The translations under genes were made by a program, and so were the position numbers. From Anaeromyxobacter diazotrophicus (GTDB lineage Bacteria > Myxococcota > Myxococcia > Myxococcales > Anaeromyxobacteraceae), in NCBI RefSeq assembly GCF_013340205.1, contig NZ_BJTG01000005.1, positions 248,001-312,000 of the forward strand: 64,000 bases of DNA, given 5' to 3'. Every line of letters starts with the position of its first letter. Position 1 is the stretch's first letter. The notes under the pieces are model-generated. The model had not been told where the DNA came from. It ran no database searches and worked only from the letters and a program-made list of their open reading frames with translations. Shown here in pieces: positions 1-64,000 of the stretch.

Positions 1-945
1 GCGGCGCTGTGGGACGACCGCGGCACGATCGGCCTGCTCCTCGCCGCGCTCGCCGCCGCCGGCTGGCTCGGGCTCCTCGACGGCCCGGTCGCCCTGCCGC
101 TCCACACCTACGGGCTCATGATCGCCGCCGGCTTCGTGGCGGGCGTCGCGCTCGCGCAGCGCGAGGCGAAGCGGCGAGGGCTCGACGGCGAGCGGGTGGG
201 CGACCTCGCCTTCTACGTGCTGCTCGCCGCGCTCGTCGGGAGCCGGCTCTACTTCATCGGCGTGAACTGGCGCGACTACGTGGGCGAGAGCGCCTTCATG
301 TCCTTCCACGGCCTGCGCCTGCCGCGCGCGCTCGCGCTGTGGGAGGGCGGGCTCGTCTTCTACGGCGGCTTCATCGCCGCCGCGCTCGCCGCCTGGGCGT
401 ACCTGCGGCGCCACCGGATGGCGTTCTTGCCGTACGCCGACGCGCTCATCCCGTCGCTCGCGCTCGGCCACTTCTTCGGGCGGCTGGGGTGCTTCTCCGC
501 CGGCTGCTGCTGGGGGAGCGTGTCGCACGCGCACCTGCCCTGGCTGGTGCGCTTCCCCCCCGAGTCGCTCGCCTACCAGACCTTCGCCGGCCGCGCGGAC
601 GGCGCCGCGCTGCTGGCGGCCGACCGGCTGACCACGCTGCCGGTGCACCCCACCCAGCTCTACGAGGCCTTCGGCGAGCTCGGGCTCTTCGCCTGGCTCG
701 CGCTGTGGGTCGGGCCGCGGCGGCGCTTCGACGGCCAGGTGCTGGCCGCCTGGCTCATGGCCTACGCGGTGCTGCGGACGGTGGTGGAGGTGTTCCGCGG
801 GGACGTCGAGCGCGGGGTGGTGGCCGGGCTCGGGGTCGGCCAGTGGACGTCGCTCGTGATCTTCGCCCTCGGCGCCGGCGTGTGGGCGATCGGGCGCCGC
901 CTGCGCACCCGCGCGGCGGCGGCGGGCCCGGCGCTGGCGGCCTAG
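1..945 (+). CDS. lgt: Prolipoprotein diacylglyceryl transferase, 5' end outside window
   Basis: Inner-membrane enzyme that moves diacylglyceryl from phosphatidylglycerol onto the lipobox cysteine of prolipoproteins. The frame is open from base 1, so the start lies upstream; the ATG at 118 is internal, because the residues before it (PLHTYGLM) are the usual Lgt N-terminal motif. 314 residues are visible. The signature GRLGCFSAGCCWG (about residues 160-172) corresponds to the E. coli GRIGNFxNxE region, and HPTQLYE is the conserved late motif. Several hydrophobic helices are evident. The Cys-rich signature variant is, as I recall, common in delta-type bacteria. The enzyme fits a window that encodes about a dozen predicted lipoproteins. 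Confidence 0.93.
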   Translation, partial: AALWDDRGTIGLLLAALAAAGWLGLLDGPVALPLHTYGLMIAAGFVAGVALAQREAKRRGLDGERVGDLAFYVLLAALVGSRLYFIGVNWRDYVGESAFMSFHGLRLPRALALWEGGLVFYGGFIAAALAAWAYLRRHRMAFLPYADALIPSLALGHFFGRLGCFSAGCCWGSVSHAHLPWLVRFPPESLAYQTFAGRADGAALLAADRLTTLPVHPTQLYEAFGELGLFAWLALWVGPRRRFDGQVLAAWLMAYAVLRTVVEVFRGDVERGVVAGLGVGQWTSLVIFALGAGVWAIGRRLRTRAAAAGPALAA

Positions 946-1003
946 GCGACCCCCGGGCGCGCGCCCTTCATCGGCCGCCGCGTTCCCGCTAGAGTGACGG
1001 CGC

Positions 1004-1738
1004 GTGGCGCGACCGCCCCAGAAGCCGGCGCTCGGCAACAAGCTCTCCGCTCAGGCGTCGCAGGATCCGCGCGCCCAGGAGGAGTCGGCGCGGCAGGACC
1101 GGCACCGGACCGACGACCTCGCCGAGACCTGCGGGCGGATCGAGGAGGACCTCGAGGCGCTGAAGGCGCGCTACGAGATGTACTTCCTCGGCATCGAGCG
1201 GCGCGAGCCCGCGCGCGAGCGCGACGAGATGAAGCGCCGCGTGGCACGCCTCCAGGGCGAGTTCATCCGCAACACCGGCCTGCGCTTCCGGGTGCAGACG
1301 CTGCACGCGCGCTTCCTGTCGTACGAGCGGATGTGGATGCGGAGCACGCGCGAGCGGGAGGAGGGCACCTACCAGCGCGACCTCAAGAAGCTGCGCCGCC
1401 GGGGGCCCGCCGAACCGGCCGCCGCCCAGCTCGCGGCGCCGGGTGCGCCAGCCGCGCCCACGCCCGCCGTGCCAGGACCCGCCGTCAAGCCGGCCGCGCC
1501 GCCTCCGCCGCCGGTCCCCGGGGCCTCCGAGGCGAAGCTGCGCGCCCTCTACGCGGAGTACCTCGCCGCGAAGCGGCAGTGCGGCGAGGACGTGTCGCGC
1601 TTTACCTACGAGGCGCTCGCCCGCACGGTCGCGAAGCAGGTGCCCGAGCTGATCCAGAAGTACAAGGCGAAGACGGTCGACTTCCGCGTCGAGGTGAAGG
1701 GCGGCCGCGCCGTGCTGAAGGTGCTGCCGCGGGTGTGA
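1004..1738 (+). CDS. MXAN_5187-like C-terminal domain protein, function unknown
   Basis: A 244-residue soluble protein with no signal peptide. The first 125 residues are charged and probably coiled-coil (a QDRHRTDDLAETCGRIEEDL-type stretch). A Pro/Ala-rich linker follows at about 145-170. The C-terminal 70 residues (from KLRALYAEYL to VLKVLPRV) resemble a conserved C-terminal domain I associate with Myxococcus MXAN_5187; that match is from memory. The start is GTG at 1004. It lies 58 bp after lgt on the same strand and has no recognised partner nearby. I cannot assign a function. Confidence 0.72.
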   Translation: MARPPQKPALGNKLSAQASQDPRAQEESARQDRHRTDDLAETCGRIEEDLEALKARYEMYFLGIERREPARERDEMKRRVARLQGEFIRNTGLRFRVQTLHARFLSYERMWMRSTREREEGTYQRDLKKLRRRGPAEPAAAQLAAPGAPAAPTPAVPGPAVKPAAPPPPPVPGASEAKLRALYAEYLAAKRQCGEDVSRFTYEALARTVAKQVPELIQKYKAKTVDFRVEVKGGRAVLKVLPRV

Positions 1739-1997
1739 TGGCCCCACCCCGCGGTCTCGATCCGTAGGGCGGGGGCTCGTCCCCCGCCGCGGCGCACCTG
1801 GTTCGACCCCCAGCAAAAGCCAGCGACAGCCCAGGAAGGGAGCGCTCGACCCTCGGTCGGGGGAAGAGGCGCCCCATCGGCCCGCGCCGCGCTGACCCCT
1901 GCCAGGCCGCGTTGCTCTCCGCGGGGCGGTGACGGTGGGTAGGGGTGTGGCTACCGTTCCGGTCGTGACCCTGGTCGGCCTGCGGAAGGGGGCGCGC

Positions 1998-2357
1998 GTG
2001 AGCCACACCGGAGTCGTCGTCGCCGCCGTCATGCTCCTCGCGGGGTGCCGCGCCGCCTGCGGCGAGCCGCGCGCCCTGGTGGAGGCGCGGGCCCGCTGGA
2101 ACGCCGAGCGCCGCGCCCTGGACGAGCGGCTCGACGCGCTCGAGGAGCGGCTGCTCGCGGATCAGGCGCGGGTGCGCTTCTGGGGCGAGATGCGGGAGCG
2201 GCACGGGAACGTGGCGGCGGTCGCCTGCAGCAGCCTGGCCCACCACGCCGAGAGCGTCGCCGCCTACGAGGAGCAGCAGCGGGCCAAGATGAGCGAGCTC
2301 ACCCGCCGCAGCCGCGTGGCCGCCCGCTTCGTCCCCGCCGCCGACGCGATCCGCTAG
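1998..2357 (+). CDS. Small predicted lipoprotein with coiled coil
   Basis: A 119-residue protein with a lipoprotein signal ending in MLLAGC (about residues 13-18), followed by a charged helical region rich in Arg, Glu and Leu (residues 25-65) that looks like a coiled coil. I chose GTG 1998 because GGAAGGGGG lies just upstream and the signal peptide then has a normal length; the longer frame from 1929 adds an unlikely N-terminal extension. No family is recognised. It probably sits in an envelope membrane. The tRNA-Phe gene follows 86 bp later. Confidence 0.62.
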   Translation: MSHTGVVVAAVMLLAGCRAACGEPRALVEARARWNAERRALDERLDALEERLLADQARVRFWGEMRERHGNVAAVACSSLAHHAESVAAYEEQQRAKMSELTRRSRVAARFVPAADAIR

Positions 2358-2443
2358 CGCCCACCTTTTCGATTTGCCTTCTCCCGCCGCCGATCGTAAA
2401 AAAGGCGCCCCGCGCGGCCGCCTCGGCGATCGCGCGACAGGAC

Positions 2444-2519
2444 GCCTGGGTAGCTCAGTCGGTAGAGCAGGGGACTGAAAATCCCCGTGTCGCTGGTTCG
2501 ATTCCGGCCCCAGGCACCA
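2444..2519 (+). tRNA. tRNA-Phe (GAA)
   Basis: A complete 76-nt cloverleaf. The acceptor arms GCCTGGG and CCCAGGC pair over 7 bp, and the D-arm GCTC...GAGC is present. The anticodon stem GGGGA/TCCCC encloses the loop CTGAAAA, with anticodon GAA at 2477-2479. The T-arm GCTGG-TTCGATT-CCGGC has one T-G wobble. The CCA end (2517-2519) is encoded. An intrinsic terminator follows at 2543. Confidence 0.98.
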
Positions 2520-2542
2520 CACCTTCCGAGCACGAACATCTT

Positions 2543-2583
2543 GGTCCGGCAAGCGCGAACCGCTTGCTGGACCTTCTGCTTTT
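2543..2583 (+). terminator. Intrinsic terminator after tRNA-Phe
   Basis: GGTCCGGCAAGCG (2543-2555) pairs with CGCTTGCTGGACC (2561-2573) over 13 bp with one wobble and a 5-nt loop. A T-rich tail (TTCTGCTTTT, 2574-2583) follows. It is a textbook rho-independent terminator for the tRNA gene. Confidence 0.9.
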
Positions 2584-2732
2584 GCCGCGTGCCGCATCAG
2601 CGGGATCGCCAGCCCGATGCCCAGGTGCGGGGTTGCGCCAGGACGCCGTTACCCCGCCACCACCCCAGGCATCGTCGAAGTACGTCATATCCAGATCAGG
2701 AGGCGACGATGCCGTGGGCTGAAGAACGCTGG

Positions 2733-3118
2733 CCGGGAGACCTCGGTGAAGATGTCGGCGCTGTCCTGATCCTCCGCGCCGGAGGCGGCGGCGATCGCCT
2801 GGCGGACCATCTTGCCGAAGGCGGCGAGGGCGTCCGCGACCGCGGGGACGTGCTGCGCGGCGTTGCCGGACCCGGAGTACTCGTCGAGCTCGCTCCGCTC
2901 GGCGACCTGGCGCGCCGTCCCGTCGGCGGTCCCGCCGAGCTGGACGGCGCGCTCGGCGATGAGGTCCACGTATTCGTCCACGCTGGCCGCCACGTCGTCG
3001 AAGAGCTTGTGCAGCGCGATGAACTCGGGGCCCTTCACGTTCCAGTGGGCACCTTCACCTGGGTCCTGAGGTCGATGGCATCCGCCAACCGGGCGTTGAG
3101 GAGCTTCACCATCTTCAT
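2733..3118 (-). pseudogene. Decayed dps (ferritin-like DNA-binding protein from starved cells)
   Basis: Read on the minus strand, the start MKMVKLLNARLADAIDLRTQ is a typical Dps N-terminus. The frame is then lost by one missing base near 3048 (between VKV and HWNVKGPEF). The next frame continues with the ferroxidase-site helix HWNVKGPEFIALHKLFDD, then DEYVDLIAERAVQLGG and ADIFTEVSR. After TEVSR (about 2733) the usual tail of about 15 residues (family pattern LDKxLWFLEAHLQ) is replaced by unrelated sequence that ends at 2685. Dps normally stores iron and shields DNA in the cytoplasm. With a frameshift and a lost C-terminus, this copy is unlikely to work unless the shift is a sequence error. 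Confidence 0.82.
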
Positions 3119-3355
3119 CCGTACGTCCTGTGGCAGGTCGTTGCGGGTCTGCGCCCGAGGTCACCCCAGATCCTCGACGTGGGATCCCGCGTGATCGCGC
3201 GCGAGAGCACCTGAGGGCACGACGCGACTCCGGGCGATCGCACAGGTACCCGCGCCTGAGGGGCCCCATGTGTCCACCTCGACACCTGAGTCGTAGAACG
3301 CCGCGCTCGGTAGCCTCTGCGGGCCTGACACTGTGGCCAGGTCGAAGGGGGAGCC

Positions 3356-4966
3356 ATGACGAGGTCATCGCAACGAGCCACCGCTACCGCCTGGTGGGTG
3401 GCCCTCGCGCTCGCAGCCGTGGTCTGGGGACCCGCCGCCGCGGAGGCGCAGACGCAGCAGGAGCTGGACGCTGCGGCCTCGTCCGACGACGACTGGTTGC
3501 TCACGAACAAGGACTACGCCGGCCGACGCTTCACCAATCTCCGCCAGATCGACAGGCGCAACGTGGCCAAGTTGAAGCCCGTCTGCACCTGGCAATCGAA
3601 CGTCGAGGCGCCCTCGCAGACGAGCCCGATCGTCTACAAGGGGATCATGTACGTGACGGTTGGCTACCTGACGGCCGCCGTCGACGGCGCGAGCTGCAAG
3701 GAGCTCTGGCGGCATGTCTGGACGCCCACGGCCAAGGAGCTCTCCAACCCGAACCGCGGTGCGGCCCTGAAGGACGGCAAGCTGCTCCGCGGGACTCCGG
3801 ACGGCAACCTCATCGCCCTCGACACCGCGACCGGCAAGGTCCTCTGGAGCAAGCAGATCGCCAGCCCCAAGGACAACCACTACCTGAGCCAGCAGCCGGT
3901 CGTCGTGGACGACCTCGTGATCATCGGCACCGCCGGCGCCGACTTCGGCTCGAGGGGGTGGCTGGGCGCGTTCAAGCTCGAGAACGGCGACGAGGTCTGG
4001 AAGTTCTACGTGGTCCCGCAGGCCGGCGAGCCCGGCGCCGAGACCTGGTCGGATCCGAAGGTCCTGCCGCACGGGGGCGGGAGCTTCTGGACCCCGCTGT
4101 CGCTGGACCGGGAGAAGGGAGTCCTGTACGCGCCGGCCGGCAACCCGGCGCCCGACTTCTACGGCGAGGTTCGCGAGGGTCCCAACCTCTACACGAACGC
4201 GGCCGTGGCGCTCGACGTCAAGACCGGAAAGGTGCTCTGGCGGCAGCAGTTCGTGCCGCACGACGTGCACGACTGGGACCTCACGCAGGTCAGCCCCCTC
4301 CTGACCGTCGAGGCGAAGGGCAAGAAGCGGGACATCGTGATCGTCAGCGGCAAGGACGCCCTGCTGCGCGGCGTCGACCGCGACACGCACGAGCAGCTGT
4401 ACGAGGTGGCGATCTCCACCCGGAAGAACACGGCGACGCCGCTCACGGTGAAGGGCGTCCACGTCTGCCCGGGGCTGCTCGGGGGCCAGGAGTGGAGCAC
4501 CGCCGGCTACAGCCCGGCACTCGGCCTGATCTTCACGCCCTCGGTCGAGTGGTGCGGCAGGGCCGCGAAGCTGGAGAAGCCGCCGGCGTACCAGGTGGGA
4601 GAGCACTACCGCGGCGGCTCGTTCACCCAGGATCCTCCCGCGAAGGCCAAGGGCTGGTTGACGGCCATCGATCCTGCCAGCGGCAAGGTCCGCTGGAAGT
4701 ACAACTCCAAGTCGCCGATGCTCGCCAACGTCACCGCCACCGCAGGCGACCTCGTGCTCACCGGGACGATGCGCGGGGAGTTCGTGGCGCTCGACGCCAG
4801 GTCTGGGAAGCTGCTCTACCGCCACCCGGTGGGCGGCGCCGCCACCGGCGGTGTCGTGACCTATGCCGTCAAGGGGAAGCAATACGTCGCGGTGGAGGCT
4901 GGCAGGGTCTCCGTCTTCTTCGGCGGAGCCGGCCCGGCCACCTTCACCGTGTTCGCGTTGCCCTAG
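3356..4966 (+). CDS. PQQ-dependent alcohol dehydrogenase-like quinoprotein
   Basis: A 536-residue periplasmic protein. It has a signal peptide to about residue 30 (cleavage near AEAQ) followed by repeated beta-propeller blades (GKVLW, GDEVWKF, GKLLY). Compared with methanol dehydrogenase, the expected metal/PQQ ligands are Asp196 in GADFGSRG (family usually Glu), Asn263 in GNPAPDFYG, and catalytic Asp308 in HDWDLTQ. The residue two after Asp308 is Thr, not the Asp that marks lanthanide-type enzymes. The family oxidises alcohols, aldehydes or sugars in the periplasm; the substrate is unknown. The start at 3356 follows a GGGGGAG site. A TonB receptor gene begins 15 bp after the stop, so they are probably co-transcribed. 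Confidence 0.82.
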   Translation: MTRSSQRATATAWWVALALAAVVWGPAAAEAQTQQELDAAASSDDDWLLTNKDYAGRRFTNLRQIDRRNVAKLKPVCTWQSNVEAPSQTSPIVYKGIMYVTVGYLTAAVDGASCKELWRHVWTPTAKELSNPNRGAALKDGKLLRGTPDGNLIALDTATGKVLWSKQIASPKDNHYLSQQPVVVDDLVIIGTAGADFGSRGWLGAFKLENGDEVWKFYVVPQAGEPGAETWSDPKVLPHGGGSFWTPLSLDREKGVLYAPAGNPAPDFYGEVREGPNLYTNAAVALDVKTGKVLWRQQFVPHDVHDWDLTQVSPLLTVEAKGKKRDIVIVSGKDALLRGVDRDTHEQLYEVAISTRKNTATPLTVKGVHVCPGLLGGQEWSTAGYSPALGLIFTPSVEWCGRAAKLEKPPAYQVGEHYRGGSFTQDPPAKAKGWLTAIDPASGKVRWKYNSKSPMLANVTATAGDLVLTGTMRGEFVALDARSGKLLYRHPVGGAATGGVVTYAVKGKQYVAVEAGRVSVFFGGAGPATFTVFALP

Positions 4967-4981
4967 CCGGGACGCGGTGGA

Positions 4982-7186
4982 GTGTCCTCGGGCAGGCTCG
5001 ACGATCGCCCCGCGCCCGCCTGCCAGGCGGTGAGCGCGCGGTCGCGACGTGGCTGGGGATCGCGGCCGAGCGCCGCGGGCTGGGCGCTGCGCGTGGCCTT
5101 GTCCCTGCTCGCCCAGGCCGCCGTGCCGCGGATGGCGCTGGCCGACACCGCGCCGCCTCCCGCCGATCGGGCGGAGCGCGGCGCCGCGCCGCCGGAACGT
5201 CCCCCGGAGCCCATCTACGAGACCGTGGTGTCCGGACTGCGCCTCCCGCGGCCGCAGCCCGACACGCCGCCCGTCACCACGGTCATCGCGAGAGAGGAGA
5301 TCGCGCAGAGCCCGGCCACCACCGCCGACGAGCTGGTCCGCGCCGTCCCGTCGGTCGCGGTGTTCCGGAGGAGCGCGAGCCTCGTCGCCGACCCCAGCTC
5401 GCAGACCCTCAACCTGCGCGGCGTCGCCCCGACCGGCGTCTCGCGCGCGCTGGTGCTGCAGGACGGGGTGCCGCTCAACGATCCTTTCGGCGGGTGGATC
5501 TCCTGGCGCGCCCTGCCGCTGCTCGGGATCGGGCGCGTCGAGATCGTGCCGAGCGGAGCCTCGGCGCTCTACGGCAATTTGGCGCTGGGAGGTGTGGCGC
5601 AGGTCTTTTCGCGCCCCATCGGGGGCACCGGGGTGGAGACCCAGCTCGCGGGGGGCTCCTTCCGCACGGGCGAGGCCTCGCTCCGCCTGACCGGCGCCTC
5701 CAGCGCCGCCGGCGGAGAGCTGCTCGCCGACGTCCTCACGAGCGACGGCTACTCGCCCATCGCCCCGGCCCAGCGCGGACCGATCGACGGTCCTGCGCCG
5801 AGCACCGACTACAACGTGAGCGCTCGGGTCGAGGCGCGGGCCGGCCCTTCGCTCAGCTTGCGGGGGTTCGGCCGCTTCTTCCACGAGACGCTCGAGGCCG
5901 GCACGCTCTTCACCTCGGCTGCGGCCCGGGCCGCGACCTACGGAGTCGGGGCGAGGCTGGAGCTGGGCGGCAGCGGCACCCTCGATGCGGTCATCTTCGC
6001 GGGCAACCGACGCTTCGAGCAGCAGCGGGCCCGCGTCTCGCCGGACCGCAGCTCGGCCAGCCCCGCCTTCACCCAGCACGTCCCGTCCGACAACCAGGGC
6101 GCCTCGGTCACCTGGACGCTCCCGCGCCACCAGCTCGGCGTCGAGCACGTCCTCCTTTTCGGGATCGACGCGCAGCGCGTCGCCGGGACGTCGACCGAGG
6201 ACCAGGCCAGCTCGAACCCAACCGCGGCGTCGATCGCCAGCCGGTCCGCGGGCGGCGAGCAGCAGTTCGCCGGCGTCTTCGCGCAGGACGCCGTGCGCGT
6301 CGGGCGGGTCGAGGCGAGCGCGGCCGTCCGCCTCGACGGTTACCGCGATCTGTCCGGCGCGACGACGACCCGCCACGTGGGAGGGGCGGTCGAGCGCGTC
6401 CCGCACCCCGACCGGTCGAACTTGCAGGTCAGCCCGCGCCTGGGCGTGCTCGTCCACGTCACCGACGTCCTGGCGCTGCGGGGCTCGGTGTACCGGGCCT
6501 TCCGGGCCCCCACGCTCGACGAGCTCTACCGTCCGTTCCAGGTCGGGACCATCCTCACCGACGGCAACGCGGCGCTCGAGCCCGAGACGCTGTGGGGCGG
6601 AGAGGCCGGCGCGGAAGCGATCGCGGGTGGACTGACGGCGCGCGCCACCGGATTCTGGAACCAGCTCCAGCACCCGATCAACAACGTGACCCTCGCCACG
6701 CCGGCGCCGGACGGCGCGACCCGGCAGCGGCAGAACCTGGGCGAGGCGCGCATCCGGGGCGTGGAGCTCGAGGTGGGCTGGCGCCCGACCCGGCGCTGGA
6801 AGGCCCTCGCCGCATATACGTTCGTCGACCCCGTCACCACCTCGGCGCCCGGCCACCCGGAGCTCGTGGGCAAGCAGTTCCCGCAGGACCCGCGGCACCG
6901 CGCGTCCTTCGCCCTGACCTTCGACGCGCGGGAGCTCGCCACGCTCACCGGGGAGGTGCGCGCGGTGGCCGCGCAGTACGAGGACGACCGGAACACCCTG
7001 CCCATGGGCGCGTACGCCGTGGTGAACCTCGCGGCGGCCCGCGAGCTCGCGCGCGGCGTGGCGCTCTTCGCCACGGCGGCCAACGTCTTCGACGCGAGCT
7101 ACCTGGTCGGGCGCGCCGGGGTGGACACCGTCGGCCAGCCGCGGACGCTCCTGGTCGGGATGCGCTTCGCCTCGGGGGGCGAGTGA
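4982..7186 (+). CDS. TonB-dependent outer-membrane receptor (first of two)
   Basis: A 734-residue outer-membrane receptor. It has a basic N-terminus and a signal ending near ALADTAPPP, a Pro-rich linker, and then the plug domain (about 75-200). Typical plug motifs are TTVIAREEI, LNLRGVAP, LQDGVPLND, RVEIVPSGASALYGN and LALGGVAQVFSR. The rest is a 22-strand barrel type that closes with ANVFDASYLVGR and a short C-terminus. Members import scarce ligands with TonB energy. The GTG start at 4982 is 15 bp after the quinoprotein stop. The pairing suggests the ligand relates to the quinoprotein (PQQ, a metal complex, or its substrate), but this is inference. Confidence 0.9.
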   Translation: MSSGRLDDRPAPACQAVSARSRRGWGSRPSAAGWALRVALSLLAQAAVPRMALADTAPPPADRAERGAAPPERPPEPIYETVVSGLRLPRPQPDTPPVTTVIAREEIAQSPATTADELVRAVPSVAVFRRSASLVADPSSQTLNLRGVAPTGVSRALVLQDGVPLNDPFGGWISWRALPLLGIGRVEIVPSGASALYGNLALGGVAQVFSRPIGGTGVETQLAGGSFRTGEASLRLTGASSAAGGELLADVLTSDGYSPIAPAQRGPIDGPAPSTDYNVSARVEARAGPSLSLRGFGRFFHETLEAGTLFTSAAARAATYGVGARLELGGSGTLDAVIFAGNRRFEQQRARVSPDRSSASPAFTQHVPSDNQGASVTWTLPRHQLGVEHVLLFGIDAQRVAGTSTEDQASSNPTAASIASRSAGGEQQFAGVFAQDAVRVGRVEASAAVRLDGYRDLSGATTTRHVGGAVERVPHPDRSNLQVSPRLGVLVHVTDVLALRGSVYRAFRAPTLDELYRPFQVGTILTDGNAALEPETLWGGEAGAEAIAGGLTARATGFWNQLQHPINNVTLATPAPDGATRQRQNLGEARIRGVELEVGWRPTRRWKALAAYTFVDPVTTSAPGHPELVGKQFPQDPRHRASFALTFDARELATLTGEVRAVAAQYEDDRNTLPMGAYAVVNLAAARELARGVALFATAANVFDASYLVGRAGVDTVGQPRTLLVGMRFASGGE

Positions 7187-7232
7187 GCTTCTTCACGGGA
7201 TGCCCGCAATCTCGCGGGATGGGAGGTGGCAC

Positions 7233-8921
7233 ATGAAGCGTGAACCACGGCGCTGGCGAACTGGCAGGCACTCCGTCGAGCTTCTCGGCCTCGCGCTCCT
7301 GCTCCTGAGCGCCTGCGCGACCACCTCCGGCCGGGGACCTGCACCGGCCGGGGCGAAGGCCGTGGCCGCCGGGGGTGACTGGCCGACCTACAACGGCTCG
7401 TACGCCGGCGATCGGTTCTCTCCGCTCGCCGAGATCACTTCCGCGAACGTCTCCGGCCTGAAGCCGATCTGCACCTTCGACACCGGGGACAAGGGAGCCT
7501 TCCAGGTCGGCCCGGTCGTCGTCGGCGGCGTGATGTACCTGACCACCGACACGGAGACCTTCGCGATCGACGCGGCGACCTGCGCGCAGCGCTGGAAGCA
7601 CGTGCACGAGTATCAGCCGCGCTCCTGGCTCGGCAACAACCACGGCGTCGCGTACCTCGACGGCCGCCTGTTCCGTGGCTCGGGCGACGGCCACTTCTAC
7701 GCCCTCGACGCGGCGACGGGCCGTGCGCTGTGGGAGGTGGTCGTCGCCGACACGAAGGCCGGCGAGTCCCTCCCCATGGCGCCCATCGCGTGGAACGGGA
7801 TGGTCTTCGTCGGAAACGCCGGCGGAGACAACTTCGGGGTGACCGGGCACGTGAACGCGCTCAGCGTGGAGGACGGCCACACCCTGTGGCGGATGAACGT
7901 CGTCCCCGAGGCGGGGCCGGTGCGCGCCACCTGGACCAAGGAGTCGCCCACCAACCCGCCCACGGGCGGTGGGACCTGGACGTCCTACTCGCTCGACACC
8001 GCGGCCGGGCTCCTCTACGTCCCCACCGGCAACGTGGCGCCCGATTTCGTCGGCGCGCTGCACCCCGGTCCGAGCCTCTACGCGACCTCGGTCCTCGCCG
8101 TCGACGCGCGCACGGGGTTCGTCGCCGGGTACGTCCAGCCGGTCAAGAGCGACTCGCACGACCACGACGTCGCCTCGCCTCCGGCCCTGGTGACCACCCG
8201 GGGCGGCAAGCAGATGGCGCTGACCGCCGCCAAGGACGGCCTCCTCTACGGCATCGAGCGCAGCGGGGTCCGGCGCGAGGACGCAGTGGCCACCGACGCC
8301 GCCATCGCCCCCGAGACCCTGGTCGTGCGCTACCGCTCGCCGACCACCACCCGTGACAACCTGGACGAGCCGCTCACGACCGACCGCTACGTGCGCTTCT
8401 GCCCGGGGTCGCAGGGGGGGACCGAGTGGAACGGGCCGGCGTTCGACCCCGGGAGCAACACCGTCCTCGTGGCCGCGACCGACTGGTGCACGAGCGTGAA
8501 GCTGTCCGATCCGGCGACCTTGGTGGGGAAGACCGGGGGGGCTTGGACCGGCGTGACCGACCAGAAGGAGGCGTTCGGCAAGCAGGATGCGCAGTGGGGG
8601 GGCGGGTGGCTCAGCGCCTTCGACGCCGACACCGGCGAGCTGCGCTGGAAGTACCACGCCTCCGCCCCGATCCTGGCCGCGGTGACCGTGACGGCCGGCG
8701 GGCTCGTCTTGACGGGCGACCTCGACGGCAACTCCATCGCCTTCGAGGCTGCCACCGGGAAGGAGCTGTGGAAGGGAACGGTCGGCCAGCCCGCCGCGGC
8801 CGGCGTCGTGTCCTACTCGGCGGGCGGGCGCCAGCTCATCGCTGTGGGCGGCGGGGCCGCCTCTCCGCTCTGGCCCCTGAAGAGCGACACCTCGCGGATC
8901 GTCGTCTTCGGCCTGCGCTAG
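7233..8921 (+). CDS. PQQ-type quinoprotein lipoprotein (second of two)
   Basis: A 562-residue paralogue-like partner of the quinoprotein at 3356. Here the signal ends in a lipobox, LLLLSAC, so the protein is probably anchored to a membrane. Propeller motifs recur (GDWPTYNGSYAGDRFSPL, GELRWKYHASAP, GKELWKG). Aligned ligands are Asp199 in GGDNFGVTG, Asn267 in TGNVAPDF and Asp312 in SHDHDVAS; the +2 residue is Ala, as in calcium-type enzymes. I chose ATG 7233, not the upstream start at 7200, because GGGAGGTGG precedes it and the signal peptide then begins with MKRE. It lies 46 bp after the first receptor and 4 bp before the second. Substrate unknown. Confidence 0.8.
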   Translation: MKREPRRWRTGRHSVELLGLALLLLSACATTSGRGPAPAGAKAVAAGGDWPTYNGSYAGDRFSPLAEITSANVSGLKPICTFDTGDKGAFQVGPVVVGGVMYLTTDTETFAIDAATCAQRWKHVHEYQPRSWLGNNHGVAYLDGRLFRGSGDGHFYALDAATGRALWEVVVADTKAGESLPMAPIAWNGMVFVGNAGGDNFGVTGHVNALSVEDGHTLWRMNVVPEAGPVRATWTKESPTNPPTGGGTWTSYSLDTAAGLLYVPTGNVAPDFVGALHPGPSLYATSVLAVDARTGFVAGYVQPVKSDSHDHDVASPPALVTTRGGKQMALTAAKDGLLYGIERSGVRREDAVATDAAIAPETLVVRYRSPTTTRDNLDEPLTTDRYVRFCPGSQGGTEWNGPAFDPGSNTVLVAATDWCTSVKLSDPATLVGKTGGAWTGVTDQKEAFGKQDAQWGGGWLSAFDADTGELRWKYHASAPILAAVTVTAGGLVLTGDLDGNSIAFEAATGKELWKGTVGQPAAAGVVSYSAGGRQLIAVGGGAASPLWPLKSDTSRIVVFGLR

Positions 8922-8925
8922 CGCG

Positions 8926-11142
8926 ATGACCTGGGGGCCGGGGGCGGTGGTGGCGCTCGTGCTGGCCGGGGGCGCCGCCCCGGAGCTCGCCACCCGAGCG
9001 GACGAGGGCGCTCCCCAGCCCGTCGCTCCGGCCCCCGAGGATGGCGGCGCGACGCCCGCACCGAACCCGGCCTACGAGGCGGTGGTGCGGGCCCCCGACC
9101 GGCTCCTCGACCCGTGGTCCGTGCCCGCCGACGCGACCGTGGTCGTGCTCGACGCCCCCGCGCTGGCCGCCTCGGGCGCCCGCACGCTGCAGGACGCGCT
9201 CGCGCGCCTACCGGGGGCGGGGCTCTCGGACGAGCAGGGCAACGCCCTCCAGCAGAGCCTCTCGCTGCGGGGGTTCAGCGCGGGGCCCGTGACCGGCTCG
9301 ACCCAAGGGCTGAGCGTCTTCCTGGACGGGGTCCGGATCAACGAGCCAGCCGTGGAGGAGGTCAACTTCGAGCTCATCCCGCTGGAGGACGTGGAGCGGG
9401 TGGAGGTCGTGCACGGGCCGACCGCGGTCTTCGGGCGCAACACGCTCGGGGGGGCGATCCACGTCGTCACGCGACGCGGCGGGCCGGGCGCCGCGGGCGG
9501 CGCCTCGGCGGAGGCTGGGTCGTTCGAGTACCAGCGCCTCCGCGCCTGGGTGCAGGGCGGCGCGGGCGCGCTCGACGGGTACCTCTCGGCCCAGGAGACG
9601 ACGGAGCGCGGCTGGCGCGCCGGCGGCGCCACCCGCAGCGCCCGCCTGTTCGGGAAGCTGGGGCTGCGCGCGCGCGGCACCGATCTCAGCCTCTCCTATC
9701 AGCTCCAGGGCGATCGCGCGCAGGAGCCCGGCTCGCTGCCGCCGGCGATGCTCGCGGCCGACCCGCGCCAGAACTACACCCGGGGCGACTTCTTCCAGCC
9801 CACCCTCCACCTCGTCACCTTCAACGGTCGGCAGGAGCTGACCCCGGGCCTGGCGCTGGCCGTGAACGGGTTCCTCCGGCTCCTGCACGCCGGGCAGTTC
9901 AACGCGAACTGGCTCGGGCCGGACACCCGGCTCCTCGACGAGACGACCAGCGTCGGCGGGGCGGTGCAGCTGACCCACGCGCTGCGGGCCGGCGTCCTCC
10001 GGGGCCACGGCTCGCTGGGCTTGGAGGTCACCCGCAGCGCGGTGCACGTCCCCGTCCACCGGGAGCCGAACGCGCGCTTCCTGGTAGACGAGGGCGGCGC
10101 GGCCCTCCCGCGGCTCGCCTCGGACGTCTCCGACGCGCAGCTCGCCGCCGGCGCGTTCGGCCAGGCGCAGGTCGCCATCGCGAGCGGACCGCTGCGCGGG
10201 CTCGGCGCGACGGCGGCGCTCCGAGCGGACACCCTGTCGCACGACATCGTCGATCGCTCTCCGGATGATCCCGGGAAGGCCTCGGGGCGGGCCACCTACA
10301 CCCGACTGGTGCCCTCCGTCGGGTTGCACTGGGTCTTCGGACCGGCGCTCACGGCCTGGGCCTCTTACAGCGAGGGCTTTCGCGCACCGGCCTTCCTGGA
10401 GCTGACCTGCGCGGACCCCGCTGCACCCTGCGTTGGCCTCCAGTCCGGCGTCGCCCCCGACACCAGCTTCCGGCGGCTCGCGCCGGTCCGAGCGCGCACG
10501 CTCGAGGTCACGGCGCGGGTCGCGCCCGCCCCCTGGTGCAGCGCGACGGTGGGCGCCTACCGCACCGACCTCCGCGACGACATCTACTCGGTGACGGCGC
10601 CCGGGGCGACCAGCGTCTTCTTCCAGAACGTGGGCGACACGCGCCGGCAGGGCGTGGAGCTCGGGGCGCACGCCGAGCGGGGCGCCGTGGAGGTCGACCT
10701 CACCTATGGTTACCAGCGCGCCACCTTCGAGGACGAGCTCGCGCTCGCGTCGCCGCGCACGCCGGGGGGGACCGAGCAGGTGCGGCGCGGAGCTCGCATC
10801 CCGCTCGTCCCTGACCACCGGCTCAGCCTGGACGTCCGCGTCCGCCCGGCGGAGTGGCTGGTGCTGGCGGCCGGCTCGAGCTGGACAAGCACGCAGTACC
10901 TCCGCGGCGACGAGGCCAACGCGGAGCGGCCGCTCCCGTCCTACGTGCTCGTCCACGCCGGCGCGGAGCTCCGCCTCGGCCGGTGGACGGCGACGCTCAG
11001 GGGCACGAACCTCCTCGACGCGCGCCACGAGACGTCCGGGAGCTTCGCGCCCGACGGCAGAGCGCCGGGCCAGCCGGTCGTGCGGTTCCTGACGCCGGGC
11101 CCTCCCCTGCGGCTCGTGGCCGGGCTGGGATTGGAACTCTGA
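8926..11142 (+). CDS. TonB-dependent outer-membrane receptor (second of two)
   Basis: A 738-residue receptor with a short signal peptide and a plug domain at about 55-185. Plug motifs are TLQDALARLPG, SLSLRGFSAG, LDGVRINEP, VERVEVVHGPTAVFGRN and LGGAIHVVTRR. The barrel has late motifs such as YSEGFRAP and LRGTNLLDARH. It differs clearly in sequence from the receptor at 4982, so it is not a recent duplicate. The gene starts 4 bp after the lipoprotein quinoprotein stop. Its ligand is unknown; the repeated pairing with PQQ proteins suggests a linked role. Confidence 0.9.
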   Translation: MTWGPGAVVALVLAGGAAPELATRADEGAPQPVAPAPEDGGATPAPNPAYEAVVRAPDRLLDPWSVPADATVVVLDAPALAASGARTLQDALARLPGAGLSDEQGNALQQSLSLRGFSAGPVTGSTQGLSVFLDGVRINEPAVEEVNFELIPLEDVERVEVVHGPTAVFGRNTLGGAIHVVTRRGGPGAAGGASAEAGSFEYQRLRAWVQGGAGALDGYLSAQETTERGWRAGGATRSARLFGKLGLRARGTDLSLSYQLQGDRAQEPGSLPPAMLAADPRQNYTRGDFFQPTLHLVTFNGRQELTPGLALAVNGFLRLLHAGQFNANWLGPDTRLLDETTSVGGAVQLTHALRAGVLRGHGSLGLEVTRSAVHVPVHREPNARFLVDEGGAALPRLASDVSDAQLAAGAFGQAQVAIASGPLRGLGATAALRADTLSHDIVDRSPDDPGKASGRATYTRLVPSVGLHWVFGPALTAWASYSEGFRAPAFLELTCADPAAPCVGLQSGVAPDTSFRRLAPVRARTLEVTARVAPAPWCSATVGAYRTDLRDDIYSVTAPGATSVFFQNVGDTRRQGVELGAHAERGAVEVDLTYGYQRATFEDELALASPRTPGGTEQVRRGARIPLVPDHRLSLDVRVRPAEWLVLAAGSSWTSTQYLRGDEANAERPLPSYVLVHAGAELRLGRWTATLRGTNLLDARHETSGSFAPDGRAPGQPVVRFLTPGPPLRLVAGLGLEL

Positions 11143-11191
11143 GCGCCGCGCGACGGTGGCAGGTTTCGGGAGTCCACGCGTAAGCGAGGAA

Positions 11192-11214
11192 ATCAGAGGA
11201 CCTCCCCATCTGAT
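11192..11214. terminator. Weak hairpin between convergent genes
   Basis: ATCAGA (11192-11197) pairs with TCTGAT (11209-11214) across an 11-nt loop, in the 105-bp gap between the convergent receptor and GH79-like genes. It could act in both directions, but the stem is short and there is no T-run. Confidence 0.35.
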
Positions 11215-11247
11215 CTCTGCTCCAGCGCTCGCCAAACCGCGATACGG

Positions 11248-12897
11248 TCACCGGCAGGCGTCGTTGCCAGCATCTGGAACGGCCAGGAAGGTGATGCTCG
11301 CTGCCGGCAGCGTGAGGAGCCCGGCGGGTGTCGCGATGCCGTCCAGGTGCGGAACGTCGCCTGCGGCGCTCACCCTCAGCTCTTCGCCATCGAGTCGCAC
11401 CGCTGCGTCGAGGAGGTCGGTGGCCGTGAGCGCCCAACGGCTGGACGGCACCGAGACAGCGACATCGTGCGCCGCGCCGCGATCGAGGTTGATCGCGAGG
11501 ATCGCCACGCCGCCGCGATGACCTCGCAGGCAGTGCGAATAGAGGTGGACGCTCGCGTGTGGCGACGGGCCGGGGGCCAGGACCGTCGAGCCCATGAGCT
11601 TCGCCCACAGGAGGGCCGCCCAGAAGTTGGGACGCGGCGCCAGCGTCCCGGGATCGAGCAGGCCGTAGTCGCTCGAGGCGAGCGTGTTGTGGGTGATGAC
11701 CTGGACGCCCCGCTGCGCGAGCCGCCCGTGCGAGTCGAGGTAACGGAACGTGTCGAGGAAGGTCGACGCCCATGGATTCCCGCCGCACGCCGAATCGGCC
11801 GTCTCGGTGATCCAGAGCGGCTTCCCGGGCTCGAAGCGATCCCGCAGCGCCGCGTAGAAGGAGGTGATCGCGTCAGCGCGGGAGAGCCAATCCTCGGACA
11901 GCGCGGCGTCGGCGGTCGTCTGCATCGCCGGCCCCGTGCTGGCGCAGCGCTTCGAGACCGCGCCGTAGAGGTGATAGGAGAAGGCGTCGAAGGCGGGCCC
12001 GGTGGCCGCGAGCAGGTCCGGCGTCTTCAGCACGCCCGGGCCCATCGCCATGGACGACGGCCCGCCCTCGCCCACCGAGCCGGGGCCGAGAAACACCAGG
12101 TCCGGCAGCGCTTCCTTGATGAACCGGCGGAACCGGCCGATGTCGCGCCCGAACATCGCCGCGTCGTAGCCCTTGGGCGCGCCTCCCATCGCCGCGTAGG
12201 TCGGCTCATTCATGAGTTCGGCAGCCGCGATCGCGCCGCCGATCGACTTCGTGTACCCGACCAACCGCTTCGCCTGCCCGGGCGTCCAGACGCCGGCGGC
12301 ATCACGGGTTCCGGGGCTCGTCGCGAACGACGTGACGATCTTCGCTTCGACCGCGCGGGAGAAATCCACGACGCCCCTCCACTGCTGCCGCGTCAGCACG
12401 CCACCGAAGCCCGCGGGCGGCTCGGGCGGCGCGGGCTCGTCGCTGTCGTGGAAGAAGACGGAGTTCGCCCAGGTGCCGCTGACGCGCACGTAGGCTGGGC
12501 CCAGGGCCGCGGCCAGCTTCCGCAGGCGAGGGTTTGCGAGGTCGATGGGCGGGCGCCACTCGTAGAGCCTCGGGTCCATTCCGGCGGGGATCGCGCCGCC
12601 CCCCGCCGGTCCGGTGTGCCTTGCGTCCGAGGCGCTCTGACCGTACGGCTTCCAGAACCAGCCGCCGATCACCTCGACCATCTCGACGTTGTATGACTGG
12701 AAACGCTCGTCGACGGCGCCGACGCGACGCAAGCTCGACGGAGCGATGGCCGACGGCGTGTGCTGGGTCGGAGCGGGTGCCGCTCCGGCGCACGCGAGCA
12801 TCGTCACCCACGCCAGCCGCGCCGGCGCCGGCGCGAGCTTGGCGAGGCTACCGGCGAGCGCCAGCAGCGCGGCTTTCTTCGTCGTCCCATGTGCCAT
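11248..12897 (-). CDS. GH79-like glycoside hydrolase (heparanase/beta-glucuronidase type)
   Basis: A 549-residue exported protein with a long basic-hydrophobic N-terminus and a possible lipobox (VTMLAC, about residues 31-36). A TIM-barrel follows, then a C-terminal beta-sandwich (AILAINLDRGAAHDVAV to SITFLAVPD). The likely acid/base is Glu231 in AELMNEPTYAAMGG and the likely nucleophile is Glu365 in PLWITETADSACGG. Both motifs and the overall order fit GH79 (clan A), whose members cleave beta-glucuronides or glucuronic-acid-containing polysaccharides. The gene is separated from the glucan operon by a broken gene. The specific substrate cannot be read from sequence. Confidence 0.75.
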   Translation of the reverse strand: MAHGTTKKAALLALAGSLAKLAPAPARLAWVTMLACAGAAPAPTQHTPSAIAPSSLRRVGAVDERFQSYNVEMVEVIGGWFWKPYGQSASDARHTGPAGGGAIPAGMDPRLYEWRPPIDLANPRLRKLAAALGPAYVRVSGTWANSVFFHDSDEPAPPEPPAGFGGVLTRQQWRGVVDFSRAVEAKIVTSFATSPGTRDAAGVWTPGQAKRLVGYTKSIGGAIAAAELMNEPTYAAMGGAPKGYDAAMFGRDIGRFRRFIKEALPDLVFLGPGSVGEGGPSSMAMGPGVLKTPDLLAATGPAFDAFSYHLYGAVSKRCASTGPAMQTTADAALSEDWLSRADAITSFYAALRDRFEPGKPLWITETADSACGGNPWASTFLDTFRYLDSHGRLAQRGVQVITHNTLASSDYGLLDPGTLAPRPNFWAALLWAKLMGSTVLAPGPSPHASVHLYSHCLRGHRGGVAILAINLDRGAAHDVAVSVPSSRWALTATDLLDAAVRLDGEELRVSAAGDVPHLDGIATPAGLLTLPAASITFLAVPDAGNDACR

Positions 12898-12953
12898 TCG
12901 CGAGCTTCTCGTCGGTGGGAAGGTCCGCTCGGCTACTCTTGATGGACGGGCGG

Positions 12954-13109
12954 CTACTGCAGGTTATCGAGCGGGCCGTGGCGATAGACCCGGCCGGCCT
13001 TCATGACGAAGTCCACTGTTCCGGTCACGGCGATATCCTTGAAAGGGTCCCCTTTCATGGCCACCACGTCGGCCTGCTTGCCTGGCCGTTGGCCGGCTTT
13101 CAGGAGCGC
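12954..13109 (-). pseudogene. Amidohydrolase C-terminal remnant
   Basis: On the minus strand, the 51 codons before the stop at 12954 read ALLKAGQRPGKQADVVAMKG, then DPFKDIAVTGTVDFVMKAGR and VYRHGPLDNLQ. This is the C-terminal pattern of imidazolonepropionase-like metal-dependent amidohydrolases (GKxADxVAxxGDPxxDI...VDFVMKxGxVY). A stop codon (13110-13112) precedes it in frame, and no catalytic part is found upstream. It is a gene scrap, which suggests deletion or rearrangement between the GH79-like gene and the metzincin-like gene. Confidence 0.75.
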
Positions 13110-13266
13110 CTAGTCCTCTCGCTCGCCGCCTCAATCGGAATCGCACTCGGACGCGGGTTCGAGTCCGCAGGTCCGCTCATTCTCGTCGGCGGTCCGAATC
13201 GGCTTATCCGCAGAACCTAGCCGTTCCGCGCGGGATCACTTACTGCGCGCCTGATAGGCTGTCGCG

Positions 13267-14358
13267 ATGTACGGCTTCACCGCGGCCGCGTGGCGGCTGT
13301 CACGGCGCATCGTCCTGGTGATCGTCTCCGCGTCCACGGTGCTGGTGGCGTGCGCGTCCATCAGGCGCCTGCCGATCGACGACCAGCGCGACTACGCGCG
13401 CAGCTCGGGGCCCGCATCGAGGTGGAGTTAGTCCGGAGCTGGGAACACTCGGACGGGTCGAGCGGCCTCGCCGGCGCGCTCGCGGCGCTGGTCGCGCTCG
13501 ACGACGCGGCCGACGTCGACCGTGTCGTCGGGTTCGTCTCGTCCATGCCGACCCTGCCGGCGGTCCTGGAGCAGCTCGGGATCGCGCTCGCACCGGGCCG
13601 GCACCTCATCGTGAGAGGCTCTGAATCCGCGGAAGAGGCGGTGCAGCTCCGGCGGGTGCTGCACCTCCTCCCGGACGACGAGATCGAAGCACTCCTGCGC
13701 GAACGCCGGGTTCACCGCGAGACCCTGCTGCTCTTGCACGAATGGGCGCACACGATGGGGGCTTCGCACGATCCGGCTGAAGGCTTCATCCTCTCGCCGC
13801 GGTACGACCTGGGCTGCGCCGGCTTCTCGGACGCATCGCGGGCCTTGCTGCGCGCGGCGCTCGCGGCGGGGGATCCCGGCGCCGCGCCTCGCGTGGTGCC
13901 CGCTTCCACGCCGGCCCGCGAGCCCCCCGCTCGCCCGGTCGAGCCGGTGACGCCCGCGAAGCCGCCCTCGCGCGAGAGGACGGTCGCGGCGAACCTGAAC
14001 GACGTCGTGCGGCTCTTCGAGCGGACCGGTGACGCCGAGCGCGCGTGGGCGCTGCTCGCGCCGCTCGCCGCGCGCGAGCCCACCGATGCGCGGGTCCAGC
14101 ACTGGTCGTGCTATCTCGCGTTCGTGAGGGCGCAGAGCGCGACGGCGACGCAGACCGCGTGCGAGGCGGCCGCGCATCTGCCGGGCGCCTTGCCCGAGGT
14201 CCACCTCATGCTCGGAGACCTGGCTGCAGCACCGGCAGCCCCGCCGCGCCCTGGAGGCGCTCCGTGAAGGCGAGGCGTTGCTGGTCCGGATGCCCGACGA
14301 GGCGTCATGGGCCTACCTGGCGCGTCTCGCGGCGGACCGGTGCGCGGGCGGGAGGTGA
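13267..14358 (+). pseudogene. Metzincin-like lipoprotein protease gene with two frameshifts
   Basis: The gene seems to start at ATG 13267 with a lipoprotein signal (VIVSASTVLVACAS). The frame shifts by one near 13402, inside a stretch that should read DYAR...LGARIEVELV. The central frame (to about 14215) carries the zinc site LLLHEWAHTMGASHD at 13734-13775, an HExxHxxGxxH metzincin motif. A Pro-rich linker and a helical part that looks like TPRs follow. Near 14220 the frame shifts back, and WLQHRQPRRALEALREGE continues to TGA at 14356. The outer parts share one frame. Either the gene is decayed or the assembly has two single-base errors. If intact it would be a surface metalloprotease of about 363 residues. 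Confidence 0.7.
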
Positions 14359-14424
14359 TCGGGGCTAGCGAGCGCGTCAAGCTCGAGGGGAACGCAGGCA
14401 AGGCGAGCACCGCATGGACCGTCC

Positions 14425-15276
14425 TCACCGTGCCGCGCCGGCCGCGGCGTACGTCCTGCCGAGGGCAGTCAAGGCTCCGTCCGCGGTGAGGGCCACGTTC
14501 GGCACGGCGCGCCCGTCGGCGAACCAGGCGTACCGGAAGACGCGGGGGTCCGCCTCGAGCGCGGCGACCGCGGCGGTCATGTACGCCTCCTGGCCGGCGA
14601 GCGACGTCTGCTGGGCGTCCCCGTCCCCGCAGGCGAACTCGGTGAGCCAGATCGGCTTCCCGAACGCCGCCGCCTGGTCGAGGTACCAGGCGAGCGCGCT
14701 GGAGTCGCAGGCGTACCAGTGAACCGCGACGTGATCCACGCGGCAGCCCGGGCAGGCGGCGAAGAAGTCCCGCAGGTACTGGAAGGGGTCGGTCCCGTTG
14801 CAGGCGCTGCTCGGCCCGCAGTAGTTGACGGCGGGTGACACGATCGCGAGGCCGCGGGCGTCCGCGATCTGCTCGATCGCGGGCCACAGCGCGGCCGCCT
14901 GCGCGGCGGTGAGGTTCGCCTGCGACTTGAAGTTCGGCTCGTTGAAGGCGAGGAGGTACTTCGCGCCCTGCGGGATGTCCCGGATGACCTGGTCGACGTC
15001 GAACTGCCCGCCCCACACCATCGGGACGAACTCGGCGTCGGCGTCGCCCGCCATGGGCGCGTCGGGGTGGGTGGACCAGTCGTACCACCAGGTCACCTGC
15101 GGGGTGAGCGCGCGGAGCTCGGCGGGCGACTGGAAGCCGTACGCGACGCCGCGCTTCGTGCCCGGCGCCGGGCGCGGGAGCTGGGCGCCGTCGCCCGCGC
15201 CGCCGCAGGCCAGGGACGCGGCGGCGGCCAGCAGGGCGACGGCGCGTAGGGCGGGGTGCGCGATGCGATGGGCCAT
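14425..15276 (-). CDS. GH128-like (Asl1-type) beta-1,3-glucanase lipoprotein
   Basis: A 283-residue lipoprotein (lipobox ASLAC near residue 24) with a compact TIM-barrel. YDWSTHPDAP, FVPMVWGG, LLAFNEPNFKSQ and PIWLTEFACGDGD are in the order typical of Asl1-like/GH128 enzymes; Glu113 (NEPN) is the likely acid/base and Glu213 (LTEF) the likely nucleophile. The family hydrolyses beta-1,3-glucan such as lentinan and fungal wall glucan. The ATG at 15276 is 5 bp after the upstream GH64-like stop and uses a GGTGAG site inside that gene's end, so the two are probably translationally coupled. It is the last gene of the four-gene operon. Confidence 0.8.
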   Translation of the reverse strand: MAHRIAHPALRAVALLAAAASLACGGAGDGAQLPRPAPGTKRGVAYGFQSPAELRALTPQVTWWYDWSTHPDAPMAGDADAEFVPMVWGGQFDVDQVIRDIPQGAKYLLAFNEPNFKSQANLTAAQAAALWPAIEQIADARGLAIVSPAVNYCGPSSACNGTDPFQYLRDFFAACPGCRVDHVAVHWYACDSSALAWYLDQAAAFGKPIWLTEFACGDGDAQQTSLAGQEAYMTAAVAALEADPRVFRYAWFADGRAVPNVALTADGALTALGRTYAAAGAAR

Positions 15277-15281
15277 GGCGC

Positions 15282-16331
15282 TCACCAGCCGATCGCGACG
15301 AGCAGGTACTGCGGATGGTCGCACGACAGGTACGTCGAGTAGCCCCCGACGTCGTCGTACGGGAAGCCGTACGCCCTCCCCCCCAGCGCGTTGTCGTGCC
15401 AGAACCTGGCGTAGTAGTCCGCCGGCGCTTGCGCGTAGAAGGTCGTCGGGTCGCTCCACAGCTTCGCGTCGAGCAGCTTGCCGCTCGCGTCGAACGTGCC
15501 CGGGGCGGCGCCCACGTGGCGGTAGATCGCCGCCGACAGGTCGGGGTAGCTGCCCAGCCCGTCGCCGTTCGGGCCGGGTCGCGGGACCGTGAGGCCGTTC
15601 GCGGTCCACAGCGCGTCGACGAACGCGTCGTAGTAGTGCTGGTAGGGCCCGCCAGCGTTGAACCCGCCGGCACCGGGCTCCACGATCCGGTAGGGCGCGC
15701 CGGCGGGGTTGGCGCGCACGAGGCCCTGGAACTCGACCGGGACCGCGCCCAGGTATCGCTGGAAGGTCGCGGAGCGATCCTCCTGGAACATGGCGTAGCT
15801 CTCGCCCACCGCCTGGTCGAGCCCGGGGCACACGAGCCGCATCGCGATCTTGAGCCCGAACGCGTCCACCCGCGTCGTGTTGCCGTGGAAGGCGTACGGG
15901 TTCGACCCGATGGTGAACTCGATGAAGTCGAAGTAGCCGCTCTTCTCCGGGGCGCTGGCGCAGCCGCCGTCGTAGCCGTTCTCCTTCCCGCACAGGAAGA
16001 AGTACATGCGCTCGGAGGGATACGCGGGCATGTCGAACGTCGGGCGCTCGGCGATCGCGTGGAGCACCTTCTGGCCCTCGTGCTCGAACCGCCAGTAGAT
16101 CTCGCGATCCTCGAACTTCCCCTGGGTGCGGTTCAGGAACACGAAGGTCAGCGCGTTCGCAGCCTGCGGGATGCTCGCCGCGTCCCAGAAGCCCGCCGGC
16201 GCGCTCGGATCGGACACCGGCGGCGGCGCGGGCCAGCTGGCGGTCGGCGCCGACGACGACGAGCAGCCTGCGGCGCACAGCACCGCGGTGGGAAGGAGGG
16301 CCAGGAGGCGGCCGCGAGAAGGCAGGGGCAT
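15282..16331 (-). CDS. GH64-like beta-1,3-glucanase lipoprotein
   Basis: A 349-residue lipoprotein (lipobox LCAAGC, then SSSSAP). The body matches the GH64/thaumatin-like glucanase pattern: LTFVFLNRTQ, FDFIEFTIG, TTRVDAFGLKIAMRL, YYDAFVDALW, a later GxFDASGKLLDA segment and a C-terminal ARFWHDNALGGRAYGFPYDD. GH64 enzymes typically release laminaripentaose from beta-1,3-glucan. The start at 16331 gives a good signal peptide. The gap to the upstream TOS1-like gene is 32 bp. Catalytic residues cannot be placed with certainty by eye. Confidence 0.75.
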   Translation of the reverse strand: MPLPSRGRLLALLPTAVLCAAGCSSSSAPTASWPAPPPVSDPSAPAGFWDAASIPQAANALTFVFLNRTQGKFEDREIYWRFEHEGQKVLHAIAERPTFDMPAYPSERMYFFLCGKENGYDGGCASAPEKSGYFDFIEFTIGSNPYAFHGNTTRVDAFGLKIAMRLVCPGLDQAVGESYAMFQEDRSATFQRYLGAVPVEFQGLVRANPAGAPYRIVEPGAGGFNAGGPYQHYYDAFVDALWTANGLTVPRPGPNGDGLGSYPDLSAAIYRHVGAAPGTFDASGKLLDAKLWSDPTTFYAQAPADYYARFWHDNALGGRAYGFPYDDVGGYSTYLSCDHPQYLLVAIGW

Positions 16332-16363
16332 GGGGGATCCTCGACGAGGGCTGGGCCGTGGAC

Positions 16364-17623
16364 TCACTGCGGCAAGCGGAGGTTCAGGAGATCCTGCAGG
16401 GCGGCGTGCGGGACCGTGGCCGGCAGGGCCGGAAGGATCCCTGCAGCGGCGGCCGGGACGGCGTTCGGGTGAACCACCCCGAGCTGGACCGTCCGCGAGT
16501 CGACGTCCAGCAGGATGAGGAAGTAGCGGTAGCCGCGGTCCGGCCGGCGGAACGCCGCGCCCGGGCCCTGCGTCGGGCTGGCGAGGGCGCCGTGCGCTGC
16601 GCCGGTGTCGGTGGCCTTGGCGATCAGGTCGACGTCGGGCGGGAGCTTGGACACGTCGCACTGCGGCCCGCACGGCCCTTCCCCGACGTAGCCCGCGTAG
16701 TCGACGAGGTCGGTGCTGAGGACGCCCAGGTTCCGGTACGCGTTGTTGTCGTTCACCACCTCGAACGCGTTGAACTGGCCGCAGCCGTCCGCCTTGGCGC
16801 CGTAGTTGCTCGTGTCCTTCGCGTAGCACTGGCAGGGGGAGAACGATCCCGCGCGCACGAGCTCCGCGGCGCTGAGCCCGATCCACGGAGCGTCGTACCA
16901 GCCGCCGGCCGTCCCCGTGGAGCAAGCCTGCCCGGGCCCCGCCGCGCCGGCGTGCGGCATCTCGGCGAGGAGCACGAACAGCTTCGAGCCGCTCCAGCCC
17001 CGGCGCTGCGAGCCGGAGGAGGCGGGGCAGTACGGCGCGCTGCCCGCGCCGCACGCGAACGCGAGGTCGGTCGCGACGTTCACCAGGCACTCGGTGCCGA
17101 TGGCGCCGGTGAAGCCGGCGGTCTCCGTGCCGTTCCCCGCGAACGCGAGCCCCTGCGGGCCGGCCGGGGCGCGGCTGTCCCACGCCGACACGAGCCGCCA
17201 CCCGACCACGCCGGCCGGGTCCGGCTGGTAGACGGCGAGCTGCTTCACGAGCATCGGCCCGCGCAGCGTCAGGATGAGCTCCTCGTCCCAGGGCGTGAGC
17301 CGGTCGCCGGGCACGGTGTGCGTGTTCCGGCAGCACGCGCTCGTGCTCGTGACGTCGCAGGGGCCGACGGCGGGGTCGGCCACCCTCGGATACCAGCCGG
17401 CGGCGCCGATCTGCTGGAAGGTGATGGTGCCGCCGAGCGACGCCGCGTCGAGCTCGCCACCGGCGAAGCGCGCCGGGCCGATACCCTCTGCCAGCCCACC
17501 GGGCGGCAGCCCGGGGTCGGTCGGCTCGCTCGGCGCGTGCGGCGCGCGGCGGCTGCAGCCCGCGCCGGCGGCGAGGACCGCGAGCGCGACGAGCGAGGCG
17601 CGGCGGGCCGAGTCGGTGAACAT
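16364..17623 (-). CDS. TOS1-like (DUF2403/DUF2401) lipoprotein, fungal-type family
   Basis: A 419-residue Cys-rich lipoprotein (lipobox AGAGC). The N-terminal half has GTITFQQIGAAGWYPRV and a CDVTSTSACC cluster. The C-terminal half has FTGAIGTECLVNVATDLAFA, GSKLFVLLAEMPHAG, DAPWIGLSAAEL, CQCYAKD and GCGQFNAFEVV. These match my memory of fungal TOS1 (SKxFVFEFxMP, DMPAIWxLNAxxxR, CSCW, GCGExDxFEV), a cell-wall protein linked to beta-1,3-glucan. I chose ATG 17623, with AGGGGAG nine bases upstream, over 17641. It lies between the GH2-like and GH64-like genes in one operon. A glucan-binding or hydrolytic role is inference. Confidence 0.7.
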   Translation of the reverse strand: MFTDSARRASLVALAVLAAGAGCSRRAPHAPSEPTDPGLPPGGLAEGIGPARFAGGELDAASLGGTITFQQIGAAGWYPRVADPAVGPCDVTSTSACCRNTHTVPGDRLTPWDEELILTLRGPMLVKQLAVYQPDPAGVVGWRLVSAWDSRAPAGPQGLAFAGNGTETAGFTGAIGTECLVNVATDLAFACGAGSAPYCPASSGSQRRGWSGSKLFVLLAEMPHAGAAGPGQACSTGTAGGWYDAPWIGLSAAELVRAGSFSPCQCYAKDTSNYGAKADGCGQFNAFEVVNDNNAYRNLGVLSTDLVDYAGYVGEGPCGPQCDVSKLPPDVDLIAKATDTGAAHGALASPTQGPGAAFRRPDRGYRYFLILLDVDSRTVQLGVVHPNAVPAAAAGILPALPATVPHAALQDLLNLRLPQ

Positions 17624-17657
17624 CCGGAGGACTCCCCTCATGACATCGGCGGCCGCC

Positions 17658-20600
17658 CTACGGGCCGCTGACGCACAGCGCCCAGCCCGGGGCGTTCACG
17701 GCGATCTGCGACGAGGACACGCCGGCGGACGACACGAAGTAGGCGCGCCCGTCCTCGCCCGGGACGGGCGTCGTGGTCCAGGTGGTCCACGGGAATGGGA
17801 AGGCGCAGGACGCGTAGTTGCTTCCCGCGATCGCGAGGGCCTCCGCCTGCGACGGCAGCCGCATCCCGAGCGAAGCGCAGTACTGCTCGGCGATGGGCTG
17901 CGTGAACTGCGCGCCCTGCTGCGGGAAGGTGGTGACGTACTGCTGCCAGGTGAGCCGGGTGACGTTGTCCACGACGGTCGGGACGAACGGGCCCGAGGGC
18001 AGCCCGGGGATGGTCGACGGGTACGTGCCTGGCGCCGCGGCCCGGGTGGTGTACCGCTCGGTCGCGCCACCGCAGCGCGGCACGGCGTAGACCTCGAGAT
18101 CGTAGAGGGAGTAGCCGTAGGCGGTGGCGCGCTGGGTGCCGACCAGGCGCAAGTAGCGCGCGGTGGCGCTGGCGAAGTCCAGCGTCTCCGCGCCGCCGTG
18201 GCCGGCGGCCTGCGTGAACACCGGCGCCCAGCCCGCGCCGTCGCTCGAGATCTGGAGCTGGTACGCCGAGCCGTAGGCGTTCTCCCACCGCAGCACGACG
18301 CGGTCGAACGTCTGCGGCGAGCCCAGGTCGACCGTGAGCCAGGACGGGTCCACGCCCGCCTTCGAGGACCAGCGGGTCGTCCGGTCGCCGTCGCACGCGA
18401 AGCGCGCCGCGAGCCCGGCGTCCTGCTCGGTGCTCGCGGAGCAGGCCTTGCCGAGGGCCAGGTTCGGGCCGTTGCTGCCGCTCACCGTGAGCACGGCCGG
18501 GCCGCTCGTCACGCTCCCGGCGGCGTTCGAGACCGTCACCGTGTACGTCCCCGCGTCGCCGTCCTGGGCGGAGCCGATCAGGTAGCTGTCGGTGTCACCG
18601 CCGATCGGCGTTCCGTCCAGGGCCCACTGGTAGTGCATGGGCGCGGACCCGGTGGCGACCACCGTGAGCGCCACGGTCTGGCCGGCCGCGACCGAGAGGC
18701 TCCTCGGCGGCGCGACGATGCTCGGCACGGTCGCCGCCGCGACCGTCAGCCGCACGTCCACCGAGGTGGCCCGACCGGCGCTGTTGGCGACGATGACCCG
18801 GAACGTGCTGCCGTCGTCGCCGTTCGCGAGGGCCGGCGTGTTGTAGACGGGCGCGGTGGCGCCCGCGATGTCCCGGCCGTTTCTCTGCCACTGGTAGCTG
18901 AGGAGGGGCGAGCCCGAGGCGACCACGCGGAAGCGCGCCTGCTGCCCTGCGACCGCGGTCTGGGCGAGCGGCGGGTTCACGATGGCCGGGGCGGACGCCG
19001 CGACCACCGTGAGCGTGGCCGCCTTCGAGGTCACGCTGGCGGCGCCGTTCGAGACGGTCACGCCGTAGGTGGAGCCGTCGTCGGCCGGGGTGGTCGGGCC
19101 AGTCGTATAGCTGCTCCCGGTCGCGCCGGGGATGGCCACGCCGTTCCTCGTCCACTGGAACGAGAGCGGGCCCGCGCCGGCGGTGAGGACGCTGAAGGTG
19201 GCGCCGTAGCCGGCCGTCGCCGTCTGGCTCACGGGCGACGCGACGATGGCGAGCGCGTCGGCGGCTCGTGCCGGGATGGCGAGCGACGCGCCCTGCATGC
19301 CGGGCCCGCTCGTCGGCCGGACCTCGAACGTGGCGCTCCCGGCGCGCAGCCCCGGAGCCGTGGCCGTGACGGTGACCGTGCCGGGCGTGAACTGGGTGCG
19401 CACCGCGATCTTGGCGAGGCCGCCCTCGGCCGAGAGGCTGGGGTCGCGCGGCGCGTGGTAGCCCTGCGGCTGCCCGGGCGTGACGCCGTGGTCCGCGCCG
19501 CCGCGGTAGGTGCCGGGACCGCTCACCGCGAAGGTGATGACGGGGGCGGCGTCGGGCACGAGGTGGCCGTCGGCGTCGACCACGGCGGCCTGGACGAACG
19601 CGGCGTCGGTGCCGTTGGCGGTGATCTGGAACGACGTGCCGTCCGGGCGCGCCAGGGGCGGCTCGACGGTGAGCTGGAGGTGGTCGGCCGCGCCGGCCGT
19701 CACGAGCTGATCGGCGACGGCGTGGCCCTGCCCGTCCACCACCGCCTGGCCGCTCCCGTCCAGGCAGAGCGCGGTCAAGGTGCCGGCGGCCCAGGCGACC
19801 TTCCAGTGTGCCTGGCCCGGCAGGAGCGTCGTGGTCTGGTTCAGGTCGGCGCTGGGATCGCTGGTCGGCGGGTTCGGGATCTGATCGGCCCCCTGCGGCT
19901 GGCCGTCGAGGAGCAGCCGCACCGCGGGGCAATTGCTGAAGGCGTTGACGGTGACGTCGCCGGCGCGGTTCCAGTGATGGGCCAGCTTCACGACCGGCCG
20001 GATCGCGTACGGCGTCCAGACGGACTGGTAGGCGTAGTACAGCAGCCGCGGGATGCGATTGGCGTCCATCATCGAGGCGCCGTTGCCGCGGACGAGCTCG
20101 GGCGCAGTCCCGTCCGTCTGCGTGTTGATCTCCCCCGGCGTGTCCGCCAGGTACCAGTGCGCGATCCCGAACGACTTCCCGCGCACGCTGGCCGACCAGT
20201 TCTTCAGGTACGGCGCGGCGAAGGCGAGCTCGTGGTCGTAGAGCGCGCGGCCGACGCCGTCGCCCCAGTACTCGGAGCCCCAGGCGGGCGAGTTCGGGTA
20301 GGTGCGCTTCACCCCGATGTCGCAGCCGTCGCCGCTGCAGCCGAGGAGGTCGCCGTTGGCCGGGTCGGGTGTGCGGTCGGCCTGCGCGCGCGTGAGCACC
20401 GGGTCCCAGATCCGGGACAGCGCCTGGAGGCTCCGCGCGAACGCCGTGTCGGTGCTGCCGTTGTCGGCTTCCCACGCCAGGACCGAGGGGTGGTTCCGGT
20501 CGTGGACGATCATGTCCCGGTGGGTCTCCTTCTTCAGCTCCACGTCGTTGGTGGACGCGTTGCAGCCGTTGCGGTCGGTGCCCGGGCAGAGGGTCGCGAA

Positions 20601-21980
20601 CCCGTTCTCCCCGTCGCCGCTGGGCTGCACCACCATGACGCCGTAGGCGTCGGCCGCCGCGAGGAACTCGGGGCCCTGGCTCGAGTGGCCGGGTCGGTAG
20701 AGGCTGCCGCCGGCGGCCGCGAGGAGGCCGAGGTCGCGCCACTGCTGCTCCTCCGGCACCGCCGAGCCGAGGGCGGGGTAGTCGTAGCGGCCGGAGGCGC
20801 CCCAGAGGTAGTGCGGGTGGCCGTTGATGATCGGGAAGTTCTGGTCCCAGGCGATGGTCCGGACGCCGAGCGGCGTCTGGGTCGCGTCCACCACCGCGCC
20901 GTCGACGCTCACCGTGTGGATCACCGTGTACAGGTACGGGCGACCGTGAACGCTGTCGTTCGGATACCAGAGCGTCGGCTTGTCCACCGTGAGCGTCTGG
21001 TCGAAGGTGGCCGGCGGCGGCGCGGCGTCGGCGGCGAGCTTGGCCGGCGTCCTCGGCAGGGGCTGCGGCGCCAGGCTCTTCGTCTCCTGCGCTACGGCCA
21101 CGACGTTCCCGCTCGCGTCGACGATCTGGGTCGACAGCGTGACGGAGCGATCTCCGGCGTACTCGTTTCGGACGTTCGTCTGCACCCGCACCACGGCGGC
21201 GTCGTCGCTCGCGCTGAGCGTCGAGACGTAGGTCCCCCACGTGTTCAGCACGGCCCAGGTGTTCTGCGGGATGTAGACGCGGTCCTTCACGTACATCCAC
21301 ACCGGCCGGAACAGCCCGCTCCCGGCCTGGCCGAAGCGGAACGCGCCGGAGAAGTTGGGCGAGTCGAAGAACTTGTCGCCGCGGGCGACCTTGACGGCGA
21401 GGACGTTGTCCGAGCCGTCGCACTTCACGTAGGGCGTGAGGTCCACGATGAACGGGACGAACCCGACCACGTGGGTCGCCTGCGGGTTGATGAGGCTGTT
21501 GCCCGGGAGGAACGTCCCGTTGACGAAGACCTGGGCGCCCATGTGCGCGCCCTCGAACTCCACGAAGATCTTCCGGTCCCGGTACGACGCGTCGAGCGTG
21601 AAGTGCTTCCGGTACCACAGGATGTTGCCCGTCAGCTGGCCCTGACCCCCGCCCGACGGGAGGTTCAGGAAGGTGTCGTCGTCGCTCGGGCTCTGCGGGA
21701 CCCCCACCGACGACCACGCCTCGCGCGTGTTCGCGGCGGTGTCGTCGTAGTCCGGGTTCATGGCGTCGGCCGGGTCGCGGTCCTTGAGGTAACGCCACGG
21801 CGTCTCCCCGAGGTTGATGGCGACCCGGTTCGAAGGCGGCACGGTCGCGGTTCCGAGCGCGCCGTCGGTCGGGACGCTGCCGCCTCTGCCGACGATGCTG
21901 CTGCTCGACCCCGGCTGGCGGCCGCAGGCGAGCAGGATCCCCAGGCCGGCCAGGACCAAGGACTTGGCGCTGCAGTGCAT
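17658..21980 (-). CDS. Large multidomain GH2-like lipoprotein with Ig, F5/8C and Lcl-type domains
   Basis: A 1440-residue lipoprotein (lipobox GILLAC). In order: GH2 sugar-binding domain (about 45-210), Ig-like GH2 domain, TIM-barrel (about 340-600), DUF4982/C-terminal GH2 modules to about 830, three Ig-like repeats (about 907-1160), an F5/8C-CBM32-like domain from GPNLALGKACSAS (about 1168-1310), and a C-terminal DUF1566/Lcl-like domain (VTRLTWQQY, GMRLPSQAEAL). GH2 proteins cleave beta-galactosides, mannosides or glucuronides. The usual acid/base NE is NG here (AWEADNGSTD); Glu504 lies nearby, and Glu570 in GSEYWGD may be the nucleophile. ATG 21980 has GGAGGTGA upstream. It is the first gene of the glucan operon. 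Confidence 0.85.
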   Translation of the reverse strand: MHCSAKSLVLAGLGILLACGRQPGSSSSIVGRGGSVPTDGALGTATVPPSNRVAINLGETPWRYLKDRDPADAMNPDYDDTAANTREAWSSVGVPQSPSDDDTFLNLPSGGGQGQLTGNILWYRKHFTLDASYRDRKIFVEFEGAHMGAQVFVNGTFLPGNSLINPQATHVVGFVPFIVDLTPYVKCDGSDNVLAVKVARGDKFFDSPNFSGAFRFGQAGSGLFRPVWMYVKDRVYIPQNTWAVLNTWGTYVSTLSASDDAAVVRVQTNVRNEYAGDRSVTLSTQIVDASGNVVAVAQETKSLAPQPLPRTPAKLAADAAPPPATFDQTLTVDKPTLWYPNDSVHGRPYLYTVIHTVSVDGAVVDATQTPLGVRTIAWDQNFPIINGHPHYLWGASGRYDYPALGSAVPEEQQWRDLGLLAAAGGSLYRPGHSSQGPEFLAAADAYGVMVVQPSGDGENGFATLCPGTDRNGCNASTNDVELKKETHRDMIVHDRNHPSVLAWEADNGSTDTAFARSLQALSRIWDPVLTRAQADRTPDPANGDLLGCSGDGCDIGVKRTYPNSPAWGSEYWGDGVGRALYDHELAFAAPYLKNWSASVRGKSFGIAHWYLADTPGEINTQTDGTAPELVRGNGASMMDANRIPRLLYYAYQSVWTPYAIRPVVKLAHHWNRAGDVTVNAFSNCPAVRLLLDGQPQGADQIPNPPTSDPSADLNQTTTLLPGQAHWKVAWAAGTLTALCLDGSGQAVVDGQGHAVADQLVTAGAADHLQLTVEPPLARPDGTSFQITANGTDAAFVQAAVVDADGHLVPDAAPVITFAVSGPGTYRGGADHGVTPGQPQGYHAPRDPSLSAEGGLAKIAVRTQFTPGTVTVTATAPGLRAGSATFEVRPTSGPGMQGASLAIPARAADALAIVASPVSQTATAGYGATFSVLTAGAGPLSFQWTRNGVAIPGATGSSYTTGPTTPADDGSTYGVTVSNGAASVTSKAATLTVVAASAPAIVNPPLAQTAVAGQQARFRVVASGSPLLSYQWQRNGRDIAGATAPVYNTPALANGDDGSTFRVIVANSAGRATSVDVRLTVAAATVPSIVAPPRSLSVAAGQTVALTVVATGSAPMHYQWALDGTPIGGDTDSYLIGSAQDGDAGTYTVTVSNAAGSVTSGPAVLTVSGSNGPNLALGKACSASTEQDAGLAARFACDGDRTTRWSSKAGVDPSWLTVDLGSPQTFDRVVLRWENAYGSAYQLQISSDGAGWAPVFTQAAGHGGAETLDFASATARYLRLVGTQRATAYGYSLYDLEVYAVPRCGGATERYTTRAAAPGTYPSTIPGLPSGPFVPTVVDNVTRLTWQQYVTTFPQQGAQFTQPIAEQYCASLGMRLPSQAEALAIAGSNYASCAFPFPWTTWTTTPVPGEDGRAYFVSSAGVSSSQIAVNAPGWALCVSGP

Positions 21981-22658
21981 CCCCGTCACCGTCACCTCCG
22001 CGCGGCGAGCCGCTCCTGCCGCGGGGCACCTCTTGTCACCTCGTCGCGCGACGCGTCAACGCGAATGTCGACGGTGGGTGTAACTGCGCCGTGGTGGTCG
22101 CGACGGCGCCATGCGCCCGGTCTCCACGCTGGCGCTCCCCTCCATCCGCCCGTGAGCGCCGGGAACTCGGGGAGAAAACGGCGCCGGCCCTCGAGCGCCC
22201 GGAGCCTTCGCGCCCGCCGGTGCTCGCGCGCATTCACCGCAGGCCCGCCGCGCGTTCACGCGCCGCGACACCTCGACGCACGCCGCAAACCGACTTGTCG
22301 AGTCAGGCGACGGAGCTGGCCGACCTGATCGCTCTGCTCCAGCTCGACTCCGCGACCGCGTCCGTCGGCCGTGGCGCGACCGGGGCCGGGCGACAGGAAC
22401 CCGGCCGCATCCAGCGCGGCTGGCACGGATCCGTCACCGTCCTGCCGCGTCCCGTGAACTAGCACCGAGCGGCCATGCAGGCGGGCGCTCGGCGGCGGGG
22501 ACCGCCCGGGTTGCAATGCGACCCTCGATTGTTCTAGGTTGCGCGCGCGCGACGCGGGGACGGCGTGAACGGCGCGTGATCTTCGCACCGATCGTCCCTC
22601 CGCGCATCGGTTCACTCGAGCGTCGTCAGCATCCCGCGCTCCGCGGGTGGAGGCAAGC
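21981..22658. other. Intergenic region, divergent promoters expected
   Basis: 678 bp between the divergently read GH2-like and EF-G genes. Short frames here (for example 22091-22462) have Arg/Pro-rich, shadow-like composition and no family resemblance. Copies of CGTGAACGG (22564-22572) and GGTGTAA (22075-22081) occur, but no clear promoter, terminator or RNA structure is visible. Confidence 0.5.
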
Positions 22659-24749
22659 GTGTACACGGATTTCTCGAAGCTCCGGAACATCGGGATCTCG
22701 GCCCACATCGACAGCGGGAAGACCACGCTGACCGAGCGCATCCTGTTCTACACGAACCGGATCCACGCCATCCACGAGGTGAAGGGCAAGGACGGCGTCG
22801 GCGCCACGATGGACTCGATGGATCTCGAGCGCGAGCGCGGCATCACCATCGCCTCGGCGGCGACCCACTGCGAGTGGAAGGGCCTCCACCTCAACATCAT
22901 CGACACCCCCGGACACGTCGACTTCACGATCGAGGTCGAGCGGTCGCTGCGCGTGCTCGACGGGGCGATCCTCGTCCTCTGCTCCGTCGCTGGCGTCCAG
23001 AGCCAGTCGCTCACCGTCGACCGGCAGATGCGCCGCTACAAGGTCCCGCGCCTCGCCTTCGTGAACAAGTGCGACCGCTCGGGCGCGAACCCGCTCCGGG
23101 TGAAGGACCAGCTGCGCGAGAAGCTGCAGCACAACCCGGTCCTCATGCAGCTCCCGATCGGCCTCGAGGACAAGTTCGAGGGCGTGGTCGACCTCGTCAC
23201 CATGAAGGCGGTGCGCTTCGGCGGGAGCGACGGCGAGGTCATCACCGAGTCCGAGATCCCGGAGTCGATGAAGGCCGAGGCCGCCAAGGCGCGCGAGGAG
23301 ATGCTCGACGCCGCCTCGATGTTCTCCGACGAGCTCACCGAGGCGATCCTGGAGGACCGCGTCACCGAGGACCTCGTCAAGGCCGCCATCCGCAAGGGCA
23401 CCATCGAGCTGAAGCTCACCCCGGTGTTCATGGGCTCCGCCTACAAGAACAAGGCGGTCCAGAAGCTCCTCGACGGCGTCGTCGACTACCTCCCGGATCC
23501 CACCGAGGTTGTGAACGAGGCGCACGACCTCACGAAGGACGAGGAGAAGGTCGTGCTGTCGATCGACAACGACAAGCCGACCGTCGCGCTCGCGTTCAAG
23601 CTCGAGGACGGCCGGTACGGTCAGCTCACGTACCTGCGCATCTACCAGGGCACGCTCTCGCGCGACATGTTCATCACGAACATGCGCACCAAGAAGGACC
23701 ACCGCATCGGGCGGCTCGTGCGCATGCACGCCGACCAGATGGAGGACATCGACGCCGCCGGGTCGGGCGACATCGTCGCGATGTTCGGGGTCGAGTGCAA
23801 CACGGGCGACACCTTCACGGACGGCAAGGTCAAGTTCAACATGACCTCGATGCACGTGCCGGAGCCGGTGATCTCCCTCTCCATCAAGCCGGCCGACTCG
23901 AAGAGCGAGGCCAACATGGGGAAGGCGCTCCGGCGCTTCACCCGCGAGGACCCGACCTTCCGCGCCGGCGTGGACGAGGAGAGCGCCGAGACCATCATCC
24001 GCGGCATGGGCGAGCTGCACCTCGAGGTCTACATCGAGCGCATGAAGCGCGAGTACAACGCGGTGGTGGTGGCCTCGCCGCCGCAGGTCGCGTACCGCGA
24101 GACCGTGAGCCAGCGCGCCGACTTCGCCTACACGCACAAGAAGCAGACCGGCGGGTCGGGCCAGTTCGGCCGGGTCTGTGGTTACATCGAGCCGTGCGAG
24201 GCGGTGTTCGAGTTCGTCGACGACGTGGTCGGCGGCGCGATCCCCCGCGAGTTCATCTCGTCGGTCGAGAAGGGGTTCCGCTCGATGCTCGGCAAGGGGC
24301 GGCTCCTCGGCTTCCCGGTGGTGAACGCCCGCGTCGTCATCAACGACGGCGCGAGCCACGCGGTCGACTCCTCGGACATCGCCTTCCAGGAGGCCGCCCG
24401 CGGCGCCTGGCGCGAGGCGTTCGACCGCGCGAAGCCGCGGCTGCTCGAGCCGATCATGAAGGTCGTCGTCGAGACGCCCTCCGAGTTCTCGGGCGGGGTC
24501 CTCGGCGGGCTCATGCAGCGCCGCGCGACCATCATCGGCTCGCAGGAGGACGGGCTCCTCTCGCGGATCGAGGCCGAGGTCCCGCTGGCCGAGATGTTCG
24601 GCTACTCGACCAACCTCCGCTCCTCCACGCAGGGGAAGGCCGAGTTCACGATGGAGTTCTCGCGCTACCTGCCGGTCCCGACGGCGATGGCCGAGGAGCT
24701 CATGGCCAAGGCCGCCGGCAAGAAGGCGGCCGAGGCCGGGAAGAAGTAG
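22659..24749 (+). CDS. fusA: Elongation factor G, spirochaete/planctomycete/delta (mitochondrial EFG1-like) type
   Basis: A 696-residue translational GTPase that moves tRNA and mRNA through the ribosome. The P-loop is AHIDSGKTT (residues 15-23), with Ser in place of the usual Ala. G2 is RERGITI, G3 is DTPGHVDF and G4 is NKCD. Domains II-V follow ([36 protein letters not shown]). [20 protein letters not shown] is strikingly like mitochondrial EFG1, the spd-type family. GTG 22659 has GGTGGAGG five bases upstream; an alternative GTG at 22647 would place that site inside the gene. The gene at 24763 follows by 13 bp. Confidence 0.95.
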
Positions 24750-24762
24750 AACTGCCGGTGCC

Positions 24763-26037
24763 ATGCACCGGAAGGAAGTGAACCTCCAGAGCCCGCTCCG
24801 GATCCTCGATCGGTGGATCCGCGGCGGGCTCGGGAAGGGCCGCCTCGGCGTCATCGCCGCGCCGCCGGGCGTGGGGAAGTCCGCGTGCCTCGCGCAGCTC
24901 GGGCTCGACGCCCTGCTGCGCGACCGGGCGGTGCTGCACGTGTCGCTCGGGCAGTCGGTGGAGCACGTCGCGGCGCGGTACGACGCCCTGTTCGACGAGC
25001 TCGCCCGGCGCCTGGACCTCGGCGACCGCGGCGGCGTGCAGGAGTCCATGGCGCGCCGCCGGCTGATCTGGGCGGTCGGGGAGGGCGGCTTCGGCGGCCG
25101 CGCGCTCGACGAGGCGCTCGCCGCCTTCCGGCGCCTCCTCGGAGCCTCGCCCGCGGACGTCCTCGTGGACGGCTTCGACTGGGAGTCGCCGGCCGCCGCC
25201 GCGGCCGTCGCCGAGCTGAAGGCGAGCGCGGCGCGCGCCGGCGCCGAGCTGTGGATGACCGCGCGCGCCCGCGGCGAGCCGGGCGCGCCCGCGGACGCCG
25301 GGGCCCTGCCGGGCGGTGCGCTCGTGGACGTGGGGCTCGTCCTCGCGCCTTGCGCGCGGCACGCGCGGCTCACGCTGGTGAAGGACTTCGACCGGACCCC
25401 GGCCCCGGACGCCTCGCTGGTGCTCGAGGCGCGCACGCTGCGGCTCCTCTCCCCGGACGAGGCCGCGGGCTCCGCCGAGCTCGACCCCGGCGACTTCACG
25501 CTCGTCGCGACCGGCTCCGCCGGCGTCGAGGAGGAGTTCGGCCGCTGCGCCGAGCGCTGGGGCGTCGCCGAGGTCCACTTCACGTTCGCGGGGAGGGGCG
25601 AGCTCGCGCGGACGCGCGGGGTCGTGGTGCTCTCCGAGGACGAGCTCCGGCTGGGCGAGGTGAGCGCCGCCTACGTGAAGGCGCACCTCCACCGCACCTT
25701 CCACGACCCGGCGGCCCGCGTGCTCCGGGCGATCTGGCACCAGGCGAACACGGCGGACGAGGTGTTCTCCGTCGGGTCGATCCACGCCGACCAGACCGCC
25801 CACGGCGGGACGGGGTGGGCGGTCGAGCTCGCCCGCCACTGGGGCAAGCCCGTCCACGTCTTCGACGAGGAGCGGAACGGCTGGTTCCGCTGGCGCGGAG
25901 GGGCGTGGATCCCGGAGGAGCCGCCCGCCATCACGCGGCCGCGCTTCGCGGGCGCGGGCACGCGTACCTTGTCGGACGGCGGGCGCGCCGCGATCCGCGC
26001 GCTCTTCGAGCGGAGCTTCGGCGCGCCCCCGGCCTGA
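24763..26037 (+). CDS. RecA/KaiC-like P-loop ATPase fused to a SLOG-like domain
   Basis: A 424-residue soluble protein. Residues 1-230 resemble a RecA/DnaB/KaiC core: Walker A APPGVGKS (about 34-41), LHVSLGQSVEHVAARYD, and DVLVDGFDW as Walker B. Residues 250-400 look like a Rossmann/SLOG-type domain: HADQTAHGGTGWAVELARHW, then GKPVHVFDEERNGWFRW. In known SLOG proteins the GGTGWAV-KPVxVFDQ pattern binds a nucleotide or related ligand. The ATG is 13 bp after the EF-G stop, so both may be co-transcribed, though no strong ribosome site is seen. Function is unknown; it could couple a nucleotide signal to ATPase activity. Confidence 0.7.
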   Translation: MHRKEVNLQSPLRILDRWIRGGLGKGRLGVIAAPPGVGKSACLAQLGLDALLRDRAVLHVSLGQSVEHVAARYDALFDELARRLDLGDRGGVQESMARRRLIWAVGEGGFGGRALDEALAAFRRLLGASPADVLVDGFDWESPAAAAAVAELKASAARAGAELWMTARARGEPGAPADAGALPGGALVDVGLVLAPCARHARLTLVKDFDRTPAPDASLVLEARTLRLLSPDEAAGSAELDPGDFTLVATGSAGVEEEFGRCAERWGVAEVHFTFAGRGELARTRGVVVLSEDELRLGEVSAAYVKAHLHRTFHDPAARVLRAIWHQANTADEVFSVGSIHADQTAHGGTGWAVELARHWGKPVHVFDEERNGWFRWRGGAWIPEEPPAITRPRFAGAGTRTLSDGGRAAIRALFERSFGAPPA

Positions 26038-26084
26038 CGGCTTCGCGCGTAGTGACGAGGCCTTGGCCGGCGCCGTTCCGCGGC

Positions 26085-26231
26085 ATGAGGGACCCCGCGC
26101 CCGGGGACGGCCTCGGAGAGCTCGACGAGCCCATCGCCTCGTCCCGCAACGACGAGCTCGGGCAGCTCGCGCGATCCCTGGAGCGGCTGCGGAAGAGCAT
26201 GAAGGCCGCCCTCCGCCGGCTGACCGGGTAG
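26085..26231 (+). pseudogene. HAMP-like fragment
   Basis: A 48-codon frame, MRDPAPGDGLGELDEPIASS then RNDELGQLARSLERLRKSMK and AALRRL. It matches the second half of a HAMP signalling domain (GDLxxPIxxxxxDELGxLAxxxxxM). No transmembrane or output domain is attached on either side, so it is probably what remains of a chemoreceptor or sensor gene. A short expressed orphan cannot be excluded. Confidence 0.45.
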
Positions 26232-26282
26232 GGGGCCGGACGCGCCTCGCCGCGGAGCGCGACCACGCGGTCGCGGCGGCGC

Positions 26283-26762
26283 TCAGCGGCCGCCGCGCAC
26301 CGCCGCCTCGATCGCGGCCACGTCGATCTTCTGCATCCCCATCATCGCCTCGAAGGCGCGCTTGGCCACGGCGCCGCCCCTGGCCATGGCCTCCGTCAGG
26401 ACGCGCGGCGTGATCTGCCACGACAGGCCCCACCGGTCCTTGCACCAGCCGCAAGCGCTCGCGGCGCCGCCGTGGCCGACGATGGCGTCCCAGTAGCGAT
26501 CGGTCTCGGCCTGGTCGTCGGTGGCGATCTGGAAGGAGAACGCCTCGCTGGGCTTGAACGCGTCGCCGCCGTTGAGGCCCAGGCACGGTACGCCGCACAC
26601 CGTGAACTCGACCGTCAGGACGTCGCCCGCCTTGCCGCCAGGAAAGTCGGACGGCGCCCGGTGCACCGCGCCGACGGCGCTGTCGGGGAAGGTCTGGGCG
26701 TAGAAGCGCGCGGCCGCTTCTGCGTCGTGGTCGTACCACAGGCAGATGGTGTTCTTCGCCAT
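26283..26762 (-). CDS. VOC-family protein, PhnB/3-demethylubiquinone methyltransferase-like
   Basis: A 159-residue cytosolic protein of the glyoxalase/VOC fold. It starts NTICLWYDHDAEAAARFYAQ and continues with PGGKAGDVLTVEFTVCG, LNGGDAFKPSEAFSFQI and CGWCKDRWGLSWQITPRVL, the standard PhnB-type (PF06983) order, ending in MMGMQKIDVAAIEAA. Family members are widespread and mostly uncharacterised. The Fur gene stops 115 bp upstream on the same strand, so a loose operon is possible. Confidence 0.87.
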   Translation of the reverse strand: MAKNTICLWYDHDAEAAARFYAQTFPDSAVGAVHRAPSDFPGGKAGDVLTVEFTVCGVPCLGLNGGDAFKPSEAFSFQIATDDQAETDRYWDAIVGHGGAASACGWCKDRWGLSWQITPRVLTEAMARGGAVAKRAFEAMMGMQKIDVAAIEAAVRGGR

Positions 26763-26877
26763 GTCGAAGCGCTCCTCCCCACCTGGTTACGGGCGGGAGG
26801 GGCCTCCGGCTACGGCAAACAGGGTCTCGCGAGCGAGCGCCTCGAGCCAGCCCACAGGACGGTGGAGGACCCGGGGG

Positions 26878-27375
26878 TCACCGCGCGGCGTGCGCGCGGC
26901 AGCTCGGACACCGGCCGTAGAGCTCCAGCCGGTGAGCGGTCACCTCGAACCCGAGGCTCGACGCGACGCGAGCCTGGATGGCCTCCAGCGCGTCGTCCTC
27001 GAACTCGATGACGCGGCCGCAGGCGACGCAGACGGCGTGATCGTGGTGGGGCGTGTCCGCCGGCTCGAAGAGCGTGTGCGCGCCGCCGAAGTCGCGCTCG
27101 GCGGCGAAGCCGTGCTCGACGAGGACCTTCAGCGTCCGGTACACGGTCGAGAGCCCGGTCTCCGGTGCGCGCTTGCGAACGCGGTCCAGCAGCGCCTCGA
27201 CCGACATGTGCTGCGCCGCCGCGAAGAACTCCTCGACCACGATGTCCCTCACCCGGGAGCGTCTGAGGCCGGCGTCCCTGAGGCTCGCCGCCACCGTGGC
27301 CGCGCGCTGCCCGGCGTGAGCGCGGGGCGCCGGCGGGGGCGCGACTCGGGTCCTGGGGCGAGAGCGGGGCGGCAT
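26878..27375 (-). CDS. Fur-family metalloregulator (Fur/PerR type)
   Basis: A 165-residue transcription factor. After a Pro/Arg-rich N-terminus comes the winged helix with STVYRTLKVLVEHGFA, the Fur recognition-helix motif. The dimerisation domain has HHDHAVCVACGRVIEFED and a second CPSC near the end, giving the two CxxC structural zinc pairs and the His-rich regulatory site. Which metal or peroxide it senses cannot be told. It lies 72 bp after the TetR gene on the same strand and could share its promoter. Confidence 0.9.
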   Translation of the reverse strand: MPPRSRPRTRVAPPPAPRAHAGQRAATVAASLRDAGLRRSRVRDIVVEEFFAAAQHMSVEALLDRVRKRAPETGLSTVYRTLKVLVEHGFAAERDFGGAHTLFEPADTPHHDHAVCVACGRVIEFEDDALEAIQARVASSLGFEVTAHRLELYGRCPSCRAHAAR

Positions 27376-27447
27376 CGGTCGAGGGCTCCGTCGCCCCGAG
27401 TTCTACCACGGCGCGCGGCCGTTCCGGCGCGTCCGCGCCCGCCCGGC

Positions 27448-28092
27448 TCAGCCCCTCTGACCGGCGGCGGGGCGGCCCACCCAGAAGCCCGCCAGGAGCC
27501 GCTCGATCGTCTCGAGCACGCTCCGGCGCGCGGCGGCCTTGTCGGCGGCGTCGGCGACCACGCGGGCGCCGGTGTTGAGCGCGCCGAGCAGCAGCTGCGC
27601 CGCCGTCTCGACCGACCTCGTCTCGAGGAGCCCGGCGTCGCGGGCCTTCCCCAGGAGCCCCTCGAACACGCCCAGGCCGTAGCGCTTGTCGATCTCGCAC
27701 CACCCGCGCCAGGTGAGGAACGGCGGCGCGTCGAGGACGATGATGCGCTGCACCTCGGGTCGCAGGCAGGCGTCGAGGTACGCCTCGCACGCGGCGCGCA
27801 GCTGCTCCCACGGCCCCCCCGGCCCCTCTCCCTGGCGACGGACCTCGTCGGTCAGCTCGCGCTCGACCGCCTCGACGACGGCGCGGAAGAGCTCCCGCTT
27901 GTCCTCGAAGTGGTGGTAGAGCGCGCCGCGCGTCACCCGGGTCCCCTCGGTGATGTCGTCGATGGACACGTCCGCGTAGCCGCGCGCCGCGAACAGCGAT
28001 CGCGCCGTGCTGACGAGCGCCGCGCGCGTCTCCTCGGCCCCCTGCTCGCGCCGGCTCCGACGCCCTCGGTGGGGGCTGCCCTTGACGTCCAT
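27448..28092 (-). CDS. TetR-family transcriptional repressor
   Basis: A 214-residue regulator. The N-terminal helix-turn-helix is typical: TRAALVSTARSLFAARGYAD, then SIDDITEGTRVTRGALYHHF and EDKRELF. The C-terminal ligand-binding helices have no recognised ligand. Its own promoter (TTGACA-17-TAAGAT, minus strand) lies inside a striking operator at 28092-28125, and the ATG at 28092 is only a few bases from the predicted transcription start, so the mRNA may be leaderless. It probably represses itself and the divergent DUF4242 gene. Confidence 0.92.
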   Translation of the reverse strand: MDVKGSPHRGRRSRREQGAEETRAALVSTARSLFAARGYADVSIDDITEGTRVTRGALYHHFEDKRELFRAVVEAVERELTDEVRRQGEGPGGPWEQLRAACEAYLDACLRPEVQRIIVLDAPPFLTWRGWCEIDKRYGLGVFEGLLGKARDAGLLETRSVETAAQLLLGALNTGARVVADAADKAAARRSVLETIERLLAGFWVGRPAAGQRG

Positions 28093-28130
28093 ACTGACGG
28101 TATCTTAGATACCTACTGTCGGTATGTCAA
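28082..28130. promoter_or_regulatory. Bidirectional promoter and TetR operator
   Basis: The near-identical 12-mers TACTGACGGTAT (28092-28103) and TACTGTCGGTAT (28114-28125) start 22 bp apart, two helical turns. Between and overlapping them is the perfect palindrome GGTATC-TTA-GATACC (28099-28113). The minus-strand promoter reads TTGACA (28125-28130), a 17-nt spacer and TAAGAT (28102-28107). A plus-strand candidate is TTGACG (28082-28087) with TAGATA (28106-28111). Repressor binding here would block both. Confidence 0.82.
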
Positions 28131-28173
28131 GTTGGGCGCGGGTTGAGGCCGGTCACGAGCAGGAGGCGACCAC

Positions 28174-28446
28174 ATGCGTAAGTACCTGATCGAGCGGGAG
28201 ATCCCCGGTGTGGCTCGAATGTCGCCCGCGGAGCTGCGGGCGGTGGCGCAGAAGTCGAACGGGATCCTGCGGGACCTCGGTCCCAGCATCCAGTGGGTCC
28301 AGAGCTTCGTCACCGCGGACAAGTTCTACTGCCTCTACTACGCGGCCACGCCGGAGCTGATCGAGGAGCACGCCCGGTGCACGGGCATCCCCGCAGACCG
28401 GATCTCGGAGGTCGTCGGGGTCATCGATCCGACGGACGGCGCGTAG
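28174..28446 (+). CDS. DUF4242 (SCO4226-like nickel-binding) small protein
   Basis: A 90-residue cytosolic protein: KYLIEREIPGV, ILRDLGPSIQWVQSFVTADK, YCLYYAATPELIEEHA and PADRISEVVGVIDP. This is the DUF4242 pattern, whose Streptomyces member SCO4226 binds nickel. AGGAGG lies six bases before the ATG. It is divergent from the TetR gene and shares its operator. A hairpin terminator follows at 28494. Its physiological role is not known. Confidence 0.88.
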   Translation: MRKYLIEREIPGVARMSPAELRAVAQKSNGILRDLGPSIQWVQSFVTADKFYCLYYAATPELIEEHARCTGIPADRISEVVGVIDPTDGA

Positions 28447-28493
28447 CGGGGCCGCCTCCGTCTCGAGCTGTCGTGCAGCACAGGTAGTGAAAC

Positions 28494-28511
28494 GCGGGCC
28501 CTGCGGCCCGC
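28494..28511 (+). terminator. GC hairpin after DUF4242 gene
   Basis: GCGGGCC (28494-28500) pairs perfectly with GGCCCGC (28505-28511) around CTGC. A second, imperfect hairpin follows (ACGGGCCTT...AAGGGCCGT). There is no T-run. It probably separates the DUF4242 transcript from the oxidase gene. Confidence 0.5.
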
Positions 28512-28589
28512 GGAAGGACGGGCCTTGCCGAAGGGCCGTGGAGACCCCTCGCTCGCCCGGGCGCAGTGTCACGTGGGAAGGAGCGCGTC

Positions 28590-29978
28590 ATGACGGTCGG
28601 TGTCGAGAAGGCGGTGGTGGATGGCTTCCGGAGCAGCCTGCGCGGCGAGGTGCTCGCGCCCGGAGCGTGCGGTTACGAGGAGGCGCGGCAGCTCTACAAC
28701 GCCGCGTTCGACAAGCACCCGGCCCTGATCGCGCGCTGCTCGGACGCGGAGGACGTGAGCCAGGCGGTGAAGCTCGGCCGCGCACGAGGCCTCGACATCG
28801 CCGTCCGGGGCGGAGGGCACAACGGCGCGGGGCTCGCCAGCGTGGAGGGGGGGCTCGTCATCGACCTCCGGGCCATGAAGGCGATCCGCGTGGACCCGGC
28901 CCAGCGCACGGTCACGGTCGAGGGCGGCGCGCTGCTGCGCGACCTCGACCAGGCCACCCACGCGTTCGGGCTCGCGACGCCGGCCGGGATCATCTCGACC
29001 ACCGGCGTGGGCGGGCTGACGCTCGGCGGCGGGCACGGGTACCTGACCCGCAAGCACGGGCTCACGATCGACAACCTCGTCTCCGCGGACGTCGTGCTGG
29101 CGGACGGGAGCTTCGTCACCGCCAGCGAGGACGAGCACGAGGACCTGTTCTGGGCGCTCCGCGGCGGCGGCGGCAACTTCGGCGTGGTGACCTCGTTCAC
29201 CCTCCGGCTCCACCCGGTCACGACCGTGGTGGGCGGGCCCACGCTGTGGCCGCTCGCCGCGGCCCGGGACGTCCTCGCCTGGTACCGCGAGTTCCTGCCC
29301 GCGGCGCCGGAGGACGTGTTCGGCTTCTTCGCGTTCCTGACGGTGCCGCCGGTGGCGCCGTTCCCGGCGGAGCTCCACCTGCAGAAGATGTGCGGGATCG
29401 TGTGGTGCTACACCGGACCGAAGGCGGAGGCGGCCGGCGCCCTCGCGCCCGCCCTGCGCGTCGCGAAGCCCGCGCTCCACGGGCCGCACGAGCTGCCCTA
29501 CCCGGCGCTGCAGGGCGCCTTCGACGGGCTCTATCCGCCGGGAGACCAGTGGTACTGGCGGGGCGACTTCGTGAAGGAGATCCCCGACGAGGCGATCGCG
29601 CGCCACGTCGAGTTCGCGGCGCGCCTGCCGACGATGCAGTCGACGATGCACCTCTACCCCATCGACGGCGCCGCGCACCGGGTCGGGAAGGAGGACACGG
29701 CGTTCAGCCATCGCGACGCGAACTGGTCGCAGGTGATCGTCGGCGTGGACCACGACCCCGCCCGCGCCGGCGCGGCGCGCTCGTGGGCGGTCGAGTACTG
29801 GGAGGCCATCCACCCGTACTCGGCCGGCGGCGCCTACGTGAACTTCATGATGGAGGAGGGGCAGGACCGCATCCGGGCCGCGTACCGCGACAACTACGCG
29901 CGGCTCGCCCGTGTCAAGGCCGACTACGACCCCGACAACCTCTTCCACGTGAACCAGAACATCCGCCCGGCGCGGTGA
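28590..29978 (+). CDS. FAD-binding oxidoreductase of the berberine-bridge/PCMH type
   Basis: A 462-residue flavoprotein with no signal peptide. The FAD domain contains AVRGGGHN, whose His normally carries FAD covalently, and GVGGLTLGGGHGYLTRKHGL then TIDNLVSADVVLADG. No Cys is found at the second covalent site of bicovalent enzymes. The C-terminal BBE segment is YDPDNLFHVNQNIRP. Such enzymes oxidise alcohols, sugars or phenolics and reduce oxygen or another acceptor. ATG 28590 follows GGGAAGGAG. Substrate unknown. Confidence 0.9.
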   Translation: MTVGVEKAVVDGFRSSLRGEVLAPGACGYEEARQLYNAAFDKHPALIARCSDAEDVSQAVKLGRARGLDIAVRGGGHNGAGLASVEGGLVIDLRAMKAIRVDPAQRTVTVEGGALLRDLDQATHAFGLATPAGIISTTGVGGLTLGGGHGYLTRKHGLTIDNLVSADVVLADGSFVTASEDEHEDLFWALRGGGGNFGVVTSFTLRLHPVTTVVGGPTLWPLAAARDVLAWYREFLPAAPEDVFGFFAFLTVPPVAPFPAELHLQKMCGIVWCYTGPKAEAAGALAPALRVAKPALHGPHELPYPALQGAFDGLYPPGDQWYWRGDFVKEIPDEAIARHVEFAARLPTMQSTMHLYPIDGAAHRVGKEDTAFSHRDANWSQVIVGVDHDPARAGAARSWAVEYWEAIHPYSAGGAYVNFMMEEGQDRIRAAYRDNYARLARVKADYDPDNLFHVNQNIRPAR

Positions 29979-30395
29979 GCTTCTCTCCCAGCAACGGCTC
30001 CCGGGCGGCGGTACGGTGATGCCGCCCGCGCCCCCGCGCCCGTCCCGCTGCGGGCCCATCGCGACGGCGGTGGCGAGGCGGCGCGGCCCGCGTTGCTCAT
30101 CTTCCTCAACGTGCCGTTCGCCGCGACCGGAGGCGTGCTCGCCCTCGCGCGATATACGGTTGGTTCGCGAGGTCGCGTCCGGGAGAAGCCCCTGGCGCCG
30201 AAGCAGGGCTGGGGAGCGAGACGGTGAGGCCGGGGTGACCGAGAAGGCCCTCGCTCGGAGCTCGCGGCCAGGCGCGGGGACCCGGGCGAGAACCGGGCGC
30301 TGCAGCGGTGGCTCTGACGCGGGGGAGACCCCCCATCGCGGGCTCGACGGGCGCGCGAGCCTTAACCTTCCGGCTCCGCCGGGGTCTCGGATGGC
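29979..30395. other. Intergenic region
   Basis: 417 bp between the flavin oxidase and the ECF sigma gene. Frames here have shadow-like Arg/Pro composition. I see no conserved RNA or clear terminator. The sigma-operon promoter should lie in its right part but is not recognisable. Confidence 0.45.
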
Positions 30396-31019
30396 ATGGC
30401 CCCGGAGGCGCTCGGCGTGGATCGATCCTCGCGCACCGGCGAGCTCGCGGCCGGGCCCTCGGGACCGGCGAGCGACGCGGCGCTGCTGCAGCGGTTCGCG
30501 GGCGGCGAGGAGGGCGCGCTCGCCGAGCTGTTCCGGAGGCACGAGCGCCTGGTGCTCGACCTCGTCCGGCGATACGCGCGGACCCCGGACGACGCCCGCG
30601 ACCTCGCGCAGCGGACGTTCGTGCGCGCGCTGCAGGCCGCCCGCGGCCGGCGGCTCGGCGGACGCGAGTTCCCGTTCCGGCGCTGGCTCGTGCGGGTCGC
30701 GGTCAACCTCGCGAAGAACCACGTCCGCGACCGGGCGCGGCTCGCCCGCGCGTCCGTCGCGCTGCTGGCGACGGCGGAGCCGGCGGGCCCCGCGGCGATC
30801 GAGGCGCTGGAGCAGGCGGAGCGCGCCCGGGCCGTGCGGGGCGCGGTCCTGCGGCTGCCGCGGCGGCAGCGCGAGGTGCTGACGCTGCGGGTCGACGCGG
30901 AGCTCCCGTTCGCGGAGATCGCCGCCGCGCTGGGGATCAGCGAGAACGCGGCCAAGGTCCACTTCCATCACGCGACGCGGGCCCTTCGGGCGTCGGTCGC
31001 CCCTCGGGAGGAGCCGTGA
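30396..31019 (+). CDS. ECF-type RNA polymerase sigma factor
   Basis: A 207-residue sigma-70-family factor. Region 2 is LAELFRRHERLVLDLVRRYA through DDARDLAQRTFVRAL. Region 4 is LRLPRRQREVLTLRVDAELP followed by the HTH FAEIAAALGISENAAKVHFH. It lacks region 3, as is standard for ECF factors. The stop sits 2 bp before the anti-sigma ATG, whose ribosome site is in the end of this gene. A trio of sigma, zinc anti-sigma and periplasmic metal sensor resembles the cnrH-cnrY-cnrX layout, so envelope metal or redox stress is a likely cue. Confidence 0.93.
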   Translation: MAPEALGVDRSSRTGELAAGPSGPASDAALLQRFAGGEEGALAELFRRHERLVLDLVRRYARTPDDARDLAQRTFVRALQAARGRRLGGREFPFRRWLVRVAVNLAKNHVRDRARLARASVALLATAEPAGPAAIEALEQAERARAVRGAVLRLPRRQREVLTLRVDAELPFAEIAAALGISENAAKVHFHHATRALRASVAPREEP

Positions 31020-31021
31020 CG

Positions 31022-31498
31022 ATGACCTGCCGCGAGCTGGAGGCGACCCTCAGCCTGCGCGCCGTGGGGGCGCTCTCCCCGGAGGAGGCGGCGGCCGTCG
31101 AGGCGCACCTCGCCCGCTGTCCGGGGTGCCGCGCCGAGGCGGAGGCGGCGACGGAGGTGCTCCAGCTCGCCCGGCTGCCGCCGGCCTCGGCGGCCGAGCT
31201 GGGCGCGGTGAGCAGCGCGGGCCAGACCCTCGGCCGCGCGGTGCGCCGCGCCCGCGGACGCAGGCGCGCCGGCCGCTGGGCGGCGGGGATCGCCGTCGCG
31301 GCCTCGCTCGCGGCGGCGACGCAGCTCCCGCGCCGCGGCCCGGCGCCGGTCGGAGGCGAGCCGCGGGCGCCCTGGGAGCCGCCTTCGATGGAGGAGCTGT
31401 GGAGCGCGAGCGCGGTGCTCGAGCTGAGGGACGAGGAGCCGGTGGTCGAAGTGGACGACGTGCTGGCCGGGATCGATCCCGGCCTGGAGGAACCATGA
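31022..31498 (+). CDS. Zinc-finger (zf-HC2) membrane anti-sigma factor
   Basis: A 158-residue single-pass membrane protein. The N-terminal cytosolic anti-sigma domain has AVEAHLARCPGCRAEAE, the HxxxCxxC zinc site. One hydrophobic segment follows (AAGIAVAASLAAATQL, about 95-110), then a periplasmic acidic tail. ATG 31022 has GGGAGGAG nine bases upstream. The last bases overlap the next ATG (ATGA, 31495-31498). It should hold the upstream ECF factor at the membrane until an envelope signal releases it. Confidence 0.85.
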   Translation: MTCRELEATLSLRAVGALSPEEAAAVEAHLARCPGCRAEAEAATEVLQLARLPPASAAELGAVSSAGQTLGRAVRRARGRRRAGRWAAGIAVAASLAAATQLPRRGPAPVGGEPRAPWEPPSMEELWSASAVLELRDEEPVVEVDDVLAGIDPGLEEP

Positions 31499-32100
31499 AG
31501 AGGATTCGCGAGGCGGTCGCGGTGCTGGCGGTCATGCTCCCGCTCGGCGCGCTGGCGCAGGGGGGCCCGGGGGGGCCCGGGCCGATGCGCGGCGGCGGCG
31601 GGCCCGGTGACGGGACGAGGATCGCGGGGCAGCGGATGCGGATGGCGCGGACGCTGGGGCTTGCCGAGGCGCTCGGGCTCGACGAGGCGCAGGCGCTCGC
31701 GCTCCGGCAGCGGACGATGAAGCTCGACGACCGGCGCGCGGCCGCGCTGGACCGGATGCGCGAGGCGCACGCGACGCTGCGCCGGGCGGCGTCGGGCGAG
31801 AAGGTCGCGGCCGCCGACGTCGACAAGGCGATCGCCTCCGACCTGGACGCGCGCGCCGAGCTCTCGGCCCTCGACCGCGAGCTGGTCGGCGCCGTCACGA
31901 AGGATCTCCCGCCGGAGAAGCGCGCGCGCGCCGCGCTGTTCCTGGCCCGGTTCGACGATCGCTTCGGCCCCGGAGGCGGGGGAGCGCGTGGCATGGGCGG
32001 GCGGGGCATGGGGATGCGGGGCGGCATGGGCCCCGCCGCGATGCAGCGCGGCGCAGGCTGCCCGAATCCCGAGTGCCCGATGCGCGGGAGCGACATGTAG
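31495..32100 (+). CDS. Spy/CnrX-like periplasmic metal-sensor protein
   Basis: A 201-residue exported protein with a signal peptide ending LGALAQ. Helical repeats typical of the Spy/CpxP/metal-resistance family follow: LGLAEALGLDEAQALALRQR, DDRRAAALDRMREAHATLRR, and a helix ending LPPEKRARAALFLARFDDRF. The tail is rich in Gly, Met and Arg, and ends with a CPNPECPM motif that could bind metal. Its start overlaps the anti-sigma stop by 4 bp, so the three genes form one operon. It is a candidate sensor or chaperone input to the anti-sigma factor. Confidence 0.78.
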   Translation: MKRIREAVAVLAVMLPLGALAQGGPGGPGPMRGGGGPGDGTRIAGQRMRMARTLGLAEALGLDEAQALALRQRTMKLDDRRAAALDRMREAHATLRRAASGEKVAAADVDKAIASDLDARAELSALDRELVGAVTKDLPPEKRARAALFLARFDDRFGPGGGGARGMGGRGMGMRGGMGPAAMQRGAGCPNPECPMRGSDM

Positions 32101-32109
32101 CGGGACGGC

Positions 32110-32158
32110 GCGGGCCTGGCGCGGCCGGGAGCTCCGTCTCGCGGCAGGCCAGGCCCGC
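32110..32158 (+). terminator. Hairpin closing the ECF operon
   Basis: GCGGGCCTGGC (32110-32120) is perfectly complementary to GCCAGGCCCGC (32148-32158), nine bases after the stop of the metal-sensor gene. The loop is long and itself GC-rich, and no T-run follows. Confidence 0.55.
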
Positions 32159-32232
32159 CAACCGCTCCATCCCGAGCGCCCCTGCCCGGCGCCGCGGCGC
32201 CGACGGTGCTGCCCCAGCCGAGCGCCCGCGCG

Positions 32233-32572
32233 GTGAACGGCGTGAACGTTCACGGGCGCGGCGCGACGGACCGAGGGTGGACTCACGCAGCGTGAAAGGC
32301 GCGCCTGGGCTTCGATGGGGCACTCCACCCCGGGCTGGGCGAAAGCGCGCAGCGGCCCGCTCTCCAGCGTCAAACGGTCTCACCTCGACGGGCGGGTTCC
32401 CTCCTCTTCCGGGCGCGCCGGCCCGAAGCTCGCGTTGACTCACGGTGCAAGGCACGCACGGTGCTTCTCTCGTGCACGCCCGGAGCGCGTCGCGTCGCTC
32501 GATCCGCGCTCCGGCTGGCGAAGGGGGAAGCACCCAGCGGACGTGAACGGCGTGAACGGCACGCCGTGAACG
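32233..32572. repeat. CGTGAACG repeat cluster upstream of the cytochrome gene
   Basis: The 16-mer GTGAACGGCGTGAACG occurs at 32233-32248 and again at 32543-32558. The first copy runs into the perfect palindrome CGTGAACGTTCACG (32241-32254). The second is followed by a third CGTGAACGG (32565-32573). Units repeat with a 9-bp period. The rest of this 533-bp gap (32101-32633) shows no gene. The sites may bind a regulator of the cytochrome gene or be a dispersed repeat family. Confidence 0.6.
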
Positions 32573-32633
32573 GTCCGCCGGAACGAGTCAGACGACGCCG
32601 CGCCGCGTAGCCGGCGCGGGAGGGGACGACCAA

Positions 32634-35600
32634 GTGACAGGGAGAGAGACGACGCGCGGGCGAGTGCCGCTGGCACTCCTCCTCGCGGCCGCCGGGGTGG
32701 CCTGCATGTCTGCGGCCAGCAAGCAGCCGGCCCCGGCCAACAAGCAGGCCTCGGGCGCGCTCACGACGCACCACACCACCGACGCGACCGGCGCCATCAC
32801 GCTGCGCGACGAGACGGGCGCCGCGATCCTCGCGGGCTCGACGGTGCCCTACAGCCCGGAGAAGACGTGCGGCGGCTGCCACGACGTGGACGTGATCACG
32901 CGCGGCTACCATTTCCAGCAGGGCCGCACCGACGCGACCAACCAGATCGTGGTCTCGGACAGCTTCAACCCCACCAAGCCGTGGCTCCTTTCGAAGGGCA
33001 TGTACGGCAAGACTTGACCCCCGTCGTCCGACGCGAGCCAGTTGGCCCGCAAGAGCAACACGACCTCCACGGCGATGGACAAGACCTCCTACTTCTTCAC
33101 CTTCCAGTGCGGCATCTGCCACCCGGGCGGCGGCCCCACGCAGTACGACCGTGACGGCCAGCTGTACTGGAACGGCACGCAGTTCGGGTACGGCGGCGGC
33201 GTGGCGGCGCTGCCCGACGCCGCGAAGCTCGACGGCGACTACGGCTTCATCGCCCCGAAGAACGTCATGTCCGCCGACGGCCTCACGGTCGTGACCCCCG
33301 CCGGCACGCCCATCCCCGCCGCCGGCTGGAAGAAGAACGGCGTCCTCCAGGCCGACTGCCTGATGTGCCACCTCGCCGGCTACAGCTGGAAGAACCGCGC
33401 CGCTACCCTGGCCGGAGGCGCTGGGCTGCCCGGCGTGGCCGCGTTCAAGGTCGCGCCGACCATGGGCGCCGGGTGGGGCACGGTGACCATCGCTGCCGCT
33501 CCGGCGTTCCCGCCCACCGCCTCCGCGGTCGGTCCGGTGGACTACGCGCTGGGCGTCACCGGCGGCACGCTGGTGGTCGACGCGCAGAACCAGCTGGTCA
33601 TCCCGCTCGGCAAGATCGGTCCGACGCCGCAGGCGAACTGCCGCGGCTGCCACGCCATCCCCGACACGAAGAAGTCGGGCCGCACGCTCGCCGCGACCAA
33701 CGACGTCCACACGGCGGCCGCGATCGGTTGCACCGCCTGCCACCCGAACGCCGCCGGCGTCCCGGGGGGCCGGCTCGAGCACCAGATCGGCAAGGGCGAC
33801 ATCACCATCGGGTCCGTCCGCGACGACCTCGACAACACCGGCCTGAGCTGCGCCGACTGCCACCTGGGCGGCAAGGCGCCGGCGGGGCTCTTCGCGCCGG
33901 ATCCGACCCGGGCGCACGCGTCGATCGCGCCGCTGCACTTCGCCGCGCTCGCGTGCCAGGCCTGCCACGTCCGCTACATGGAGGACGATCCGTCCACCAC
34001 CAGCGTGGACGTCCCCGAGCTGGTCTACGAGATGAGCACCACCGGCTCGCAGAAGGTCTCGACCTGGGATCGCTACTTCGCCTCGGTCGGCCCCGCCGGC
34101 GCGCCCTTCCGGTGGTACCCGGCGGTCCGCTCGTGGAAGGGCAAGCTCACCACCGTGAAGCCGCTCCTCACGGCGTACTACGGCGACTGGCTGAGCGGGA
34201 CGGGGGACGGCGCGATCATCCGCCCGCTTCCGCTGCGCCTCGTCCGCAAGGTGCTCACCGGCGCTTACCCGCCCGGTGGCGCGCGCCTCGGCGCGCTGCC
34301 GCTGACGGGCGGCGGGCCGGATGCCGCCAACCCCGTCCAGTACCGGCGGTCCGACATCCAGGCGTCGCTCACCGCGCTCGCGGCGGAGGTCGACACGGCC
34401 AACGACGACCCGGCCGCGGACAAGACCATCGCGGTGCGGCCCGTGCTGATCCGCGCCGGGAAGGTCTACTACCTGGACGACGCCGGCAAGGTGGAGTTCT
34501 TCGACAGCGCGGTGGCGGAGAGCCATGACTTCGCGATCAATCACAACGTGGTCCCGAAGCGGGATCCGGCCGACCCGTCGCTCAAGCCCGGTCCGTACGG
34601 CGCGGGCGGCTGCACCGACTGCCACTCCGCCGGCTCGACGTTCTTCTTCGGCAAGCAGCTGATCGAGCCCGCGGAGGACGAGTTCCTCGACGCGGCCGGG
34701 ACGGTCCCGAACCCCAACGCCGGCCAGCCGAGGTTCATCGCGCGCTGGGAGGCGATGGGCTACTCGGAGTTCAGGGTGGCGTCGCTCACCGGCGAGCGCG
34801 TCCCGGTCGCCGTCCGGATGCTGGGCAGCGGCCCGGGCAGCACCGTCACCGGCGGCGGGATCGACTGCCGGTTCGCGGGCGGCCTCTGCACCACCACCGT
34901 GGCGCAAGGCAGCGCGCTCGTCCTCACCGCCAACCCCGGCGTCGGGGCCGCGATCTCCTCGTGGGCCGGCTGCACCTCCGTGTCGGCCGACGAGCTCACC
35001 TGCACGCTGTCCGTGGCGGGCGGCGCCACCGGCCTCAACACCGGCAAGGTGGTCACGGCGACGTTCGGCGCCCCGGCGCAGACGACCCCGGTGACCGGCT
35101 CCGGCCTCAACCTGAGCGTGGTCGGCACTGGCTGGGGCACGGTGAGCGGTGGCGGGTTCAACTGCAACCTCGGCACCCAGGGCGCCTGCAACGGCGCGCT
35201 CGCCGACGGCACGCTCGTGACCCTCACCGCGACGCCCGGCCCGAACACGGCGCTGGTGAGCTGGCAGGGCTGCACGCCCTCGGCGGGCGCGCCGGCCCAG
35301 TGCACCGTCACGGTCGCCGGGACCACCGCGGTCACCGCCCTGTTCAGCAACGGCTCCGGCGGCGGCCCGTACTCGCCGACGCAGGCGCTGGTGGTGACCG
35401 TGGGCTCGCTCGTGGCGCACAACACGATCACCGGCGGCGGCATCGCCTGCGCGAGCGGCACGGGCGGCACCTGCCGCATCGACCCGGCCACCGGCTCCAC
35501 CATCACCCTGACGGCGGCGCCGGCCGCCGGCTCGGCGTTCCTGCGGTTCGAGGGCTGCACCTCGACGCCCACGCCGACCACCTGCACGGTGACGATGACC

Positions 35601-35636
35601 CAACCGACGCACGTGACCGGGTACTTCAGCCCGTGA
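32634..35636 (+). CDS. Eight-haem c-type cytochrome lipoprotein with in-frame UGA (candidate selenoprotein, ExtKL-like)
   Basis: One frame of 1000 codons is interrupted only by TGA at 33015-33017 (codon 128). Before it: a lipobox signal (LLLAAAGVAC) and haem site CGGCH. After it: CGICH, CLMCH, CRGCH, CTACH, CADCH, CQACH and CTDCH. The last third holds three repeats of a GGGI-C...GxxVxLTAxPxxGxxxxxWxGC beta-fold. Read alone, the halves are 32634-33017 and 33042-35636, and neither makes a sensible protein. A hairpin suited to a bacterial SECIS lies 15 nt after the UGA. I recall a Geobacter family called ExtKL described as a (seleno)protein cytochrome. The role would be extracellular electron transfer. 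GTG 32634 follows GGAGGGG. Confidence 0.78.
33015..33050 (+). promoter_or_regulatory. Candidate selenocysteine codon and SECIS hairpin
   Basis: UGA at 33015-33017 is followed by GCGAGCC (33033-33039), loop AGUU (33040-33043) and GGCCCGC (33044-33050). This gives six pairs plus one A-C mismatch, with G as the second loop base. The loop begins 22 nt after the UGA. As I recall, bacterial SECIS models ask for a G among the first two loop bases, 16-37 nt from the UGA. Such hairpins also arise by chance in GC-rich DNA. Confidence 0.45.
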
Positions 35637-35682
35637 CCGGCGCAGCGTAGCGCCGGGGGCTCGCCCGAACGGGGCCCCCCGA

Positions 35683-35730
35683 GGACGAGAGCCCGGCCAA
35701 CCCTCCGCGGTGGCCGGGCTCTCCTCGTCC
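35683..35730 (+). terminator. Strong hairpin after the cytochrome gene
   Basis: GGACGAGAGCCCGGCCA (35683-35699) pairs with TGGCCGGGCTCT (35711-35722) and then CGTCC after a 3-nt bulge. The core AGAGCCCGGCCA/TGGCCGGGCTCT is perfect over 12 bp. It lies 46 bp after the cytochrome stop. It also argues against the upstream ATG at 35710 as start of the next gene. Confidence 0.82.
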
Positions 35731-35802
35731 TGGGCAACAGCGGCAATTTGGCGCAGGCCCCGGACGAAACGATGGTCCTGGAATTTGGCTCAAACCGGGC
35801 GG

Positions 35803-37137
35803 GTGAGCGGACCTGGCTTGGCACCTCCCGACATCGCGGCGCTGCCCTTCCTCGGCCTCGGCAGCGAGGGCGCGGTGCGCCAGCTCGCGGATGCGCTGCC
35901 GCACGGGCTGTTCACGACCGACGTCACGGGCCGCATCACCTACTGGAACCGCGCCGCCGAGCGCGTCACCGGCTACACGCGCGACGAGGCGGTGGGGGGG
36001 TACTGCTCGCTGCTCGCCGGCGACGCGGTCCGGGGCTGCGCCTGCGGGCTCGGGCCGATCAAGTGCGGGATGGTCGAGCAGCAGCGCGTCACGAAGACCT
36101 GCACCGTCCGGACGAAGGACGGCCGGCTGCTGCTCATCGTGAAGAGCGCGGTCGCGCTGTTCGCGCCTGGAGGGGAGCCGGTCGGAGCGCTGGAGACCTT
36201 CACGCAGGCGGCGGTCGAGCCCCCCGGCCGTCGCGCCGCGGCCGGGGAGGAGCCGAAGGCGCTCCTCGGCGGGGCCTCCGCGATGGAGGAGCTCCACCGG
36301 ATGGTCGGGCTGGTCGCCGGGTCGGGCGCGACCGTGCTGATCCTCGGCGAGAGCGGCACGGGGAAGGAGCGGGTGGCGGAGGCGATCCACGCCGCCAGCC
36401 CCTGGGCCAGCGGTCCGTTCCTGCGGGTGAGCTGCTCGGGGCTCGAGGACGTCGCGGCCGAGGCGGAGCTGATGGCGAACCTGCGCGCCTCGGCCTCGAC
36501 CGGCGGCGACGATCGCGGGACCTTGCTCCTCGACGAGATCGCCGACCTGTCGCCGCTCGTCCAGCTCCGGCTGCTGCGCGCGCTCGAGGAGCGGGAGCGG
36601 AGGAGCGAGGGGGCGCCGGCGGGGCGGCGGCTGCGCCTGCTCTGCACCTCGAACCGCGAGGTCAAGGGGCTGGTCGACGCCGGGCGCTTCCGGGCCGACC
36701 TCTACTTCCGGTTGGCCGTCTTCCCGCTGCGCGTGCCGCCGCTCCGGGAGCGCGCCGCCGACCTCCGGCTCATCGGCGAGGCCTTCCTGGAGCGCCGCGT
36801 CCCCGCCCCGGAGGGCCGCCACCGGCGGATCCGGCCCGAGGCGCTGGCGGCGCTGGAGGCCTACCCGTGGCCGGGGAACGTGCGGGAGCTGCAGAATGTG
36901 CTCGAGTTCGCCGCGCTCCAGGCCGGGCCGGCTGACATCGAGCTCCGCCACCTCCCGGCCGACGTGCGCGCGCTCGCGCCGGCCAGCGCGGGCGGTCCGC
37001 GCGCCGCCATGCCCGGGCCGGCGGAGATCCGGACGGCGCTCGCGGCCTGCGGCGGGAACCGCGCGGCCGCGGCGCGACGGCTGGGCATCTCGCGGGTGAC
37101 GCTCTGGAAGAGGCTCAAGGGCGAGGGGCAGGGCTGA
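35803..37137 (+). CDS. PAS-AAA+-Fis regulator (NtrC class) without GAFTGA
   Basis: A 444-residue regulator. An N-terminal PAS domain (about 25-125) has LFTTDVTGRITYWNRAAERV and five cysteines (Cys68, 79, 81, 88, 100), suggesting a haem, Fe-S or thiol redox switch. The AAA+ domain has Walker A GESGTGKE (182-189), Walker B GTLLLDEIADL and VNCxxL-like VSCSGLEDV. The sigma-54 contact loop GAFTGA is missing; that stretch reads LMANLRASASTGG. The Fis-type HTH is GNRAAAARRLGISRVTLWKR. GTG 35803 is chosen since the longer frame begins inside a terminator. Next to the cytochrome gene, it is a candidate redox regulator of it. Confidence 0.85.
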   Translation: MSGPGLAPPDIAALPFLGLGSEGAVRQLADALPHGLFTTDVTGRITYWNRAAERVTGYTRDEAVGGYCSLLAGDAVRGCACGLGPIKCGMVEQQRVTKTCTVRTKDGRLLLIVKSAVALFAPGGEPVGALETFTQAAVEPPGRRAAAGEEPKALLGGASAMEELHRMVGLVAGSGATVLILGESGTGKERVAEAIHAASPWASGPFLRVSCSGLEDVAAEAELMANLRASASTGGDDRGTLLLDEIADLSPLVQLRLLRALEERERRSEGAPAGRRLRLLCTSNREVKGLVDAGRFRADLYFRLAVFPLRVPPLRERAADLRLIGEAFLERRVPAPEGRHRRIRPEALAALEAYPWPGNVRELQNVLEFAALQAGPADIELRHLPADVRALAPASAGGPRAAMPGPAEIRTALAACGGNRAAAARRLGISRVTLWKRLKGEGQG

Positions 37138-37307
37138 CGGCCTCGGACGGAGGCGCGCCGTCGAGCGCCCTGGCCGCCGGGCCCGTGACCTGAGGGCGGC
37201 CGCCGCCCCGGCACGGCCCTTCGCGGCCGGCCGTGGCGCCCTCGCGCGCCGCGACGCATGTTGTCCGTGCGCCAGCCGTGGCGGCGCGCTCGAGGCACGC
37301 CGACGGC

Positions 37308-39488
37308 ATGCACGGCCTCTCCGACCGCCAGTTCCTCGTCTTCCTCCTACAGTTCACGGTCCTCCTCGCCGCCGCGCGCGCCCTGGGAGGGCTCGCCCGG
37401 CGGCTCGGGCAGCCGAGCGTCATGGGCGAGGTCATCGCCGGCGTGGTGCTCGGGCCCACGGTGCTCGGGCACGTCCTGCCGGGCGTGGAGGGGTTCGTCT
37501 TCCCGAAGGATCCGCGGCAGGGTGGCCTCCTCGAGCTCCTGAGCTGGATCGGGATGATCCTGCTCATGCTGCGGACCGGCATCGACACCGACGTGTCCCG
37601 GTGGCGGACGCTGAAGGGCCCGGCGCTGCTCGCCAGCCTGTGCGGGATCGCCGTGCCGTTCGCGGTGGGCGTCGGCACCGGGCTCGTCGTCCCCCTCGAC
37701 CTGGTCGGGCGCGGCGGGCGCCCCCTCTTCGCCGCCTTCCTGGCGACCGCGATGTCCATCTCCGCGGTGAAGGTCATCGCCAAGATCCTGCTCGACCTGA
37801 ACCTCACCCGGCGCGACGTCGGGATCGTGATCATCGGCGCGTCGGTCCTCGACGACACGGTCGGGTGGGTGCTGCTCGCCATCGTCATCCGCGTCGCCAA
37901 GACCGGCGCGGTCGCCTTCGGGAGCGTCGCCGGGACGCTCGCGGCGACGGCCGGGTTCGGGGTCTTCGCGCTGCTGGTGATCCGGCCGCTCGCCGGGAGG
38001 GCCATCCGGTGGCTCGAGCGTGAGGGCCGCCTCGAGCACGGGACCACGAGCGCCGTCCTCGTGCTGACGCTCGCGTGCGCCTCGCTCACCCAGGCGCTCG
38101 GGATCCACGCCATCTTCGGCGCCTTCGTGGCCGGGCTCATCGTCGGCCAGTCGCCGCGCATCAAGGAGGGCACGCTCGGCTCGATCGACAGCATGGTCAT
38201 GGGCGTGTTCGCGCCGGTGTTCTTCGCGTACTCGGGGCTGAACGTGGAGGTGCTCGCCCTGCCGGCCTGGCCGGTCACGGCGCTGGTCCTCGGCGGCGCC
38301 ATCGTGGGCAAGATCCTCGGGGCCGGGCTGGGGGCGCGCCTCGGCGGCATGCGGCCGCGGGAGGCGCTGGCGGTGGGCGTGGGGGTCTCGGCGCGCGGCT
38401 CGACCGAGCTCGTCGTGGCGCGCATCGGGATGGACCTCGGCGTGCTCGCCGCGCCGATGTACGCGCTCATCGTCCTCGTCCCCATCGTCACGAGCCTCGC
38501 GACGCCCATCCTGCTGCGCTGGGCGCTCCGCGGCGTGCCGCTCGGGGCCGACGAGGCGCAGCGCTTCGCGGAAGAGGCCGCCGAGCGCCGGTCGGTCATC
38601 CGGCGGCGCGGGACGAAGATCCTCGTGCCCACCTCGGGCGAGCCGCACGCGCTGCAGGCGCTCCGGTTGGCGGCGCCGCTCGGGCTCCAGCCGGGCGCGA
38701 CCCTGGTGGGACTCGTGGTGACGGGCCCCGGCGGCGCGGCGCCGCGGCGCGGCAGCCCGCCGGCGGAGGAGATCGCGGCCCAGGCGGAGGCGGTCGCGCG
38801 CGCGCTCGAGGTGCCCGACTTCCACGCGTCGGTGGTGGCCGCGCCGTCGGTCGACGAGGCGGTCACCGCCGAGGCGGCGCGGGACTACGATCTCGTCTTC
38901 CTGGGCCTGAACCGGCGGCGCGCCCTCTCGCACCGCCTCCTGCGCGCGCTGCTCGCCTCGGGCTCCTGCGACGTGGTGGTGGTCCGGGCCGGGGCCACCC
39001 CGGAGACGTTTCGCCGGATCGTGCTCCCGGTGACGGGCATCGCCCCCTCCCGCGCCGCCGCGGAGCTGGCGTTCGCCTACGCCCGCCAGACGCGCGCGCG
39101 CCTGCACCTGCTCCACGTCGTCGAGGCGGAGGCCTCGTCGGGCGGCCGCGTCCGCACGGAGCTGCGGCTGCTCGGCGCGCGCATGCTCGAGCAGCTCGTC
39201 GCCCGCGGGCGTCGGGAGGGCGTGGACGTGCGCTGCCGGCTCGCGTCGTCGCGCTTCCCGGGCCGGGTCATCCTGGACGAGGCGGTCGAGGAGCGCGCCG
39301 ACCTCATCCTGCTGGGGGCCACCCCGCGCTTCGTGGCCGGGCGCGCCTTCCTGGGGGCGATGACGGACTCCATCCTGGCCCGCGCGCCCTGCGCGGTCGC
39401 GATCTACACCGGCGGCGTGCGGCCCGAGGCGCTGCGCGCCACCGCCCCCGAGCCCGAGCCCGAGGGCGATCGCGAGACGGCGAGCTAG
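37308..39488 (+). CDS. CPA2-type cation:proton antiporter with two UspA-like domains
   Basis: A 726-residue inner-membrane protein. The first 410 residues form a Na+/H+ exchanger domain: MGEVIAGVVLGPTVLGHVLP, LFAAFLATAMSISAVKVIAK, VLDDTVGWVLLAIVI (ion-site Asp pair), AIFGAFVAGLIVG and SARGSTELVVARIGM. The C-terminal cytosolic part has two UspA-type halves (ILVPTSGEPHALQALRLAAP; RIVLPVTGIAPSRAAAELAF to ILLGATPRF), which usually bind nucleotides and regulate transport. I chose ATG 37308 because hydrophobic sequence starts right after it; the frame from 37233 adds an Arg-rich extension. No strong ribosome site is seen. Confidence 0.9.
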   Translation: MHGLSDRQFLVFLLQFTVLLAAARALGGLARRLGQPSVMGEVIAGVVLGPTVLGHVLPGVEGFVFPKDPRQGGLLELLSWIGMILLMLRTGIDTDVSRWRTLKGPALLASLCGIAVPFAVGVGTGLVVPLDLVGRGGRPLFAAFLATAMSISAVKVIAKILLDLNLTRRDVGIVIIGASVLDDTVGWVLLAIVIRVAKTGAVAFGSVAGTLAATAGFGVFALLVIRPLAGRAIRWLEREGRLEHGTTSAVLVLTLACASLTQALGIHAIFGAFVAGLIVGQSPRIKEGTLGSIDSMVMGVFAPVFFAYSGLNVEVLALPAWPVTALVLGGAIVGKILGAGLGARLGGMRPREALAVGVGVSARGSTELVVARIGMDLGVLAAPMYALIVLVPIVTSLATPILLRWALRGVPLGADEAQRFAEEAAERRSVIRRRGTKILVPTSGEPHALQALRLAAPLGLQPGATLVGLVVTGPGGAAPRRGSPPAEEIAAQAEAVARALEVPDFHASVVAAPSVDEAVTAEAARDYDLVFLGLNRRRALSHRLLRALLASGSCDVVVVRAGATPETFRRIVLPVTGIAPSRAAAELAFAYARQTRARLHLLHVVEAEASSGGRVRTELRLLGARMLEQLVARGRREGVDVRCRLASSRFPGRVILDEAVEERADLILLGATPRFVAGRAFLGAMTDSILARAPCAVAIYTGGVRPEALRATAPEPEPEGDRETAS

Positions 39489-39613
39489 CGCCAGGTCGAG
39501 GCGCGCGCGGCCGCGCCGGGCCGCTCGCGGCGGCCGGCAGCCGTGTCCCTCGCGGGAACAAGCGCGTGCGCGCCCCGGCGGGTCGTGCTACTCGGACCCG
39601 AGGAGGAGACGGC

Positions 39614-39952
39614 ATGGGCGGCACGGTGGTGGTGATGCACGCGGCGGAGCTGGGGCGCGGGGACGAGGTGCTCGGCGCGAAGCTCGCGGGGAGCTTCCTG
39701 CGGACGCTCGCCGCGGTGGAGCCGAAGCCCGAGGCGATCGTCTTCTACAACGCAGCCGTGAAGCTCCTCGCGCCGGAGTCGGCCGCCCTCGAGGCGCTGC
39801 GCCAGCTCGAGGACGCGGGCGTCGAGCTCCTGGCGTGCGTCACCTGCCTCGAGCACTTCGAGCTCACGGAGCGCCTCGCCCTGGGAGAGGTGTCCAACAT
39901 GCGCGACATCGTCCAGCGGCTGAACGCCGCCGCGAAGGTCCTGACCGTGTAG
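39614..39952 (+). CDS. DsrE/YedF-like protein of the selenium-metabolism-linked family
   Basis: A 112-residue cytosolic protein. AIVFYNAAVKLLAPESAALE, QLEDAGVELLACVTCLEHFE and LTERLALGEVSNMRDIVQRL match the C-terminal DsrE-like domain of YedF, which is genomically linked to selenium use. The Cys pair CVTC matches the family's CGTC. The usual N-terminal TusA-like domain is absent. AGGAGGAG precedes the ATG at 39614. It lies about 4 kb after the UGA-containing cytochrome and may support selenium or sulfur handling. The biochemical role of YedF is unproven. Confidence 0.78.
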   Translation: MGGTVVVMHAAELGRGDEVLGAKLAGSFLRTLAAVEPKPEAIVFYNAAVKLLAPESAALEALRQLEDAGVELLACVTCLEHFELTERLALGEVSNMRDIVQRLNAAAKVLTV

Positions 39953-40042
39953 CGGTCGCTCGGAGCCGAGGTCGCGCGGCCGGCCTCTTGCAGTCACCTG
40001 GCCGGCGCGCGCACCTGTCCGCCGGCGAGCGCGGCGCGCATG

Positions 40043-40081
40043 ATTGGGGCTCCAATGAAACGCTGGTCCAACCAGGATTGG
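40043..40081. promoter_or_regulatory. Paired palindromes upstream of the NnrS-like gene
   Basis: ATTGG-GGCT-CCAAT (40043-40056) and CCAA-CCAGGA-TTGG (40068-40081) are two dyads whose starts lie 25 bp apart and which share the arms CCAA/TTGG. They sit 69 bp before the NnrS-like start, a fitting place for an operator. They do not match the FNR/NNR consensus TTGAT-N4-ATCAA. Confidence 0.45.
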
Positions 40082-40149
40082 GTGCGCGCGCACCGCGGGG
40101 TGGGTGACGCACCGGCATTTGGGTTGCGGCCGAGCTCGAGGAGGGGCCG

Positions 40150-41346
40150 ATGAGCGCGGCGCCCGATCCTCGCGAAGCGGGCGAGCGCACTGCGCTCGTG
40201 CAGCCGGACCCGCTCTGGCGCCGTGAGCCCTGGCGCCTGCTCTTCCCGGAGGCGATGCTCGCCGCCCTGGCCGGCGTGGGCGCGTGGCTGACGTACGGCC
40301 TCGGCGCGAACGTCGGCTATCCCTCCGACTTCCACGCCGTGGCCCAGATCGAGGGCTTCCTCGCCTGCATCGCGGCCGGCTTCCTCTTCACGTTCCTCCC
40401 CCGCCGCGTCGGCGCGCCCCCGGCGACGCCGCTCCAGGTGGCGCTGGCGGTGCTCGCCCCGGCGGTGGCGGTCGTGGCGGCGGCGCTCGGCGCGGAGGTC
40501 GCGTCGCAGGCGGCCTGGCTCGTGCTCGTGGGCGTGCTCCTCGCGTTCGCCGCGCCCCGGCTGGCGGCGGCGGGTGCCACGCTGAAGCTGCCGAACGCCA
40601 TCGTCTGGGTGCCGGCGGGGCTGCTCTTCGGAGCGGCCGGCGCGGTGCTGCGCGTCTGGGCTGGCGCCGCGGAGGACGTGCCGCTCCGCCTCGCGGGCCA
40701 GGGCCTCCTCACCCAGGGCATGCTCACCGCGCTCGTCGTGGGCGTGGGCGCGACCCTGCTGCCGGTGCTCACGCGCGGCGTGCCGCACGCCGAGACGGCG
40801 GGCACGGCGCGCGACGCGGCCGCGAAGGCGCTGCACCTCGCCGGCGCCGCGGCGCTGGCGGCGAGCTTCTTCGTCGAGGCGGAGGCCTCGCCCCGGCTCG
40901 GCTGCGCGGTCCGCGCGGCGGTGGCGCTGGTCACCCTGCTCGCCGCTGCCCGGATCGATCGCCTCCCGACCGTCCCGGGGCTGCACCGGCGGTTGGTCTG
41001 GCTCTCCGCCTGGCTCTTGCCGCTCGGCTACGCGCTGGCGGCGGTGACGCCGCGGTACGAGGAGGCGGGGCTGCACGTCGTGTACATCGGCGGGTTCGCC
41101 CTGATGGCGCTGTCGGTCGGCCACCACGTCGCGCAGGCGCACGGGGGGACGCCCCGGGTGCTCGCCGGGCGCCCGCGGCGCCTGGTCGCGCTGGCCGCCC
41201 TCGTCCTCGGCGCGCTCGTGCTGCGCGGGATCGTCGATCTCGACCGCCCCCATGAGCGCGTGTGGCTCGCCCTCGCGTCCCTCGCGTTCCTCGGCGCGAC
41301 GGCCTGCTGGGCGTCGCTGGTGCTGCCGAGGCTGCGGGGGGTCTAG
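40150..41346 (+). CDS. NnrS-family multi-pass membrane protein
   Basis: A 398-residue inner-membrane protein with about 12 helices. The opening EPWRLLFPEAMLAALAGVGA, YPSDFHAVAQIEGFLACIAA then GFLFTFLPRRVGAP, and later LTQGMLTALVVGVGATLLPV then LTRG and HVAQAHGG, follow the NnrS pattern. In other bacteria NnrS contains haem and copper and protects against nitric oxide. Conserved His residues are present (DFHAV, GGFALMALSVGHHVAQAH). GAGGAGG lies six bases before the ATG. It is probably part of the anaerobic or nitrosative respiratory gene set. Confidence 0.85.
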   Translation: MSAAPDPREAGERTALVQPDPLWRREPWRLLFPEAMLAALAGVGAWLTYGLGANVGYPSDFHAVAQIEGFLACIAAGFLFTFLPRRVGAPPATPLQVALAVLAPAVAVVAAALGAEVASQAAWLVLVGVLLAFAAPRLAAAGATLKLPNAIVWVPAGLLFGAAGAVLRVWAGAAEDVPLRLAGQGLLTQGMLTALVVGVGATLLPVLTRGVPHAETAGTARDAAAKALHLAGAAALAASFFVEAEASPRLGCAVRAAVALVTLLAAARIDRLPTVPGLHRRLVWLSAWLLPLGYALAAVTPRYEEAGLHVVYIGGFALMALSVGHHVAQAHGGTPRVLAGRPRRLVALAALVLGALVLRGIVDLDRPHERVWLALASLAFLGATACWASLVLPRLRGV

Positions 41347-41377
41347 CGCGCCTGAGGGGTTCCGTGCGGCCGGACGG

Positions 41378-41863
41378 TCACTTCCTCGCGATGAACGCCT
41401 CGCGATCGGTCGCCCGCCACGTCACGAGATGGTCGCCGAACTGGAGCTCGTAGGCGTGACCGGTCGTCGAATAGCGCAGGATCGTCCCGCGCAGCGGACG
41501 GAGGCACATGCGGCCCTGCGCGACAGCCTGCTCGAGCGTTGCTGGGTAGTGGCCCTCCCGCTCCATGTACCGTCGAAGTCCGCCACGGATCGCCTCACCG
41601 TGCTCGACGCACTCGTTGTAAGCCCGCGTCCTGCTCCGGCTCCCGACCAGGAACCCGACCCCGGCGACGGCCACCAATGCCAGCGCGGCGAGGAACCGGA
41701 CGGAGCGGCGCTGCCGCTTCGTGAGCCGCAGCACGGCGCCCGCGGCCAGGGCCGAGTCGAGCGCGATCCACGCCAGGCTGCCCATGGGGTCCGAAACATC
41801 CTCGCCGAGGTAGACGGCACCGACCAGCACCCCCGCGAGCACGAGCGCGTTCGAGGCGATCAT
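41378..41863 (-). CDS. Hypothetical membrane protein with pseudopilin-like tail
   Basis: A 161-residue protein, start uncertain. From ATG 41863, hydrophobic segments lie at ALVLAGVLVGAVYLG, LAWIALDSALAAGAVL and FLAALALVAVAGVGFLVG. A soluble C-terminus follows: ECVEHGEAIRGGLRRYMERE, then GHYPATLEQAV. The YPATLEQAV pattern recalls the globular part of type II secretion pseudopilins, but there is no prepilin site. The frame extends upstream to GTG 41974 with a Pro/Arg-rich stretch I left out. No ribosome site decides the start. No function assigned. Confidence 0.55.
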   Translation of the reverse strand: MIASNALVLAGVLVGAVYLGEDVSDPMGSLAWIALDSALAAGAVLRLTKRQRRSVRFLAALALVAVAGVGFLVGSRSRTRAYNECVEHGEAIRGGLRRYMEREGHYPATLEQAVAQGRMCLRPLRGTILRYSTTGHAYELQFGDHLVTWRATDREAFIARK

Positions 41864-42113
41864 CTTCGAGGACGGGATACCCGTGCCGAGCTCAGGGCGG
41901 ATCCGGCTCGAGGACGGCCGAGCACGACGAGCGCCAGGAGGGCGGGGAGGGTCGGCATCCGGGGATGACAACACGTCGCGTGGCGTGCCGTAAACCCTCA
42001 GCCCGCCGTCCGGCGCGGAGCGCCAGCCCGCGTGCGGCCCCGGGCCGCGTGCGCATCTTCTCCTCTCACGGGGAGGACGGACCTTCCCGTCGAACGCGCC
42101 TCAGGGAGCGACC

Positions 42114-42539
42114 ATGATCGAGCACGTCAGCCTGCGCTGCAGCGATTCGAAGGCGAGCCGGCGCTTCTACGAGCGCGCGCTGAAGCCGCTCGGGTACCGC
42201 TGCGACATGAAGTATGGCGACTCGTTCGGGTTCAAGGACGAGGCGGGGCGACACGACTTCTGGGTCACCGCCGGGAAGGTGGGGACGCCGACGCACGTCG
42301 CCTTCCTCGCTCCGTCGAAGGCCGCCATCGACGCGTTCCACGCCGCGGCGCTGAAGGAGGGCGGGAAGGACAACGGCGAGCCCGGTCCGCGCGAGGGGTA
42401 CGCGGCCTACGCGGCGTTCGCCTTCGACCTCGACGGGAACAACGTCGAGGCGGTGCTCTGGGAGAGCGCGCCGGCGGCCTCGGGCCGGAAGCGGCCCGCC
42501 GCGGCCGGGAAGCGGAAGAAGAAGGTCGCACGGCGCTGA
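42114..42539 (+). CDS. VOC-family (glyoxalase-like) protein
   Basis: A 141-residue cytosolic protein: MIEHVSLRCSDSKASRRFYE, KPLGYRC, DFWVTAGKVGTPTHVAFLAP and AAFAFDLDGNNVEAVLWE are the standard VOC-fold order with His and Glu metal ligands. The last 25 residues are very basic (RKRPAAAGKRKKKVARR), an addition that could bind nucleic acid or be unstructured. AGGGAG precedes the ATG. Substrate unknown. Confidence 0.88.
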   Translation: MIEHVSLRCSDSKASRRFYERALKPLGYRCDMKYGDSFGFKDEAGRHDFWVTAGKVGTPTHVAFLAPSKAAIDAFHAAALKEGGKDNGEPGPREGYAAYAAFAFDLDGNNVEAVLWESAPAASGRKRPAAAGKRKKKVARR

Positions 42540-42702
42540 TCCCGCGGCCGAGCGCTCCACCCCGGCGCTCCCTTCACCGCGGCGCGCGGGGCGCGCTTTG
42601 CGCCGCTCCCGGCCGAGTGGCAGGATGACCCCGGGTCGGCTGCCGCGGCGCCCGGAGGCGGAGCCCGCGCGCGCCGCTCCCCGGCCCCAGGAGCTTCACG
42701 AC

Positions 42703-43242
42703 ATGCATCCGTTCTCCCCGGCCCAGGTGGTCGGGTACGTGGCCCTCGCCCTGGGGGTCACCGGGTTCCTCCAGCGCGACGACGGCCGGCTCAAGTTCTT
42801 CGTCGCCTTGGAGTCCTTCGTCTACGTCCTCCACTTCGCGCTGCTCGGGCGCCCGCCAGCCGCCTCGAGCGCGGCGGTCTCCGGCGTGCGCACGCTGCTC
42901 TCGAGGTGGTTCCGCTCGGCCTGGCTGGCGGCGGCGAGCGTCGCCGTCAACCTCGCCCTGGCCGTGGCGCTCGCGACGCACGGCGCGGGCTGGCTCCCCG
43001 TCGCCGCGTCCTGCCTCGGCGCGGTGGCGGTCTTCACGCTGGAGGGGATCCCGATGCGCGTCGCGCTGCTCGGGAGCACCTCGCTCTGGCTCGCGAACAA
43101 CGTCCTCAGCCGCTCCATCGGCGGCACGGTGCTCGAGTCGCTCATCGCCGTCGCGAGCCTCTCGACCATCGCCCGGATGGCCTTCGCGCAGCGCGCCGCG
43201 GAGCGGGAGGCGGTCAGGCCGGCGACACGGGCCGCGACATGA
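42703..43242 (+). CDS. YgjV-family inner-membrane protein
   Basis: A 179-residue protein with about five helices. QVVGYVALALGVTGFLQRDD and ALESFVYVLHFALLG match the YgjV family. The start at ATG 42703 follows CAGGAG; the frame further upstream is Arg-rich and unlikely. The 3' end overlaps the convergent acetyltransferase gene by 29 bp. Function of the family is unknown. Confidence 0.8.
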   Translation: MHPFSPAQVVGYVALALGVTGFLQRDDGRLKFFVALESFVYVLHFALLGRPPAASSAAVSGVRTLLSRWFRSAWLAAASVAVNLALAVALATHGAGWLPVAASCLGAVAVFTLEGIPMRVALLGSTSLWLANNVLSRSIGGTVLESLIAVASLSTIARMAFAQRAAEREAVRPATRAAT

Positions 43243-44131
43243 CCGTGCTGCCGCCGGGCACGAAGGCGGTGTACTCCTCCGAGGCCTGCAGCGCGGCGGG
43301 CACCGCCTCCGGCGCGACCTTCCGGAAGCCGTGGCCGGCGAAGAAGTCCTCGGCCGTGGAGGTGACGACGTAGAGCGTCCGGACGCCGGCCAGCACCGCC
43401 TCGAAGAGGAGCCGCTCGTGGAGCCTGCTCCCCAGGCCGGCGTTGCGGCGCGTCCAGTGGACCGCCATCGAGCGGACGAGGCCGTCCTGCCCGGCCACCT
43501 GGAGCCCGGCGCAGCCGATGACCCGGCCGCCCTCGCTGGCGGCGAGGAAGCGCTGGTGCGCTCCGCCGACGTCCCGCAGCGGGAGCAGCGAGGCCGCCAG
43601 CAGCTGCTGGATGGCGCCGAGATCGCCGCCCGAGGCTGGTCCGATCGCGATGGTGGCGGCCCCGGTCGCGGCGGGCGCCGCCAGCTCCCGCGCGAACACG
43701 CGGATGAGCCGGCGCCGCAGCTCGTTGCGGACGGCGCGGTAGCGCGCGAGCTTCTCCTCGCCGGTGCCCCCTCCGTCGGCCGGCTCGGGGAGCGGCCAGT
43801 GGACCTTGAGGACGCCGCGGAGCGCGGGCGGGGTCGGGTCTTCCTCCGACAGGACCACGATCGCCTGCACGTCGGCGGTGTCCACCTCGTCGAGCGCCCG
43901 CGGGGGCTCGTCGGCGACGCCCACCGAGAGCTCGGCGAGCACGCGCTGCGCGAGGGGATCGACGCGCCCGCGGCCCGGGGCGGCGGAGGAGATGCGGATC
44001 TGCCGCGGCGCCAGGGCCCGCGCCATCCCCTGCGCGAGCTGGCCCAGGGCCGAGTGGGTCCGCGACAGGATGAGCGCGTGCCGCGCGCCGCTGGAGTTCA
44101 GGAGGTCCGCGTCCGCTTCCCAGCTCGACAT
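43214..44131 (-). CDS. ArsC-like (catalytically dead) domain fused to ArsN2-like acetyltransferase
   Basis: A 305-residue protein. Residues 1-150 follow the low-molecular-weight phosphatase/ArsC fold: RHALILSRTHSALGQLAQGM, VDPLAQRVLAELSVGV, TADVQAIVVLSEED, HWPLPEPADG. The CX5R loop is SRTHSAL here, so the catalytic Cys is gone. Residues 160-305 are a GNAT like arsenic-resistance ArsN2: LGAIQQLLAASLLPL, LVRSMAVHWTRRNAGLGSRL, TLYVVTSTAEDFFAGHGFRK then VAPEAVPAALQASEEY. ArsN-type enzymes acetylate organoarsenicals. ATG 44131 has GAGGTG six bases upstream. The ArsC-like part may now only bind a ligand or partner. Confidence 0.8.
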   Translation of the reverse strand: MSSWEADADLLNSSGARHALILSRTHSALGQLAQGMARALAPRQIRISSAAPGRGRVDPLAQRVLAELSVGVADEPPRALDEVDTADVQAIVVLSEEDPTPPALRGVLKVHWPLPEPADGGGTGEEKLARYRAVRNELRRRLIRVFARELAAPAATGAATIAIGPASGGDLGAIQQLLAASLLPLRDVGGAHQRFLAASEGGRVIGCAGLQVAGQDGLVRSMAVHWTRRNAGLGSRLHERLLFEAVLAGVRTLYVVTSTAEDFFAGHGFRKVAPEAVPAALQASEEYTAFVPGGSTVMSRPVSPA

Positions 44132-44192
44132 GGCCACACCTCGCGTCCGGGCCGAGGCTCCCGCGCGGACCGGCCCCATACCCATAGCACGG

Positions 44193-44220
44193 GCCGTCGC
44201 CGCCGCGCCCCGGCGACGGC
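44193..44220 (-). terminator. Hairpin between receiver and acetyltransferase genes
   Basis: GCCGTCGCC (44193-44201) and GGCGACGGC (44212-44220) are perfectly complementary, between two minus-strand genes. It could terminate the receiver-protein transcript. There is no T-run. Confidence 0.5.
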
Positions 44221-44243
44221 GGCTCCGACGGCCGCGAAGCCCT

Positions 44244-44612
44244 TCAGTGCACCGTCGCGCCGCCGGGGGCGAGGCGCGAGACCACGTCGAGGAGCGCCTG
44301 GAGCTCGAACGGCTTCGCGACGCGGCCCTCGGCCCGGACCTCTCCGTCGTCCGACGCGGACATGACCACCACCGGGATGCGAGCCAGCCGCGGATCCTCG
44401 AGCTGCTCGGCCCGGAACTGTCGGCCGTCCATCACCGGCATCATGAGGTCCAGCAGGATGAGCGCGGGCTGGATGAGCCCTTGGCGAAGGTGCTGGAGGG
44501 CCTCCTGTCCGTTCCGGGCGCCCACGGCGGTGAACCCGCCCGCCCCCAGGATCTCCATCACCAGCTCGCGCACGCACACGTCGTCCTCGACCACCATCAC
44601 CGTACCCGCCAT
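44244..44612 (-). CDS. Single-domain response regulator (CheY-like receiver)
   Basis: A 122-residue receiver protein: TVMVVEDDVCVRELVMEIL with the acidic pair, the phospho-acceptor Asp in LILLDLMMPVMDG, the Ser of VVVMSASDD, and Lys in VAKPFE. No output domain is attached. ATG 44612 is preceded by GGAGG seven bases away; the upstream ATG-like start at 44666 lacks this. Its kinase partner is not in view. Confidence 0.92.
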   Translation of the reverse strand: MAGTVMVVEDDVCVRELVMEILGAGGFTAVGARNGQEALQHLRQGLIQPALILLDLMMPVMDGRQFRAEQLEDPRLARIPVVVMSASDDGEVRAEGRVAKPFELQALLDVVSRLAPGGATVH

Positions 44613-44744
44613 GCCCGCGCCTCCGTCCCCACTCCCGGTGCAGACGGTAGCGCGCGACTCCGACACGTCGAGATTTCGGCGCGGGCACCCGCACGGGTCG
44701 TGAACGTGAACGGACGGTGCGCGGCGGGTGGGACCCGCGCGGGG

Positions 44745-45896
44745 TCAGCGGGGCGGTCCGAGGACCGCCGCGGGCACCGCCCCCACGTACAGCGCCCGAC
44801 CCACGACGTACGTCGGGGTCGCGTTGACGCCGGCCCGGAGCCCGGCGGCGATCTCCTCGTCGAGGCGCCGCGCGGTCTCGGGGGCGTCCTGGCAGCGCCG
44901 GAGCGCGGCGACGTCGAGGCCCACCTCCGCCGCCAGCTCCTCGACGGGGCGCCCCGCGGTCTGGTTCGCGAACAGCGCGTCGTTGAGCTCCCAGAACCGG
45001 CCCTGCTCTCCGGCGCACAGCGCGGCCCGCGCCAGGGCGCAGGCCTTGCGGTGGAAGGGGCGCGTCACCGCCGGGTTGCACGCCTGATCGAGCGGGAAGT
45101 TGCGGTGCTCCAGGCGGATCGCCGGCCGGCTCTTCAGGGCGGCGCGGAGCTCGGCGTGCGCGCGGGCGCAGTGGGGGCACTCGTAGTCGCTGAACTCGAA
45201 GATCGTGACGCCGGCTGGCCCGGAGCCCGCCTCGGCCGGAGGCGGAGGCGGGGGCGGCGCGCTCGCCGTGGGGGCGGGACGCGCGGCGGCGCTCGCCGCG
45301 ACCGCGCTGGCGTAAGCCGCGAGCGCGGCGGCGAGCAGCGCGCCCGCGGCGGCGGAGACGGCCAGCGAACGCCAGGGGCGCTGCGCGAGGAGGCGGAGGT
45401 CCTGGGCCACGGCCTGGGCTGGGCCTCCGGCCGCGCGCGCGCCCCGCAGCGCCGTCGCGAACAGCGCCCAGTCGATCGCCCACGTCGCCGCGCAGAGCAG
45501 GCACAAGCTCCGCAGCAGGAAGGCGCTCGCGAAGGCGAGCGGGACGGTGAGCGCGGCGGCGGCGCCGGCGAGCAGCAGGGAGAGCCCGGCGGGCCAGGAC
45601 GACGGGCCGCGGCGGCGCAGGCCCGCGAGCGCGAGCAGCAGCATGACCGCGTACGCGAAGGCGCCCCACAGGGCGATCGGGACGCCGAGGACCACGGAGT
45701 AGGGGCTCAGCGCGACCCGGTCGCAGTTCACCGTCTCGCCGAGCGAGCAGAAGCTCGGCGCGGCGCCGGCCACGGCTTGCGCGTGGACGCGCGCCAGCAG
45801 GAGCGCGAGCGCGAGGCCCGCGGCCGCGAGGCAGGCGTAGAGCAGGCCGCCGGCGCGGCGCGAGGGTCGGGTGGGCGGTGGCTTCGATCGCTTCAT
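44745..45896 (-). CDS. VKOR-DsbA fusion (disulfide bond formation)
   Basis: A 383-residue membrane protein. The N-terminal half is a vitamin K epoxide reductase domain with four to five helices: CSLGETVNCDRVALSPYSVV (loop cysteines), LGVPIALWGAFAYAVML and the active-site CLLC. After a Pro-rich linker the C-terminal half is DsbA/thioredoxin-like: VTIFEFSDYECPHCARAHAE with CPHC, and NATPTYVVG with the cis-Pro. VKOR re-oxidises DsbA using quinone, so one chain would make disulfides in the periplasm. Many cysteine-rich exported proteins in this window would need it. ATG 45896 was chosen; 45914 is possible. Confidence 0.9.
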   Translation of the reverse strand: MKRSKPPPTRPSRRAGGLLYACLAAAGLALALLLARVHAQAVAGAAPSFCSLGETVNCDRVALSPYSVVLGVPIALWGAFAYAVMLLLALAGLRRRGPSSWPAGLSLLLAGAAAALTVPLAFASAFLLRSLCLLCAATWAIDWALFATALRGARAAGGPAQAVAQDLRLLAQRPWRSLAVSAAAGALLAAALAAYASAVAASAAARPAPTASAPPPPPPPAEAGSGPAGVTIFEFSDYECPHCARAHAELRAALKSRPAIRLEHRNFPLDQACNPAVTRPFHRKACALARAALCAGEQGRFWELNDALFANQTAGRPVEELAAEVGLDVAALRRCQDAPETARRLDEEIAAGLRAGVNATPTYVVGRALYVGAVPAAVLGPPR

Positions 45897-46241
45897 CGCG
45901 GGGAGACCTACCATGTCGGGTCGCGGGAGTGGTCGCTCCGGGCCCCGTGCTTCTCGAGGAGGCGACGAAGGCCTCGCGCTCCAGCTCGGCGCGCTCGACG
46001 GCCTTCGTCGCGGTGCCCCCTCGTACGCAGTGAGCGGGCAAAAATGACGGGGAGCGAGGCCTGCGGGGGCAAGGAGGGGTGTAACAGCAGCCATCACGGT
46101 GTAATCGAGCCGTCCGGAAGCTGAGGGCGGGCAGGCAATGGGAAAACCCTGGAAATCTGCGGAGTCCCAGGCCCACGGCCGCGAGCGGTGCTCGGCACGG
46201 GACGTGCTCTTCCAGCAGGAAACCCTCACCGGAGACTTCCC
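45897..46241. other. Regulatory gap before the copper operon
   Basis: 345 bp between divergent genes. Direct repeats GGTGTAA at 46078-46084 and 46098-46104 start 20 bp apart. No gene-like frame or classic CueR/CopY palindrome is seen. The repeats are a candidate binding site for control of the cupredoxin-cus operon. Confidence 0.4.
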
Positions 46242-46667
46242 TTGAACCTGACCGCTCTGATCCTGGCCCCTGCCGTACTCCTCGGCGCTTCGTCCGCCGC
46301 GCCCGCCCGCGCCTGTGACTGCGAGGCCGAGCACGCGAGCCCCGCCGCCGCCACCGCGGCTGGCCACCACCTCGTCGCGGCGGCGACCCCGGCCACCAAG
46401 GGCGCCCAGACGGTCGAGCTCGCCGTGACGAGCGAGGGCTTCGTCCCCGCCGAGGTCACCGTGAAGCACGGGAAGCCCGTGAAGCTCGTCGTGACGCGCA
46501 AGGTGGAGCGCACCTGCGCCACCGAGATCGTGATGAAGGACTTCGGCGTGAACCAGCCGCTGCCGCTCAACCAGCCCGTGACCGTGACGGTCACGCCGAA
46601 GAAGGCGGGCGAATATCGCTTCGCGTGCGGCATGGACATGATCGCGGGTGTGCTCAAGGCGAACTGA
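46242..46667 (+). CDS. Exported cupredoxin-domain protein
   Basis: A 141-residue periplasmic protein with a signal peptide ending APARAC. The cupredoxin fold is clear: TSEGFVPAEVTVKHGKPVKL, VERTCATEIVMKDFGVNQPL, PVTVTVTPKKAGEYRFACGM then DM. The Cys and Met of CGMDM with the first Cys form a likely copper site. I chose TTG 46242, six bases after GGAG; the ATG at 46188 would disrupt the signal peptide. An N-terminal CDCEAEH cluster may also bind metal. It starts the copper efflux operon and probably delivers or buffers periplasmic copper. Confidence 0.82.
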   Translation: MNLTALILAPAVLLGASSAAPARACDCEAEHASPAAATAAGHHLVAAATPATKGAQTVELAVTSEGFVPAEVTVKHGKPVKLVVTRKVERTCATEIVMKDFGVNQPLPLNQPVTVTVTPKKAGEYRFACGMDMIAGVLKAN

Positions 46668-46768
46668 CCGGGCCTGAGCCTGGCTGCGACGCGGGGGGGC
46701 GCCCGCCTGGTCCGGCGGCCGCCCCCCTCGCGCGCGTTGCGCACCCCTCGTTCGAGGAGGTTCCGACG

Positions 46769-48169
46769 GTGAAGGTCATCAGCTCGCTCATCGCCCTCGC
46801 GTGGGCCCTCGCCGCCGCGGCCGAGCCGGCCGCGGTGACGGCCGATCCCGTGCGCGACGCGATCGTCGCCGAGGCGCTGGAGAAGAGCCCGGAGTACGCC
46901 CGCGCTCGGTCGACGGTGGAGGCCGACCGCCAGCGCGAGCCGCAGGTCTCGGCGCTCCCGGATCCGACGCTCTCGCTGGGGATCCAGAACGACGGCTTCC
47001 AGGCCATCCAGATCGGGACCATGGAGACCTCCTACTGGCAGGTCATGGTGACGCAGCCGTTCCCGTGGCCGGGCAAGCGCGGCGCGCGCGAGCGCGCGGC
47101 CCGCGCCCAGACCAGCGTCGTCGAGGCGCAGCTCGACCGCATCCGGCTGTCGGTCACCGCCGAGGTGGAGCGCGCCTACGTCGATCTCCTGCTGGTGCGC
47201 GAGCAGCTCGCCCTCCAGCAGCGGCTCGAGGCGCTGTGGAGGGAGGCCGAGGCGATCGCCCGGACGCGCTACGAGGTGGGCGGCGGGGCGCAGTCCGACC
47301 TCGTCCGCGCGCAGCTCGAGCGCTCCAGGTTGCAGCAGCGCCGGATCGCGCTCGAGACGAACGAGCGCACGGCGATCCAGGGCCTGAACCGCCTGCGCGT
47401 CCACCCGCTGGACGAGCCCATCCCCACGGCGCGCAGGCTCGCCGACCTGGGGGTGCCTCCGCCGATGACCGGCGAGGAGGCCGCGGACGACGCCGAGCGC
47501 CGCAGCCCCGACCTCGCCCAGTCGCGGCGCGCCACGGCCGCCGCCGAGCGTCGCGTGGAGGTCGCGCAGCGCGACCGGTGGCCGGATCTCTCCGTCACCG
47601 CCGGCGTCATGCCGCGCGGCTCGCTCGATCCGATGTGGCTCGCGAGCGTCGGCATCACCCTCCCCATCTTCTCGGGGAGCAAGCAGTCGCGGGCGGTGGA
47701 CGAGGCGGCGAGCCGGCGCGCCTCCGAGGCGAGCGGCGAGGAGGCGACCCGGCAGGTGGTCCGCCTGCGCGCGCAGGAGCGGCAGGCGGTGCTCGCGGCG
47801 CTGGCGCGCACGAACCAGCTCTACCGCGACGCGGTGCTGGTCCAGTCGGACGCGGCCGTCAGCTCGACCCTGGCGCAGTACAAGGTGGGCAAGGTCACCT
47901 TCGCGTCGGTGCTGGAGGTGCTGCGCGGGCTGGTGGCGGACGAGGCGGGATACGTCGAGAGCCTGGCCCAGGCCGAGCGCGTGGCGATCGCCCAGCGCGA
48001 GGTCAGCCTCGACGCGCCCCCGGGCCTGGCCGGCGGGGTCTCCTCGGGCGCGGTCCCCGGCGCCGGCTCGATGGGCCGCCGGGGCGGCGGCGCGAAGGGC
48101 GCGGCCGCCGGCAGCGAGGAACAGGCTCCGGCCGCGGCCGGCGCCGGTGGAATGTCTTCAGGGATGTAG
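46769..48169 (+). CDS. TolC/CusC-type outer-membrane efflux protein
   Basis: A 466-residue outer-membrane channel protein with a signal peptide near ALAAAAEPA. Two TolC repeats are visible: LPDPTLSLGIQND, QVMVTQPFPWPGKRGARERA, and later WPDLSVTAGVMPRG and ALARTNQLYRDAVL, with long alpha-helical hairpins. The tail is Gly/Ala/Met-rich. GTG 46769 follows CGAGGAGG. It lies 101 bp after the cupredoxin and 13 bp before the adaptor, the standard order of a CusCBA-type tripartite pump. Confidence 0.9.
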   Translation: MKVISSLIALAWALAAAAEPAAVTADPVRDAIVAEALEKSPEYARARSTVEADRQREPQVSALPDPTLSLGIQNDGFQAIQIGTMETSYWQVMVTQPFPWPGKRGARERAARAQTSVVEAQLDRIRLSVTAEVERAYVDLLLVREQLALQQRLEALWREAEAIARTRYEVGGGAQSDLVRAQLERSRLQQRRIALETNERTAIQGLNRLRVHPLDEPIPTARRLADLGVPPPMTGEEAADDAERRSPDLAQSRRATAAAERRVEVAQRDRWPDLSVTAGVMPRGSLDPMWLASVGITLPIFSGSKQSRAVDEAASRRASEASGEEATRQVVRLRAQERQAVLAALARTNQLYRDAVLVQSDAAVSSTLAQYKVGKVTFASVLEVLRGLVADEAGYVESLAQAERVAIAQREVSLDAPPGLAGGVSSGAVPGAGSMGRRGGGAKGAAAGSEEQAPAAAGAGGMSSGM

Positions 48170-48182
48170 CTCGGAGATCGAC

Positions 48183-49634
48183 ATGGAATACGGCACCCCC
48201 CCCGCCTCGACCTCGAAGCGCCGCTTCGGCCCCGGGGCCCTCGCCCTCGTCCTCGTCCTGGGGCTCGCCGCCGGCGGTGGGGCCGCGGTGCTCGCGACGC
48301 GCGGGCACGGCGACCACGGCCACGCGACCTCCGCCGGGCCGGCCGAGCAGGGCGCCCAGCCCGCCGAGCAGAAGCCGCTCTACGTCTGCCCGATGCACCC
48401 GACGATCACCTCGGATCACCCGGCCGACTGCCCGATCTGCGGCATGAAGCTCGTCAAGACGGCGGCGCAGCCTGGCGGCGTCGCCGCCAAGGGGCCGCGC
48501 AAGGTCGCCTTCTACCGCTCGCCGATGGACGCCAGGCAGACCTCCCCGACGCCGCGCAAGGACGAGATGGGGATGGACTACCTGCCCGTCTACGAGGACG
48601 AGGCGAAGGGCGGCGCGCCGGTGGAGGGGCTCGCCACGGTGGACATCGACCCCCAGCGGCAGCAGCTCATCGGCCTGCGGACCGCGGCCGTCGAGCGCGG
48701 GACGGTGGGCGCGACCTGGCGGACGGTGGGGAAGGTCGCGGTGGACGAGACGCGGGTGCACCACGTCAACATCAAGGTCTCCGGGTTCGCGGAGCAGGTG
48801 TTCGCGGACTACGTCGGGAAGCCGGTCCGCCGCGGCGAGCCGCTCTTCACCATCTACAGCCCCGACCTCCTGAGCGTGCAGCAGGAGTACCTGCTCGCGC
48901 TCCGCACGCGGAAGGCGCTCGCCGGCAGCGGCCAGGGGGAGGCCTCGGGCGACGAGCTGGTCGAGGCCGCGCGCCAGCGGCTGCGCCTGTGGGACATCCC
49001 CGAGGGCGAGATCGCGCGGCTGGAGCGGACCGGGACCCCCACCAAGACGCTCACCATCCTCTCGCCCATGTCCGGCGTGGTGACGAAGAAGGACCTCGTC
49101 ATGGGCCACCGCCTGAACGAGGGCGACATGCCCTACGAGATCACCGACCTCTCCTCGGTGTGGGTGCTCGCGGACGCCTACGAGTCCGACCTGTCGCGCC
49201 TCAAGCTCGGGATGACCGCGACGCTGTCCCTCCAGGCCTTCCCCGACCGCGCGTTCAAGGGGCGGGTCATCTTCATCGACCCCGTCCTCGACGCCAAGAG
49301 CCGGACCGCCAAGGTGCGGCTCGAGTTCCCGAACCCGACCGGCGAGCTGCGCCCGGAGATGTTCGGCGAGGTCACGCTGCAGGCGGCGGCGCGCCAGGGC
49401 CTGCGCGTGCCGGCCGACGCGGTCATCGACTCCGGCACGAGCAAGGTGGTGTTCGTGGCGCTCGGGGAGGGCAAGTTCCAGCCGCGCGAGGTGAAGCTGG
49501 GCGTGGTCTCGGGCGACGCGGTCGAGGTGCTGTCGGGGCTGAAGCAGGGTGAGCAGGTGGTGACGCGCGCCAACTTCCTCATCGACTCGGAGTCGCGGCT
49601 GCGCGCCTCCCTCTCGGCCATGGGCGGGAAGTAG
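48183..49634 (+). CDS. cusB: CusB-like periplasmic adaptor of a heavy-metal RND pump
   Basis: A 483-residue membrane-anchored adaptor. One N-terminal helix is followed by a heavy-metal-binding domain, LYVCPMHPTITSDHPADCPI then CGMKL (about 66-92), with paired Cys, Met and His. A second, Cys-less copy follows (FYRSPMDARQT...KDEMGMDYLPVYED). The barrel-sandwich and membrane-proximal domains show VKVSGFAEQVF-like and LTILSPMSGVVTKKDLVMGH motifs and a TPR-free hairpin typical of CusB. It passes Cu(I)/Ag(I) to CusA. ATG 48183 has CGGAG seven bases upstream. The next gene starts 2 bp after the stop. Confidence 0.92.
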   Translation: MEYGTPPASTSKRRFGPGALALVLVLGLAAGGGAAVLATRGHGDHGHATSAGPAEQGAQPAEQKPLYVCPMHPTITSDHPADCPICGMKLVKTAAQPGGVAAKGPRKVAFYRSPMDARQTSPTPRKDEMGMDYLPVYEDEAKGGAPVEGLATVDIDPQRQQLIGLRTAAVERGTVGATWRTVGKVAVDETRVHHVNIKVSGFAEQVFADYVGKPVRRGEPLFTIYSPDLLSVQQEYLLALRTRKALAGSGQGEASGDELVEAARQRLRLWDIPEGEIARLERTGTPTKTLTILSPMSGVVTKKDLVMGHRLNEGDMPYEITDLSSVWVLADAYESDLSRLKLGMTATLSLQAFPDRAFKGRVIFIDPVLDAKSRTAKVRLEFPNPTGELRPEMFGEVTLQAAARQGLRVPADAVIDSGTSKVVFVALGEGKFQPREVKLGVVSGDAVEVLSGLKQGEQVVTRANFLIDSESRLRASLSAMGGK

Positions 49635-49636
49635 CG

Positions 49637-52600
49637 ATGATCAAGCGACTCATCCGGTTCTCCGCGGAGAACAGGTACCTCGTCATCGCGGGGGTGATCG
49701 TCGTCCTGGCGCTGTCGGTCTGGACGATGAAGAACATCCCGCTCGACGCGCTGCCCGACCTCTCCGACACGCAGGTCATCGTCTACTCGCGCTGGGACCG
49801 GAGCCCCGACATCCTCGAGGACCAGGTCACCTACCCCATCACGACCGCGCTGCTCGGCGCGCCGCGCGTGAAGGCCATCCGCGGGTTCTCGGACTTCGGC
49901 TTCAGCTACGTCTACGTGATCTTCGAGGACGGGACGGACCCGTACTGGGCGCGCACGCGCGTGCTCGAGTACCTCTCCAAGATCACGCCGCAGCTGCCGC
50001 AGGGCGTGAAGACCGAGCTCGGGCCGGACGCGACCAGCGTCGGATGGACCTTCCAGTACGCGCTGGTGGACCGCTCGGGGAAGCACAGCTCCGACGAGCT
50101 GCGCTCGTTCCAGGACTGGTTCCTGCGCTACGCGGTGCAGGCGGTGCCGGGCGTCTCCGAGGTGGCGACGGTCGGAGGACAGGTCCGCCAGTACCAGATC
50201 ACGGTGAACCCCACCGCGCTCGCCGGCTACAAGCTGCCGCTGCAGTCGGTCATCGACGCGGTCCGGCGCGGCAACAACGACGTCGGCGGGCGGCTGGTCG
50301 AGCTCTCCGGCCGCGAGTACATGGTCCGCGGCCGCGGCTACGTGAAGTCGCTCCACGACCTGGAGCAGCTCGTCCTCAAGACCGAGGGCGGGACGCCCAT
50401 CACCGTGAAGGACGTGGCGCAGGTGACGCTCGGCCCGGAGATGCGCCGCGGCGTGGCCGACCTCGACGGCCAGGGCGACGTGGTGGGCGGCATCGTGGTC
50501 ATGCGGCAGGGCGAGAACGCGCTCAACGTCATCGAGCGGGTCAAGGCGAAGCTGGCCGAGCTCAGGCCGTCCCTGCCGGCGGGCGTCGAGGTGGTGACGA
50601 CCTACGACCGCTCCGAGCTCATCGACCGGGCCATCGACACGGTGAAGCACAAGCTGGTGGAGGAGATCATCATCGTCTCCCTCATCATCCTCGTCTTCCT
50701 GTGGCACGTGCCGTCCGCCATCGTGCCCATCGTCACCATCCCGGTCTCGGTCGCCATCGCCTTCATCCCCATGTACCTCATGGGCCTGAACGCCAACCTC
50801 ATGTCGCTGGCCGGCATCGCCATCTCGATCGGCGTGCTGGTGGACGGGGCGATCGTCGAGGTGGAGAACGCCTACAACAAGATCCACCACTGGCAGGAGG
50901 GCGGGTCGAAGGGCGACTTCCACCAGGTGCGCCTCGAGGCGCTGCTCGAGGTGGGGCCGAGCGTCTTCTTCTCCCTGCTCGTCATCGCGGTCGCCTTCAT
51001 GCCGGTGTTCACGCTGGTCGACCAGGAGGGGCGGCTGTTCCGGCCGCTCGCCTACTCGAAGAACCTGGCCATGGCCATCGCCGCCCTGCTGGCGGTCACG
51101 CTCGACCCGGCCATGCGGATGCTGTTCGCCCGCATCGAGCCCTTCCGCTTCCGGCCGAAGGCGCTGGCGTGGCTCGCCACGCAGGCCTTCGTCGGCAAGT
51201 ACTACTCGGAGGAGCGCCACCCCATCAGCCGGCTCCTGCACCGCGTCTACGAGCGGCCGTGCCGCTTCGTGCTGCGCCACGCGCGCGCCACCATCGCGGC
51301 GAGCGTGCTGCTCGTGGCGCTGACGGTGCCGCTGTACCTGAAGCTCGGCTCCGAGTTCATGCCGCCCTTGAACGAGGGCACGATCCTCTACATGCCGAGC
51401 GCGGTGCAGCCCGGGATGTCGGTGGCGGAGGCGCAGAGCGCGCTGCAGCTGCAGGACAAGATCCTGCGCACCTTCCCCGAGGTCGAGCGTGTCTTCGGCA
51501 AGGCGGGGCGGGCCAACACCTCCACCGACCCGGCGCCGTTCTCGATGATGGAGACGACGGTGGTGCTGAAGCCGGAGCTCGCCTGGCGCGAGAAGCCGCG
51601 CTGGTACTCGCCCTGGGCGCCGGAGTGGCTGAAGCGCACCCTCCGGCCGTTCTGGAACGACCGCATCACCGAGGACGAGCTCAAGAACGAGATGGACGCG
51701 GCGCTGCAGCTGCCGGGCATCTCGAACGCGTGGACCATGCCGATCAAGGGGCGGCTCGACATGCTCTCGACCGGCATCCGCACCCCCATCGGCATCAAGA
51801 TCTCCGGCGCCAAGCTGGAGGAGATCGAGCGGGTGGCGCTGGCGACCGAGGCGGCCCTGCAGAAGATGCCGGGGACCCGCAGCGCCTACGCCGAGCGCGT
51901 GGCCGGCGGCTACTTCCTCGACTTCGTGCTGAAGCGCGACCAGCTCGCGCGCTACGGGCTCACCGTCGAGGACGCCAACTCGGCGGTGATGACCGCCGTC
52001 GGCGGCGACGAGCAGGGCACGACCATCGAGGGCCGCGAGCGCTACAGCATCAACGTGCGGTACGCGCGCGACTACCGCGACGACCTGCCGGCGCTCCGGC
52101 GGGTGCTCCTGCCGCTGCCCGGCGACGGCCAGATCCCGATGGAGGAGATCGCCGAGGTGAAGCTGGTCCAGGGCCCGTCCATGATCCGCAACGAGAACGG
52201 GTTGCTCGCCGGGTACGTGTACGTCGACTTCGACACCTCGAAGATCGACATCGGCTCCTACGTGGACGAGGCGAAGAAGGCGGTGGCGGCGGCGGTGAAG
52301 GTGCCGACCGGCTACTCCATGAGCTGGAGCGGGCAGTACGAGAACATGCTGCGGGTCCGGGAGCGGCTCAAGCTCATCCTGCCCATCACGCTCGTGCTCA
52401 TCTTCGGCCTGCTCTACATGAACACCAAGTCCTCGGTGAAGGCGGGCATCGTCATGCTGGCGGTGCCGTTCTCCGCGGTCGGCGCCGTCTGGCTCATGTG
52501 GGCCCTCGGCTACAACGTGTCGATCGCCGCGTGGGTGGGGATGATCGCGCTCATGGGCCTCGACGCCGAGACGGGCGTGTTCATGCTGCTCTTCCTCGAC

Positions 52601-52942
52601 CTGGCGCACGACGAGGCGCGGGGGCGCGGCCTCATGAACACGACCGGCGACCTGCGGGAGGCCATCGTCCACGGCGCGGTGAAGCGGGTGCGGCCGAAGG
52701 CCATGACCGTGTTCGCGGCGTTCATGGGCCTCCTGCCCATCATGTGGTCCACCGGCACCGGCGCGGACGTCATGAAGCGCATCGCCGCCCCGATGGTGGG
52801 CGGCCTCGTCACCTCGTTCGCGCTCGAGCTGCTCGTCTACCCCGCGGTGTACTTCCTGTGGAAGCGCCGGGAGGTCAGGGACGGGCCGGCGACCGCGCAG
52901 CCGGCGCCCGTGCCGGTGGTCCCGCAGGCCGCGCAGGCGTGA
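49637..52942 (+). CDS. cusA: CusA/CzcA-type heavy-metal efflux RND transporter
   Basis: A 1101-residue inner-membrane pump with 12 helices and two large periplasmic loops. MIKRLIRFSAENRYLVIAGV, IPLDALPDLSDTQVIVYSRW, SIGVLVDGAIVEVENAYNKI (proton-relay region) and GLDAETGVFMLLFLDLAHDE are HME-RND hallmarks. Met-containing segments PGMSVAEAQ and GRLDMLSTGIRTPIG fit the CusA methionine relay for Cu(I)/Ag(I), rather than the divalent-metal CzcA subtype. It is the last gene of the cupredoxin-TolC-CusB-CusA operon; a terminator hairpin lies 25 bp downstream. Confidence 0.95.
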   Translation: MIKRLIRFSAENRYLVIAGVIVVLALSVWTMKNIPLDALPDLSDTQVIVYSRWDRSPDILEDQVTYPITTALLGAPRVKAIRGFSDFGFSYVYVIFEDGTDPYWARTRVLEYLSKITPQLPQGVKTELGPDATSVGWTFQYALVDRSGKHSSDELRSFQDWFLRYAVQAVPGVSEVATVGGQVRQYQITVNPTALAGYKLPLQSVIDAVRRGNNDVGGRLVELSGREYMVRGRGYVKSLHDLEQLVLKTEGGTPITVKDVAQVTLGPEMRRGVADLDGQGDVVGGIVVMRQGENALNVIERVKAKLAELRPSLPAGVEVVTTYDRSELIDRAIDTVKHKLVEEIIIVSLIILVFLWHVPSAIVPIVTIPVSVAIAFIPMYLMGLNANLMSLAGIAISIGVLVDGAIVEVENAYNKIHHWQEGGSKGDFHQVRLEALLEVGPSVFFSLLVIAVAFMPVFTLVDQEGRLFRPLAYSKNLAMAIAALLAVTLDPAMRMLFARIEPFRFRPKALAWLATQAFVGKYYSEERHPISRLLHRVYERPCRFVLRHARATIAASVLLVALTVPLYLKLGSEFMPPLNEGTILYMPSAVQPGMSVAEAQSALQLQDKILRTFPEVERVFGKAGRANTSTDPAPFSMMETTVVLKPELAWREKPRWYSPWAPEWLKRTLRPFWNDRITEDELKNEMDAALQLPGISNAWTMPIKGRLDMLSTGIRTPIGIKISGAKLEEIERVALATEAALQKMPGTRSAYAERVAGGYFLDFVLKRDQLARYGLTVEDANSAVMTAVGGDEQGTTIEGRERYSINVRYARDYRDDLPALRRVLLPLPGDGQIPMEEIAEVKLVQGPSMIRNENGLLAGYVYVDFDTSKIDIGSYVDEAKKAVAAAVKVPTGYSMSWSGQYENMLRVRERLKLILPITLVLIFGLLYMNTKSSVKAGIVMLAVPFSAVGAVWLMWALGYNVSIAAWVGMIALMGLDAETGVFMLLFLDLAHDEARGRGLMNTTGDLREAIVHGAVKRVRPKAMTVFAAFMGLLPIMWSTGTGADVMKRIAAPMVGGLVTSFALELLVYPAVYFLWKRREVRDGPATAQPAPVPVVPQAAQA

Positions 52943-52967
52943 CGGGAGCGATCACGGTGTGAGGACC

Positions 52968-52999
52968 GAGGTCACCACGCGACGAGCGGCGGTGACCTC
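52968..52999 (+). terminator. Terminator after cusA
   Basis: GAGGTCACC (52968-52976) pairs perfectly with GGTGACCTC (52991-52999), 25 bp after the cusA stop. A pyrimidine-rich stretch (TCCTCTCTCGGTTTCCT) follows. Confidence 0.7.
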
Positions 53000-53163
53000 T
53001 CCTCTCTCGGTTTCCTGGGATCTCCACCGCCGCCGCCGTGGCACGGCCGATGCTTTTGATGGCCGTCGTACTGCGGGGCGCTGTGAAGCTCCGAGTCCAC
53101 GGCGCGGGCATGCGGAGTCGGGCTGCCGCTGCGCGCCTCAACCCGAGCCCGAGGAGACACACC

Positions 53164-53328
53164 ATGATGAAGAGGATGATCCTGGCCGGACTGCTGGCGG
53201 CGACCGCGCTCCCCGCGCTGGCTTCGGACGCGAGCTACGACAAGGCAGCGGCGGCGCCGGCCGCGGTGGGCGCGAAGGCGGACAGCGCTCCCAGGCCCGC
53301 CTGTGGCTGCCAGAAGCACCAGTCCTGA
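53164..53328 (+). CDS. Small exported protein with CGCQKH tail
   Basis: A 54-residue protein: a signal peptide (MILAGLLAATALPALAS), a short Ala-rich linker and the C-terminus PRPACGCQKHQS. The CGC motif with a nearby His could bind copper or silver. GAGGAG lies seven bases before the ATG. It comes 221 bp after cusA. A second secreted protein with an ACGC end lies at 54382. No named family is recognised; a role as a periplasmic metal buffer is inference. Confidence 0.65.
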   Translation: MMKRMILAGLLAATALPALASDASYDKAAAAPAAVGAKADSAPRPACGCQKHQS

Positions 53329-53405
53329 CGCCGCGTGGCCGGCGGCGCGGGCGCGGGCCGGGCGGCAGGGTGTCCTGCCGTCCGGCGCCCGGGCCGCGGG
53401 GCGGC

Positions 53406-54095
53406 TCAGCGGGTGAGGGATCCCATCATCCCCCCGTCCGACATGCCGCCGTCCATCATCCCGCCGTCCGACATTCCACCGTCGGTCATTCCTCCATCCA
53501 TCATCCCGCCGTCCATCAGGTAGCCGCCGTCCGGGCCCTGGAAGCAGGCGCCCATCGAGCCGCCGTCGGGAGCGGTCCAGCCGCCGTCCGAGCCCATCAT
53601 CGCCCCCGCGTCCATCATGCCCGCGACGCCCATGGCGGAGCCGAGCTGGGCCGCCCGGGCGCGCTGGTGGTCGATGAGCTCGTCCATCGCGTCCGCGTGG
53701 TGGCTCGCCTCCGCGCGGTCGACGGCCAGGTCTTGCGAAGCGCAGGCGACCGCGTGGTGGCGCCCGACCTCGGCCTGGAGCGCCTGGAAGCCGCAGGTGA
53801 CGTCCGCGTCGTCCGGATGGCCCATCCCCTTCATCGCGCCGTCCATCGGGCTGGTGAGCGGGTTCATCTGGTCGAGCATCGACGCCATCTGACCGTGGTA
53901 GCTGTCTTCGGCGCCCTGGCAGGCCTGGAGCGTCGAGAGGGTCGACGCGGACGCGCGGTAGGCCTCGACCGCGGTGCTCATGCTCTGCCCGAGCGCGTCG
54001 AGCCGCGTCACCTGCGCGGCGGTCGCCGTGCTGGAGGTGCTGCCTCCGCTGCACGCCACGAGGGCCGCCGTCCCGAGAATCGCGAGCCTCTTCAT
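53406..54095 (-). CDS. Met-rich lipoprotein with DGGM repeats
   Basis: A 229-residue lipoprotein (lipobox TAALVAC). The middle is helical with paired His (SYHGQMASMLDQMNP, GRHHAVACASQ, ASHHADAMDELIDHQ), resembling four-helix metal-binding proteins. The last 70 residues hold a tandem repeat of the type MDGG/MSDGGM, with over 15 Met residues ending GGMMGSLTR. Clustered Met and His beside a copper pump fit Cu(I)/Ag(I) binding. ATG 54095 follows AGGAGA. I do not recognise a named family. Confidence 0.7.
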   Translation of the reverse strand: MKRLAILGTAALVACSGGSTSSTATAAQVTRLDALGQSMSTAVEAYRASASTLSTLQACQGAEDSYHGQMASMLDQMNPLTSPMDGAMKGMGHPDDADVTCGFQALQAEVGRHHAVACASQDLAVDRAEASHHADAMDELIDHQRARAAQLGSAMGVAGMMDAGAMMGSDGGWTAPDGGSMGACFQGPDGGYLMDGGMMDGGMTDGGMSDGGMMDGGMSDGGMMGSLTR

Positions 54096-54381
54096 GCCGT
54101 CTCCTGTCCGGGAGGGGACTCCCGCCCACGTGAGAGCCTGCGGGGTGCGCCCGCGCTTCGGGCGCATCCGGGGCGGAAGCGAGCCCCCGCGCGCCCGACC
54201 GGGCGTCCGCGCCGCGCCCAAGGTAACACCCGGAGCCACGCTGTGTCGGCGCCGGGGGTCACGCTCATGGCGAAGCCCCCGCGGCGGCGCGGAAAGGCGC
54301 GGCCCGCGGCGCGGGAGCGCGCGAGCGGGCTGGCACGCGCGATGCTGAACCGGGGGCGAACCCTCACAGGAGAAACCCCCC

Positions 54382-54744
54382 ATGAAGCAGCTCGTCCCTG
54401 GCCTCGCCGTGTCCCTCCTCGCCCTCGCCGCGGGGCCCGCGTTCGCGTCGAACGATCGGCCGCCGGACGCGGACGACGCCCAGCCGCGCGCGACCTGGAC
54501 CTTCGATCAGCTCGCGGAGCAGCCCGTGCCGAACGACGACACGACCTACGCGGTGGCGGCTCACGAGGCGGCGCCCGCGCAGCCGGGCTTCAGCGCCTTC
54601 CTGGTCGCGCTCCCGGTCGGCGACGGCGGGCCCGGCGAGGAGCTGCGCGGCGGGGAGGCGCGCGCCGCGGCGCCGGAGCGCCCGGCGCAGGCCGCCGCGC
54701 AGGGCCCCGCGACGGGCCCGTCGACGCCCGCGTGCGGCTGCTGA
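54382..54744 (+). CDS. Exported protein with ACGC tail
   Basis: A 120-residue exported protein: a signal peptide (LAVSLLALAAGPAFAS), an acidic then Ala/Pro/Glu-rich middle that looks disordered, and a C-terminal ACGC. It shares only the cysteine tail with the small protein at 53164. AGGAGA precedes the ATG at 54382. Placement beside the Met-rich lipoprotein and Cus genes suggests metal handling; this is inference. No family recognised. Confidence 0.6.
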   Translation: MKQLVPGLAVSLLALAAGPAFASNDRPPDADDAQPRATWTFDQLAEQPVPNDDTTYAVAAHEAAPAQPGFSAFLVALPVGDGGPGEELRGGEARAAAPERPAQAAAQGPATGPSTPACGC

Positions 54745-54819
54745 AGACGCGCGGACCGTGAAGTTCCGGATGGGGACCCGGGTTGCTCGTACGCGCCGAG
54801 TCACGTACGTCTGGTCGCG

Positions 54820-55260
54820 ATGACCGCCCTTCCCCAGGATCTCCCGCAGCGCCTCCTGGACGGCTCGCCCGACGCGGTCCTGATCTCGGATCCCGCGGGC
54901 GTCGTCCGGTACTGGAACGCCGCGGCGGAGCGCATCTTCGGCTTCTCCGTCGGCGAGGCCCTCGGGGCGTCGATGGACTTCATCATCCCCGAGCGGCTCC
55001 GCGGCCGGCACTGGGGAGGCTGGGAAGCGGTCATGCAGTCCGGCGTGACGCGCTATGGGCAGGGCCAGCTCCTCGCCGTCCCGGCGCTCCACAAGGACGG
55101 CCGCCAGCTCTCGATCGAGTTCTCGATCCAGCTGCTGAAGGACGCCGGCGGCCGCATCGAGTGGGTGATCGCGGTCCTGCGGGACGTGACGGAGCGGTTC
55201 GCGCGGGAGAAGGCGCTCCGCGCGCAGCTCAGGGCGCTCGAGGCGAGGGTGGGCGCCTGA
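54820..55260 (+). CDS. Single PAS-domain protein
   Basis: A 146-residue soluble protein with one PAS/PAC unit: LLDGSPDAVLISDPAGVVRY, WNAAAERIFGFSVGEALG, and the PAC part IEFSIQLLKDAGGRIEWVIA then VLRDVTERF. A short coiled coil ends it. No kinase or output domain is attached, so it probably senses a ligand or redox state and acts on a partner. No strong ribosome site is visible before ATG 54820. Confidence 0.88.
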   Translation: MTALPQDLPQRLLDGSPDAVLISDPAGVVRYWNAAAERIFGFSVGEALGASMDFIIPERLRGRHWGGWEAVMQSGVTRYGQGQLLAVPALHKDGRQLSIEFSIQLLKDAGGRIEWVIAVLRDVTERFAREKALRAQLRALEARVGA

Positions 55261-55285
55261 GCGCGCGGGCCGCTCCGGGCCTGCT

Positions 55286-55654
55286 TCAGCCGGCGTGCGG
55301 CCGGACGTCCTCGACGAGCGCGTCGCGCAGCACCACCGCGCCGTTGTGCTCCTCGTCGCGCGCGCCGTGGACGAGCGTCACGTGGCCGCGCGCGGCGCGC
55401 CGGGCGAGCTCCTGGAGGAGCGCCGGCGCCGGGCCGCGGCGCAGCTCGGCGGCGTAGCGGCGGGCGAACTCCCGGAAGCGCGCGGGGTCGTGGCCGAACC
55501 AGCGCCGGAGGGCCGGGCTCGGCGCGAGGTCCTTGGCCCAGAGGTCGAGCCGCAGCGCCTCCTTCTTCACGCCTCGTGGCCAGAGCCGGTCGACGAGCAC
55601 CCGGTAGCCGTCGTCGGCGGCCGCGTCCTCGTACGCGCGCTTGATCCGCACCAT
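55286..55654 (-). CDS. DUF488-family protein
   Basis: A 122-residue cytosolic protein: VRIKRAYEDAAADDGYRVLV, DRLWPRGVKKEAL, DLWAKDLAPSPALRRWF and VTLVHGARDEEHNGAVVL are the DUF488 (YeaO-like) signature in order. GGAGGGG lies just upstream of ATG 55654, so that start is preferred over 55672. Function unknown. Confidence 0.9.
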   Translation of the reverse strand: MVRIKRAYEDAAADDGYRVLVDRLWPRGVKKEALRLDLWAKDLAPSPALRRWFGHDPARFREFARRYAAELRRGPAPALLQELARRAARGHVTLVHGARDEEHNGAVVLRDALVEDVRPHAG

Positions 55655-55859
55655 CGCGCCCCTCCCTCGCACCTGCCTCCTCGATAATCGCCGGCTGCCG
55701 CGCGGGCCAACGGTCTTCGACGCGATGGGGTTCCGCCTCCGACCACCTTCCGTGCTGCGGGGCTCTCATCGCCCGCCCGGCTCCCGCGCCGAGCCGGCGG
55801 CTCGCGCGAGGGCGTCCGCGAGGGCGAGCGGGCCCGAGGCGACGTCCTCAGGGGCGGGG

Positions 55860-56285
55860 TCACCCCGGGGGCGGCGGCGGGGGCGGGGCCGCCGGCGGCG
55901 GGCCCGGGGGCGTCGCCGGGGCGGGCTCGGCCTCGGGCTCGGGCTCGGGGATGGCGCCGGGTGCGGTGCCGGGCGGCGGCGGTGGCGGCGCGAGCTCACC
56001 GCGGGCGCCGCTGAGCCGGGCCGCGATCACCCGCCCCGAGTACCCGTCGACGGTCACCGCCGCCCGGTCGCGCCCGCCGGCGCCGCCCAGGAGCACGTGC
56101 CAGCGGGCGCGCCGGTCGAGGCGCGCCCGGTAGGTCGTGTCGACGACGAGCCCGTGCGAGCGCGCGTACTGCGCCGCGATGGCGACGGCCTCGGGCGGCG
56201 GGAGGAGCCGGGGTGGCGGGCGCGGATGCGCCTCGACGGCGCAGGCGCAGGCGAGCAGGAGCAGGGCGGCGATACGAGAGCTCAT
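55860..56285 (-). CDS. Exported PepSY-like protein with Pro-rich tail
   Basis: A 141-residue exported protein. The signal peptide (AALLLLACACAVEAH) could also be a lipobox. The central 60 residues (YARSHGLVVDTTYRARLDRR, then WHVLLGG and AAVTVDGYSGRVIAARL) resemble a PepSY-type fold with its DGYSGRV turn. The last 45 residues are nearly all Pro, Gly, Ala and Glu. PepSY domains often inhibit proteases or bind partners. No role can be assigned. Confidence 0.55.
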   Translation of the reverse strand: MSSRIAALLLLACACAVEAHPRPPPRLLPPPEAVAIAAQYARSHGLVVDTTYRARLDRRARWHVLLGGAGGRDRAAVTVDGYSGRVIAARLSGARGELAPPPPPPGTAPGAIPEPEPEAEPAPATPPGPPPAAPPPPPPPG

Positions 56286-56352
56286 CGTCCCCATCGCAAC
56301 ACCAGCGGGCCGCGCCGGTTGCGCGGCCCTGCCAGGCCTCCAGGGAGGCCGC

Positions 56353-56883
56353 TCAGGGCGCGAGCAGGCAGTTGAACGAGCCCTGCGTGCCGCTCGCGCG
56401 CGAGCCGTCGGGCTTCTTCTGGTAGGTGGTGACGTCCGCCCCGTCGAAGGTCAGCGCCAGCGTGTCGTAGGCGGCGCCGGCGTCGAAGGTGGTGCTCTGC
56501 TGCACCAGCACCGCGTTCCGGAGGATGGCCTGGTAGAGCGGCAGCGTGTCGAGCGGGCCGACGCGCTCGAGCCGCACCGTCCCGAGGGACCCGCCCACGA
56601 GCTGCGCGACGGCGGCGCCGGCCGTGCCCAGCTGCGTCCGGATCGTGGCCTGGCAGCGCGAGACGACGGCCTTCCGGTCCGGGTCGTACAGCCCGGGCAT
56701 GAGCACCACCTGGTGCTGACCCACCTCGAACCAGCCGGTGTAGCGGGTGCCGGTGGACGGGCCCGTGATCCCGGGGAGCTGGAGGTAGGTCGCGTCGGCC
56801 GCGGCCGGGCTCGCCGCGAGCAGCGCCGCGGCCGCGACGCCCAGCCGCAGCTGCCGGGAGCACGCGGTGGAACGGGGGCGCAC
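56353..56883 (-). CDS. Exported Hcp-like protein
   Basis: A 176-residue protein with a signal peptide (LGVAAAALLAASPAAADA). The mature part begins TYLQLPGITGPSTGTRYTGW then FEVGQHQVV, the opening pattern of Hcp (IYLKIxGIxGESTDxxHxxWIEV), and continues with QAILRNAVLVQQSTTFD and LTFDGADVTTYQKKPDGS. Hcp normally forms the type VI secretion tube and has no signal peptide. No other type VI genes are in view. This copy is more likely a free secreted relative. I chose GTG 56883; TTG 56907 is possible. Confidence 0.6.
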   Translation of the reverse strand: MRPRSTACSRQLRLGVAAAALLAASPAAADATYLQLPGITGPSTGTRYTGWFEVGQHQVVLMPGLYDPDRKAVVSRCQATIRTQLGTAGAAVAQLVGGSLGTVRLERVGPLDTLPLYQAILRNAVLVQQSTTFDAGAAYDTLALTFDGADVTTYQKKPDGSRASGTQGSFNCLLAP

Positions 56884-56959
56884 ACGAGCAGCGTAGTGGC
56901 GTATCAAACCACCTTCAACCCGCCCGGCGGGTGGCGCGCGGGCGACCCGACCCGCGCGT

Positions 56960-57502
56960 TCACGGGCTCGGGACGAGCTCCTGGACCGTCCGCCAGACGC
57001 GCAGCACGCGCGCGGCCGGCGCGTCCGCGCCGCCGGCCAGGGCGGCCTCGTCCTCGGGGGCCGCGCCGGCGGGAAGCGCGAGCGTCGTCTCCGCGCCGCC
57101 GTACCGGACCCGGAGCCGCCGCGGGTTGGCGGTGGCGGGCGCGGCGGCGATCCGCTCGGGAGGCCTCGGCTCCAGCTCCGCGGCCAGCGTGCGCGCGAGC
57201 CGGTCGACGGCCTCGGGCGAGAGGTGCCCGGTGCGCTTCGGCGGCGAGACCTGGTCCCGGACGAAGTCCGCCACGCTGAAGGTCCCGTCCGGCTCGACGG
57301 TGGTGATGGTCCCCGCCTCGCCGACGAAGCCCTGCTGACCGTCGACGACGACGACGCGAGACGAGAGGTGGGCTGGGGTCATCGAGGCTCCCGAGGGCGA
57401 CGTCCGGGCGTGCCCGGAGCAGGCCGCCACGAGGGCGGCCGCCAGGCACGCCCACGGCGGGCGCGGGCTCCGCAGCGCAGTCGCACGGTCGGTCGTGAAC
57501 AT
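56960..57502 (-). CDS. Lipoprotein divergent from the M4 protease gene, possible inhibitor
   Basis: A 180-residue lipoprotein (lipobox ALVAAC). The mature part has GQQGFVGEAGTITTVEPDGT, a helix LSPEAVDRLARTLAAELE, a strand RRLRVRYGGAETTLALPAG and a final helix RVLRVWRTVQELV. This order (GGFxG-like start, short helix, YGG strand, terminal helix) loosely recalls emfourin, the inhibitor of protealysin-type M4 proteases. The neighbouring divergent gene is such a protease. However, emfourin is cytosolic and this is a lipoprotein, so the link is tentative. Start ATG 57502. Confidence 0.5.
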   Translation of the reverse strand: MFTTDRATALRSPRPPWACLAAALVAACSGHARTSPSGASMTPAHLSSRVVVVDGQQGFVGEAGTITTVEPDGTFSVADFVRDQVSPPKRTGHLSPEAVDRLARTLAAELEPRPPERIAAAPATANPRRLRVRYGGAETTLALPAGAAPEDEAALAGGADAPAARVLRVWRTVQELVPSP

Positions 57503-57681
57503 GGCCCTGCCCGGAGAGGCCCTCGACGTCCGCACCAAGATTCTACATGGGACGCGCGGGCGCCAGGCCGCCGCGGGTCTCCCCCGGACGAGCCGCGGCC
57601 CCGCGGCGGAGCGTCACATCCGCCGGGTCCGGCGCACCCCCGTGCAAGAGGGCGCGGGACCGAGTCCCGCGAGGAGGCGAC

Positions 57682-58674
57682 ATGGCCGACGATCGCTGCT
57701 GCTCCGCTCATGCGTGCTTCATCGTGCCACCGAAGCTGCTCCGGAAGCTCGGCGACCTGGACACGGCGCTGCTCTCCGAGCGGCTCCGCGGCCAGCGGCT
57801 CGCGTTCAAGGAGATGGGCTTCGCGGCGGTGGGCGTCCCCGCCGGCGGCGAGCGCCGGACCATCTACGACGCCGGCCACGCGACGCGGCTCCCCGGTGCG
57901 CTCGTGCGCGGGGAGGGCGGCCCCAGGTCGAAGGACGAGGTCGTGAACCAGGCCTACGACAGCTCGGGCGACACCTACGACTTCTACTGGAAGACATTCA
58001 AGCGCAACTCGGTCGACGGCCGCGGGATGCGGCTCGACTCCACCGTCCACTACGGGACCAGGTTCAACAACGCCTTCTGGAACGGGCGGCAGATGGTGTA
58101 CGGCGACGGCGACGGCCAGCTCTTCACCGGGTTCGCGAGCGCCATCGACGTGGTCGGGCACGAGCTGACGCACGGGGTCACCCAGTACACGGTCCCGGGG
58201 GGGCTCACCTACGACGGCCAGAGCGGCGCGCTCAACGAGTCCATCTCCGACGTGTTCGGGACGCTGGTGAAGCAGTGGAAGCTCGGCCAGGACGTGAACG
58301 CGGCGAGCTGGCTCATCGGCGAGGGGATCATGGGCGCGAAGTACGGCAAGGCGCTCCGGTCCATGAAGGCGCCGGGCACCGCCTGGACCGGCGACGACCA
58401 GCCCGGCGACATGGGCGGGTACGTCCAGGACGGCGACGTCCACACCAACTCCGGCATCCCGAACCACGCCTTCTTCCTCGCGGCCATGGCGCTCGGCGGC
58501 CACGCCTGGGAGAAGGCCGGGCCGATCTGGTACCGCACCCTGCCGATGCTGCACCCCGACGCGACCTTCGCGGAGGCGGCGCGCGCGACCATCGACGCCG
58601 CCGGGCTGCTGTACGGAGCGGGGGCGGAGCAGGCTGCGGTGCAGGCCGCGTGGAAGGGCGTGAAGGTCCTCTAG
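57682..58674 (+). CDS. M4-family metalloprotease, protealysin-like
   Basis: A 330-residue thermolysin-fold protease. Zinc ligands are His160 and His164 in VVGHELTHGVTQY with catalytic Glu161, and Glu186 in GALNESISDVFG. The catalytic His254 is in GDVHTNSGIPNHAF. There is no signal peptide; the short N-terminal stretch MADDRCCSAHACFIVPPKLL is like the small propeptide of protealysin, whose PPxxL motif sits in the active site. Start ATG 57682 follows GAGGAGG. Such proteases are cytosolic or exported without a signal, and some cleave actin. The stop overlaps that of the convergent gene at the palindrome CTAG. Confidence 0.92.
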   Translation: MADDRCCSAHACFIVPPKLLRKLGDLDTALLSERLRGQRLAFKEMGFAAVGVPAGGERRTIYDAGHATRLPGALVRGEGGPRSKDEVVNQAYDSSGDTYDFYWKTFKRNSVDGRGMRLDSTVHYGTRFNNAFWNGRQMVYGDGDGQLFTGFASAIDVVGHELTHGVTQYTVPGGLTYDGQSGALNESISDVFGTLVKQWKLGQDVNAASWLIGEGIMGAKYGKALRSMKAPGTAWTGDDQPGDMGGYVQDGDVHTNSGIPNHAFFLAAMALGGHAWEKAGPIWYRTLPMLHPDATFAEAARATIDAAGLLYGAGAEQAAVQAAWKGVKVL

Positions 58675-61600
58675 CGCGTCAGGTACATGCCGTAGGTGGT
58701 GCCGAACGCGAGCTCCCGTCGCCCGTCGCCGTTCACGTCCACGTAGCTCAGGCTGTGGTTGGGGACCGTCCCCCAGAGCGTGGGCGAGCGCCAGATCTCG
58801 GCGCCGGTGAGGGGGTCGAGGGCGACGAGCCTGGGCCGCGTCGTCGTGGTCGGGTACGCGCCGGGGCTCCCCACGCTCACGACGAGGTTCTTCCGGCCGT
58901 AGCCGAGGTCCTCGAGGTGGAGGCTCTGCACCGGGGCGTCGAGCGAGAGGCTCCCCAGCGCGACCAGCGCGGCGCTGAACCGGAGGACGGTGGCGCCGCC
59001 GTACGTGCTCTGGAGGACGTAGATCTCCGGCGTCCCGTCGCCGTCGGCGTCCCCGACGAGGAGGGCCGCGCCGCCCGTCACCGCCTGCGACGCCGCCTCG
59101 ATCCAGGCCACGGTGCCGGCCGTCCGGCGGTAGACGACGACACGTCCGCTCGCGAGCGCGACGATCTCCGGGCTCCCGTCCGCGTCGAGGTCCGCGACCG
59201 CGACGTCGACGCCGTTCGAGCCGAGGCCGGTGCTCGTCCACAGCAGCGCCTGGTGCTTCACGTCGTGCGCGCGCACGTAGCCGTCGCCGGTGACGGCCAC
59301 GAGATCGGCGTACCCGTCGCCGTTCAGATCGGCGTGCGTCACCGCGGCGACCGCGACGTTGGTGAGCTTCGCCGAGGTCCACTCCGCCGCGCCGGCCGAG
59401 AAGTCGAAGGCGGTGAAGTAGCCGTCGTAGAGGGCGGAGGTGCCGAGGAGCACCTCGTCCACGCCGTCGCCGTCGTAGTCCGCGACGTCCAGGGCGGCGC
59501 GCCGGTTCCAGTTCGTGCCGAGCTCCTGGCTCACCTGGAAGAGGCCGGTGGCGGGGTCGAGCGCGATCACCCGCGTGCCGTCGTAGCTGCTGTTGGTGGA
59601 CGCGACCGCGAAGAGCAGCCGGTCGGCGCCGGCCCCGAGGTGGGCGGGTCGAGCCCCCACGAACGGCCCGTCGAGCTCGTTCGGGTTCGTGTTGGTCCAC
59701 TCCACCGCGATGGTCGGGTCGAGGCCGGCGATGACGAACGAGTCCTCGCCGGAGCTCGTCGCCCCGGAGCCCCACACGAACTCGTTCGCGCCGTCCCCGT
59801 CCACGTCGCCCACCCCGAGGCTCGTGACCCCGTGGTTCTGGGAGTTGATCTGGAAGAGGGTGGAGAGCGCGTTCGAGCTCCGGTCGTAGCGGTAGGCGGT
59901 GACGTTGCCCCACTGGCCGTCGCCGATCAGGATCTCCGCCCTCCCGTCGCCGTCGAGGTCGGCGACGAGCAGCGCGTCGAAGTCGAAGCCGGTCCCCTCC
60001 TTGAGGGGCGACTTCAGCACCGCGCTGAAGATGTCGAAGGCGTTCCAGTCCTGCATCCCGACGATCTCCGCCACCCCGTCGCCGTCGAGATCCCCCACGC
60101 CCACCGCCCGGCCGAACCCGGGCCCGTAGGCCCACTCGTTCTGCTGGGTGATCCCGTCGAACACGTACCCGCCGGAGGTGACGATCTCGAGCGCGGCGTC
60201 GCCGTCCACGTCCCCGACGGCCAGGGTCCCGCCGATCGAGGAGAGGCTCGCCGTCTGCCACCGCACGGCGAGGGTCTTGGCGTCGAACACCACCACCTTC
60301 CCGGCGGTCTCGTAGGCGTACGTCGAGGCGGCGCCGAGGCAGACCAGCTCCACGGCGCCGTCGCGGTCGACGTCCGCCAGCTCGAGGTCGCGGCAGGCGA
60401 AGGCGCCGCCGCTCTCGTACCGCCCCACCTCGCGCCGGCTCGCGCCGTCGAGCTCCACCACCAGATCGCCGGTGGAGAAGAAGATCTCCGGCTTGCCGTC
60501 GCCGTCGAGGTCGCGCACCGCGACGGCCTGCACGGTGTCCGTGTCGCCCGGCGAGAAGGGGTAGGCCCACCGCTGGGCGTAGCCGCTGCCCGAGCGCGCC
60601 AGCTCGTAGAGGCCGCTGCCGCTCGCGACCAGCATCTCGGCGCGCCCGTCGCCGTCGAGGTCGGCCACGCGCAGGCCCGAGTGCCAGACCGGGATCTCGA
60701 TCCCGGTCCGGTAGAGCGGCGGCTGGCGTGCCGGATCGACGACCTGGAGGGTCCCGGTGAAGCGGCTCGTCGGCGAGCCGGCCAGGGTGACGGCGTAGTG
60801 GACGTCGAGCGATCGGTCGAACATCGGCAGCGAGGCCGGCCAGCTGACGAGGCCCGCCGGGCTCACGGTCATGCCGGCGGGGCCGTACTCGAGCGCGAAG
60901 GCGCCCGGCTGCGAGCCGTCCACGCTGCTGGCGGTGAGCTGGAAGCTCACGCCCTGGCCGGCCGCGATCTGCGCGGGCGGCGACCCCAGGAGGATGAACG
61001 GGGGCAGCGTCACGCTGGCGGTGGCCGTCGTCGAGGCCACCCCGTCCGAGGCCGTGACCACCACGGTGACGAGGTCCCCCACGGCGGCGTGGCCGCCGGG
61101 CAGGGTCGCGCCGGTCTCGCCCGCGACGAGGGTGCCGGCCACCTTCCACGCGTAGGAGAGCGTGAGCGGGTCGCCGTCGGGATCGCTCGCGGTCACCTGG
61201 GCGGTGAGGACGTCGCTGGGCCGCGGGTTCGCCGGGCTGAGCGCGACGCTGACGGCCGGCGGCCGGTTGAAGCTCGAGCCCGGGATGTAGACGCTCGCCG
61301 TCGCGAAGGCGGTGCTGGCGCCGTCCGAGGCGGTGACCTGCACCGTGACGTAGTCCCCGGGCCGGGTGGAGGCCGCCGGCAGGGTCGCGCCGGTCTGGTC
61401 CGGGATCGCGACGCCGTTGCGCTCCCAGGCGTAGGAGAGGGTGACCGGGTCGCCGTCGGGATCGTGGGCGGTCACCACGGCGATGAGGTCGTCGGTGTCC
61501 AGCGGCGCCGCCGGCGAGATCGTGACGCTGACCACGGGGGGTGGATCGTAGCGCTGGCCGGTGAACCTCAGGGTGAGCGGGATGGAGGCCCCGCAGCCGC

Positions 61601-62000
61601 TTTCGTTGGCGTCGATGGCGAAGGTGAGCGTCTTCCCGGTGGCATCCAGCGACCCGTAGCCGCGCTGGACCGAGATCACGACCCCGGCGCAGCTCCCGGC
61701 CGCGATCGAGGGGCACCGGTACGAGCCGATCTGGAACTGCGAGGGCGTCGTCACGCTCGCCGACGGGCCCGAGAGGTCCGGGCAGAAGTCGGTCAGCTCG
61801 AGCGCGTTCAGCCCCTGCGCCTTCAGGCCGAAGGCGGCGGTGTACGACTGCGAGAAGCCGTCGGCCGACACGACCAGCGTGCCGGACCAGTCCCCGGCGA
61901 AGGCCGGCGCGTAGTCGGTGGCGGGCCCCGACTTGCCGGCACCGCAACCCCACACGAACGCAGCGCACACGAACCCTGCGAACCACGCGAACTTGGTCAA
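58671..62000 (-). CDS. Large FG-GAP/VCBS-repeat lipoprotein
   Basis: A 1109-residue surface or periplasmic lipoprotein (lipobox VWGCG). After an N-terminal beta domain come two PKD/Ig-like repeats (VVTAHDPDGDPVTLSYAWER; VTASDPDGDPLTLSYAWKV) and a cadherin-like domain. About 640 residues of FG-GAP beta-propeller repeats follow with calcium loops such as DLDGDGRAEM, DLDGDGKPEI, DVDRDGAVEL, DYDGDGVDEV and DVNGDGRREL. Such proteins usually mediate adhesion or carbohydrate binding. The start is TTG 62000 with AAGGGGGGG upstream. The stop shares CTAG (58671-58674) with the protease gene, so transcripts collide. Confidence 0.85.
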   Translation of the reverse strand: MTKFAWFAGFVCAAFVWGCGAGKSGPATDYAPAFAGDWSGTLVVSADGFSQSYTAAFGLKAQGLNALELTDFCPDLSGPSASVTTPSQFQIGSYRCPSIAAGSCAGVVISVQRGYGSLDATGKTLTFAIDANESGCGASIPLTLRFTGQRYDPPPVVSVTISPAAPLDTDDLIAVVTAHDPDGDPVTLSYAWERNGVAIPDQTGATLPAASTRPGDYVTVQVTASDGASTAFATASVYIPGSSFNRPPAVSVALSPANPRPSDVLTAQVTASDPDGDPLTLSYAWKVAGTLVAGETGATLPGGHAAVGDLVTVVVTASDGVASTTATASVTLPPFILLGSPPAQIAAGQGVSFQLTASSVDGSQPGAFALEYGPAGMTVSPAGLVSWPASLPMFDRSLDVHYAVTLAGSPTSRFTGTLQVVDPARQPPLYRTGIEIPVWHSGLRVADLDGDGRAEMLVASGSGLYELARSGSGYAQRWAYPFSPGDTDTVQAVAVRDLDGDGKPEIFFSTGDLVVELDGASRREVGRYESGGAFACRDLELADVDRDGAVELVCLGAASTYAYETAGKVVVFDAKTLAVRWQTASLSSIGGTLAVGDVDGDAALEIVTSGGYVFDGITQQNEWAYGPGFGRAVGVGDLDGDGVAEIVGMQDWNAFDIFSAVLKSPLKEGTGFDFDALLVADLDGDGRAEILIGDGQWGNVTAYRYDRSSNALSTLFQINSQNHGVTSLGVGDVDGDGANEFVWGSGATSSGEDSFVIAGLDPTIAVEWTNTNPNELDGPFVGARPAHLGAGADRLLFAVASTNSSYDGTRVIALDPATGLFQVSQELGTNWNRRAALDVADYDGDGVDEVLLGTSALYDGYFTAFDFSAGAAEWTSAKLTNVAVAAVTHADLNGDGYADLVAVTGDGYVRAHDVKHQALLWTSTGLGSNGVDVAVADLDADGSPEIVALASGRVVVYRRTAGTVAWIEAASQAVTGGAALLVGDADGDGTPEIYVLQSTYGGATVLRFSAALVALGSLSLDAPVQSLHLEDLGYGRKNLVVSVGSPGAYPTTTTRPRLVALDPLTGAEIWRSPTLWGTVPNHSLSYVDVNGDGRRELAFGTTYGMYLTR

Positions 62001-62057
62001 GGCTGCCCCCCCTTGCGGGGCATCGTCCCGCGGGGGCCGGCTCGGCGCCTTGACCTA

Positions 62058-62074
62058 CGTCACGCTGGGTGACG
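62058..62074 (-). terminator. Short hairpin between acyl-CoA dehydrogenase and FG-GAP genes
   Basis: CGTCAC (62058-62063) pairs with GTGACG (62069-62074) around GCTGG in a 78-bp gap between two minus-strand genes, just after the acyl-CoA dehydrogenase stop. The stem is short and lacks a T-run. Confidence 0.4.
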
Positions 62075-62078
62075 ACCG

Positions 62079-63875
62079 TCAGAGCTGGTCGTCCTCGATG
62101 GCCAGCGCCCCCTCGGCCCCCTCCACCACGGTGAGCGCCAGCCCGGGCGCGCGCGCCAGGACGTGATCGGCGTAGAAGCGCGCGGTGGCGAGCTTGGCGC
62201 GGTAGAAGCCCGCCTCGCCCGCGCCCTCGCCCAGGCGCTGGTGCGCGACCAGCGCGGCGCGGGCCATCTGCCACCCGCCGGCGACGGTTCCGAGCAGGTC
62301 GAGGAAGGGGACCGCGCCCACCGACGGCCGCCGGACGTCGGGGCCGTAGGTCCCTACCACGAACTCGGTCGCGCGCTCGAGCGCCGCGAGCCCCTCGTGC
62401 AGCCGCGCCCCGATGGCGGCGAGGAGGGCGCTGTCCCGGCGCCCGAGCTGCCCCTCCACCTCGCGCACCTCGCGGATGAGCGCGGCCGCCGCCGCCCCGC
62501 GGTCGCGCGCGATCTTGCGCCCGATGAGGTCGGCGGCCTGGATGCCGGTGGTCCCCTCGTAGATGGGCGTGATGCGCGCGTCGCGCAGGTGCTGCGCCGC
62601 GCCGGTCTCCTCGACGTAGCCCATGCCGCCGTGGATCTGCACGCCGAGCGAGGCGTTCTCGACCGCCATCTCGGTGGCCCAGCCCTTCACCACCGGGATC
62701 ATGAGGTCGACGAACGCCTGGCGCTCCTGCCGGCGCGCGGCGTCGGGGTGCCGGCGCGCGGTGTCGGTCGCCGCCGCCACCGCGCAGGCGAGCGCGCGCA
62801 TGGCCTCGGTGCGCGACTTCATGAGCATGAGCATCCGGCGCACGTCGGGGTGGCGGACGATGGCGACCCGCTCGCGGCTGCGCGCGCCGAGCTCGGTGCC
62901 CTGGAGCCGCTCGCGGGCGTAGTCGAGCGCGCGCTGGTAGGCGCGCTCGGAGATCCCGATGCCCTCCAGCCCGACCGCGAAGCGGGCGGCGTTCATCATG
63001 ATGAACATGTACTCGAGCCCGCGGTGCTCCTCGCCCACGAGCCAGCCCACCGCGCCGCCCTGGTCCCCGAACGCCAGCACCGCGGTCGGGCTGCCGTGGA
63101 TGCCGAGCTTGTGCTCGATCGAAACGCAGCGGACGTCGTTGCGCGCGCCGAGGCCGCCGCCCTCCTTCGGCAGGAACTTCGGCACGACGAAGAGCGAGAT
63201 GCCCTTCACGCCCTCGGGCGCGTCCGGGGTGCGCGCCAGCACCAGGTGGACGATGTTCTCGGCCAGGTCGTGCTCGCCGTAGGTGATGAAGATCTTCTGG
63301 CCCTCGAGCTTGTAGGTCCCGTCGCCCTGGGGGACGGCGCGGGTGCGCACGCTCGCGAGGTCCGAGCCGGCCTGCGGCTCGGTGAGCACCATGGTGCCGG
63401 TCCACTCCCCGCTCACCAGCTTCGGCAGGTAGGTGCGCCGGAGCGCCTCCGAGCCGCGGAGCTCGATGGCCTCGATGGCGCCGCGGGTGAGCATCGGGCA
63501 GAGCGCGAAGGCGACGTTGGCGCCGTTCCACATCTCGTCGACGAGCGCCGAGACGAGCCGCGGCAGCCCCTGGCCGCCGTGCTCCGGATCGCACGAGAGC
63601 GCGTTCCACCCGGCCTCGACGAACTGCCGGTACGCGTCGCGCCAGCCGGGGGCGGTGGTCACCTCGCCGTCGCGCCAGCGCGCGCCCTCGCGGTCGCCGA
63701 CGCGGTTGAGCGGCGACAGCACGCCCGAGGCGAACTTGCCCGCCTCGGTGAGGATGGCCTCGGTCACCTCCCGGGTGGCGTCCTCGCAGCCGGGCAGGCG
63801 GGCGACCTCCTCGAGCGGGGTGAGCTCGCGCAGCACGAAGTGCATGTCGCGGAGGGGAGCGGTGTACTCCTTCAT
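62079..63875 (-). CDS. Acyl-CoA dehydrogenase (long, about 600-residue type)
   Basis: A 598-residue flavoenzyme that forms the 2,3 double bond of acyl-CoA in beta-oxidation. The FAD/substrate motif is LTEPQAGSDLASVRTRAV, followed by KIFITYGEHDLAENIVHLVL; the helical domain has GGMGYVEETGAAQHLRDARI and TPIYEGTTGIQAADLIGRKI with the catalytic Glu in YEGTT. The extra C-terminal helices (VREVEGQLGRRDSALLAAIG onward) mark the larger subfamily. GGAGG precedes the ATG at 63875. The dehydrogenase gene at 63934 lies upstream, so this is a fatty-acid oxidation operon that leaves the window. Confidence 0.93.
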   Translation of the reverse strand: MKEYTAPLRDMHFVLRELTPLEEVARLPGCEDATREVTEAILTEAGKFASGVLSPLNRVGDREGARWRDGEVTTAPGWRDAYRQFVEAGWNALSCDPEHGGQGLPRLVSALVDEMWNGANVAFALCPMLTRGAIEAIELRGSEALRRTYLPKLVSGEWTGTMVLTEPQAGSDLASVRTRAVPQGDGTYKLEGQKIFITYGEHDLAENIVHLVLARTPDAPEGVKGISLFVVPKFLPKEGGGLGARNDVRCVSIEHKLGIHGSPTAVLAFGDQGGAVGWLVGEEHRGLEYMFIMMNAARFAVGLEGIGISERAYQRALDYARERLQGTELGARSRERVAIVRHPDVRRMLMLMKSRTEAMRALACAVAAATDTARRHPDAARRQERQAFVDLMIPVVKGWATEMAVENASLGVQIHGGMGYVEETGAAQHLRDARITPIYEGTTGIQAADLIGRKIARDRGAAAAALIREVREVEGQLGRRDSALLAAIGARLHEGLAALERATEFVVGTYGPDVRRPSVGAVPFLDLLGTVAGGWQMARAALVAHQRLGEGAGEAGFYRAKLATARFYADHVLARAPGLALTVVEGAEGALAIEDDQL

Positions 63876-63933
63876 GTGAGCCTCCAGGGCCGCGCGGCGG
63901 CGGCGGTGAGACCTCGGTCGAGGCGCCGGCGCT

Positions 63934-64000
63934 TCACTCGTACGCGAAGAAGCCGCGCTTCGTCTTCCGGCCCAGCCGGCCGGCGGCCACGAGCTCCTTG
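63934..64000 (-). CDS. 3-hydroxyacyl-CoA dehydrogenase, C-terminal end only
   Basis: Only the last 21 residues lie in the window: KELVAAGRLGRKTKRGFFAY plus E, then stop at 63934-63936. VxAGxLGRKTxRGFxxY is the conserved C-terminus of 3-hydroxyacyl/3-hydroxybutyryl-CoA dehydrogenases. This enzyme would act two steps after the neighbouring acyl-CoA dehydrogenase. Whether it is a small Hbd-type or a larger FadB-type protein cannot be told here. Confidence 0.75.
   Translation of the reverse strand, partial: KELVAAGRLGRKTKRGFFAYE

Follow-up and report, generated by a model that had tools for sequence, protein, structure and literature searches.

A gene for a multihaem c-type cytochrome of Anaeromyxobacter diazotrophicus, contained in a 64,000-nucleotide stretch of contig NZ_BJTG01000005.1 (the window, whose coordinates are used below unless a locus is named), is interrupted by one in-frame UGA. 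The question that this locus raises is whether the codon ends a broken gene or specifies selenocysteine (Sec) and, in the latter case, what kind of protein would carry a Sec residue amongst its haems.

Reading frame and haem sites of the gene

Translation of 32634-35636 with the UGA read through gave 1000 residues followed by the terminal stop, confirming the single 1000-codon frame proposed by an earlier sequence-only reading of this DNA: the sole internal stop is the UGA at 33015-33017 (codon 128), the eight CxxCH sites begin at residues 79, 159, 242, 336, 366, 406, 441 and 660, and the UGA falls between haem 1 (79-83) and haem 2 (159-163). The frame is also unchanged across the UGA, with intact homologues on both sides in 42 other genes. 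The gene starts with GTG, with GGAGGGG some 9 nt upstream. Its product had been labelled a lipoprotein, which is plausible but unproven: the signal peptide is clear, whilst the lipobox, GVAC, is an imperfect one, and in the homologue from Anaeromyxobacter soli its Cys is missing. The features of the locus are as follows (OTR, octahaem tetrathionate reductase; A3, the alignment used for conservation).

32634..35636, + strand: candidate octahaem selenoprotein gene, 1000 residues with the UGA read through (homologues intact on either side of the UGA)
32634..32705, + strand: signal peptide and possible imperfect lipobox, Cys24 (sequence reading, N-termini compared)
32868..32882, + strand: haem site 1, CGGCH, residues 79-83 (invariant in A3)
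33015..33017, + strand: in-frame UGA, codon 128, putative Sec (translation and homologues)
33033..33050, + strand: bSECIS-type hairpin with its loop at 33040-33043, starting 22 nt past the UGA (homologue covariation)
33108..33122, + strand: haem site 2, residues 159-163, counterpart of OTR haem 2 by order
33357..33371, + strand: haem site 3, residues 242-246
33639..33653, + strand: haem site 4, residues 336-340
33663..33674, + strand: D344-x-x-K347, aligned with the OTR D-x-x-K (hhalign; kept in 12/12 Sec members of A3)
33729..33743, + strand: haem site 5, residues 366-370
33849..33863, + strand: haem site 6, residues 406-410
33954..33968, + strand: haem site 7, residues 441-445
34611..34625, + strand: haem site 8, residues 660-664
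34806..35633, + strand: C-terminal divergent InlB B-repeats (PF18998), three stretches
35710..37137, + strand: adjoining PAS / sigma-54 activator / Fis regulator (its link to the cytochrome is inferred)

Selenocysteine machinery, homologues and the hairpin

The window genome holds selA, selB, a tRNA-Sec gene and selD: selA and selB both lie on contig C8, the tRNA-Sec gene scores 76 bits against a threshold of 47, and selD has an in-frame UGA of its own (G000:C2:35154-36080, L042). The genome is thus fully equipped for Sec insertion. Co-occurrence with selA was also tried as a discriminating test and proved uninformative: nearly all carriers of the cytochrome gene have selA, and its presence does not discriminate because carriers without the UGA are mostly found in genomes with selA as well. 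No selA was seen in three UGA genomes and in a few non-UGA ones, whose assemblies are possibly incomplete.

More is to be learnt from the UGA column itself. Two genomes of the same family, one of them a single contig (G009), have UGA at the same codon in genes whose proteins are 69% and 55% identical to the window protein, and together with loci from further searches (24 of them from a scan of named genomes) 43 genes from several phyla, the window gene included, were checked and have UGA in this context. They include genes of Geomonas, Citrifermentans and A. soli, and others on contigs labelled Deferrisomatales, Desulfobulbaceae, Syntrophobacterales, Eisenbacteria, Clostridiales and Deltaproteobacteria. 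Three homologues (L062, L066 and L069) have Cys at this column, whilst others, mostly from genomes with selA, have Ser, Gln, Tyr, Phe or Leu; given these replacements in related genes, Sec is dispensable for the fold. When genomes were searched with profiles, the family turned up in 4 of 277 from the Geomonas class, in 80 of 395 from the phylum to which the Syntrophobacterales locus belongs (tens of them with UGA) and in 5 of 194 from the Myxococcota group. The conserved part spans approximately 690 residues with eight conserved haem sites. In a protein tree UGA is scattered over all main branches, with Cys rows, Tyr rows and a Ser/Gln clade each standing beside UGA rows, a distribution that suggests an old Sec with repeated losses. 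The window and G009 proteins group in this tree with those of Geomonas and Citrifermentans, with which they have InlB repeats in common, and not with that of A. soli; horizontal transfer between Anaeromyxobacter and Geobacteraceae is likely to have taken place.

Several variants of this architecture were also observed. Loci L135-L149 (e.g. L136:913, L135:962) form a second, longer subfamily with approximately 1000-1240 residues and seven haems past the UGA, the motif G-F-G-A-W-U-P-P-S-Y-R-Q-L-A and the hairpin CCGCC-AGUU-GGCGG; neither of the two members tested reaches any NCBIfam cut-off. In L055 and L151, with approximately 16 haems, the Sec octahaem part is followed by more haem sites in one chain, and L063:9511-11688, from a genome in which no selA was found, has Phe in place of Sec and ends in a fused thioredoxin domain.

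The hairpin claimed for 33033-33050 is present (GCGAGCC-AGUU-GGCCCGC). It has one A.C mismatch in its stem. The published bSECIS model calls for a loop of 3-9 nt with G in the first two positions, a distance of 16-37 nt from the UGA and a minimum free energy of at most -7.5 (PMC13188914), and the window hairpin fits it, with a 4-nt loop in which G stands second and is followed by U, a distance of 22 nt and -9.6 kcal/mol. Taken on its own, however, the hairpin is weak evidence, since a simplified, perfect-stem form of the same model accepts 178 of the 1066 TGAs (17%) in this G+C-rich window, and the fold energy is nothing out of the ordinary for a sequence of such composition (z -0.57); as stand-alone proof of Sec it was rejected, SECIS-like hairpins being common by chance in the window. 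A search of Rfam at this position gave no SECIS family match, only one sub-threshold match on the opposite strand.

It is the conservation of UGA and hairpin together, and not the hairpin itself, that exceeds chance. Hairpin and UGA occur together in 42 of the 43 UGA genes (41 of the 42 others besides the window gene), and in these the Q-L/V-A codons read CAG-TTG/GTG-GC within a stem-loop 16 or 22 nt past the UGA. Over 22 distinct hairpins, 25 cells had both sides of a pair changed as against a shuffled mean of 7.1 (0/500 shuffles), and the true stem register beat every slid register. In the first eight non-UGA homologues examined the hairpin was absent from all eight, with the Q-L-A residues kept in most, where the leucine codon is CTG, CTC, TTA or CTT. 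The TTG within the window hairpin is the only TTG amongst the 70 leucine codons of the ORF. L140 and L147 replace the loop U with G (AGGU), a change that the bSECIS model also permits (PMC13188914). One non-UGA homologue that was located later, L126, still holds CAGTTGGC and is perhaps a case of recent Sec loss.

These observations also bear on the simplest alternative, namely that the UGA is a true stop, whether through a pseudogene, a sequencing error or a short protein with translation restarting downstream at TTG 33042. By default a UGA does end translation, and a TTG-initiated ORF does begin at 33042; yet this TTG sits within the hairpin, which explains the codon, the UGA recurs in the single-contig genome G009 and in 41 further genes, the reading frame is preserved on both sides, and the signal peptide and haem 1 are conserved along with the remainder of the protein. 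We therefore consider a true stop to be very improbable. The Sec reading advanced as a candidate from the window sequence has gained strong support from the sel genes, the UGA/Cys column and the covariation of the hairpin, and UGA128 is very probably read as selenocysteine, a reading that is nearly certain as far as sequence can show.

Resemblance to octahaem tetrathionate reductase and the proposed role of selenocysteine

In order to place the protein, structure and profile comparisons were used. The predicted model has a mean pLDDT of 67.5 and a pTM of 0.71 and is poor near the Sec (pLDDT of approximately 50 or below); a second, single-sequence prediction (pLDDT 32) was of no use. The single significant PDB match of the model is 1SP3, the Shewanella octahaem cytochrome OTR (Foldseek E 3e-4), on which this model of moderate quality superposes with a Z of 11.4 and an rmsd of 5.2 over 327 aligned residues. 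Comparison with TIGR04315 proteins by hhalign gave a probability of 99.5% (E 1e-22) spanning haems 4-7, and local profile alignment of the N-terminal half paired haems 1-5 in order; the local alignment was used, as a global profile alignment to OTR gave an implausible N-terminal register and was discarded. Membership of the OTR subfamily itself (TIGR04315) was rejected, with the window protein scoring 16.7 bits and its best full-length relative 39.5 bits against a cut-off of 375. By haem order and predicted fold the family is thus OTR-like and lies outside the curated subfamily, and it is because of this distance from the cut-off that we file it as OTR-like rather than as OTR.

Sequences of the OTR family contain an invariant Cys in the motif NNFC ahead of haem 2 and an invariant D-x-x-K-H-G past haem 4. 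We take this Cys and the Lys of the D-x-x-K to be the active-site cysteine and the haem-ligating lysine of OTR, by the residue numbering of 1SP3. The haem of the OTR active site is ligated by a lysine that lies outside any CxxCK motif (PMC12285233). K347 of the window protein aligns with the OTR lysine by sequence, the D and K are kept in 12/12 Sec members of A3, and the members that lose the Lys (L051 and L067) are also without Sec or Cys. As is the case for the OTR Cys, the Sec lies between haems 1 and 2, although the Sec loop itself could not be confidently aligned with the OTR cysteine. One TIGR04315 gene has UGA (L109:1187-1189, G156:C33) in exact place of the codon for the NNFC cysteine, which is invariant elsewhere, and selA is present in its genome. 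The location of Sec between haems 1 and 2 in both groups speaks for Sec taking part in catalysis next to the active-site haem: we infer that the Sec is equivalent to the OTR cysteine and near the active-site haem, and analogy with OTR suggests that selenium is probably at the catalytic centre of these haem enzymes.

A different role for the Sec, structural or in assembly, protection or dimerisation within an octahaem protein that serves as an electron carrier and not as an enzyme, would be in keeping with the presence of Ser, Gln, Tyr, Phe or Leu instead of Sec in related genes whose haem sites are all retained, with the many multihaem cytochromes that are carriers and with the surface location suggested by the InlB repeats. 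The pairing of Sec with Cys at this column, the UGA of L109 at the OTR cysteine and the retention of the D-x-x-K together with Sec all speak against this role, as do the fusions to cytochrome b and the high ratio of protein to haem, which suit enzymes (PMC7096707); we judge it unlikely.

The fusions in question concern the C-terminal parts of the family. TIGR01583 (formate-dehydrogenase gamma) is over its cut-off in L061 and L121, and PF01292 is found in L054, L058, L059 and L061; a cytochrome b of the formate-dehydrogenase-gamma type is the usual quinol-oxidising anchor. InlB-type repeats are present in the window and Geobacteraceae proteins, a MYXO-CTERM-like tail in A. soli and a thioredoxin domain in one relative, and in the window protein the InlB repeats stand where other members have their cytochrome b domain. 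The quinol-fed membrane enzymes may hence be the older form, with a surface or outer-membrane form present here.

The window neighbours of the gene are a sigma factor, an anti-sigma factor, Metal_resist, the sigma-54 activator, a cation antiporter, YedF and NnrS. The DsrE-type part of YedF, some 4 kb downstream at 39539-39952, matches TIGR03527 ('selenium metabolism protein') with 114.4 bits against 110. A regulator homologue of 54% identity lies divergently beside the A. soli copy (L053:8263-9714), and a scan for sigma-54 promoters found a strict site upstream of the A. soli copy only; the adjoining sigma-54-dependent activator suggests regulated use of the cytochrome. Clustering of neighbourhoods revealed no operon conserved across phyla, the gene usually standing alone, and no neighbouring gene names a substrate.

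Another reading of the substrate has the octahaem enzyme work on nitrogen oxides (nitrite, hydroxylamine) instead of sulfur or selenium compounds. To our knowledge no nitrite reductase contains selenocysteine, and the profile matches to NrfA in the PDB, which together with the inclusion of NrfA and HAO types in the superfamily favour such an enzyme, are limited in similarity to a short stretch. OTR has been reported to reduce nitrite and hydroxylamine, according to a reference given in a passage of PMC8840924. Activity on nitrogen oxides appears quite unlikely to us.

Taken as a whole, the locus is best explained by a Sec-decoded UGA in the gene of a secreted, OTR-homologous octahaem cytochrome that would act as a reductase with Sec in its active site, an explanation that we regard as decidedly probable. 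UGA128 would be decoded as Sec through the adjacent bSECIS hairpin by SelA, SelB, tRNA-Sec and SelD, and the product would be a secreted octahaem c-type cytochrome working as a periplasmic or surface reductase fed by quinol or by cytochromes. By analogy, haem 2 would be the active-site haem, presumably ligated by Lys347, and Sec128 would adjoin it as a nucleophile or redox partner, as the Cys ahead of haem 2 in OTR is thought to do. Some relatives may draw electrons from quinol through their fused cytochrome b, and the window protein from periplasmic cytochromes; the most likely substrates would, as a guess, be sulfur or selenium compounds such as polythionates or oxyanions.

Comparison with known selenocytochromes and related systems

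Known Sec cytochromes are few, namely ExtKL, the GSU2204-type protein and rare OTRs, and we know of none in which the function of Sec has been established. In an inventory of 119 selenoprotein families dated May 2026, the multihaem-related entries are ExtKL, the GSU2204 family and TIGR04315, and no entry has the motif of the window family; the 2006 selenoproteome of Anaeromyxobacter dehalogenans lists no cytochrome. In the full-length members tested, the octahaem part reached the cut-off of no model in NCBIfam release 20, a PHROGs search gave no match, and no description of the family was found in the open-access journal literature searched. Provisionally, a widespread family of octahaem selenocytochromes has apparently gone undescribed. 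More tentatively, these proteins could constitute a large undescribed selenoenzyme class in which Sec either acts at a c-type haem of an octahaem reductase or serves as ligand to that haem. In many anaerobes a fused cytochrome b would supply the reductase with electrons from the quinone pool, and in Anaeromyxobacter and Geobacteraceae the protein would have been repurposed as an enzyme of the cell surface. We place this proposal somewhat short of probable; if true, it would mean selenium-haem catalysis in the respiration of sulfur or selenium oxyanions. If indeed a selenoprotein, this would be among the commoner unannotated ones, with a family member in approximately one fifth of the sampled genomes of one anaerobic phylum, and standard gene calling would truncate it at the UGA. 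The family would tie selenium demand to respiratory haem enzymes and offer a testable model for Sec beside haem.

The sequence-only reading had pointed to ExtKL and to an extracellular electron-transfer conduit, and neither suggestion was supported. Geobacter has a pentahaem protein, ExtKL, that is predicted to be a selenoprotein (PMC5877670, PMC6148476). The idea that the window gene is ExtKL itself, or a selenocytochrome of ExtKL type from an extracellular electron-transfer cluster like those of Geobacter, has in its favour that ExtKL is a genuine predicted selenocytochrome (PMC5877670; PMC1914089; NF040886 in PMC13188914). The window protein gave no match to NF040886, however, the best score in the genome being 22.8 bits elsewhere against a cut-off of 250, and separate true ExtKL genes with their own UGA accompany the octahaem gene in the genomes G061, G248, G245 and G069. 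ExtKL furthermore has five haems with the Sec downstream of all of them, in the motif IPDGUPTPNR (L101-L104), whereas the window protein has eight haems and its Sec past haem 1. Membership was rejected because the score fell short of the curated cut-off and because some genomes have ExtKL and the octahaem gene as two distinct genes, and we hold this identity to be extremely improbable. Neither porin nor ext genes (extHIJKLMNOPQS) were found beside the window gene; with no adjoining porin-cytochrome genes and a predicted fold resembling an octahaem reductase, the conduit is not supported.

Set against known systems, the protein is like ExtKL in being a multihaem c-type cytochrome with an in-frame UGA, in some of the same genomes, whilst ExtKL is pentahaem, with its Sec past the haems, another motif and another family model. 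Like ExtKL, the GSU2204 family (NF041027) is listed among predicted selenoproteins and contains CxxCH; it carries a beta-barrel annotation, and the window protein gives no match to it. Formate dehydrogenase gamma / cytochrome b561 (TIGR01583, PF01292) is represented by the domain fused C-terminally in several family members, though the window protein is without such a domain. The closest likeness is to OTR: eight haems in matching order with the last far downstream, a D-x-x-K past haem 4 and, between the first two haems, a Cys or in rare cases a Sec (L109). The two differ in that the Sec of the window family lies approximately 31 residues ahead of haem 2 and the OTR Cys 10, in the flanking motif GKWUPPS..QLA and the greater length of the protein, and in the C-terminal cytochrome b, InlB or MYXO-CTERM parts that characterise the window family.
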